Source: an uncultured Faecalicoccus sp.
Lineage (GTDB): Bacteria; Bacillota_I; Bacilli_A; Erysipelotrichales; Erysipelotrichaceae
Assembly (NCBI RefSeq): GCF_944325745.1
Contig: NZ_CALVBG010000009.1
Coordinates: 1 to 35,324 of the forward strand
Direction: 5' to 3'
Length of the DNA: 35,324 nt
Below are positions 1-35,324 of this stretch, one piece after another; the stretch's first letter is position 1; each line of letters starts with the position of its first letter. The notes beneath the pieces are model-generated. The model saw only the letters and a program-made list of their open reading frames with translations, ran no database searches and was not told where the DNA came from. Both the position numbers and the translations under genes were made by a program.

Positions 1-49
1 ATTACACCTTCCTTTTAAACTGTTTGTTAAAATATCGGTTAGAATCCAA

Positions 50-265
50 CTAGAACATTCCGTTATCTCCGAATCCAGTACCGAACATATTATTATCAAA
101 GAAATTATTTAAACTATCTTCAGCAAAGTTTGCAGCATTCTCAGCTTGATGCATTGCTTCATTTGAATAGTTCTCCGTTAGCCTGTTCAAAGACTCTAAT
201 TCATTTGTTTGCTGTTCTTGTTGTTCAACGTTTTGTTGAAGTAAACGATGTAAAAAATCAAACAT
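50..265 (-). CDS. Small hypothetical protein, 71 aa, Gln/Asn-rich
   Basis: I do not recognise this family. The start is supported by a perfect AAGGAGG ribosome site at 276-282, complementary strand, 10 nt before the ATG. Residues 1-45 are rich in Gln, Glu and Asn with heptad-like spacing and probably form an amphipathic helix or short coiled coil. The tail (about residues 50-71) is rich in Phe, Asn and Gly. There is no signal peptide, membrane segment or cysteine. At the window edge (about 1-14), the same strand shows another AAGGAAGG-type ribosome site, so a second gene probably follows it outside the window. A TGATATAAT extended -10 box lies at 286-294, but it is so close to the ribosome site that I cannot assign it with confidence. 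Real gene likely; function unknown. Confidence 0.65.
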   Translation of the reverse strand: MFDFLHRLLQQNVEQQEQQTNELESLNRLTENYSNEAMHQAENAANFAEDSLNNFFDNNMFGTGFGDNGMF

Positions 266-435
266 ATCAATATTTCCTCCTTATTATTATATCAACTTAA
301 AATAGTTTAAGCAGCGCGATTTCAATAGAATGATACATTTTCTAATCCTACCTTTTATATATTTTTTTGTGGTATAATACATTCGCATGAATCAGATGAA
401 AACTCCTCTTTATGGAGGTTGTTTGTGCCAAAAAA

Positions 436-458
436 TTGGTGACAGTTTTGGTGACAGT
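436..458 (+). repeat. 11-bp tandem direct repeat TTGGTGACAGT
   Basis: Two exact copies of TTGGTGACAGT are separated by a single T. A related TTGGGGACAG string occurs near 639-648. The repeats lie inside the unexplained interval between the two minus-strand orphan genes. Confidence 0.6.
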
Positions 459-585
459 AACTCAAAAACTAGGTACCATTTTATGGAAAATAACCGCAAT
501 TTTCATAAAGAATCCCCCACTTTCTATAAAAAATGGACTCATTTTAGGGGATGGAGAGGTTCTCTTCTTCTGCACCATAGAACAT

Positions 586-613
586 AAAAGCCGATAAAAT
601 TCGGCTTTTTTTG
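586..613 (+). terminator. Intrinsic terminator
   Basis: A 9-bp stem AAAAGCCGA / TCGGCTTTT with a six-base TAAAAT loop runs into a T-tract. The A-rich 5' arm could also make it work weakly on the opposite strand. No plus-strand gene ends directly before it, which is why a non-coding transcript is suspected upstream. Confidence 0.75.
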
Positions 614-648
614 TGTTTAAAAGTATTTAGTGTCAATTTTGGGGACAG

Positions 649-702
649 ATACAGGAATCCATTCAAAATTAAAAGGACTAACCCCTGTAGAATACAGGAA
701 TC
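649..702. repeat. Direct repeat ATACAGGAATC plus CCTGTA/TACAGG hairpin
   Basis: ATACAGGAATC occurs exactly at 649-659 and 692-702. The second copy is also the right arm of a perfect inverted repeat, CCTGTA-gaa-TACAGG, at 684-698. The remaining bases of the interval up to 779 show nothing else that I can identify. Confidence 0.55.
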
Positions 703-779
703 AATCCCTTCAAATTTAGAATAGATAAGTGTCCAAATAATTGGGTTCACTTCATTGATGCCGAGGTATGTTTTTTTCT

Positions 780-1103
780 TTATTCAATATAACGAGGTGT
801 GATGATCATGGTGTAAGCCAAAATCAAAGCCAAGGTATCAAAGAGAGCTCCCAACAAAGAAATCAAGATCCACGGAGAATGTTGGTCAGATAAAATGGGA
901 AGTCCAATCAGAATGAAAACTCCTCCATAAATGATCCAACACTTTCCTAAAGCACGATTATATCCTTTGATATCTTTGACTTTAGGCGCTTTATCATTGG
1001 CCCAAAATCCCATTGGTTTTTTCTGCCGTATACAAAAGATGCCTGTTCCTATAAAGAAAACTCCGCAAAGGCACCATATACAAAACGCAATCTTCAATGC
1101 CAT
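780..1103 (-). CDS. Small three-helix membrane protein, 107 aa
   Basis: The predicted product has three hydrophobic segments, at about residues 4-25, 57-75 and 80-100. A polar cytoplasmic-type loop carries a KVKDIKGYNRALGK stretch between the first two. That loop resembles a family of uncharacterised small membrane proteins common in gut Firmicutes, recalled from general knowledge. A GAGGAAAT ribosome site lies just before the ATG. It is divergent from the broken regulator copy at 1129-1283. No function can be assigned. Confidence 0.65.
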   Translation of the reverse strand: MALKIAFCIWCLCGVFFIGTGIFCIRQKKPMGFWANDKAPKVKDIKGYNRALGKCWIIYGGVFILIGLPILSDQHSPWILISLLGALFDTLALILAYTMIITPRYIE

Positions 1104-1128
1104 ACTATTTCCTCGATTCCATTTTACG

Positions 1129-1283
1129 GCTTTGTATTAGAATTTCAATTTATTTTTATAGGGAAACATAGGGTGACTCTGGATCAAGCAAAACAATGCC
1201 AGGAGCGCACACAAAAGACTCGACACACACTTAACGAACTGTTGGTCGGGCTTTTTAACTAGATCTTGTATATTGAAGCGAAT
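1129..1283 (+). pseudogene. Truncated duplicate of the fabT-like regulator 5' end
   Basis: This stretch matches 2643-2808, the promoter and first ~40 codons of the downstream MarR/FabT-like gene, at roughly 85-90% by eye. The reading frame begins at GTG 1173 in place of the ATG at 2700. It encodes VTLDQAKQCQERTQKTRH and onward, with one inserted codon, then hits TAG at 1260-1262 where the intact gene has TAT. Similarity stops near 1283, where an unrelated AT-rich stretch leads into the ATPase promoter. An 11-12 base block just before the start codon is missing, and the -35-like TTGACT of the intact copy has decayed. It may be dead DNA or a 29-residue peptide; the former is more likely. Confidence 0.8.
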
Positions 1284-1342
1284 AAAAGTAAAAGTTTCTA
1301 ATATTGATTGAAAAAACTTTATAAATCTAAATACTTTTTAAC

Positions 1343-1371
1343 TTAAATATTAAAAACTTTTATACTATAAT
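1343..1371 (+). promoter_or_regulatory. Promoter of the AAA ATPase gene
   Basis: A perfect TATAAT lies at 1366-1371, 17 nt after a weak TTAAAT at 1343-1348, in a very AT-rich stretch. It is followed by an AAGGAGG ribosome site at 1381-1387. Confidence 0.55.
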
Positions 1372-1393
1372 GAAATCATGAAGGAGGACATTT

Positions 1394-2629
1394 ATGAACA
1401 AATTAATAAACAGGCCTCAATATTTGGAACAGCTAATCGGACACAAAGATGTTGATTTAGTGAAAATCGTGACGGGAATTCGTCGTTGTGGAAAAAGTTC
1501 GCTATTGGACCTTTTTCATCAATATTTATTGAAACAAGGCATCGATGAAAAGCATATCATTCATATGAATCTTGAATCTTTGAAGTATAGAAATTTAATA
1601 GACTACATAGCTCTTTATGAATATGTCTGTGAAAGAATCCCTGAAAAGGGAAAGATATATCTTATTTTTGACGAATTACAGAATGTGGAACATTGGGAAA
1701 AGGCAATCGAGTCTTTTCGTCTGGATTTTGATGTTGATATCTATATCACTGGTTCAAATGCCTATTTACTTTCTACAGAATTTTCAACGCTTTTGTCAGG
1801 AAGGTATGTCGAGATTCGAATGCTTCCATTGTCCTTTGTAGAATTTCTGAATTTCAATACCTGGGAAGAAGCTACATCTATCGATGAAAAATTCCAGAAA
1901 TATATGCAATTTGGCGGAATGCCTATATTAAGTGAATATAACTTTAATGAAGCCCGTTGCAATCAGGCTTTAGAAGGGATCTATTCTACAGTCATATTAC
2001 GAGATATCTTGCAAAGAAATAATAAGATTGACCAAAATACACTGCATCGAATTGCAATGTTTCTTTGCTCGAATATCGGAAGCGTAACCTCACCCAACAA
2101 CGTCGGAAATGTTTTATCAAGTGATAGGGCTATAAAAGATGATAAAAAACAACATCTGGCAAGAAATACCGTGGAAAAATATATTTCTTTACTTAAAAAT
2201 GCCTTTTTATTTTTCTCTGTAAGCCGTTATGATATAAAAGGAAAACAACTTCTAAAGACATTGGAAAAAGATTATATTGTTGACCTTGGATTCCGCAATA
2301 TGTTGCTGGGGTATCGTGATGTGGACAGAGGACATTTGTTAGAAAATGTTGTATTCTTGGAATTGATCCGCAGAGACTATCATGTATATATAGGAAAGGT
2401 GGATTCGACGGAAGTCGATTTCATTGCCGAAAAACCAAATGAAAAGATATATATACAGGTGACTGAATCCATGAACTCTGAAGAGGTGCGAAATCGAGAA
2501 CTGCGTCCATTGAAAGCAATCAATGATAATTATGAAAAGATAGTTTTGTCCACAGATAGAAGTTTTGTAACTTCCGATGAAGGAATCAAAATATTAAATA
2601 TCATAGACTGGTTAATGGAAAAAGCTTAG
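1394..2629 (+). CDS. AAA_14/DUF4143-family ATPase
   Basis: This 411-aa protein has a P-loop GIRRCGKSS at residues 28-36 and a Walker B segment YLIFDELQNV near residue 90. A TGS sensor-like motif follows (ITGSNAYLLS, near 117). The order matches the AAA_14 ATPase domain followed by a C-terminal DUF4143 domain. The C-terminal third contains EVDFIAE and YIQVTE, the usual PD-(D/E)XK-like core of this family. Such proteins are widespread single-gene accessory ATPases of unclear role, often strain-variable. The start is set by AAGGAGG six bases before the ATG. The gene has its own promoter, is AT-rich compared with the fatty acid genes, and is flanked by two copies of the fabT 5' region, all pointing to acquisition by insertion. 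Family assignment is firm; function is open. Confidence 0.85.
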   Translation: MNKLINRPQYLEQLIGHKDVDLVKIVTGIRRCGKSSLLDLFHQYLLKQGIDEKHIIHMNLESLKYRNLIDYIALYEYVCERIPEKGKIYLIFDELQNVEHWEKAIESFRLDFDVDIYITGSNAYLLSTEFSTLLSGRYVEIRMLPLSFVEFLNFNTWEEATSIDEKFQKYMQFGGMPILSEYNFNEARCNQALEGIYSTVILRDILQRNNKIDQNTLHRIAMFLCSNIGSVTSPNNVGNVLSSDRAIKDDKKQHLARNTVEKYISLLKNAFLFFSVSRYDIKGKQLLKTLEKDYIVDLGFRNMLLGYRDVDRGHLLENVVFLELIRRDYHVYIGKVDSTEVDFIAEKPNEKIYIQVTESMNSEEVRNRELRPLKAINDNYEKIVLSTDRSFVTSDEGIKILNIIDWLMEKA

Positions 2630-2663
2630 ACAGTTCTTTTAAGGCTTTGTATAGGAATTTAAA

Positions 2664-2692
2664 TTGACTTTTATAGGGAAACAAGGTATTTT
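2664..2692 (+). promoter_or_regulatory. Promoter of fabT-like gene, leaderless geometry
   Basis: TTGACT at 2664-2669, a 17-nt spacer and TATTTT at 2687-2692 are followed by exactly seven bases and the ATG at 2700. There is no usable Shine-Dalgarno sequence: AAGG at 2683-2686 lies 13 nt from the ATG and inside the promoter. A palindrome GGTAT-TTTG-ATACC at 2685-2698 covers the -10 and contains a TTTGATA half-site like those in front of acpP, so autoregulation is possible. Confidence 0.55.
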
Positions 2693-2699
2693 GATACCG

Positions 2700-3191
2700 A
2701 TGACTTTGGATGAACAAAAACAACAGGAGCGCACACAAAAAACCCGACACACACTCAATGAACTGCTGGTCGGGCTTTTTAACTATATCTTGTATATTGA
2801 AGCGAACAACTTGAAACAAAAAGGCGTCGAATTATCGATCAACGAAGTGCATATTCTGGAGAGTATCGAACGAGCCAGCTCCAATACGATGAGTCATATG
2901 GCGCGTCGGCTGATGATCACTTCAGGTACTTTGACCACCAATATTTCTCGCCTGGAGAAAAAAGGCTATGTGGAACGATATCAAGATGAAAAGGATCGCC
3001 GCATTGTCCGTATTCGAAATACGCCCAAGGCTTTGGATGTCTTAAAGATCCATGATGAATTTCATAAGAATATGATCGATAAGGCAATCGGAGATCTGGG
3101 ATTGGATGAAAACGAAGTCTTGAACGAGGCGCTGGAAAATATCTTAGAATACTTTAGCGACGAGTATTCGGATCAGACAAAAGGAGCTTAA
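2700..3191 (+). CDS. fabT: MarR-family regulator, FabT-like fatty acid repressor
   Basis: The 163-aa protein has the MarR layout: an N-terminal helical dimerisation segment, then a winged helix at about residues 58-110. The recognition region is MSHMARRLMITSGTLTTNISRLEKKG (within residue limits shown in parts), and the wing is DEKDRRIVRI. FabT in streptococci and lactococci represses the fatty acid genes, with acyl-ACP as corepressor. Here the gene sits directly upstream of the acpP operon, and three palindromes with a TTTGA...TCAAA core lie at that promoter. I chose ATG 2700 over TTG 2664 because the latter is inside the -35 box and because the duplicate copy starts at the same codon. A strong terminator follows, so it is transcribed apart from acpP. 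The symbol is given by context and similarity of arrangement. Confidence 0.8.
   Translation: MTLDEQKQQERTQKTRHTLNELLVGLFNYILYIEANNLKQKGVELSINEVHILESIERASSNTMSHMARRLMITSGTLTTNISRLEKKGYVERYQDEKDRRIVRIRNTPKALDVLKIHDEFHKNMIDKAIGDLGLDENEVLNEALENILEYFSDEYSDQTKGA
2743..2780 (+). promoter_or_regulatory. Terminator-like hairpin inside the fabT coding region
   Basis: CCCGAC at 2743-2748 pairs with GTCGGG at 2769-2774 across a 20-nt loop and is followed by CTTTTT. This falls at codons 15-27 of the gene. The broken copy at 1129-1283 keeps a pairable version (CTCGAC/GTCGGG, one G-U pair) and the T-run. It may be coincidence of codon choice. Confidence 0.3.
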
Positions 3192-3192
3192 C

Positions 3193-3220
3193 ATTCTGCC
3201 GTTTTGGCAGAATTTTTTTT
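3193..3220 (+). terminator. Terminator after fabT
   Basis: ATTCTGCC / GGCAGAAT forms an 8-bp stem with a GTTTT loop, followed by eight T residues. It starts one base after the fabT stop codon and separates the regulator from the acpP operon. Confidence 0.9.
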
Positions 3221-3242
3221 ATGCATTGATAAAAAAATATAA

Positions 3243-3259
3243 ATTTTGACATTCAAACT
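3243..3259 (+). promoter_or_regulatory. FabT-type operator, site 1
   Basis: ATTTTGACATTCAAACT is an imperfect palindrome centred at 3251. It shares the TTTGA-Y-ATTCAAA core with sites 2 and 3. It also contains a perfect TTGACA (3246-3251) that could serve as the -35 of an upstream promoter with GATATT at 3269-3274. Confidence 0.75.
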
Positions 3260-3260
3260 A

Positions 3261-3289
3261 TTTACTTTGATATTCAAAATAACTATAAT
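3261..3289 (+). promoter_or_regulatory. Main promoter of the acpP operon
   Basis: TTTACT at 3261-3266, a 17-nt spacer and a perfect TATAAT at 3284-3289 place the start of transcription near 3296. Operator site 2 covers the -35 and half the spacer, and site 3 lies just after the start point. Confidence 0.75.
3264..3280 (+). promoter_or_regulatory. FabT-type operator, site 2
   Basis: ACTTTGATATTCAAAAT is centred at 3272, 21 bp (two helical turns) from site 1, and overlaps the -35 region. It is the best placed of the three to block RNA polymerase. Confidence 0.8.
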
Positions 3290-3302
3290 GGTCTCGTTAA
3301 TT

Positions 3303-3319
3303 ACTTTGACATTCAAAGT
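3303..3319 (+). promoter_or_regulatory. FabT-type operator, site 3
   Basis: ACTTTGACATTCAAAGT is a near-perfect palindrome centred at 3311. It lies between the predicted transcription start and the AGGGAGG ribosome site of acpP at 3321-3327. A repressor here could act as a roadblock. Confidence 0.8.
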
Positions 3320-3334
3320 AAGGGAGGAAAAATT

Positions 3335-3562
3335 ATGTTTGAAGAAATCAAAAAAGTATTAGTAGATGCGATCAATGTAGATGAAGAAGAAATTAAACCA
3401 GAGGCAAAGTTAAACGATGATTTAGGAATCGATTCTTTGGCAGCTGTTGAATTGGCCTTAGAATTGGAAAATGAATTTGATATCCGTATTGAAGATGAAG
3501 AACTGGCAAAATTGGAAACGGTTCAAGATGTCATGGATATCATTGCCGCGAAGACAAAATAG
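3335..3562 (+). CDS. acpP: Acyl carrier protein
   Basis: This 75-aa acidic protein carries the phosphopantetheine site GIDSLA with Ser34. The acidic helix II typical of ACP (ELALELENEFDI) follows. It carries all acyl intermediates of type II fatty acid synthesis in the cytoplasm and is activated by AcpS, encoded at the far end of the same operon. AGGGAGG lies seven bases before the ATG. It is the first gene of the operon, and 79 nt separate it from accB, unlike the overlapping genes further on. That arrangement fits a product needed in excess. Confidence 0.97.
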   Translation: MFEEIKKVLVDAINVDEEEIKPEAKLNDDLGIDSLAAVELALELENEFDIRIEDEELAKLETVQDVMDIIAAKTK

Positions 3563-3591
3563 ATAAACAGATATAAATTCAGAAACAACGT

Positions 3592-3619
3592 ATGAGCTGA
3601 GAGACCCTTGGCTCATTTT
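3592..3619 (+). promoter_or_regulatory. Hairpin between acpP and accB, possible partial terminator or processing site
   Basis: ATGAGC pairs with GCTCAT across 13 nt and is followed by TTTTC. The stem is short and the T-run weak, so full termination is unlikely. A leaky terminator or an mRNA-stabilising end for a short acpP transcript is possible. Confidence 0.4.
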
Positions 3620-3641
3620 CAATAAACAAGGAGCGATGGTT

Positions 3642-4058
3642 ATGGAAACAAAACAGATCAAAGAAATATTAGAGATCTTTGAAGCGAGCGGACTTTCTCA
3701 TATGGAACTTGAGGAAGGCAATCTGAAGATCAAAATGGAAAAACCGGTGGGAGAGATCGTGGTACAGCCGACCCCAAGACCTGTTGTTCAAGAAGAAGAG
3801 ATCAAAGAAGAACCGATGACGACCATCGATTCGCCATTAGTAGGAACGTTCTATCGGGCAAAGTCCCCGCAAGCCAAGCCGTATGTAGAACTTGGCGATC
3901 ATGTGCAGATCAACGATGTGATCTGTATGGTCGAAGCCATGAAAACAATGAATGAGATCCATTCGGACAAAGAAGGCATCGTAACGCAGATCCTGGTCGA
4001 AGATGGGGCCATGGTGGAATATGGTCAACCTTTGATCGTTTTAGGAGAGAAACAATGA
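3642..4058 (+). CDS. accB: Biotin carboxyl carrier protein of acetyl-CoA carboxylase
   Basis: The 138-aa protein has an N-terminal helical domain, a Pro/Glu-rich linker (about residues 40-60) and a biotinyl domain ending in VEAMKTMNEI, with the biotin-accepting Lys101. It carries CO2 as carboxybiotin from AccC to the AccDA transferase and must be charged by BirA, encoded at 14480-15238. I chose ATG 3642 because AAGGAG at 3628-3633 is eight bases away; the in-frame ATG at 3636 would leave only two. The biotin motif EAMKTM differs from the more usual EAMKMM/EAMKLM by a Thr after the lysine. Confidence 0.95.
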   Translation: METKQIKEILEIFEASGLSHMELEEGNLKIKMEKPVGEIVVQPTPRPVVQEEEIKEEPMTTIDSPLVGTFYRAKSPQAKPYVELGDHVQINDVICMVEAMKTMNEIHSDKEGIVTQILVEDGAMVEYGQPLIVLGEKQ

Positions 4059-5422
4059 TTCGTCGTCTTTTGATTGCCAATCGTTCCGAGATTGCCGTAC
4101 GGATCCTTCGGGCATGCAAGGAAATGGGCATCGAAAGCGTCGTGGCCTATTCACAAGCCGACGCAGATTCCTTAGCGGTGCAGCTGGCCGATGATTCGAT
4201 CTGTATCGGCCCTGCCAGTGCCAAAGACAGCTATCTGAATATGCATGCGATCTTGCAGGCGGCTTGTTCGGCCGGCTGTGATGCGATCCATCCGGGCTAT
4301 GGATTTTTAAGCGAGAACGCCAAGTTTGCGCGTTTGGTTCAAGAATGCGATCTGACATTCGTGGGGCCTTCTTTTGGCTTGATCGAATTGATGGGCGATA
4401 AAACCATGGCCAGAACCCGCATGAAAGAAGTCGGGGTTCCTGTTGTGGATGGCTGCGAAGATCCTTTGGTGACGGTACAACAGGCATTAGATCTGGCCGA
4501 TTCGATTGGATATCCGGTGATCATCAAGGCTCGTCATGGCGGAGGCGGACGCGGCATGCGAATCGTATGGCGGCCAGAGGAACTGGAAAGTGCTTATATC
4601 CAGGCTCGTCAGGAGGCGAAAGCCTGTTTTGACAACGATGAAGTATACATGGAGCGCTATATCCAGGATCCTAAACACGTGGAGGTCCAACTGTTGGCAG
4701 ACCATTATGGACATGTTGTTCATTTGTACGAAAGAGATTGTTCCTTTCAAAGAAAGAATCAAAAGATGATCGAAGAATCTCCATGTTCGATTCTGCCAGA
4801 AGAAACACGACAAAACTTGTTGAACGATGCCGTAAAAGCGGCCCGGGCGATTGGCTATGATTCCGTGGGGACCATGGAGTTTTTATTGGATCGTGAGGGA
4901 CACTATTACTTTATGGAGATGAATACTCGCATCCAAGTAGAACATCCGGTGACGGAAGCCGTGACGGGGATTGATTTGATCAAATGGCAGATCAAGATTG
5001 CTGCCGGTCAAAAACTGACCTTGAAACAAGAAGAGATCCCTTGCCGCGGAGTGGCGATGGAATGTCGGATCAATGCGGAAGATGTTTCGCGCGATTTTGC
5101 CCCTACCCCGGGAAAGATCACCTTTATGCACTTGCCAGGCGGTCATGGCGTCCGTGTGGATACCGCCGTCTATTGCGGAAGCACGATCTCTCCTTATTAC
5201 GACTCGATGATCTTAAAGCTGATCGTCCAGGCTCCGACCCGGCTCGAATGCATCAAAAAGATGCGGGCCGCTTTAGAAGAGACGATCATTGACGGCGTGA
5301 AGACCAATATTGAATTTTTATATTTGACCCTTTATCAAAAAGAATTTATCGAAGGCATCCACGATATTGGATATGCCCCGATCTTATTAGAAAGGCTGAA
5401 GAAAAATGGACAGTTTATTTAA
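4055..5422 (+). CDS. accC: Biotin carboxylase subunit of acetyl-CoA carboxylase
   Basis: This 455-aa ATP-grasp enzyme carboxylates the biotin of AccB using ATP and bicarbonate. Visible features are the N-terminal RRLLIANRSEIAVRILRA, the glycine-rich ATP loop HGGGGRGMRIV and MEMNTRIQVEHPVTE with the metal and catalytic residues. HVEVQLLAD and a C-terminal lid domain are also present. The length is that of stand-alone biotin carboxylases. The start codon overlaps the accB stop (ATGA), with AGGAGAG just upstream, so the two are translationally coupled in the usual way for partners made in fixed ratio. Confidence 0.97.
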   Translation: MIRRLLIANRSEIAVRILRACKEMGIESVVAYSQADADSLAVQLADDSICIGPASAKDSYLNMHAILQAACSAGCDAIHPGYGFLSENAKFARLVQECDLTFVGPSFGLIELMGDKTMARTRMKEVGVPVVDGCEDPLVTVQQALDLADSIGYPVIIKARHGGGGRGMRIVWRPEELESAYIQARQEAKACFDNDEVYMERYIQDPKHVEVQLLADHYGHVVHLYERDCSFQRKNQKMIEESPCSILPEETRQNLLNDAVKAARAIGYDSVGTMEFLLDREGHYYFMEMNTRIQVEHPVTEAVTGIDLIKWQIKIAAGQKLTLKQEEIPCRGVAMECRINAEDVSRDFAPTPGKITFMHLPGGHGVRVDTAVYCGSTISPYYDSMILKLIVQAPTRLECIKKMRAALEETIIDGVKTNIEFLYLTLYQKEFIEGIHDIGYAPILLERLKKNGQFI

Positions 5423-6278
5423 AGAAAGAAAAAAGCGTTTGGACATTTTTCATCAATGGCGAAAAAAACCAGCTCCCAAGCCGAAAGAAATGCCCGATCA
5501 CGTTTTTCAGACTTGTTCGCATTGTCATGCCTCGATCCCGATGATGGATCTGGTCAAAAACCAGTATGTTTGTCCGGAATGTCGGTATCCTTTTAAGATC
5601 TCAGCCAGAGAAAGGCTCCGTCAAATCACAGATGAAAAGACATTCAAAGAAATGGATGCTTCTATGATCAGTATCGATCCCGAAAATTTTCCGGGATACA
5701 AAGAAAAATTAGATCGTATGCAGAAAGCGACCGGGATGAAAGAAGCTGTGATCACCGGGACAGCCAAGATCATGGGCAACCCTTGTGTTTTGGCCGTTAT
5801 GGATTCCCATTTCTTTATGGGAAGCATGTCCGCTGCGGTCGGAGAAAAGATCACCCGCGCCATTGAAACGGCCACCAAAAAGAAACTTCCTATCGTGATT
5901 TTTTGTACCAGCGGGGGAGCCCGCATGCAGGAAGGGATCTTGTCCCTGGTGCAAATGGCGAAAACTTCGGCGGCCATTGCCCGCCATAAAGAAGCCGGAC
6001 TTCTGGTGATCACCGTTTTGACCCATCCGACCACCGGAGGGGTCAGTGCCAGCTTTGCGATGCTGGGAGATATTATTTTAAGCGAACCGTATGCCCTGAT
6101 CGGATTTGCGGGCAAACGCGTGATCGAAGATACGATCCATGAGAAATTGCCGGCCGATTTTCAAACAGCCGAGTTTGTCTTGGAGAAAGGATTTATCGAC
6201 CGCATTGTTTCTCGTTCAAAAATGCGGTCGACCTTAGGATGGCTTTTAGCTTTTCACACGAAAAGGAGTCTTTCATGA
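5406..6278 (+). CDS. accD: Acetyl-CoA carboxylase carboxyltransferase subunit beta
   Basis: The 290-aa protein begins with a four-cysteine zinc ribbon (C37, C40, C56, C59). The crotonase-like carboxyltransferase fold follows, with GSMSAAVGEKITRAIE, TSGGARMQEG and THPTTGGVSASFAMLGD. With AccA it forms the heterotetramer that transfers CO2 from carboxybiotin to acetyl-CoA. The gene overlaps accC by 17 nt. The basic N-terminal stretch KERKKRLDIFHQWRKK before the zinc ribbon is typical of Firmicute AccD. Confidence 0.96.
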   Translation: MDSLFKERKKRLDIFHQWRKKPAPKPKEMPDHVFQTCSHCHASIPMMDLVKNQYVCPECRYPFKISARERLRQITDEKTFKEMDASMISIDPENFPGYKEKLDRMQKATGMKEAVITGTAKIMGNPCVLAVMDSHFFMGSMSAAVGEKITRAIETATKKKLPIVIFCTSGGARMQEGILSLVQMAKTSAAIARHKEAGLLVITVLTHPTTGGVSASFAMLGDIILSEPYALIGFAGKRVIEDTIHEKLPADFQTAEFVLEKGFIDRIVSRSKMRSTLGWLLAFHTKRSLS

Positions 6279-7210
6279 ATTTAAAAGAAGCACAGCGTGC
6301 GATCAGCGAGATCAAAGCACGACAGATGGAATTGGATGAAAAAGATATCGACACCTGGTATCAGTATCAAAAACAGATCCGCAAATTGGAACAAGAGACG
6401 ACACTTACCGCATGGGATCATGTAGAGTTGGCAAGAAGGCCCGACCGGCCCAAAGCCAGAGATTATATTGAACTCTTATTTCATGATTTTTTCGAACTGC
6501 ATGGCGATCGCCGCAGCGGAGATGATCCGGCCATGTTGACCGGACTCGCTACGTTTCATGGCATCCCGGTGACCATCTTGGCTCAATCTAAGGGAAAAAC
6601 GACCGAAGAGAATCTTCGCCAGCACTTTGGGATGTGCCAGCCTGAAGGGTATCGTAAAGCGTTGCGTCTTGCCAAAGAAGCCGAAAAATTTCATCGTCCC
6701 ATCATTACCTTTGTGGACACACCCGGAGCGTATCCGGGCAAAGAAGCCGAAGAGAAAGGACAGGCCGAAGCGATTGCCGATTGTCTTTGCACCTTTGCGA
6801 CCTTAAAGACACCAGTCATCTGTTTTGTGCTTTCCGAAGGCGGAAGCGGCGGGGCTCTGGCTTTGAGCGTGGCCGATCGAATCTTTATGTTGGAATATGC
6901 GGTCTATTCGATTCTTTCACCGGAAGGCTTTGCCTCCATTCTTTGGAAAGACGGATCACGGGTCAAAGAAGCTTGCGAAGTGATGAAGCTGACCAGTGCG
7001 GATCTGCTTGAAAAAGGCGTGATCGATCAAATCGTGCCGGAACCTTTTGGCGGAGCGGCCTCCCATATTCATCAAGTGGTCGAAAAGATGGATCAAATGT
7101 TGCGCAAAGCACTCGTTGAAACGATGAAGAAAAAAGACAATCAACTGATCCAGGAACGCTATGACCGGTTTCGGCATTTAGGAGATACATCATGGAAAAT
7201 GTCAAGATAA
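6275..7210 (+). CDS. accA: Acetyl-CoA carboxylase carboxyltransferase subunit alpha
   Basis: This 311-aa protein pairs with AccD. It shows the AccA N-terminal helix (NLKEAQRAISEIKARQMELDE in two parts), ARRPDRPKARDYIELLFHDF, TFVDTPGAYPG, SEGGSGGALAL and SPEGFASILWKD. An in-frame ATG at 6239 would extend the protein into accD, but ATG 6275 has AAAGGAG seven bases upstream and gives the ATGA overlap with accD, so it is preferred. Confidence 0.96.
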   Translation: MNLKEAQRAISEIKARQMELDEKDIDTWYQYQKQIRKLEQETTLTAWDHVELARRPDRPKARDYIELLFHDFFELHGDRRSGDDPAMLTGLATFHGIPVTILAQSKGKTTEENLRQHFGMCQPEGYRKALRLAKEAEKFHRPIITFVDTPGAYPGKEAEEKGQAEAIADCLCTFATLKTPVICFVLSEGGSGGALALSVADRIFMLEYAVYSILSPEGFASILWKDGSRVKEACEVMKLTSADLLEKGVIDQIVPEPFGGAASHIHQVVEKMDQMLRKALVETMKKKDNQLIQERYDRFRHLGDTSWKMSR

Positions 7211-8172
7211 TCGGCGCCGGCTACGCAATTCCTGATCAGAAGGTATCCAACGAAAAACTTTCTCAAGTTGTGGACACCAGTGACGAATGGATCCGGTCGC
7301 GGACAGGAATTGTTTCGCGTTATATTTCGCGACAGGAAAATACGTCAGATCTGGCATTAAGGGCTGCAAAAGAAGCCATCCAGTCAGCCGGAATCGATTC
7401 CCGAATGATTCGTTTGATCCTTGTCGCCACATTAACACCCGATAATTATACCCCTACGGTCGCTTGCCAGGTGCAGGCAGGTTTGGGACTCAATGACCAG
7501 CCCATTATGGCTTTTGATATCAATGCGGCCTGCAGCGGATTCTTGTTCGCGCTCGAATGCGCGGCCTCTTTATTAAAAGAGGGCGTGGCCTTGGTCATCG
7601 GAGCGGAAACCTTAAGCAAGATCTTAGATTGGAATGACCGAAATACATGCGTATTATTTGGCGATGGGGCCGGAGCTTGTCTGATCCAAAGAGTGCAGGA
7701 CGGCTCTTCGATGACATTTTATGCTCGCTCTCAAGGCGATGTCGATCATGCCTTGTATTGTCCGGATCGCGGTCTGCAGCCCGATCTTGTCAATCAAGCT
7801 CAGCAGAAAACCTATCTGTCGATGAAAGGGCGGGATGTTTTCCGCTTTGCGATCCAGGCGATGCCGGATGCCATTCAACAAGTGCTGGCGGGACAGTCTT
7901 TAGATTCCGTAGATCTGATGATCCCGCATCAAGCCAATATTCGCATATTGGAACATGTGAGTAAAAAGATGGGGTTTGGCATGGAGAAAATGTTTGTCAA
8001 TTTAGACACGTTTGGCAACACATCCGCAGCCAGCGTACCGATCGCCTTAGCGCAGGCATGGGAACAAGGAAAGATACAAGAAGGAATGCATGTGATCCTT
8101 GTCGGATTTGGCGCCGGATTTACTTGGGCCGCCTGCAGGATCCAGCACGGTAAAGGAGAAGATACACAATGA
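7192..8172 (+). CDS. fabH: Beta-ketoacyl-ACP synthase III
   Basis: The 326-aa thiolase-fold enzyme starts fatty acid synthesis by condensing acetyl-CoA (or a branched primer) with malonyl-ACP. The catalytic triad is visible as Cys114 (in NAACSGF), His246 (IPHQANIRI) and Asn276 (GNTSAAS). The N-terminal SDEWIRSRTGI motif is typical. The gene overlaps accA by 19 nt, with TTAGGAG before the ATG. Primer preference cannot be read from sequence with certainty. Confidence 0.97.
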   Translation: MENVKIIGAGYAIPDQKVSNEKLSQVVDTSDEWIRSRTGIVSRYISRQENTSDLALRAAKEAIQSAGIDSRMIRLILVATLTPDNYTPTVACQVQAGLGLNDQPIMAFDINAACSGFLFALECAASLLKEGVALVIGAETLSKILDWNDRNTCVLFGDGAGACLIQRVQDGSSMTFYARSQGDVDHALYCPDRGLQPDLVNQAQQKTYLSMKGRDVFRFAIQAMPDAIQQVLAGQSLDSVDLMIPHQANIRILEHVSKKMGFGMEKMFVNLDTFGNTSAASVPIALAQAWEQGKIQEGMHVILVGFGAGFTWAACRIQHGKGEDTQ

Positions 8173-9116
8173 TGATCAATCAAATGCTCAATATCAAATA
8201 TCCCATTTTTCAAGGGGCCATGGCCAACATTGCGACAGCCGAGTTTGCCGCTGCCGTTTCCAATGCCGGTGCTTTAGGGATCTTGGGAACCGGAGCCATG
8301 AATGTAAAACAAGTCAAAGAGAGTTTGGATCAGCTTCGTTCTTTGACCGATCGGCCTTTTGGGGTCAATGTGATGATGATGAATCCAGAGACCGATCAAA
8401 TCATGGAATTGCTTGCGCAGGAAAAAGTGCCGGTGATCACGACCGGAGCGGGCAATCCAGGAAAATATATGGAGATGCTCAAAGCAGCAGGTACCAAGGT
8501 GTTCCCCGTGGTGGCCAGCGTCGCTTTGGCGATTCGCATGGAGAGAGCCGGTGCTGACGGGATCATTGCGGAAGGCACCGAAGCCGGAGGACACGTCAAT
8601 GAGCAGACGACCATGGCGTTAGTGCCCCAGGTCGTTGATGCGGTTTCGATCCCGGTGCTGGCGGCCGGAGGAATTGCCGATGGACGCGGATTCAATGCGG
8701 CCTTGTCCTTAGGCGCTGTCGGTGTGCAGGTCGGGACTTGTTTACTGGCCAGTGAAGAATGTCCGATCCACCAAAACTACAAAGAAGCTGTATTAAAGGC
8801 AAAAGATACGGATACGATCGTAACCGGAAGAAGTTTGAATACCCCGGTGCGCATCTTGAAAAATCCGATGAGCCGACAATATTTGAAATTAGAATATGGA
8901 AAAGCCGATCGTGAAGAGATGGAAAAACTGACGCTGGGCGGGTTGCGTCGCGCAGTGTTTGAAGGCGATATGAAAACCGGTTCCGTCATGATGGGACAAG
9001 TGGCCGGATTGTGTAAAGAGATCCAGCCGCTAGAAAAGATCTTCGAACATATGATCAGTGATTCGCAAAAACAATTCGAATTGCTTCAAAAGAAGATTGA
9101 GGCCATCCAATGTTAA
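8169..9116 (+). CDS. fabK: Enoyl-ACP reductase, FMN-dependent FabK type
   Basis: The 315-aa TIM-barrel flavoprotein carries out the last reduction of each elongation cycle. Features: IKYPIFQGAMANIA at the N-terminus, GVNVMMMNPE, and the catalytic-site motif EGTEAGGHVN with His142. It also has VLAAGGIADGRGFNAALSLGAVGVQVGT, the phosphate-binding part of the barrel. It takes the place of FabI, which is absent from the locus; FabK enzymes are known to be insensitive to triclosan. ATGA overlap with fabH; a second in-frame ATG at 8172 is equally possible. Confidence 0.93.
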   Translation: MMINQMLNIKYPIFQGAMANIATAEFAAAVSNAGALGILGTGAMNVKQVKESLDQLRSLTDRPFGVNVMMMNPETDQIMELLAQEKVPVITTGAGNPGKYMEMLKAAGTKVFPVVASVALAIRMERAGADGIIAEGTEAGGHVNEQTTMALVPQVVDAVSIPVLAAGGIADGRGFNAALSLGAVGVQVGTCLLASEECPIHQNYKEAVLKAKDTDTIVTGRSLNTPVRILKNPMSRQYLKLEYGKADREEMEKLTLGGLRRAVFEGDMKTGSVMMGQVAGLCKEIQPLEKIFEHMISDSQKQFELLQKKIEAIQC

Positions 9117-10180
9117 AACCGGTAAAGATCCAGAACAAAGTCTTGCAGGTTCCCATTATCCAAGGCGGGATGGGGATCGGTGTTTCATTGTCCGGCCTTG
9201 CCAAAGCGGTTTGTAAAGAAGGCGGGATGGGAGTGATCTCAGCGGCCATGCCGGGATTTCGCGAACCTGATTTTGAAAAAGATCCGGTCCAGGCCAACAT
9301 TCGTGCCTTACAAAAAGAGATCCGGATCGTAAAAGAGGAAGTGCCGAACAGTTTTTTAGGCGTCAATGTCATGGTAGCTTCGCGCCACTATGAAACTTAT
9401 GTAAAGGCCAGTATTGAGGCCGGAGCCGATGCGATCCTGTCGGGAGCAGGCTTGCCTTTGGATCTGCCGAAATATGTTCAGAACAAAGCTTTGATGGCCC
9501 CCATCGTATCGAGTGCTAGAGCTTGTCGCCTGATTTGTCGAAGATGGGATGGCCATCACCAGGGTGCACCGGATTTTGTGATCGTGGAAGGACCCCAAGC
9601 GGGCGGCCATTTAGGATTTAAATTACCGGATCTGGAAAATGAACGATGTCAGAGCTTGGAAGAGATCGTAGCCGAGGTCAAGAAAGAGTTAGAGCCTTTT
9701 CAGGAAAAATATGCGAAATCGATCCCGGTCTTTGCGGCCGGCGGGATCTTCAGCCATGAAGATATTGTGCACATCATGGAAGCAGGAGCCGATGGAGTTC
9801 AGATGGCGACCCGATTTATCGCAACCCGGGAATGTGATGCACATCCGGCTTTTAAACAGATGATCATCCATGCCCAAAAAGAGGATATCGGGTATGTCAA
9901 AAGTCCTGCCGGATTTCCCGGACGAGCCATTCAAAATGCCTTTGTGAAAAGCCGCCAAGGACAACCGAATCAAAAAGTAGACAACTGCCTGGGATGCATG
10001 ATTCCCTGTCATTGGCAAGATACCCCGTATTGTATTACGCGCGCTTTGATCCGGGCGGTTCAAGGCGATACCGAAAATGGTCTCTTTTTTACGGGCACCA
10101 ATGCGTATAAGATCTCAGAGATCAGCGATGTGAAATCAGTGATGAACAGCCTGCAGGGGCTGGGAAAGGAAACAAAATGA
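9110..10180 (+). CDS. NMO/2-nitropropane dioxygenase-family flavoprotein with Cys motif (FabX-like candidate)
   Basis: This 356-aa FMN TIM-barrel protein is related to FabK but longer. It has VPIIQGGMGIGVSLSGLA at the N-terminus, VEGPQAGGHLGF with His167 at the catalytic position, and VFAAGGIFSHEDI...GADGVQMATRF for phosphate binding. Its C-terminal quarter carries C293-x2-C296-x3-C300-x7-C308, ending in PYCITRALIRAVQGD. Usual annotation would be nitronate monooxygenase, but its place between fabK and fabD, with overlaps on both sides, argues for a role on acyl-ACP. Helicobacter pylori FabX is a member of the same superfamily. It holds a [4Fe-4S] cluster and introduces the cis double bond by dehydrogenating and isomerising decanoyl-ACP. 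The four cysteines make a similar role plausible here; this is inference. Confidence 0.8.
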   Translation: MLKPVKIQNKVLQVPIIQGGMGIGVSLSGLAKAVCKEGGMGVISAAMPGFREPDFEKDPVQANIRALQKEIRIVKEEVPNSFLGVNVMVASRHYETYVKASIEAGADAILSGAGLPLDLPKYVQNKALMAPIVSSARACRLICRRWDGHHQGAPDFVIVEGPQAGGHLGFKLPDLENERCQSLEEIVAEVKKELEPFQEKYAKSIPVFAAGGIFSHEDIVHIMEAGADGVQMATRFIATRECDAHPAFKQMIIHAQKEDIGYVKSPAGFPGRAIQNAFVKSRQGQPNQKVDNCLGCMIPCHWQDTPYCITRALIRAVQGDTENGLFFTGTNAYKISEISDVKSVMNSLQGLGKETK

Positions 10181-11112
10181 AAACAGCGTTTCTGTTTGCG
10201 GGCCAAGGCTCTCAGAAAGTAGGGATGGCCAAAGAATTTTATGAGGCCTTTGCGGTCAGCCAGAAAAGAATGGATGGCCTGCAATGTGATTATGATCTAA
10301 AAAAATTGTGTTTTGAAGGACCCCAAGATCAGTTGGACGATACAGCTTATGCCCAAAGTGCCATTGTCGCGGCTTCTTTAACGATCTTGGAAGCGCTAAA
10401 AGAAAGCGGGATCCAGGCGGATGGCTGTGCGGGCCTTTCTTTAGGCGAGTATACGGCCTTGTGTTATGCCCAAAGTTTTGATCCGCAGACGGCCATTGAT
10501 ATCGTTCGTCAGCGGGGAATTTTGATGGCACACGCTTTGCCGGCCGGTACGACAGGGATGGCGGCCGTCCTGGGTCTAGATGAAAATACGATCCAGGAAG
10601 TATGTCAGACTGTGAACCAGCCAGGCAAAGTTTTGGAGATTGCCAATTACAACTGTCCGGGGCAGATCGTTGTGACGGGCCATCAAAATGCCATTGAACA
10701 GGCAACACCATTATTCATCGAAAGGGGCGCTAGACGAGTGCTTCCGCTTTCTGTCAGCGGGGCCTTTCACAGTTCACTGCTGATCCCTGCCAGTGAAGAA
10801 TTGGAAGCGGTCTTGCGAACCAAACATTTCGCATTGCCGAAGATCCCGGTCTATCACAATATCAGCGGAAAGATCGAATCCATTCAAAAGGAAGAAGATC
10901 TGATCCAGATCTTAAAGAAACAGATCTGTCAAAGTGTCCGTTTTGAACAGACGATCCGCAACATGATCGAAGATGGCTTTGATACATTTGTGGAGATCGG
11001 CCCTGGAAAAAGCTTAAGTGGTTTTGTGCGAAAAGTATCTAAAGAGGTAAAGGTCTATACGATCAACACCGTACAGGATCTGGAAGGAATGGTGGAAACA
11101 TGGAAAAAGTAG
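10177..11112 (+). CDS. fabD: Malonyl-CoA:ACP transacylase
   Basis: The 311-aa enzyme moves malonyl groups from CoA to ACP. It shows AFLFAGQGSQKVGMA, the nucleophile elbow GLSLGEYTAL with Ser88, the second catalytic residue His198 in SGAFHSSLL, and the C-terminal VEIGPGKSLSGFVRK. Its start overlaps the preceding stop codon (ATGA), with GAAAGGAAA upstream. Confidence 0.97.
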   Translation: MKTAFLFAGQGSQKVGMAKEFYEAFAVSQKRMDGLQCDYDLKKLCFEGPQDQLDDTAYAQSAIVAASLTILEALKESGIQADGCAGLSLGEYTALCYAQSFDPQTAIDIVRQRGILMAHALPAGTTGMAAVLGLDENTIQEVCQTVNQPGKVLEIANYNCPGQIVVTGHQNAIEQATPLFIERGARRVLPLSVSGAFHSSLLIPASEELEAVLRTKHFALPKIPVYHNISGKIESIQKEEDLIQILKKQICQSVRFEQTIRNMIEDGFDTFVEIGPGKSLSGFVRKVSKEVKVYTINTVQDLEGMVETWKK

Positions 11113-11834
11113 CGCTTGTGACCGGAGGCGGCAAAGGCATTGGCAAAGCGATTGCCCTTGCGTTTGCGCAAGCCGGTTATGATGTGGCTTTAAATTATAA
11201 CGGTTCAAAAGAAAAGGCTCTGGAAGTCGTAGAAATGATTCGCTCTTATGGAGTTCAAGCCGATGCCTTTCAAGCCGATGTTTCGCAAGAAGAGTCGGTC
11301 AAGGCCATGGTGGATGCGATCATGGAAAAGTTTGGCCGGATCGATGTTTTGGTCAATAATTCCGGGATCACAAAAGACGGCTTGATGCTTCGAATGTCTT
11401 ACGAAGATTTTCATAAAGTAATCGCCGTCAATCTGGAAGGAACATTCAACTGTCTTCGTCATGTCTCGCGGATCATGATGAAGCAGCGTTCTGGATCGAT
11501 CATCAATATGGCCAGTGTCGTCGGCTTGATCGGAAATGCCGGCCAGGCTAATTATGCCGCCAGTAAAGCCGGAGTGATCGGTCTGACCAAATCAGCTGCC
11601 CGTGAATTGGCGTTGCGTCATATCCGTGTCAATGCGATCGCCCCTGGTTTTATTGAGACCGATATGACCGCGAAATTAGCGGAAAAAGATCAACAGAAAA
11701 TGATGGAACAGATTCCGTTGCGTACTTTTGGAAAGCCGGATGATGTTGCTTCGGTCTGTGTCGCCCTGGCATCGGATGCGTTCGGCTATGTGACGGGGCA
11801 AGTGATCCATGTCGATGGCGGCATGGTGATGTAG
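11100..11834 (+). CDS. fabG: 3-oxoacyl-ACP reductase
   Basis: This 244-aa short-chain dehydrogenase uses NADPH to reduce 3-oxoacyl-ACP. It has the Rossmann motif TGGGKGIGKAIA, VNNSGITKDGLMLRM, the catalytic Ser139, Tyr152 and Lys156 (NYAASKAG), and PGFIETDMTAKL. It overlaps fabD by 13 nt. Length and motifs are standard for FabG. Confidence 0.97.
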   Translation: MEKVALVTGGGKGIGKAIALAFAQAGYDVALNYNGSKEKALEVVEMIRSYGVQADAFQADVSQEESVKAMVDAIMEKFGRIDVLVNNSGITKDGLMLRMSYEDFHKVIAVNLEGTFNCLRHVSRIMMKQRSGSIINMASVVGLIGNAGQANYAASKAGVIGLTKSAARELALRHIRVNAIAPGFIETDMTAKLAEKDQQKMMEQIPLRTFGKPDDVASVCVALASDAFGYVTGQVIHVDGGMVM

Positions 11835-11842
11835 GAGGGAAT

Positions 11843-13090
11843 ATGCGAAGAGTCGTAATTACAGGATTGGGATGTGTCTCTCCCATTGGGAACGATGTAT
11901 CCACTTTATGGCAAAGTATAGAAGAAGGTCGATGCGGGATCGAACCCATCACGCATTTTGATACAACCGATTATAAAGTGAAATTGGCAGGAGAAGTCAA
12001 AGATCTGGATAGGGAAGCTTACTTTTCCAAACGCGATCTGAAATTCAACGACCGGTTTACCCAGTTTGCCCGCATCGCTTCCAAACAGGCTATGGAAGAT
12101 GCCGGATTCTCTAAAGATCCTGATCAGGCCAACCGCTTTGGCTGTATCATTGCTTCCGGGATCGGAGGGATCGCTTCCATCGAACAAGCAAGCCAAACTT
12201 TAGAAGAACGGGGACCTTCTCGAGTTTCCCCTTTCTTCATTCCTATGGCATTGTCCAATCTGGCAGCCGGACAAGTGGCAATTGACTGGGGCTTGAAAGG
12301 ACTGGCAACTTGTATCGTCACCGCCTGTGCGGCAAGTTCCAATGCGATCGGCGAGGCTTTTCACCGTATCCGAGAGGGCTATGAAGACTGTATGTTGACC
12401 GGCGGTTCAGAAGCGGCGATCACCCCTTTGGCGATTGCCGGCTTTCAATCGATGCGAGCCTTACATACCGGACAAGATCCCCGATGCGCCAGCATTCCCT
12501 TTGATGCCCGAAGAAGCGGATTTGTCATGGGAGAAGGGGCCGGCATGCTCGTATTGGAAGAATTAGAACACGCTAAGGCGCGTCATGCGAAGATCTATGG
12601 AGAAATTGTCGGATATGGTTCTAGTTGTGATGCTCATCATATCACGGCTCCTTTGGATGATGGTTCCGGAGGCGCACAGGCGATGCTTCTGGCTTTAGAA
12701 GATGCCAAGATTCCGGCCGAAGTCATCGACTATATCAATGCCCATGGCACCAGTACACCGCTGAATGATAAAACGGAAACCCAGGCGATCAAGCTCGCTT
12801 TTCAGGAACATGCGAAACACTTGGCCGTATCTTCCACCAAAAGCAACACCGGCCATCTGTTAGGAGCCAGCGGTGCCATTGAAGCGATCATCAGCGTCAA
12901 AGCTCTGGAACAAAGCTTTATCCCGCCGACGATCCACTATGAACAAGCAGATCCGGAATGTGATCTGGATATCGTGCCCAACCAGGGACGGCATCAAGAT
13001 CTAGGCTATGTTATGAGCAATTCTTTAGGTTTTGGAGGCCATAACGCTTCCTTGATCTTTAAAAAATGGGAGGATTCACTATGCGATTGA
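11843..13090 (+). CDS. fabF: Beta-ketoacyl-ACP synthase II
   Basis: The 415-aa elongating condensing enzyme has the Cys162-His301-His338 triad (TACAASSNAIG, NAHGTSTPLND, SNTGHLLGASG). The N-terminal RRVVITGLGCVSPIGND is typical. A strong TAGGAGGG ribosome site fills the 8-nt gap after fabG, the only real gap in this part of the operon. As the only long-chain condensing enzyme in the locus, it must also extend any unsaturated intermediate made by this pathway. Confidence 0.97.
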   Translation: MRRVVITGLGCVSPIGNDVSTLWQSIEEGRCGIEPITHFDTTDYKVKLAGEVKDLDREAYFSKRDLKFNDRFTQFARIASKQAMEDAGFSKDPDQANRFGCIIASGIGGIASIEQASQTLEERGPSRVSPFFIPMALSNLAAGQVAIDWGLKGLATCIVTACAASSNAIGEAFHRIREGYEDCMLTGGSEAAITPLAIAGFQSMRALHTGQDPRCASIPFDARRSGFVMGEGAGMLVLEELEHAKARHAKIYGEIVGYGSSCDAHHITAPLDDGSGGAQAMLLALEDAKIPAEVIDYINAHGTSTPLNDKTETQAIKLAFQEHAKHLAVSSTKSNTGHLLGASGAIEAIISVKALEQSFIPPTIHYEQADPECDLDIVPNQGRHQDLGYVMSNSLGFGGHNASLIFKKWEDSLCD

Positions 13091-13515
13091 CAAATGAGGA
13101 CATCAAAGCGATCTTGCCGCATCGGTATCCGTTTTTACTGGTGGATCGAATCGAATCGATCGACGAAGAAACGCAAACAATCGTGGGCATCAAATGTGTC
13201 AGTGCCAATGAGATGCAGTTTTTAGGCCATTTCCCGCAAAAAAGCGTTATGCCGGGTGTGCTGATCGTCGAAGCCATGGCTCAGACCGGAGCCGTACTTT
13301 TATTGCGGGATCCGGCCAATGCCGGAAAGCTGCCGTTATTTGCCGGCATCAATAAGATGCGCTTTTCTCGTCCTGTTGTTCCGGGGGATGTACTGACGAT
13401 GACCGTGCAGTTCAAACGTCAGATCGGCGGGATCTGTATCGCCAGCTGTGAAGCGAAAGTAGGCGATGAAAAAGCTGCTTCGGGAGAGATCTTATGTGCG
13501 CTGCAGGAAGTATGA
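13081..13515 (+). CDS. fabZ: 3-hydroxyacyl-ACP dehydratase FabZ
   Basis: The 144-aa hot-dog-fold dehydratase carries the catalytic His50 (LGHFPQKSVMPGV) and Glu64 (IVEAMAQTGA). The start at 13081 is chosen because GGGAGG at 13068-13073 is seven bases upstream; an in-frame ATG at 13066 would lie before the ribosome site. It overlaps fabF by 10 nt. It is the only dehydratase in the operon, and FabA or FabM genes are absent. Sequence alone cannot say whether it also isomerises like enterococcal FabN. Confidence 0.95.
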   Translation: MRLTNEDIKAILPHRYPFLLVDRIESIDEETQTIVGIKCVSANEMQFLGHFPQKSVMPGVLIVEAMAQTGAVLLLRDPANAGKLPLFAGINKMRFSRPVVPGDVLTMTVQFKRQIGGICIASCEAKVGDEKAASGEILCALQEV

Positions 13516-13832
13516 TGCCGCAAATCGGCTGTGATATCGTAGAAATTGCCCGCCTTCAAGAGAAAACTGCCTTGGCGAAGCGAATCTTAAGTGCACCCGA
13601 ATACCAACAGTATCAAAGTTTAAAAGGAAAGCGAAAGACGGAATTCTTGGCGGGACGCTTTGCGGCTCGGGAAGCCATTGTGAAAGCTTTGCCGATCTCG
13701 CTGAAATCTTCACAGATCGAGATCGATCCTTTAAAAGAGATCCGGTATGAAGGATATCGGATCCAAGTATCGATCTCTCATGACGGAGATTATGCGATGG
13801 CCGTTGCCGTAGCACAAAAGGAGGCAGCTTAG
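13512..13832 (+). CDS. acpS: Holo-ACP synthase
   Basis: The 106-aa enzyme transfers phosphopantetheine from CoA to Ser34 of AcpP. It shows IGCDIVEIARL with the metal-binding Asp, GRFAAREAIVKAL, and VSISHDGDYAMAVAVA at the end. ATG 13512 gives the ATGA overlap with fabZ; ATG 13515 has better spacing from CAGGAA, and ATG 13494 with GGGAGAG is also possible, so the first residues are uncertain. The family normally starts one to three residues before the IGxDIVEI motif, which favours the later starts. Confidence 0.93.
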   Translation: MMPQIGCDIVEIARLQEKTALAKRILSAPEYQQYQSLKGKRKTEFLAGRFAAREAIVKALPISLKSSQIEIDPLKEIRYEGYRIQVSISHDGDYAMAVAVAQKEAA

Positions 13833-14537
13833 ATGCGCAAGATCTTTATGGTCAGGGCGTTGCCGTTTTTGCCGGCGGCCTGGGTCAGTTCATGGATCTA
13901 TGCGAAAAAAAGCGAAGAAGAAAGTCAGGCAAGGTTAAAAAAATGGAGCCAGCTGATCTTAAAAGTGTTAGGGCTCCATTTAGAAATCGAGGGGCAGGAG
14001 AATATTCCGAAAGATCGTACGGTCTATTTTGTCTCCAACCACCAGGGAACCTTGGATCCGGCTTTGATCTTGGCCAGCTGTCCGGTGCCTGTGGCTTTTA
14101 TTTCTAAAAAAGAAAATGAAAAAATGCCGATCTTTGGCCGCTGGGCCCAAAATATCGGCACCCTGCATTTTGACAGGGACAGCCGTGAAGGCAATGTGCA
14201 TATGCTTCGGGAAGCAAGCCGAAAATTAAAAAAAGGAAAGAACTTATTGATCTTTCCAGAAGGAACCAGGTCCAAAGCAGATGCGATGCATGAATTCAAG
14301 GCGGGTGCTTTGTTGCCGGCGTATATGGCCAAGGTTGTTATCGTTCCGGTTGTTTTACATCGCTCATATATATTGGATGTCAATGAGAAAATATCAAAAA
14401 ATCTCAAGATCGAATATGGCAAGCCCATTGATTTAGCCTCCCAAGATCGACCCGATCAGGAAATGTGTGCCAAACAGCTTCACGACTGGATCCAGGGACG
14501 AATCGAAATCTCAGCAGAAACCAGCGACTCTTGTTGA
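13833..14537 (+). CDS. plsC: 1-acyl-sn-glycerol-3-phosphate acyltransferase
   Basis: This 234-aa membrane-associated acyltransferase converts lysophosphatidic to phosphatidic acid. It contains the NHQGTLDPAL (NHx4D) active site, FPEGTRSK and VPVVLHRS motifs in the expected order. The N-terminus has a hydrophobic stretch (about residues 8-22) that may dip into the membrane. It starts directly after the acpS stop codon, with AAGGAGG inside acpS. As the last gene of the operon, it links acyl-ACP production to phospholipid assembly. Its last 58 nt overlap the convergent birA gene; there is no visible terminator between them. Confidence 0.94.
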   Translation: MRKIFMVRALPFLPAAWVSSWIYAKKSEEESQARLKKWSQLILKVLGLHLEIEGQENIPKDRTVYFVSNHQGTLDPALILASCPVPVAFISKKENEKMPIFGRWAQNIGTLHFDRDSREGNVHMLREASRKLKKGKNLLIFPEGTRSKADAMHEFKAGALLPAYMAKVVIVPVVLHRSYILDVNEKISKNLKIEYGKPIDLASQDRPDQEMCAKQLHDWIQGRIEISAETSDSC

Positions 14538-15238
14538 CCGTGTTCGTTTTCGATAAGCAAATGAAAGTGATCATCGATCCCCCGAATAATCCCGGTAGAA
14601 ATTTGGCCGGCCTGATGAATGTAGACTTTCTGGTTGACATAAGCCAGCTGTTTTCGATAATCTTCCAAGGCCTTGTCCGGGGCGGCTAAATATTCATCAA
14701 AAAAGTTTAAAAACTTCGCAATCAAGATCGAGCGAGGTTTTTTTATGGGCGAAAAGTCTTCGATGGAAGCCGCGACGGAGGCAATCTCTGCAGGCCGCTC
14801 AAAAGCGTGCACATTGATGCCGATTCCTAGGATCATGGCTTTGATCTGGCTGCCGAAGAAGAGACTTTCGCACAAGATGCCGGCAATTTTTTGGCCATGG
14901 ACCAAAAGATCATTGAGCCACTTGATAGACGGGGTGATTCCATAGATCGTCTGGATTGCCTTCAGGGCACTTAAAGCTGTGATTGCCGTCAGATCAAAGA
15001 CGGAGTCCAGGCTATCCTGCGGTTTGATCAATAAGGATAAGTAGATCCCGCATCCTTTCGGAGAATAAAATGAACGCCCCTTTCGGCCTTTTCCCCGAGT
15101 CTGTTCTTCCGCGATCACGACCGTCTTTTCGGGAAGATCGAGATGTTCTTTCAGATATTCATTGGTGCTGCCCACTGTATCCATATGAAGGAAAGAATAG
15201 TCAGGGCATTGTTTTTTTAATTCATGGATATCGATCAT
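14480..15238 (-). CDS. birA: Biotin--[acetyl-CoA-carboxylase] ligase, without DNA-binding domain
   Basis: The 252-aa protein is the catalytic type of BirA. It has TVGSTNEYLKE, the biotinyl-AMP loop EEQTRGKGRKGRSFYSP, GIYLSLLI, SIKWLNDLLVHGQKIAGILCES and GIGINVH. It lacks the N-terminal HTH of bifunctional BirA repressors, so it should only biotinylate targets, foremost AccB of the adjoining operon. There is no Shine-Dalgarno sequence; an extended -10 TGATAAGAT lies six bases before the ATG, suggesting a leaderless mRNA. It overlaps plsC by 58 nt tail to tail, so read-through of either gene makes antisense RNA of the other. Confidence 0.93.
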   Translation of the reverse strand: MIDIHELKKQCPDYSFLHMDTVGSTNEYLKEHLDLPEKTVVIAEEQTRGKGRKGRSFYSPKGCGIYLSLLIKPQDSLDSVFDLTAITALSALKAIQTIYGITPSIKWLNDLLVHGQKIAGILCESLFFGSQIKAMILGIGINVHAFERPAEIASVAASIEDFSPIKKPRSILIAKFLNFFDEYLAAPDKALEDYRKQLAYVNQKVYIHQAGQISTGIIRGIDDHFHLLIENEHGQQESLVSAEISIRPWIQS

Positions 15239-15244
15239 GGCTGT

Positions 15245-15273
15245 ATCTTATCAATTTTCGGACAAGGATACAA
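15245..15273 (-). promoter_or_regulatory. birA promoter, leaderless geometry
   Basis: On the minus strand, TTGTAT (15268-15273) is followed after 17 nt by TAAGAT (15245-15250), preceded by TGA as an extended -10. Six bases later comes the birA ATG. Confidence 0.45.
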
Positions 15274-15331
15274 ATCTTGCTTTCATTTGAAAAGGAAACG
15301 CGGTATCATCGAAACGACAGGAGTTGAAAAC

Positions 15332-16309
15332 ATGAAACATATCGTGATCATCGCAACGGGCGGCACCATTGCCGGCAGCGGAGAATTTGGCAAAGCGGCT
15401 GAATATGCGGCCGGAAGATTCAGCGTGGAAGAGATCTTGAAAAGCGTTCCGGCCATACGATCTTTAGCTTCGATCCAAACGATCCAGCTGTGCAATGTCG
15501 ACAGTAATGAAATGAACCAGCAGCGGTGGATCGAACTGCGCAATCAGATCCATGAAGTGGCCAAGGATCCGCAAACAGACGGGATCGTTGTGACCCATGG
15601 GACGGATACGTTGGAAGAGACGGCTTTTTTCTTGAATTTGACGCTTCATACTGATATTCCGATCGTATTGACCGGTTCGATGCGTCCGGCTACGTCGGCC
15701 AGTGCCGATGGTCCGATGAATTTATACCAGGCGGTGGCCCTGGCTGCCAGCGACCAAGCCAAAGGAGCAGGGGTCTTGGCGGTTTTTTCGGATACGATCT
15801 ATTCGGGGCGTGATATCCGCAAGACCAACAGTTATAAGACGGATGCCTTTGAGATCGATCATTTTGGATCTTTGGGCTATATGCGCGATGACCAGGTTTA
15901 TTTTTTGAACCGCTCCAAACGAGCGCATACATTGACGTCTCCGTTTTCAGATCTGGAAATCAAAGAGTTTCCTAAAGTCAACATTGCCTATTGGCATTGT
16001 GACGGCGATGGAGATACTCTTCGTGCTCTATGTCAAAATGCTAAAGGATTGGTGATTGCCGGCAGCGGCAGCGGAAACTATTCCCAGGTCTGGCAAAAAG
16101 CGATCCATGAGCTGGCCAAAGATCATCTGATCGTACGCGCCAGCCGGGTGCCGAAGGGAATCGTCTTTGATTCGGCGTTCTTTGATCCCAATCATGATAC
16201 GATCTCTGCCTACACTTTCCCGGCGCACAAGGCCAGGATCTTATTGATGCTGGCGATGATGAAAACGGACGATAAAGAAACGATACAAAATTGGTTTGAA
16301 ACGTTATAG
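15332..16309 (+). CDS. ansA: L-asparaginase, cytoplasmic type
   Basis: The 325-aa enzyme hydrolyses asparagine to aspartate and ammonia. The nucleophile loop ATGGTIAGS holds Thr12, and the second catalytic motif [15 protein letters not shown] holds Thr91 and Asp92. [20 protein letters not shown] and RDIRKTN complete the active site. The sequence resembles the AnsB group in these motifs, but no signal peptide is present when ATG 15332 is used. That start is fixed by ACAGGAG eight bases upstream; an open frame extends to 15224 but without a ribosome site. The gene has its own terminator. Confidence 0.92.
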
Positions 16310-16336
16310 TGCTGGATTTTGGACAGCACTTTTTGT
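16308..16336 (+). terminator. Terminator after ansA
   Basis: AGTGCTG / CAGCACT forms a 7-bp stem with a 9-nt loop, then TTTTTG. It starts within the ansA stop codon and precedes the uvrB promoter. Confidence 0.85.
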
Positions 16337-16341
16337 ATGCG

Positions 16342-16370
16342 TTGAGATTGATCTTAGATGATTGTATAAT
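16342..16370 (+). promoter_or_regulatory. uvrB promoter, leaderless geometry
   Basis: TTGAGA at 16342-16347, a 17-nt spacer and a perfect TATAAT at 16365-16370, then seven bases to the ATG at 16378. No Shine-Dalgarno sequence exists. The upstream in-frame ATG at 16369 overlaps the -10 box and cannot be in the mRNA. Confidence 0.7.
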
Positions 16371-16377
16371 GGGGCAT

Positions 16378-18348
16378 ATGGAAAAGTTTGAATTAGTATC
16401 GGACTATCAACCAAGCGGAGATCAGCCGCAGGCGATCCAGGCTTTGGTGGAAGGGTTACAAGCCCATAAAAAATACCAAGTGCTGATGGGGGCTACCGGG
16501 ACCGGAAAGACATTTACGATCTCGAATGTGATCGCGGCCGTGAATCGTCCAACCCTTGTATTTGCCCATAATAAAACGCTGGCAGGACAGCTGTATTCCG
16601 AATTCAAAGAGTTCTTTCCGCACAATCGGGTAGAATACTTTGTTTCGTATTTTGATTATTACCAGCCGGAGGCATACCTTCCGAAAACCGACACGTATAT
16701 CGATAAAAATACAAAGACCAATGAAGAGCTCGACATGCTTCGTATGGCTGCGGTCAATTCTGTTTTGGAACGCCGTGATACAATCATTGTCGCCAGTGTG
16801 GCTTCGATCTATGGCGCCAGCAACCCAGATCAATATCGGGACATGATCTTTACTTTGCGGACCGGCCAGACGATCGACCGCAAAGAACTTTTGACTTCTT
16901 TGGTCTCTCAACAATACAAACGCAATGATACCGATCCGCTGCGCGGGACATTTCGGGTTCGCGGCGATGTGATCGAGATCACACCAGGACATACAGATTC
17001 TTATTTGATCCGTATTGAGCTTTTTGACGATGAGATCGAGCGAATCTGTGAAGTGGATCCGGTGACCGGCAAAGTCAAACAAGCTTACTCTGTCTATATC
17101 ATCTATCCGGCCAACGGTTATGCCACCAGCATGGATGTGATGGAAAGGGCTGCTCATACGATCGAAGAAGAACTGGAAGAACGTCTCGATTATTTTGATA
17201 AGGCGGGCAAGCCTTTGGAAAAAGAGCGCTTAGAACAGCGCTGCCGCTATGATATTGAAGCTTTGCGGGAATTTGGTGTCTGTCCGGGCATCGAAAATTA
17301 TTCCCGACACATCGATGGACGAAAACCAGGGGAAAGACCGTATACGCTCTTTGATTATTTCCCGAAAGATTTTCTTTTGGTTGTGGATGAAAGCCATGTC
17401 TCTTTGCCGCAGATCCGCGGCATGTATAATGGGGACCGGGCCCGTAAGGAAGTTTTGGTTGAATATGGTTTTCGCCTGCCCAGCGCTCTGGACAATCGGC
17501 CGTTGCGTTTCAACGAGTTTGAAAGCCTGATCGATCAGGCAATCTTTGTCTCGGCCACTCCGGGCGATTGGGAATTAGAACAGACGCATCAGGAAGTGAT
17601 CGAACAGATCATTCGCCCAACGGGACTTTTGGATCCGGAAGTTGAAGTCCGGCCCATCGAAGGTCAGATCGATGATCTAGTGGATGAGATCAAAGACCGC
17701 ATTCAAAAAGGCCAGAGAACATTGATCACGACCTTGACCGTGCGTATGGCAGAAGACTTGACGGCTTATCTGAAGGATATGGATCTGAAAGTGGCTTGGC
17801 TTCATCACGAAGTGACGACGATCGAGCGAACGGAGATCATTCATGATCTTCGTCAGGGGAAATACGATGTATTGGTCGGGATCAACTTGCTTCGTGAAGG
17901 ATTGGATATTCCGGAAGTTTCTTTGATTGCGATCTTGGATGCGGATAAAGAAGGGTTCTTGCGCAGCAAGCGTTCGCTGATCCAGATCATTGGACGAGCG
18001 GCGCGAAATGCCGAAGGCAAGGTCATCCTTTACGCGGATACGATCACCGAAAGCATGCGGTATGCGATCGATGAAACCAACCGTCGCCGTCAGATCCAGA
18101 TTGCCTATAATGAAAAACATGGAATCGTGCCGAAGACGATCATCAAGCCGATCCACGATGTCGTTCGTTCGAAAGAAACCAAAGAAATGGCGGCTCGTTA
18201 TCTGAAGAAAAAGAAGATGCCCGCTAAACAAAAAGAAGTACTGTTGGAGAATATCCAAAAAGAGATGCGGGAAGCTGCGCGTACGCTTGATTTTGAAAGA
18301 GCGGCCCAGCTGCGCGATATATTATTTGAATTAAAAGAAAAAGACTAA
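16378..18348 (+). CDS. uvrB: Excinuclease ABC subunit B
   Basis: This 656-aa damage-verifying helicase-like protein of nucleotide excision repair has MGATGTGKT near its N-terminus. The beta-hairpin motif [16 protein letters not shown], the Walker [14 protein letters not shown] and helicase motifs V-VI ([21 protein letters not shown]) follow. A C-terminal UVR domain that binds UvrC is present (last ~35 residues, [14 protein letters not shown]). The start is set by homology (family proteins begin just before FELVSxYQPxGDQ) and by the promoter position. It is followed after 14 nt by an HTH gene on the same transcript. No LexA-like box is obvious at the promoter. Confidence 0.97.
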
Positions 18349-18362
18349 ACGGAGGTTTGTCT

Positions 18363-19802
18363 ATGTCTGAGTTTTCGCAAATGTTGGAAAGTTATGTCAA
18401 TGAGAAAAAAGTCAATAAATTTCAAATGGCAAAATATCTTTCCATCGATCGTTCCAGTTTACATAAGATCATTCAGGGGCAGCGAAATGCCCCATCGAAA
18501 AATCTGGTCATCCGGATCGGACAATATTTGGAGCTTTCTCCTTATGAGTTAAATGAGTTGTTGGAACTGTATTCGATTTCTTTGATCAGCCCGCAGCGAT
18601 ATTATCGTCGTAAAAATGTACAGCTGTTTCTGGAGTCGTTTGATCCCAACCCTTCTCTGGTTGAGATGCCTTCGTTTCAGGCCAGCAATCTGCCGGCCAT
18701 GAATCGTCCGGTGATGCCTTTAAAGACCAATGCGATCAATTTGGAACACTTGTTGTATCAAATCAATGAAAAGGAAAAAGAAAGCGGGAAAGGTGTGATC
18801 CGCTTTTTGGGGACACCGGAACTTCCTGGTTTTGAAAACTTGTTTGCGCAGCTGAGATCCGGAACGCAGGTCAAACATATCTTGCCGTTTGTCCGTTATG
18901 AAAATGCGGCGGATTATAAAAATGATCAAAATTTTTTGTATCTATCGAAAGTAGTTTCCATGTATGCCCAGTTTGCGGATCGGCTGATCGACTATCAAAC
19001 GTCTTATTATTATTCGGGGGAGTCGATTCGTTCGCATTTTCCGCCTTTTCCTTATTGGGTTGTCACAACAGAATACGCTTTACAGATCTCGGAAGACTAT
19101 AAAGAAGGGATCATCTACCAAGATCCGGACATGATCGCATATATGGCCGAGATCTTTGACCGGTTATGGATGCGGACCAATGTTCTTTTGATCCCGGTAC
19201 AAGATGGGTTGTCACAGCTGCATCTGAATCAGGAATTATTAAAGGCCAAGACCGATTCGGAGATTCATTTTTCTTTATTGCCTTGCCTGATGCCGTTTTT
19301 GACAAGGCGGGAAATCGAGAAGTATCTGACGCCAGAGCTTCCGGAAAGAGAAGGATTTATCGATCTTCTCGATCAGTATATAACGGCCATTCGTCAGCGT
19401 CATGCCTTGGTGCATCCCAAGATGATCTTTAGTCTGGATGGGATAAAGCGCTTTTTGGAAGAAGGGGTCTTTGATGAATTCCCGCAAGATCTCTATTCGC
19501 CATTGGAGATGGATGATCGTAAACGCATCTATTCTCGTTTTCTTCAAAAAGCGAATCAATATGAATACAAACTGTTAAAAGAAAACATGGGAACCATCGT
19601 GAATGGGATCCGCGTCAATCTGTCTGATTCCATGGGTTTTATCCAATTTATGACCCATAGCGGTAAAGTGATCTTATTATCGTTAGAACATCCTGGCTTT
19701 CTGGCCTCCTTCAAAGATTATTTTGAAACGATGGATCCTGACCGATTCTTCACGCCGGAAGAAACAATGGAAAAATTGAATAAGCTTCAATATTCGATCT
19801 AA
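18363..19802 (+). CDS. Large XRE-type HTH protein with unrecognised C-terminal region
   Basis: The 479-aa protein has an N-terminal HTH of about 65 residues (FQMAKYLSIDRSSLHKIIQGQRNAPSKNL, in two parts) like Cro/C1 regulators. About 400 residues follow that I cannot assign. That part is soluble, rich in aromatic residues (YYYSGESIRSHFPPFPYW near 220) and has no repeats or membrane helices. It could be a ligand-sensing domain. AAACGGAGG seven bases before ATG 18363 marks the start; the gene follows uvrB by 14 nt and shares its transcript, ending in a strong terminator. The link to DNA repair is by position only. Confidence 0.75.
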   Translation: MSEFSQMLESYVNEKKVNKFQMAKYLSIDRSSLHKIIQGQRNAPSKNLVIRIGQYLELSPYELNELLELYSISLISPQRYYRRKNVQLFLESFDPNPSLVEMPSFQASNLPAMNRPVMPLKTNAINLEHLLYQINEKEKESGKGVIRFLGTPELPGFENLFAQLRSGTQVKHILPFVRYENAADYKNDQNFLYLSKVVSMYAQFADRLIDYQTSYYYSGESIRSHFPPFPYWVVTTEYALQISEDYKEGIIYQDPDMIAYMAEIFDRLWMRTNVLLIPVQDGLSQLHLNQELLKAKTDSEIHFSLLPCLMPFLTRREIEKYLTPELPEREGFIDLLDQYITAIRQRHALVHPKMIFSLDGIKRFLEEGVFDEFPQDLYSPLEMDDRKRIYSRFLQKANQYEYKLLKENMGTIVNGIRVNLSDSMGFIQFMTHSGKVILLSLEHPGFLASFKDYFETMDPDRFFTPEETMEKLNKLQYSI

Positions 19803-19832
19803 GACTGTGTCGATTTGACCAGTCTTTTTTTT
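19801..19832 (+). terminator. Terminator after the HTH gene
   Basis: AAGACTG / CAGTCTT stem with an inner GTC/GAC extension, followed by eight T residues. It closes the uvrB-HTH unit. Confidence 0.9.
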
Positions 19833-19913
19833 CATCTTTAGAAAAATTTAAGACTTTTTACCAAAGACCTTTACTTTTCTCCGGTATCTTAATAGATGAA
19901 AAGGAGGGGGCAG

Positions 19914-20501
19914 ATGACGGATTCGAGAAAATGGATCACATTTTTGACCATCATTATGACGGGGATTTGCCTATGGTTCTTCGTCTTTCTGTTTCAAGAA
20001 GGCTATCTGTTGGATCCGTCCAAGCTGCAAACTCTGCTGGTGCACTCCGGGGCCTTGGCACCGGTCCTGTTTGTGGGACTTCAAATCTTCCAGACTGTGA
20101 TTCCTGTCATCCCCGGTGGTGTGACCAGTGCCATCGGTGTGATCTGTTTTGGGAACATCGGCGGTTTTCTTCTGAATTATGTCGGCCTATGCATTGGCTC
20201 CGTGATTGTTTTCTGGCTTGTCAAAGTTTATGGAAAACCCTTTATCCAGAAGGTCACGGATCAAAAGACGATGGATAAATACATCGGCTGGCTGGATCGG
20301 GGCAAGAAATTTGATCGGTTTTTCAGCTTTGCGATCTTGATGCCGGGCTTTCCCGATGATCTCTTATGCATGATCGCTGGTTTGACCAGAATGACAACGG
20401 CGCGATTTATCGCTATTATTTTATTGTGTAAACCGTTCGGTTTGATTTTATACAGTCAAGGATTGACGATTTTATTCCAAGAGATTGCCAGGTTATTTTA
20501 A
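19914..20501 (+). CDS. TVP38/TMEM64 (VTT-domain) membrane protein
   Basis: The 195-aa protein has a first membrane helix at about 8-28 and the VTT (SNARE-associated/DedA-like) domain. The latter includes the re-entrant FQTVIPVIPGGVTSAIGVICFG and the second conserved region LMPGFPDDLLCMIAGLTRM. VTT proteins are membrane proteins, some of which scramble lipids. AAGGAGG at 19901-19907 sets the start at 19914, not the ATG at 19896. It leads an operon with a two-component system, 23 nt apart, which suggests that this membrane protein and the kinase respond to the same envelope signal. Confidence 0.87.
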   Translation: MTDSRKWITFLTIIMTGICLWFFVFLFQEGYLLDPSKLQTLLVHSGALAPVLFVGLQIFQTVIPVIPGGVTSAIGVICFGNIGGFLLNYVGLCIGSVIVFWLVKVYGKPFIQKVTDQKTMDKYIGWLDRGKKFDRFFSFAILMPGFPDDLLCMIAGLTRMTTARFIAIILLCKPFGLILYSQGLTILFQEIARLF

Positions 20502-20524
20502 AGATTATTCAAGGGGGAGTGAAT

Positions 20525-21232
20525 ATGGAACATACGATCTTAGTGGTAGAAGATGAAACAGGGATCCGTAAAGCGATCTGTATTTATATGAAAAATCAAG
20601 GCTATCGGGTGCTGGATGCCGCCAATGGAAAAGAAGGCTTAGAACTGATAGAAAAAGAAGAGATCCATTTGGCCATTGTGGATATCATGATGCCGGTCAT
20701 GGACGGGATCACGATGGTCATGAAGGCTAGAGAAACGCATGATTTTCCCATTCTCTTTTTAAGTGCGAAAAGTGAAGAAGTGGATAAGATCCACGGCTTG
20801 AATATTGGTGCCGACGATTACATCACAAAACCGTTCGCATCGACAGAGCTGATTGCTCGAGTACGAGCCCAACTGCGCCGTTACGAACAGATCCTGGCTT
20901 TGAAAAAAGGGCAAGAATCCAAAGATTCCTGTCTTGTCGTTGGCGATCTGGAACTGGATCCTTTGACAAAGGAAGTCCGGGTGGCCGGCAAGCTGGTGCA
21001 TTTGACGCCGAAAGAATTTAAGATCTTGGAGTTGTTGATGAAAAACCCGGGGCGGGTCTATTCGGCTCAACAGATCTATGAACTTATATGGGAAGAAGAG
21101 GCCATCAACACCGAGACGATCATGGTCCATATTCGAAAGCTGCGGGAAAAGATCGAAGTCGATCCCAAAAGACCACTCTATATCAAAGTGGTATGGGGAA
21201 TCGGCTATAAGATTGAAAGGATGGAATCATGA
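20525..21232 (+). CDS. OmpR/PhoB-family response regulator
   Basis: The 235-aa protein has a receiver domain with the acidic pair E9-D10, phospho-acceptor Asp53 (VDIMMPVMDG) and Lys in ITKPF. A winged-helix DNA-binding domain follows (LTPKEFKILELLMKNPGRVYS in two parts, ending VVWGIGYKIE). The VanR-like subgroup is the closest in appearance. ATG 20525 is preferred to GTG 20519 because AAGGGGGAG ends at 20519. The kinase gene overlaps its stop codon. Confidence 0.93.
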   Translation: MEHTILVVEDETGIRKAICIYMKNQGYRVLDAANGKEGLELIEKEEIHLAIVDIMMPVMDGITMVMKARETHDFPILFLSAKSEEVDKIHGLNIGADDYITKPFASTELIARVRAQLRRYEQILALKKGQESKDSCLVVGDLELDPLTKEVRVAGKLVHLTPKEFKILELLMKNPGRVYSAQQIYELIWEEEAINTETIMVHIRKLREKIEVDPKRPLYIKVVWGIGYKIERMES

Positions 21233-23283
21233 TGAAAAAGAGTTATCGACTTTTGGCAGGTTTCTTTTTGGTGTGTGCTTTATGTTCCGGACTGGTTTCT
21301 TTTTTGATGCCGCGTCTGGATCCGCAGGCTACCTCCAATATAGAAGATGCCGACTCCTATTTGGTAGAAGATATTCAATGGCTGCTTGTCGGAAAAATGA
21401 TGGAAATGGATCCGGAGTATTCTTTAGTACAATGTGAAGATGAAGACTTCCAGGAACAGATCGATCGCGGCATCCAAGACAATGTGCGGCGAGCCACCTA
21501 TGAATTGGATAATGATCCCAATTTCTTTTATCGGGTATCTTCGGGCCAAAAAACTGATGAGCGCCAATTTGATGAAGATCTGTCCATCGAGGATTGTTTA
21601 TTCTATGGCGTATTGAATTATGATCAAGGGGGTCATCTCACCCAGGAAGGAACGATGAGTGTCCCGGATTTCAGTTTTTTGTCAATGGATTATTTTTATC
21701 CGCTTTATGATATGGTCTTTGCCTATGGCTATGAAGAGGACACTTACATGAATGTGGAGATCATACCGCCTTCCAATCTAAATGTGGAGATTCGGATCCC
21801 TAAAGAGATGAAGGAGAAAAAAGGGGTTGTCTATAACTGCATCTATAACGAATCTTTATGGGCGCCTTTTACGATCATCGCCTTTTTGGCCGGTACTGTT
21901 GTGGTGGGACTCTATATTCTTTTGGCCTCCTATCGCTCTTTAAGTCTGGTGCAGCCGTTTAAGACTTTGTTAGGATGGAAAGCTGAATTCAATGTGGTCT
22001 TTTTGGGATTTGTCACCTCGATGATCATTTTATTGGGCATCTATTGTATCGGTTTGACCTTGGATGGAAGACTCTTGCCGGCCATGGCGCGATTTGGCTT
22101 GCCTATGCCGGTGCTTTGGGCCGGGGTCTTGAATTTTATTTCCTATTTTTTGTCCATGGTCATGATCGGTCTGTGTCTGTATTATGTTAAGTATGCTCTT
22201 TGTTCTGGCCCGATCCGCTTTTTAAAAGAAGATGTGTGGATCGGCAGCTGGATCGTAAAATGGATCGCGGATCTAAAAAATCCAAAAAATTATGATCTGG
22301 ATGGGAAATTAAAAAGTTTGATCTTTAAAATGGTGTTATTCAATACGATCATTGTCTTTGTACTGAGTTTATTTTGGGGTTGGCTTTTGGCATTGGTCTA
22401 TGGGGTTTGTACGTATTTTCTGTTGATGAAAAGAGCGAAAGAATTGACCGAAGAGTACAATAAACTCCTGGTTCGCATGGACCGCATGGGACAAGGCGAC
22501 TTTTCGATCGATCAAGATGAACAGACCGAGATCTTGCCGGCGCTCCAGGAAAGACTCGATACCCTCCAGGAAGATTTTGAAGTGGCCGTGAAGGAAAGAG
22601 TGCGCTCACAAAATATGAAAACCGAATTGATCACCAATGTTTCTCATGATCTGAAGACCCCTTTGACAGGGATCAAAAATTATTTGGAACTGTTGGAAGA
22701 TCCCGGACTTTCGGAAGAAGAGAAGAGCGAATACTTGTCACGTTTGAACCAGTATGCGGATCGTTTAAGCAAGCTGATCGAAGATCTTTTTGAAGTCTCT
22801 AAAGCCAATTCGGGAAATATTGAATTACACCTTCAGTCGGTAGACATTGTTTCTTTGGTCGAACAAGTCTTGGTAGAAAATGAGAAACTATTGGAGAATG
22901 CGCAATTGATTCCCGTTCTGCGCAAACCCAAGGATCCGATTCTCTGTGAATTGGATGGGGATAAAACGGTGCGGATCTTTGAGAATCTGATCTCCAATGT
23001 ATCCAAATATGCACTTTCTCATACGCGTGTCTTTGTCCGAATTGAAAAGGTCAAAGAGCAGGCAATCATCACGATCCAGAATATCTCGAAGACACCCTTG
23101 GATTTTGATCCGGAAGATATCACGGAACGCTTTGTCCGGGCGGATGAATCGCGTCATGAACCAGGCAGCGGTTTAGGTTTGGCTATTGTCAAGAGCTTCT
23201 GCGAGGTCCAAAATGGCAAATTTGAAATTGGTTTAGATGGAGATGTCTTCAAAGCGATCGTTACTTTCAATATTCAACAATAA
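21229..23283 (+). CDS. Multi-helix sensor histidine kinase
   Basis: The 684-aa kinase starts with a membrane helix (about 7-27) and an acidic extracytoplasmic domain of about 180 residues. Five further helices follow (near 208-230, 246-268, 285-312, and a pair at 364-400). Then come a HAMP-like linker with RMDRMGQGDFSI, a HisKA domain with His473 (NVSHDLKTPLTG) and an HATPase domain (FENLISNVSKYA, GSGLGLAIVKSF). The long tract of membrane helices between sensor and kinase is unusual for the OmpR-partner class. Its gene overlaps the regulator gene (ATGATGA). Signal unknown; linkage to the VTT protein suggests membrane or envelope stress. Confidence 0.9.
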   Translation: MMKKSYRLLAGFFLVCALCSGLVSFLMPRLDPQATSNIEDADSYLVEDIQWLLVGKMMEMDPEYSLVQCEDEDFQEQIDRGIQDNVRRATYELDNDPNFFYRVSSGQKTDERQFDEDLSIEDCLFYGVLNYDQGGHLTQEGTMSVPDFSFLSMDYFYPLYDMVFAYGYEEDTYMNVEIIPPSNLNVEIRIPKEMKEKKGVVYNCIYNESLWAPFTIIAFLAGTVVVGLYILLASYRSLSLVQPFKTLLGWKAEFNVVFLGFVTSMIILLGIYCIGLTLDGRLLPAMARFGLPMPVLWAGVLNFISYFLSMVMIGLCLYYVKYALCSGPIRFLKEDVWIGSWIVKWIADLKNPKNYDLDGKLKSLIFKMVLFNTIIVFVLSLFWGWLLALVYGVCTYFLLMKRAKELTEEYNKLLVRMDRMGQGDFSIDQDEQTEILPALQERLDTLQEDFEVAVKERVRSQNMKTELITNVSHDLKTPLTGIKNYLELLEDPGLSEEEKSEYLSRLNQYADRLSKLIEDLFEVSKANSGNIELHLQSVDIVSLVEQVLVENEKLLENAQLIPVLRKPKDPILCELDGDKTVRIFENLISNVSKYALSHTRVFVRIEKVKEQAIITIQNISKTPLDFDPEDITERFVRADESRHEPGSGLGLAIVKSFCEVQNGKFEIGLDGDVFKAIVTFNIQQ

Positions 23284-23306
23284 AGCTGCGGAGTTCCGCA
23301 GCTTTT
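23282..23306. terminator. Bidirectional terminator between kinase gene and nudC
   Basis: AAAGCTGCGG / CCGCAGCTTT forms a 10-bp stem with an AGTT loop. T-runs are available on the plus strand (TTTTC) and weakly on the minus strand. It lies exactly between the two convergent stop codons. Confidence 0.85.
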
Positions 23307-24128
23307 CTATCGATAGTCATCTATCTTAAAACGATAGATCATTTCCGAAGTTAAAGAACCGTCAAGATTCTCTTTTCCGTATTGCAGGTCTTGGCGCGAG
23401 ACCCAATGGGCCATCTGAAGTTCGCGGGTATCCAGGCGGATATCATCTTCGTGGTCCAGTTCGCAATAGAATCCTGCCAGGACATCACTGACAATTCCCC
23501 AAGGCTGCGATTTATAATACCGGATATTTTTGACGCGAAGGCCCACTTCTTCATAAACTTCGCGGGCAACCGTTTCTTCTAATGTTTCTCCGATCTCGAC
23601 AAATCCCGCCAACAAGACTTGTTTGGAACGTCCGGGATATTGAGCCAGCAAGATCTGATCTTGATGGGTCAGGGCAATGATCACCGCCGGGAAGATCCGC
23701 GGATATTCAATCACGCCGCAAGCCGGGCAAACCAAAGCTCTCTCTGTTTGGCTGGCAACCAGAGCATGACCGCACCGGCCGCAGAATTGACGATGGCGAT
23801 ACCAGTCATACAGATGGAATCCAGTCGCATAGGCAAAGCCAAAATGATGAGGTTTACCGCGCGTTAACGGGCGCAGTTCCTGGTAAGAATAATGGTTTTG
23901 TTCTGGAACATCCATGACCAGAAAATAAGGATCCTGGTCGATTGAAAATAAATAGATGGCCTGAGAAAGATCAAGATCCAGCTCTTTGGCTTGCGGGCAG
24001 CGGATCTGATCGTTTTCGGCTTGACTCAAAGCTTCTTTTCCCCGAAAAGCAAGGATATAGCTTTCGGGTGTGGGCAAGATCTTTTGAAACGCATTATTGA
24101 ATGTATGCGGTGCGATATCTTGGATCAT
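23307..24128 (-). CDS. nudC: NAD(+) diphosphatase / RNA deNADding Nudix hydrolase
   Basis: The 273-aa protein has the NudC order: an N-terminal domain, a zinc ribbon (FCGRCG...CPACG), then the Nudix box GFVEIGETLEETVAREVYEEVG. The NudC-specific SQPWG motif follows, which tells NADH pyrophosphatases from other Nudix enzymes. It cleaves NAD(H) and can remove NAD caps from RNA 5' ends. AAAGGAGA before the ATG is a good ribosome site. It lies downstream of glnS, separated by a terminator. Confidence 0.92.
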   Translation of the reverse strand: MIQDIAPHTFNNAFQKILPTPESYILAFRGKEALSQAENDQIRCPQAKELDLDLSQAIYLFSIDQDPYFLVMDVPEQNHYSYQELRPLTRGKPHHFGFAYATGFHLYDWYRHRQFCGRCGHALVASQTERALVCPACGVIEYPRIFPAVIIALTHQDQILLAQYPGRSKQVLLAGFVEIGETLEETVAREVYEEVGLRVKNIRYYKSQPWGIVSDVLAGFYCELDHEDDIRLDTRELQMAHWVSRQDLQYGKENLDGSLTSEMIYRFKIDDYR

Positions 24129-24146
24129 AAAGTAGTCTCTCCTTTG

Positions 24147-24173
24147 AAAAAAGGTTTGGGATCTCCAAACCTT
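24147..24173 (-). terminator. Terminator after glnS
   Basis: On the minus strand AAGGTTTGG / CCAAACCTT with a 5-nt loop is followed by a T-run. The stem begins inside the glnS stop codon. Confidence 0.85.
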
Positions 24174-25833
24174 ATTTTGGTAATTTAAATGAGCTTTTCA
24201 AAGATACGATACGGTTAAAGACAAGGTGATCTTCGGTCGTATCTTTTTCGTCAACACAGAAATACCCGTTTCGAACAAACTGGAATTTGTCTTGTTTCTG
24301 GGCGCCTTTGACAAATGGCTCGACGTAGCACGTTTCAACGACCTTACATGAATTTGGATTCAAGTTCAAGCTGCCGTCTTCATTGTAGACTCCTTTTTCT
24401 TCGTCGACGAGGTTTTCATAAAGACGAGCCGTAGCCTGTATGCAATGATGGACAGGGACCCAATGGATCGTTCCCTTGACTTTACGTCCCGTAAAGCCGG
24501 AACCGACCTTGGTTTCCGGATCATAAGTCGCATGAACCACGGTCACATTTCCGTTTTCGTCTTTTTCAAAGCCGGTACATTTGACAAAGTAGGCATTCAT
24601 CAGACGAACTTCGTTGCCGACGAAAAGCCGGAAATATTTTTTGACAGGATTTTCCATGAAATCTTCTCGTTCGATCCACAATTCTCGTTCAAAAGGAATT
24701 TGTTTTTTGCCGGCGTTCGGATCATCCATATTGATGCTTCCTTCCACCATTTCAAATGTATCTTCTGGATAATTGTCGATCACCAGTTTGATGGGATCCA
24801 AAACCGCCATGACACGCGGGGCCTTAGGTTTCAGATCTTCGCGCAGGCAGTATTCCAAGTACGCATAGTCACTGGAAGAATTGGCCTTGGTGACACCGAT
24901 CAGACTCATCAACATCTGGATCGATTCTGGTGTAAAACCGCGGCGGCGCAAGGCGGCAATCGTCACCAGGCGCGGATCGTCCCATCCATCGACGATCTTT
25001 TCATCGACCAGGCGCTTGATATAACGTTTCCCGGTGATGACATTGGTCAGATACATCTTGGCAAATTCGATCTGTTTGGGCGGCTGTTCAAAACCGACTT
25101 CGCGAACAACCCAGTCATACAAAGGACGATGATCTTCAAATTCCAAAGTACAGATGGAATGGGTTACGCCTTCGATCGCATCTTCGATCGGATGCGCAAA
25201 GTCATACATGGGATAGATCACCCATTTGTCGCCGGTATTGTGATGAGTTTGACGGGCAATTCGATAAATGATCGGATCCCGCATATTGATGTTTGGAGAA
25301 GCCATATCGATCTTGGCACGCAATACCTTGGCTCCATCTTCAAATTCGCCGTTTTTCATCGCTTCGAAAAGCTGAAGATTTTCCTCAATTGAGCGATTGC
25401 GGTAAGGGGAATCTTTTCCCGGTTCTGTCAAGGTGCCGCGGTAAGCGCGGATCTGTTCTGGATCCAGATCGCAGACATACGCTTTGCCTTTTTTGATCAG
25501 CTTCACAGCGGCTTCATACATTTGATCATAATAGTTGCTGGCGAACTTGACTTCACCATCATAGTGGGCACCGAGCCATTCAACGTCTTTTTTGATGGAT
25601 TCCACAAATTCGACTTTTTCTTTGGTCGGGTTGGTATCGTCAAAACGAAGATAGAATTTTCCACCATATTCTTTGGCCAGTCCATAGTTCAACAAGATAC
25701 TCTTGGCGTGCCCGATATGCAGATATCCGTTTGGTTCCGGCGGGAAGCGGGTCACGACCGAACGATAGGTGCCGTTTTGGAGGTCTTCATCTATGATTCG
25801 TTCAATAAAATTTTTTCCTTCATTTGTTTCCAT
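24172..25833 (-). CDS. glnS: Glutaminyl-tRNA synthetase
   Basis: The 553-aa class I synthetase has [17 protein letters not shown] with the HIGH signature. [28 protein letters not shown] and [12 protein letters not shown] identify it as GlnRS rather than GluRS. The KMSKS-like loop reads [11 protein letters not shown], a divergent form. The two C-terminal beta-barrels for the anticodon are present and complete. I chose ATG 25833 because AAAGG is nine bases upstream; the ATG at 25842 abuts that ribosome site. Presence of GlnRS suggests direct Gln-tRNA charging, which is not universal in Bacillota. Confidence 0.95.
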
Positions 25834-25857
25834 GGGACTCATCCTTTCGTGTTACAT

Positions 25858-25866
25858 CAGTATATC
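25858..25866 (-). promoter_or_regulatory. Extended -10 promoter of glnS
   Basis: TGATATACT on the minus strand overlaps the GNAT stop codon. It would start an mRNA about 18 nt before the glnS start, keeping its AAAGG ribosome site. The -35 is weak. Confidence 0.45.
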
Positions 25867-26398
25867 ATACCCGTTTTGGTTTTTCATTGGGATTTTGGCT
25901 GGCGAAAAGCTCTTTCCAAAGAGCCACAAAGGTACCGGGCTGCAAGGTGCCGTTGGCAACCAGGATCTCAAATACATCCCCGTTCCAGCGATAAGAATCC
26001 GGGCTGTCGACAAAGCCGTTGCGATAGTAAAACGCTTTCCGGCGTTTGCGCTGGTCCAGATTATCACATTCTACTTGATCGGATTCCACATCGATCGCAA
26101 TGATCGACTCTTTTTTCTCTTCTTTGATCCATGCCAGGATCTGAGAACCTAGACCATGGCTGCGAAAAGCCGGATCAATGGCCAGATAGCGAACCTGGCA
26201 AATGCCTTTATAGTCCAGACAGTCGATCATTCCCGCCAGTTTCGTGTGCTCAGGATCGGCATAGACACCGACCAGATGAGAGCCGGGCCACCGCAACAAG
26301 TCCGCGTACGGGACGCGTTCTTTTGGGGGGAATGCATCGAGATAGAGATCGAGGATCTGAGGATCTTTTGTGGTTGTTTCCTTATAATATAATTCCAT
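25865..26398 (-). CDS. GNAT-family N-acetyltransferase
   Basis: The 177-aa protein has the GNAT fold: a central VRYLAIDPAFRSHGLGSQIL with the acetyl-CoA pyrophosphate loop (R/Q-x-x-G-x-G/A type, here RSHGLG). A late KAFYYRNGFVDS segment follows. The substrate is not predictable. ATG 26398 is chosen because the in-frame ATG at 26407 lies inside the -10 box. There is no ribosome site; a TGATAGAAT extended -10 lies seven bases before the start. The gene is divergent from the GH25 gene and upstream of glnS. Confidence 0.85.
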   Translation of the reverse strand: MELYYKETTTKDPQILDLYLDAFPPKERVPYADLLRWPGSHLVGVYADPEHTKLAGMIDCLDYKGICQVRYLAIDPAFRSHGLGSQILAWIKEEKKESIIAIDVESDQVECDNLDQRKRRKAFYYRNGFVDSPDSYRWNGDVFEILVANGTLQPGTFVALWKELFASQNPNEKPKRV

Positions 26399-26405
26399 GT
26401 CTCTC

Positions 26406-26434
26406 ATTCTATCATGTTTTCAGAAGGAGTTCAA
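26406..26434 (-). promoter_or_regulatory. GNAT gene promoter, leaderless geometry
   Basis: On the minus strand TTGAAC (26429-26434), a 17-nt spacer and TAGAAT (26406-26411) with an extended TGA, followed by seven bases and the ATG at 26398. Its -35 overlaps the AAGGAG/TTCAA stretch in front of the divergent gene. Confidence 0.65.
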
Positions 26435-26445
26435 AATGGTACAAT
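26417..26445 (+). promoter_or_regulatory. GH25 gene promoter, leaderless geometry
   Basis: TTTTCA at 26417-26422, a 17-nt spacer and TACAAT at 26440-26445 with an extended TGG, then seven bases to the ATG at 26453. The promoter interleaves with that of the divergent GNAT gene. Confidence 0.55.
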
Positions 26446-26456
26446 ACGTACCATGA
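26436..26456 (+). CDS. Possible 6-codon upstream frame MVQYVP coupled to GH25
   Basis: ATG 26436 has a perfect AAGGAG (26424-26429) six bases upstream and is followed by five codons. Its TGA overlaps the GH25 start codon (ATGA). If transcription began further upstream, this mini-frame would load ribosomes for GH25 by coupling. This competes with the leaderless reading, because the -10 box lies inside the mini-frame. No promoter further upstream is evident. Confidence 0.3.
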   Translation: MVQYVP

Positions 26457-27238
26457 AGAAACGTAAACAAATTCGCTGGGGACGGCTGCTGATCGTACTT
26501 TTGGTCCCCCTGATCGCAGTGGCGGCGATCGGGATCGGAATCCGGAAAATCTTTTTTGACAAGCCAGAACCCTATGATCCTGCACTTTTTGTCTTGGAAG
26601 GGGATCGCATGAGCTATCAGGATCCTGCCTATGAAACATCGATAGGAATCGATGTCAGCGAACACAACCAGCAGATCGACTGGGGGCAAGTGGCAGACGA
26701 CGGCATAGAATTTGCCTTTGTTCGCCTGGGTTATCGCGGCGGGATCGAAGGAAAACTTCATGAAGATGAAACCTTTGCGGCTAACGTTCAGGGAGTGCAA
26801 GATGCCGGTCTGGAACTGGGCATTTACTGGTATTCCAGTGCAATCGATCAAAAGGAGCTTCAAGAAGAGATCGATTTTGTCTTGGAAAGACTGGAAGGAA
26901 TTCAGATCGATCTGCCGGTGGTCTACGATATGGAGATCTTTGATCATGATCAGGGACGGATCAACTCCTTGAGCGCGACAGAAAAAACCGATTTGGCCTT
27001 GCGCTTTTGCGATGCGATGGAAAACGCCGGCTATGAATCGATGATCTACGGCAACTATACTTGGCTGCATGAGCATCTGGACCATGAGCGGATCCTTGAT
27101 CAAGCCATCTGGTATGCCGCGTATCAGGAAACCCCGGATATGACCGAACATTTTACGATCTGGCAATATTCGCAGACGGGGCAGGTAGCCGGGATCCAAG
27201 GCGATGTCGATCTGAACATCCGCCTGAAAGAGGTGTAG
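26453..27238 (+). CDS. Membrane-anchored GH25 muramidase
   Basis: The 261-aa protein begins with a basic stretch and a single membrane helix (about residues 10-30), no cleavage site seen, so it is probably anchored with the enzyme outside. The GH25 lysozyme domain starts at SIGIDVSEHNQQIDW (Asp67). It has the catalytic pair in VVYDMEIFD (Asp159, Glu161) and ends with WQYSQTGQVAGIQGDVDLN, typical of the family. It should cut the MurNAc-GlcNAc bond of peptidoglycan. The metallo-beta-lactamase-fold gene follows after 2 nt. Confidence 0.88.
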   Translation: MKKRKQIRWGRLLIVLLVPLIAVAAIGIGIRKIFFDKPEPYDPALFVLEGDRMSYQDPAYETSIGIDVSEHNQQIDWGQVADDGIEFAFVRLGYRGGIEGKLHEDETFAANVQGVQDAGLELGIYWYSSAIDQKELQEEIDFVLERLEGIQIDLPVVYDMEIFDHDQGRINSLSATEKTDLALRFCDAMENAGYESMIYGNYTWLHEHLDHERILDQAIWYAAYQETPDMTEHFTIWQYSQTGQVAGIQGDVDLNIRLKEV

Positions 27239-27240
27239 AA

Positions 27241-28071
27241 ATGGAAATTACGGTATTGATTGAAAATACAGGACCGCCGATGTTCTATGCAGAACATGGT
27301 CTGAGTCTTTTGATCGAACAAGAAGGAAGACGATATTTGTTGGATGGCGGACAAAGCGGAGATTTTTTAAAGAATGCCCAAAGTCTGCAGGAAGATCTGG
27401 GGCGGATCGATCATACGATCTTGTCACATGGACACTATGATCACGGCAACGGTTTTCTGGCTTATCTGAAGCGGTATCCTGACCGCAAGATCTGGGCCTC
27501 TCATACGATTTTTGAAGACTATTATTCCGGTTCGAAAGGGCAGATCCACTATATTGGATTGAGTCCAGAACTGAAAGTTCTTCAAGACCGATTTCAATTG
27601 ATCGACAAAGATACGCGCATCGATGCACAAGGGGTATTGATTCTCGATGAGGTCGATAAAGATCTAGAAAGTTTGCGAATGAAGAAAATGTATCGCAAAT
27701 GCCATGATCAGTTTGTACCCGATACTTTTTCGCATGAGTTAAGCTTGGTGTTCGATACCCCCAACGGGCTGGTCATTTTCAACAGCTGTTCCCATGCGGG
27801 ATTGCGAAATATCGTGGAACCGATCCGTCGCAAGATGAATCGTCCGGTTTATGCCTATATAGGGGGACTGCATATGAAGTCGCTTCAAAAAGATGAACAG
27901 GGCACCAGCTTCTCCCAGGAACAGATCCAGATCCAAGCGCAATACATTCAAGAATATATTCGATATGTTTATACCGGGCATTGTACCGGAGAGATCTCTT
28001 ATCAGCTTTTAAAAGAGATCTTGAAAGAACAAATCCAGCCTTTGACAACGGGACAAAGAATCAAGCTTTAA
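27241..28071 (+). CDS. Metallo-beta-lactamase-fold hydrolase
   Basis: The 276-aa protein has the metal motif LSHGHYDHGNGF (HxHxDH), then FNSCSHAGLRNI, IGGLHM and YTGHCTG. This is the order of the subfamily annotated as dihydropterin / 4-(beta-D-ribofuranosyl)aminobenzene 5'-phosphate synthase-like. Members of that group are mostly uncharacterised, and I do not assign a substrate. AAAGAGGTG in the end of the GH25 gene is its ribosome site, so both are co-transcribed. Confidence 0.85.
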   Translation: MEITVLIENTGPPMFYAEHGLSLLIEQEGRRYLLDGGQSGDFLKNAQSLQEDLGRIDHTILSHGHYDHGNGFLAYLKRYPDRKIWASHTIFEDYYSGSKGQIHYIGLSPELKVLQDRFQLIDKDTRIDAQGVLILDEVDKDLESLRMKKMYRKCHDQFVPDTFSHELSLVFDTPNGLVIFNSCSHAGLRNIVEPIRRKMNRPVYAYIGGLHMKSLQKDEQGTSFSQEQIQIQAQYIQEYIRYVYTGHCTGEISYQLLKEILKEQIQPLTTGQRIKL

Positions 28072-28087
28072 AATGGAGGGATGAATA

Positions 28088-29548
28088 ATGGCTTGTACGA
28101 CAATATTAGTAGGAAAAAACGCAACCTATGATGGTTCCTGCATGATTGCCAGGAACGATGACTCTGCGGCAGGCTCTTATACGGCCAAAAAATGCGTCGT
28201 GGTGCATCCGCAAGAACAACCGAAAAAATATGAAAGTGTGATCTCGCATGCGATCGTCGATCTTCCCGAAAACCCGATGCGCTATACCGCGGTTCCCAAT
28301 GCGGTGGAAGGAGAAGGAATCTGGGCAGCCTGCGGTGTCAATGAAGCCGGCGTCGGCATGAGTGCCACGGAAACGATCACGTCCAATCCTCGGGTCTTAG
28401 GGGCTGATCCCCTGGTGGCTTATGATCCGCAAACGCAGACGCCGGGCGGAATCGGAGAAGAAGATTTTGTGGTCCTGGTCTTGCCTTATATCCGCAGTGC
28501 TAGAGAAGGTGTGCTTCGTTTAGGATCTCTGCTGGAGAAATACGGGACGTATGAAATGAACGGGATCGCTTTTTCGGATGGGGATGAGATCTGGTGGATG
28601 GAAACGATCGGGGGCCATCATTGGATTGCCCGCAAGGTCCCTGATGATGTTTATGTGGCGATGCCGAATCAGTTTGGCATCGATACTTTTGATCTGGAAG
28701 ATGCCTTAGGCAAGCAAGAAAATTATTGCTGCTCAAAAGATTTGAAAGATTTTATCGATCGTTTTCATTTGAATCTGTCTTTCGATTCTGAGTTTGACCC
28801 ACGGGCTGCATTTGGTTCCCACGATGATGCGGATCATGTGTACAATACACCTAGAGCCTGGTATATTGAGAAAGTTTTGAATCCGCATACCAAAAAGTGG
28901 GAAGGAGAAGGAGCAGACTATACGCCGGAATCTGATGATCTTCCCTGGTGCATGTCTCCGGAGAAAAAGATCACGGTCGAAGATGTAAAATATGTTCTTT
29001 CTTCCACTTTCCAGGGAACGCCTTATGACCCTTATAAAGGATATGGCGATCGCTCTCAGGCAGGGATGTATCGTTCGATCGGGGTCAACCGCACAAGCTT
29101 TTTAGGTCTGATCCAACATCGGCCAGACAAAGAGGTCTTGGAATGGATCGCGTTTGCGTCCAACGCATTCAACGTGATGCTTCCTTTCTATCCGCAAGTC
29201 TCTCAAATGCCGGCCTATGTAGCGAATACGACGGCAGAAGTGACGACAGAAAACTTTTATTGGACCAGCCGCATGATCGCTGCCATGGCGGATGCCAGTT
29301 ATAAACAGTCGCACAATCTGATTGAGCGCTATCAGAACAAGGTGGCGGCCAAAGCGCATGAGATCGTTTATAAAACCGATGAAAAACTCAAAGAAATCAC
29401 CGATCCATCCCAACGTCAAGCCATTTGTGAAGCAGCCAACGAAGAGATCTGTGCCATGGCCAGAGAATGTGCGCAAGATACATTGGGCAAGGTCTTGTTT
29501 GCGTTGACTGAGCAGATGAAAAATGCTTATGCCCGCAGTGACGCCTAG
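28088..29548 (+). CDS. C69-family dipeptidase
   Basis: The 486-aa Ntn-hydrolase resembles lactobacillar PepD dipeptidases. The N-terminal MACTTILVGKNATYDGS places the nucleophile at Cys3 after removal of the first residues. IARNDDS, GVNEAGVGMSATETI and EDFVVLVLPYIRSAREGV follow as in the family. There is no signal peptide, so it probably acts on peptides in the cytoplasm. AAATGGAGG precedes the ATG. It ends the GH25-MBL-C69 unit, 17 nt after the previous gene; cleavage of imported muropeptide-derived dipeptides is a possible but unproven link. Confidence 0.9.
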   Translation: MACTTILVGKNATYDGSCMIARNDDSAAGSYTAKKCVVVHPQEQPKKYESVISHAIVDLPENPMRYTAVPNAVEGEGIWAACGVNEAGVGMSATETITSNPRVLGADPLVAYDPQTQTPGGIGEEDFVVLVLPYIRSAREGVLRLGSLLEKYGTYEMNGIAFSDGDEIWWMETIGGHHWIARKVPDDVYVAMPNQFGIDTFDLEDALGKQENYCCSKDLKDFIDRFHLNLSFDSEFDPRAAFGSHDDADHVYNTPRAWYIEKVLNPHTKKWEGEGADYTPESDDLPWCMSPEKKITVEDVKYVLSSTFQGTPYDPYKGYGDRSQAGMYRSIGVNRTSFLGLIQHRPDKEVLEWIAFASNAFNVMLPFYPQVSQMPAYVANTTAEVTTENFYWTSRMIAAMADASYKQSHNLIERYQNKVAAKAHEIVYKTDEKLKEITDPSQRQAICEAANEEICAMARECAQDTLGKVLFALTEQMKNAYARSDA

Positions 29549-29551
29549 ACG

Positions 29552-29580
29552 TTGATGTTTCTTTTTTATCGTGCTATAGT
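29552..29580 (+). promoter_or_regulatory. Promoter of the ABC-F leader
   Basis: TTGATG at 29552-29557, a 17-nt spacer and TATAGT at 29575-29580 place the transcript start near 29587. That gives a leader of about 170 nt before the ABC-F start codon. Confidence 0.7.
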
Positions 29581-29595
29581 GGACTTGGTGATAAG

Positions 29596-29631
29596 ATGAA
29601 GATGCTCAAACAAAGAGGGACAAAAGAATAG
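29596..29631 (+). CDS. Candidate leader peptide MKMLKQRGTKE
   Basis: An 11-codon frame lies in the 5' leader of the ABC-F gene, with only a weak GGTGATAAG ribosome site. Codons 4-7 contain the 5' arm (CTCAAACAAA, 29605-29614) of a perfect 10-bp complement to 29668-29677. A ribosome stalled here would therefore change leader folding. Leader peptides of this kind control several ABC-F resistance genes in Gram-positives. Translation is not proven. Confidence 0.45.
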   Translation: MKMLKQRGTKE

Positions 29632-29677
29632 GGTTTGTGAATAACAGTTCTGCGCTTTTTTGTGTGTTTTGTTTGAG
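29605..29677 (+). promoter_or_regulatory. Long-range pairing in the ABC-F leader
   Basis: CTCAAACAAA (29605-29614) is perfectly complementary to TTTGTTTGAG (29668-29677). GTTTG at 29633-29637 can compete for part of the 5' arm. A T-run at 29655-29661 lies in the loop. This looks like a switchable structure ahead of the terminator. Confidence 0.5.
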
Positions 29678-29713
29678 ACGTTGATGCATTAAAAATGAAA
29701 AATAGAGAAATGA

Positions 29714-29742
29714 CCGGTACTGTTTGTGCCGGCTTTTTTTTT
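29714..29742 (+). terminator. Attenuator terminator before the ABC-F gene
   Basis: CCGGTAC / GTGCCGG forms a 7-bp stem (one G-U pair) with a TGTTT loop. A C and nine T residues follow, ending four bases before the GGTGGAGGTGA ribosome site. It lies between promoter and gene, so it must be bypassed for expression. Confidence 0.8.
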
Positions 29743-29760
29743 ATGGGTGGAGGTGATTTT

Positions 29761-31224
29761 ATGGCTAGGATTCAAGTGGAAGATCTCAGTTTTTCTTATG
29801 ATGGAAGCGAACCCATCTTTGATCATGTCAATTTTTCGATCGATACCCATTGGAAACTGGGATTTGTGGGCCGAAACGGGCGAGGAAAGACGACGTTTTT
29901 AAATTTACTGATGGGGAATCTGGAATATCAAGGAAAGATCTTGTCTTCGGTTCCCTTTGATTATTTTCCTTTTTCGATCCCGGATCCGACCCAGTGGATA
30001 TCGCAGATCGTATCGCAGTTTGCTCCGATGATCGAAGACTGGGAGATCTTGCGGGAATTTTCCTATCTGGAATTGGACCCGATGATCTTGGAGCGTTCGT
30101 TTGACGGCTTATCGCAAGGGGAAAAGACAAAAGTGATGTTGGCGATCTTGTTTGTTCGTCCGGGCAATTTCTTGTTGATCGACGAACCGACCAATCATTT
30201 AGATCGGCATGCGCGCAAGGCCTTGAGTGACCATCTGAGAAGAAAACAAGGCTTTATCTTAGTGTCACATGATCGCGAGGTTCTGGACGGCTGTGTCGAT
30301 CATATCCTGGCTATCAATCGTCATTCGATCGAAGTCCAAAGCGGGAACTATTCCACTTGGTTTTCGGCATTTGAACAGAAACAAGAGCGTGAAAAAGGTG
30401 AAAATGAACGCCTGCGAAAAGAACTTCGCCGCTTGCAGGAATCGGCTTATCGAACGGCCGGCTGGTCCGATCGTATCGAGGCTTCCAAAATAGGGGCGGC
30501 TGATAAGGGATTTGTCGGGCATCGCTCTGCCAAAATGATGCAGCGGTCAAAAAATATCGCGCGAAGAAAAGAAGAGGCGATGAGGCAAAAAAAGGGATTG
30601 TTGAAAGATGTCGAAACAACGGAACCTTTGACTTTTCAATGTCTGATTCATCCTTCAAAAACGCTGATTCACGCCCAAGATCTTACGGTTTTTTATGATC
30701 AGGATCCGCTCTTTCTTCCGGTTTCCTGGGATCTGCATGCCCACGACCGGCTGTTTTTGGAAGGCGGCAACGGAAGCGGAAAAAGTTCACTGATCCAGGC
30801 AATTCGTCAGGAAGGAATCAAAACTTCCGGCTCGTTAGAAAGGGCAAGCCATCTGAAGATTTCTTATGTCAGTCAAGATCCTTCTTGTCTGCGGGGGTCT
30901 TTAAAAGCGTATGCCGCCCAATATGATATCGATCTCAGTTTATTCCTGAGCATTCTTTCAAAAATGGGAATCTTGCGAAATCAATTTGATCAAGATCTAG
31001 AATCTTATTCTGATGGACAAAAAAAGAAGGTCATGTTGGCGCGCAGTCTATGTGAATCGGCCCATCTGTATATTTGGGATGAACCGCTCAACTTCCTGGA
31101 TATTTACAGCCGGATCCAACTGGAAGAAGCAATCCTGGCTTGTCAACCGACCATGATCTTGGTGGAGCACGATGCCTTCTTTCAAAAAAAGATCGCCACG
31201 AAAGCGATCGTATTAGAAAAATAA
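29761..31224 (+). CDS. ABC-F ribosome-protection ATPase, Lsa/Vga-like
   Basis: The 487-aa protein has two ATPase domains and no membrane helices. Domain 1 has GRNGRGKTT, LSQGEKTKVMLA and LLIDEPTNHLD. Domain 2 has GGNGSGKSS, SDGQKKKVMLA and the divergent WDEPLNFLD. The linker contains YRTAGWSDRIEASKIGA, KGFVGHRSAKMMQRSK and IARRKEEA, which is characteristic of Lsa-type proteins. Those bind the ribosomal E site and dislodge lincosamides, streptogramin A and pleuromutilins. Actual resistance depends on the linker tip and cannot be predicted here. The start is at ATG 29761 with GGAGGTGA; an in-frame ATG at 29695 lies before the terminator. The attenuated leader supports a drug-inducible role. Confidence 0.88.
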   Translation: MARIQVEDLSFSYDGSEPIFDHVNFSIDTHWKLGFVGRNGRGKTTFLNLLMGNLEYQGKILSSVPFDYFPFSIPDPTQWISQIVSQFAPMIEDWEILREFSYLELDPMILERSFDGLSQGEKTKVMLAILFVRPGNFLLIDEPTNHLDRHARKALSDHLRRKQGFILVSHDREVLDGCVDHILAINRHSIEVQSGNYSTWFSAFEQKQEREKGENERLRKELRRLQESAYRTAGWSDRIEASKIGAADKGFVGHRSAKMMQRSKNIARRKEEAMRQKKGLLKDVETTEPLTFQCLIHPSKTLIHAQDLTVFYDQDPLFLPVSWDLHAHDRLFLEGGNGSGKSSLIQAIRQEGIKTSGSLERASHLKISYVSQDPSCLRGSLKAYAAQYDIDLSLFLSILSKMGILRNQFDQDLESYSDGQKKKVMLARSLCESAHLYIWDEPLNFLDIYSRIQLEEAILACQPTMILVEHDAFFQKKIATKAIVLEK

Positions 31225-31225
31225 G

Positions 31226-32080
31226 TTAAATAGAACGATCGTCCATAAAGTCGATCGAATCTTTCAAGATCATCTGGTTTTGGATGCGGTCCAGGTTGTA
31301 GATACAGCCGTACAGGACATCGATCATATACTGCATTGCCATATGACTGGCATATTGCGAGATGCGATCCCGCAATTGTTCATTGTCACTCAGAGAAAGA
31401 TGGATATCTGCCTTCAGAGATGAAGAATTTTGTCCTACTTTAGAAATCAAGATCACAGGCACTTTCTTCTCTTTGAGCTTTTGGATGATCGGTGCCAAGA
31501 AAGAAGCTTTTCCGGAATAAGACAGGCAAAGTGCGACATGGCTGGAATCGCTGGCCAAGGCACATAAGCGCTGGGAATAAAAGGAAAGCGGCAAGTTGAC
31601 CATATGGCGGATCGTCATCATCTTGTCCTGAAAAGATTGCGCTACACTTGTGTTGTGGGCATGGGTATAGATGTCGATCACTTTGGCCCGGTGCAAAAGG
31701 TGGGCAGCCCGTAAAAGTTCTTGTTCCTCTAAACAGGCCAATGTATCTTTGATCGTTGTTTGATAAAGGGTTTGGATCTTTTTGGCGATCTCTAAAGGGG
31801 GATCCTTGGCCAGAAAAGGATAGTTCACATCAAAAGATCCCTGCTGGTCAGGGTCTTCAAAGTTTTCTTTGGCCAGCTGAACTTTCAGCTCATTAAAACC
31901 GCGATACCCCAGCTTTTTACAAAGCCGAAGGATCGTGGATTTTGAAGTATAGGAAGATCGGGCCAATGTCTGCAGATCTTGTTCGGTCACTTCCTTCCGG
32001 TGAGCGAGGAGGTAATGGGCTAATTCCGATTCCAATGGTGTCAGATCGGATCGGGAAAGAATTTGTTTTTCGATTTTCAT
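31226..32080 (-). CDS. RpiR/MurR-family transcriptional regulator
   Basis: The 284-aa protein has an N-terminal HTH_6 domain (SSYTSKSTILRLCKKLGYRGFNELKVQL, in parts, at about 47-75). A C-terminal SIS domain follows (about 120-260, with HNTSVAQSFQDKM and LSYSGKASFLAPI) that binds sugar phosphates in this family. It is divergent from the inositol-monophosphatase-like gene with overlapping promoters, so it may control that gene or itself. Its stop codon lies one base from that of the convergent ABC-F gene. It lacks a Shine-Dalgarno sequence, and TGCTATGAT ends six bases before the ATG. Confidence 0.88.
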   Translation of the reverse strand: MKIEKQILSRSDLTPLESELAHYLLAHRKEVTEQDLQTLARSSYTSKSTILRLCKKLGYRGFNELKVQLAKENFEDPDQQGSFDVNYPFLAKDPPLEIAKKIQTLYQTTIKDTLACLEEQELLRAAHLLHRAKVIDIYTHAHNTSVAQSFQDKMMTIRHMVNLPLSFYSQRLCALASDSSHVALCLSYSGKASFLAPIIQKLKEKKVPVILISKVGQNSSSLKADIHLSLSDNEQLRDRISQYASHMAMQYMIDVLYGCIYNLDRIQNQMILKDSIDFMDDRSI

Positions 32081-32086
32081 AACTTC

Positions 32087-32095
32087 ATCATAGCA
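32087..32095 (-). promoter_or_regulatory. rpiR extended -10 promoter, leaderless geometry
   Basis: TGCTATGAT on the minus strand, then six bases to the ATG at 32080. No good -35 is seen, as is allowed for extended -10 promoters. Confidence 0.45.
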
Positions 32096-32104
32096 CAGAA
32101 TTGA

Positions 32105-32113
32105 TGATACAAT
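32105..32113 (+). promoter_or_regulatory. IMPase gene extended -10 promoter
   Basis: TGATACAAT at 32105-32113 would start an mRNA near 32120, leaving the GAGGTGG ribosome site at 32126-32132. It lies 10 bp from the divergent rpiR -10, so the two promoters must compete. Confidence 0.5.
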
Positions 32114-32138
32114 GAATGCGAAAACGAGGTGGATGTTT

Positions 32139-32882
32139 ATGGAAAGCCGGCAAGTGGAACAAGTGTTGGAAAAAGTACGAGAGATCGGCCAGACGTTAAA
32201 GGGACAAGTCGATTATCAGATCGATCAAAAAAGCGGGATCCAGGATCTGGTGACCTCGATGGATAAGAATACCGAAATTGCGTTGCGGCAATGCCTTCAG
32301 GAAATTACGCCGGGCTGTACTTTTATTGGCGAAGAAGGAACGCAGCAGATGAGCGAAAAAGTATGGATCCTTGACCCGATCGATGGGACGACCAACTTCA
32401 TCAATTCTCAAGAAGGATATGCGATCTCATTAGGATATTTTGAAGAATCCAAGCCGGTCTTGGGAATCGTTTATGATGTCGCATCGGAAAAGCTCTATCA
32501 TGCCTTTGCACAGCGTGCTTACATCAACGGCCAGGAAATCGCAGATTTACCTGCCGTCCGTTCGTTATCGGAAAGCGTGTGGGATGCCGGTATGGCGACC
32601 ATGCATAAGAATCCCAAGCTTTTTGATTTGTGTCGGATCACCCGAGGACATCGGGAACTGGGAAGTGCTGCACTGGCAATCATCAAAGTCGCTTTGGGGA
32701 AATTGGATTTTTATGTTACGGAAAATGCCAAGTGCTGGGACTATGCCGGCGGGATCCCGTTCTTGATGGCGTGTCAGGGTACTTTGTGGATGCGGGATGA
32801 CTTCTTTACGTGCACACCCAACTTGGTCTTGTTTGCGCGTAATGAAGAAATCTTGGAACAGGTCAAAAGTTATTTGAAATAA
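32139..32882 (+). CDS. Inositol monophosphatase-family phosphatase
   Basis: The 247-aa metal-dependent sugar phosphatase carries FIGEEG, the metal site WILDPIDGTTNFINS, and a late CWDYAGGIPF. The family includes inositol-1-phosphatases and, in bacteria, phosphatases for other small phosphates. The true substrate is unknown. ATG 32139 is chosen because GAGGTGG is six bases upstream; in-frame ATGs at 32112 and 32133 lie before or right against this site. It is divergent from the RpiR gene, which suggests a sugar-phosphate response. Confidence 0.9.
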   Translation: MESRQVEQVLEKVREIGQTLKGQVDYQIDQKSGIQDLVTSMDKNTEIALRQCLQEITPGCTFIGEEGTQQMSEKVWILDPIDGTTNFINSQEGYAISLGYFEESKPVLGIVYDVASEKLYHAFAQRAYINGQEIADLPAVRSLSESVWDAGMATMHKNPKLFDLCRITRGHRELGSAALAIIKVALGKLDFYVTENAKCWDYAGGIPFLMACQGTLWMRDDFFTCTPNLVLFARNEEILEQVKSYLK

Positions 32883-32885
32883 TGA

Positions 32886-32914
32886 TTGTTTCTGAAAAAA
32901 GACTCAAGTACAAT
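32886..32914 (+). promoter_or_regulatory. Promoter of the DUF362 gene
   Basis: TTGTTT at 32886-32891, 17 nt, TACAAT at 32909-32914. Transcription would start near 32921, ahead of the TAGGTG ribosome site. Confidence 0.6.
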
Positions 32915-32940
32915 ACGCTTGAAAAGGGTAGGTGAAAACA

Positions 32941-34071
32941 ATGGAAAAGGCAAAAGTTTATTTTACAGATTTTCATACAAAAGCTTTTGGAGATGGACTA
33001 CCGACAAAACTTCAAAAATTACTTCGTCGTGCCGGTATTGCGGATTTAGACATGGATGGTAAATTTGTCGCAATCAAGATGCATTTTGGGGAATTAGGAA
33101 ACATTTCCTACTTGCGTCCCAATTATGCACGTGCCGTTGTGGATGTCGTGAAAGAATTAGGGGGAAAACCTTTCTTGACCGACTGCAATACGATGTATCC
33201 CGGCAGCCGTAAGAACGCTTTGGAGCATTTGGAATGTGCCTGGCAGAATGGGTTTACGCCTTTGACGGTAGGATGTCCGGTGATCATCGGAGACGGATTA
33301 AAAGGAACCGATGATATAGATGTTCCGGTCCAGGGCGGAGAATACATCCAAAACGCCAAGATTGGGCGAGCCATCATGGATGCCGATGTGTTTATTTCTT
33401 TAACGCATTTCAAAGGACATGAAATGACGGGCTTTGGAGGAGCTATCAAAAATATCGGGATGGGATGTGGATCGCGTGCCGGAAAATGCGATCAGCACAG
33501 CAGCGGCAAACCGCATATCATCGAAGAATCTTGCCGGGGCTGCCGTCAATGCCAAAAAGAATGTGCCAATGACGGTTTGGAATTTGATGAAACCACACGC
33601 AAGATGCATGTCAACCAGGAGAACTGTGTCGGCTGCGGCCGCTGTTTGGGGGCATGTAATTTTGATGCGATCAAATTCGATAATGATGCGGCCAATGCGC
33701 TTTTGAATTGTCGTATGGCCGAGTACACCAAAGCGGTGGTCGACGGCAGACCTTGTCTGCATATCTCTTTAATTGTCGATGTGAGTCCAAACTGTGACTG
33801 CCACGGAGAAAACGATGTACCGATCCTGCCGAATATCGGCATGTTTGTTTCGCGGGATCCGCTGGCTTTGGATCAGGCTTGTGTGGATGCCTGTATGGCG
33901 GCCAAACCGTTGCCGGGCAGTCAATTGGCAAGGCATCTGGAAGATCCGGAGTTTGAGGATCATCATGATCACTTCACGAATTCTGCACCGGAATCCGAAT
34001 GGCGAAGCTGTTTGGATCATGCCGAAAAAATCGCCTTGGGAACGCGTGAATACGAACTGATCAAAATGTAA
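32941..34071 (+). CDS. DUF362 protein with two [4Fe-4S] motifs
   Basis: The 376-aa protein has an N-terminal DUF362 region (VAIKMHFGELGNISYLRP, TDCNTMYPGSRKNALEH, SLTHFKGHEMTGFGGAIKNIGMGC in parts). Two ferredoxin-type cluster motifs are inserted after about residue 195, CRGCRQCQKEC and CVGCGRCLGAC. The C-terminal part has more conserved residues, VSRDPLALDQACVDA. Such proteins are common in anaerobes; their reaction is unknown. It has its own promoter and terminator and thus stands alone. The start at ATG 32941 is preferred because the TAGGTG site fits. Confidence 0.88.
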   Translation: MEKAKVYFTDFHTKAFGDGLPTKLQKLLRRAGIADLDMDGKFVAIKMHFGELGNISYLRPNYARAVVDVVKELGGKPFLTDCNTMYPGSRKNALEHLECAWQNGFTPLTVGCPVIIGDGLKGTDDIDVPVQGGEYIQNAKIGRAIMDADVFISLTHFKGHEMTGFGGAIKNIGMGCGSRAGKCDQHSSGKPHIIEESCRGCRQCQKECANDGLEFDETTRKMHVNQENCVGCGRCLGACNFDAIKFDNDAANALLNCRMAEYTKAVVDGRPCLHISLIVDVSPNCDCHGENDVPILPNIGMFVSRDPLALDQACVDACMAAKPLPGSQLARHLEDPEFEDHHDHFTNSAPESEWRSCLDHAEKIALGTREYELIKM

Positions 34072-34077
34072 ATGAAC

Positions 34078-34118
34078 AAACGTTTAGGAAGAATGATTCT
34101 TCGTAAACGTTTTTTTTG
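34078..34118 (+). terminator. Terminator after the DUF362 gene
   Basis: A long stem AAACGTTTA-GAAGAAT / ATTCTTC-TAAACGTTT with one mismatch is followed by T residues. It begins seven bases after the stop codon. Confidence 0.9.
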
Positions 34119-34122
34119 TTTG

Positions 34123-34151
34123 TTGAGGATTCCTGGACAGAATGGTAAAAT
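34123..34151 (+). promoter_or_regulatory. Promoter of the aspartokinase gene
   Basis: TTGAGG at 34123-34128, 17 nt, TAAAAT at 34146-34151. The leader would be only about 20 nt, too short for a lysine riboswitch. Confidence 0.7.
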
Positions 34152-34176
34152 ATACCCGTTTTATAGGGAAATTATT

Positions 34177-35324
34177 ATGAAAATCGTAGAGAAATATGGA
34201 GGAACCAGTGTAGGATCGATCGAACAGATCCAGGCCATTGCGCAGCATGTCAAAGCGATGAAAGATGCCGGTCATACTTTGATCGTTGTGGCCAGTGCCA
34301 TGGGCGGCATGACGAATAAACTGATCTCGCTGGCTTCTCAAGTATCTAATCATATGAATAAAAGAGAGCTGGATTCGCTTTTGTCGACGGGGGAACAGCG
34401 TACGATCACTTTGTTGGCGATGGCCATTGATGCCTTGGGTGTGCCTGCCATCTCTTTGACCGGGTATCAATGTGGCTTTATCACCAGTCATCACCATGCC
34501 CATGCCCGTATCAAAGACATTGACTTGACCAACGTTCAAAAACATTTGGAAGAAGGCAAGGTCGTTGTCGTCGCCGGCTTCCAGGGAGCTACCGAAAATG
34601 GAGAGATCACAACGTTAGGACGAGGAGGCAGCGACACGACCGCGGTGGCTTTGGCCGCCAAACTGGGCTGGGAATGTCATATTTATACGGATGTCAACGG
34701 AGTCTATACGATCGATCCCCGGCTGTATCCTTCGGCAAGACGACTGAAAGAGATCAATTATGCCGAGATGATGCAGATGGCGTGTTTAGGCTCGGGGGTC
34801 TTAGAAACGCGCAGTGTGGAATTGGCCGGGAAATATCGGGTCCCTTTGTATTTGGGAAAAGCTCTGGAAGGGGATAAGAAGAAAGGAACGTGGATCATGG
34901 AAAAAACGAAACGGCTAGAAGATATGCCGATCACGGGAATCAGTGTCAAAGATGATTATGCGATCATGCGCATCAACCATATTGAAAATGACGGCGTGTT
35001 CCTGGGGCGGCTGTTTCAAGTGATCGCGGATCTGAATATCAATCTGGATACGATCTCGCAACAGCTCGATGATGAAGGAAAAGCCAATTTTTCTTTCTAT
35101 TGTACGGAGGAGCAAAGCCGGACGATCATGGAAAATATGGATAAGGTGGGAGAAAACTATCCGGTCACAAGAATGTTGGGATTTATCAAACTTTCTTTGG
35201 TCGGCTTAGGCATCTCGACCCATAGCGGGATCGCATCGAAAGTGCTTAATACTTTAAAAGAAAATGAGATTCCTTATTATATGATCACTTCCAGCGAGAT
35301 CTCGATCTCATTGACGATCGATGC
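34177..35324 (+). CDS. lysC: Aspartate kinase (3' end outside window)
   Basis: The visible 382 residues hold the kinase domain and ACT domains. The kinase domain has KIVEKYGGTSVGS, FQGATENGEITTLGRGGSDTTAVALAA and YTDVNGVYTIDPR. The first ACT segment contains VFLGRLFQVIADLNINLDTISQ, and the second ACT begins SLVGLGISTHSGIASKVLN. It phosphorylates aspartate at the entry to lysine, threonine and methionine synthesis, and the ACT domains bind inhibitory amino acids. TAGGGA precedes the ATG. The frame is open to the window end, so only a few tens of residues are missing. Which end product inhibits it cannot be read. Confidence 0.93.
   Translation, partial: MKIVEKYGGTSVGSIEQIQAIAQHVKAMKDAGHTLIVVASAMGGMTNKLISLASQVSNHMNKRELDSLLSTGEQRTITLLAMAIDALGVPAISLTGYQCGFITSHHHAHARIKDIDLTNVQKHLEEGKVVVVAGFQGATENGEITTLGRGGSDTTAVALAAKLGWECHIYTDVNGVYTIDPRLYPSARRLKEINYAEMMQMACLGSGVLETRSVELAGKYRVPLYLGKALEGDKKKGTWIMEKTKRLEDMPITGISVKDDYAIMRINHIENDGVFLGRLFQVIADLNINLDTISQQLDDEGKANFSFYCTEEQSRTIMENMDKVGENYPVTRMLGFIKLSLVGLGISTHSGIASKVLNTLKENEIPYYMITSSEISISLTID

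Follow-up and report, generated by a model that had tools for sequence, protein, structure and literature searches.

Ribosome-mediated attenuation is an established mode of control for several genes encoding ABC-F proteins, including vmlR (PMC9226507), cplR (PMC10201436), msrD (PMC10314930), and the ARE5 genes (PMC12421871), with VmlR and CplR proven to work in this way (PMC9226507, PMC10201436). Stalling of the ribosome at the start codon, during initiation, is the action of pleuromutilin, lincosamide, and streptogramin A drugs (PMC10201436, PMC9226507, PMC12421871), and the published consensus sequences of the corresponding upstream open reading frames (uORFs) comprise MAGN for LsaA, MIN for VmlR, MK[L/Q] for VmlR2, and MR[I/M] for CplR (PMC10201436). 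The stretch of DNA analyzed here, 35,324 nucleotides long and hereafter called the window, is contig 9 of the 1.4-Mb draft genome of an uncultured Faecalicoccus sp., and contains a leader in front of a gene for an Lsa-like ABC-F protein. An earlier reading of the sequence alone had proposed an antibiotic-responsive attenuator at this site, noting that such control is known for some ABC-F genes, and that the peptide and layout are not known from any of these, in agreement with the published consensuses. Judged on the sequences compared here, in which the arm pair covaries and the parts are conserved, a ribosome-mediated attenuator does appear to be the best fit. We consider the leader to be a transcription attenuator of this kind, which senses start-codon stalling by lincosamide, pleuromutilin, or streptogramin A drugs, with a probability of roughly 0.83.

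The translated ABC-F gene displays intact nucleotide-binding motifs (LLIDEPTNHLD and LYIWDEPLNFLD) and scores 431 bits against the NCBIfam profile for ribosomal protection-like ABC-F proteins (NF000355), above the cut-off of 380. The best family, matched over the full length, is ABCF_Lsa_all (NF000167), with 642.8 bits, a score below the cut-off of 750, and for this reason the protein is named Lsa-like. Its best solved relative is Lsa(A) (PDB code, 7nhk; E 6e-123), and its nearest named relative is the protein from Faecalicoccus acidiformans, with 83% identity. Protection of the ribosome by this protein is therefore named here as its probable function, with a resistance spectrum that presumably follows from its Lsa-like character.

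The leader comprises (i) a promoter, (ii) a short uORF with its own Shine-Dalgarno (SD) site, (iii) a long-range hairpin, and (iv) an intrinsic terminator (Table 1). The sequence-only reading had named a promoter belonging to the leader, an 11-codon peptide, a perfect 10-bp long-range pair whose 5' arm lies within the peptide codons, and a terminator with nine Ts just before the ribosome site, and each of these parts was found again at its place. The spacing between GGTGAT and ATG is equal for the uORF and the ABC-F gene, and transcription probably starts at about 29587-29592. Only 18 nt separate the last T of the terminator, which ends before the SD site of the ABC-F gene, from the ABC-F start, and expression therefore requires passing the terminator. 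An alternative ABC-F start at the in-frame ATG at 29695, reached by a frame that stays open backwards through the terminator, was rejected, as this ATG precedes the terminator and finds no counterpart in the other species; the openness of the frame is probably due to chance.

Table 1. Positions of the leader elements and flanking genes in the window
Feature	Positions	Strand	Evidence
C69 dipeptidase gene, upstream of the leader	28088-29548		profile match
Promoter: -35 TTGATG (29552-29557), 17-nt spacer, extended -10 TGCTATAGT (TG-C-TATAGT; TATAGT 29575-29580)	29552-29580	+	pattern scan; extended -10 conserved
uORF Shine-Dalgarno site GGTGAT	29587-29592	+	invariant in four species
uORF MKMLKQRGTKE, 11 codons and stop (ATG 29596 to TAG 29631), presumed stalling sensor	29596-29631	+	frame intact in all four species
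Arm 1 of the anti-antiterminator (AAT) hairpin, CTCAAACAAA, uORF nt +10 to +19, codons 4-7	29605-29614	+	covarying 10-bp helix
Candidate antiterminator 5' arm AACAGTTCTG (AACAGT 29643-29648), within the AAT loop	29643-29652	+	predicted partner of the terminator with the ribosome on the uORF
Arm 2 of the AAT hairpin, TTTGTTTGAG	29668-29677	+	fully complementary to arm 1; compensatory changes in L014 and L056
Intrinsic terminator: 7-bp stem CCGGTAC/GTGCCGG (29714-29732), TGTTT loop, nine Ts (29734-29742)	29714-29742	+	scan, fold, position in four species
Candidate antiterminator 3' arm ACTGTT, inside the terminator 5' arm and loop	29719-29724	+	
ABC-F gene Shine-Dalgarno site GGAGGTGAT	about 29749-29757	+	sequence
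Lsa-like ABC-F ribosomal protection protein gene, 487 aa, ATG 29761	29761-31224	+	NCBIfam profiles; nearest structure

Within the window, neither the promoter pattern (4 found vs 5.2 expected in shuffles) nor terminator-like sites (4 vs 3.3 in shuffles) rise above chance, and the scan places a single terminator-like site, at 29714-29742, in the region between the dipeptidase and ABC-F genes. The fold of the leader is stronger than that of its shuffles (z -4.3; 0/200 as good), and 45 of 3000 shuffled leaders (1.5%) contain a perfect pair of at least 10 bp. Strong evidence for the reality of the leader is provided by its conservation.

The comparison set comprises four Faecalicoccus species (the window, L013, L014 from F. 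pleomorphus, and L056), two of which are close relatives, and all four genomes carry the ABC-F gene. Their leaders have in common an extended -10 element, TGNTATANT, directly 5' of the uORF SD site, followed by GGTGATA and ATGAA. The arrangement GGTGAT-3 nt-ATG is kept in the four species, so that the uORF appears translatable, and the encoded peptides MKMLKQRGTKE, MKMFKQRGAKE, MKMIRQEDTLR, and MKLLRQIVNIEYFRIQ preserve the frame, with conservation limited to the first six codons, MK[M/L][L/F/I][K/R]Q. A macrolide or another elongation inhibitor might instead arrest the nascent chain within MKMLKQRGTKE, at a specific sequence motif and not at the start codon, given that K5-Q6-R7 forms a +X+ macrolide/ketolide motif in the uORFs of the window and L013, and that ketolide stalling at Arg/Lys-X-Arg/Lys is established (PMC8298421). 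Nevertheless, L014 (R-Q-E) and L056 (R-Q-I) no longer carry the motif, which is hence not a conserved feature of the peptide, and Lsa-type proteins counter lincosamide, streptogramin A, and pleuromutilin drugs, which stall at initiation (PMC10201436), making arrest within the peptide improbable.

The two arms of the long-range hairpin read CTCAAACAAA/TTTGTTTGAG, TTCAAACAAA/TTTGTTTGAG, ATCAGAC/GTCTGAT, and GCTTCGACAAA/TTTGTCGGAGC in the four species. MAFFT placed the loop and arm 2 wrongly when given long stretches, and the pairs were therefore counted in a four-species alignment trimmed at arm 2, where 97.3% of the cells are paired and 3 of the 10 pairs display double-sided changes. Both the pairing and the covariation score are equaled in 2 of 500 shuffles, and sliding the partner by one column lowers the pairing to 44-58%. 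The covariation of these four sequences, modest in number and clear in register, is the check in relatives that the sequence-only reading had recommended. The terminator occupies the same place in all four species, with diverged stems (CCGGTAC, CGGTACTG, AAGCACTTTC) and an invariant TACTGT.

The gene preceding the leader is a C69 dipeptidase in the window, whereas a different, membrane-protein-like gene takes its place in F. pleomorphus, and therefore the leader belongs to the ABC-F gene. In line with this, a covariance model of the leader finds one strong match per Faecalicoccus genome, always at the ABC-F gene (E 1e-10 to 1e-15), the other matches among 266 genomes of the family being weak (E 0.0016 or worse). 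The two best matches outside Faecalicoccus (L087 and L088) fall within or next to unrelated coding genes, for which reason they were discarded as chance. The pattern GGTGATAAGATGAA...TG, searched across the family, matches in three genomes besides Faecalicoccus, and the leader finds no match in phage records. A terminator that only ends dipeptidase transcripts, with the ABC-F gene expressed by read-through or from another promoter and the uORF and arm pair incidental, would fit the lack of any other terminator-like site in the intergenic region; yet the unit is kept in F. pleomorphus despite the different upstream gene, the arm pair covaries, and the gap between terminator and start is too small for a promoter, so that this explanation is very unlikely.

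According to the proposed start-codon-stalling mechanism, transcription would begin near 29587 and, when the drug is absent, uORF codons 4-7 (arm 1) would pair with arm 2, locking AACAGT in the loop; the terminator at 29714-29742 would then form and the transcript would stop before the ABC-F SD site. A lincosamide, pleuromutilin, or streptogramin A would arrest the ribosome on the uORF start codon or immediately past it, where its footprint (to about +16) would cover most of arm 1 (+10 to +19) and block the hairpin, while the freed loop segment would pair with ACTGTT of the terminator 5' arm and loop, enabling read-through by the polymerase. The helix that a stalled ribosome would have to disrupt is present, its covarying arm 1 occupying nt +10 to +19 of the uORF.

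The predicted exchange of partners was followed in leaders folded either free or with a ribosome footprint masking the uORF start, and truncated at the terminator loop, a choice that favors seeing an antiterminator and was adopted because full-length masked folds always gave the terminator. Without the ribosome, arm 1 and arm 2 form the AAT hairpin in 4/4 Faecalicoccus leaders, and with the masked ribosome the loop segment pairs with the 5' side and loop of the terminator, again in 4/4 leaders. The loop segments (AACAGT, AACAGT, AACAG-A-ACCG, and TACAGTAA) face the terminator segments ACTGTT, ACTGTT, CGGT-A-CTGTT, and TTACTGTA, respectively, and in L056 the loop element lies inside the last uORF codons. 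ACAG is present in all four hairpin loops, a result equaled by 0.75% of shuffled sets. The energy of the helix between loop and terminator is that of shuffled loops in the window (p 0.47), with p values of 0.02, 0.08, and 0.21 in the three relatives, and the joint p is 0.01 or 0.11, according to which close relative is used. In full-length folds the terminator always wins, even with the masked ribosome, and the switch would therefore have to be kinetic. The AACAGT loop segment is thus best described as a predicted element, likely but not established as the antiterminator arm; neither an antiterminator nor the wider set of leaders described below had been named in the sequence-only reading.

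The same full-length folds pair the 5' end with the gene start region in the window and L013 and, as cplR and vmlR are known to combine both levels of control, the switch might act mainly on translation, exposing or hiding the ABC-F SD site with termination as a secondary effect; this is most improbable, however, since the pairing is absent from the L014 and L056 folds and the terminator ends upstream of the SD site. A ligand-sensing riboswitch, T-box, or protein-binding leader, for which a structured leader with a terminator would be expected as well, is the least credible explanation, as no Rfam family reaches the gathering score in the window leader, a conserved uORF with its SD site sits inside the helix, and the terminator stems differ while complementarity is kept. 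Over the window and 17 related loci, Rfam at gathering score returned no leader family, but only a T-box in L080 and two tRNAs; the T-box leader (L080:2994-3195) is located just downstream of the ABC-F gene.

Beyond Faecalicoccus, about 40 related, Lsa-like ABC-F genes display a strong SD site, a tiny uORF, an arm at about +10 to +17, and a terminator (L015, L016, L018, L020, L024-L039, L041, L043, L045, L048, L049, L057-L059, and L065-L081). The hosts belong to the Bacillota and comprise Erysipelotrichia, Oscillospiraceae (Ruminococcus), Syntrophomonadaceae, and other Clostridia, and the uORFs, which mostly end at codon 6-7, include MRKISC, MYKFSC, MKMFSC, MKTVSY, MINFSCK, MILACK, MR, and others. 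Arm 2 is found at +40 to +90, the complement lying 25-70 nt beyond arm 1, and in the loci tested no Rfam 15 family at gathering score corresponds to these short-uORF leaders. In 38 of 44 leaders, the four from Faecalicoccus included, the +10 to +17 helix is better than that of shuffles (p<=0.05), and between four and six types of standard pair occur at each paired position, counts that lean towards pairing because the register is the best duplex per sequence. Three leaders from Syntrophomonadaceae (L020, L034, and L049) carry a two-codon uORF, MR (ATG CGC stop), and still present the arm at about +10, where it lies beyond their coding part; it is therefore the RNA arm, and not the peptide, that is held at this distance, an indication that the ribosome stalls at the start codon. 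In L065, L067, L068, and L070, all from one genus, a further stretch of about 90 nt separates the predicted terminator from the ABC-F start.

In a maximum-likelihood tree of 49 ABC-F proteins, the four Faecalicoccus sequences form one clade (100/99), which nests in a clade of 15 members (98/98); the remaining leaders of that clade belong to the MYNFSC, MINFSCK, MKTVSY, and MILACK types. With the proteins nested in this way, the Faecalicoccus leader is, as far as these sequences indicate, most simply a derived form of the wider family. Its uORF spans 11-16 codons vs about 6 in the relatives. The predicted antiterminator 5' arm coincides with arm 2 in 25 of 40 relatives, lies just downstream of arm 2 in 8, and scores as 'loop' in 7, several of which have only 2-7 pairs or poor terminators; in the four Faecalicoccus leaders it is in the hairpin loop. 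Since the antiterminator arm is arm 2 in most relatives and a loop segment in Faecalicoccus, the latter looks rewired. We tentatively suggest, as a possibility that is more doubtful than not, that the hairpin and antiterminator roles, carried by one arm in the relatives, were split in Faecalicoccus, where the antiterminator arm would have been relocated to the hairpin loop, with the uORF lengthened toward it. A ribosome finishing the longer uORF would then reach the edge of the antiterminator arm, or cover the arm in L056, such that drug-free translation would actively favor termination, the arm becoming free only upon an early stall. This functional role of the longer uORF is speculation.

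With the leader described here, an apparently undescribed type is added to those known for Lsa-like resistance genes of gut bacteria, and the comparison separates the fixed parts of the switch, namely the start codon and the arm at +10, from the free ones, which comprise the sequence and length of the peptide, the terminator stem, and the position of the antiterminator arm. Retention of the arm alongside uORFs of two codons supports start-codon stalling as the event that is sensed, and renders the peptide-specificity question posed for VmlR MIN (PMC10201436) testable. Lsa-like genes behind such leaders may stay silent in susceptibility screens until induced.

The switch is of a known kind, while its Faecalicoccus version and the wider leader family appear undescribed in the literature searched. 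That literature, which mostly lacked subscription papers, held nothing relevant that combined ABC-F, attenuation, and Erysipelotrichaceae, or ABCF, uORF, and Ruminococcus, and its relevant papers made no mention of the peptides of these leaders. Compared with described systems, the vmlR leader of Bacillus subtilis (PMC9226507) resembles the Faecalicoccus leader in having a uORF inside an anti-antiterminator hairpin, a terminator before the ABC-F gene, and stalling of the start-codon type, but its uORF is MIN (3 codons), its protein belongs to the ARE2 subfamily, no shared sequence was noted, and it also employs pause hairpins and an SD-sequestering hairpin (PMC9226507). The cplR leader of Clostridioides difficile (PMC10201436), of about 210 nt, likewise places its uORF in a 5' hairpin and a terminator by the start codon; nevertheless, the uORF is MR[I/M], the protein is of the ARE1 type, and the stem of the cplR terminator hides the SD site, whereas the Faecalicoccus terminator ends before it. 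Enterococcus lsa(A) encodes the closest characterized protein subfamily (ARE3; PMC10201436) and, compared by uORF consensus, carries MAGN instead of MK[M/L][L/F/I][K/R]Q. Finally, the plasmid lsa leaders of Staphylococcus (lsa(B)) and Priestia (L099 and L100) share with the window a leader uORF and proteins that are about 53% identical, but the uORF of the plasmid leaders (L099:450-600 and L100:450-600) is longer and unrelated and, as judged by eye, a TTTGTAT/ATACAAAGGAGG hairpin covers the SD site and no terminator with a T-run is seen, a layout that looks like translational attenuation.
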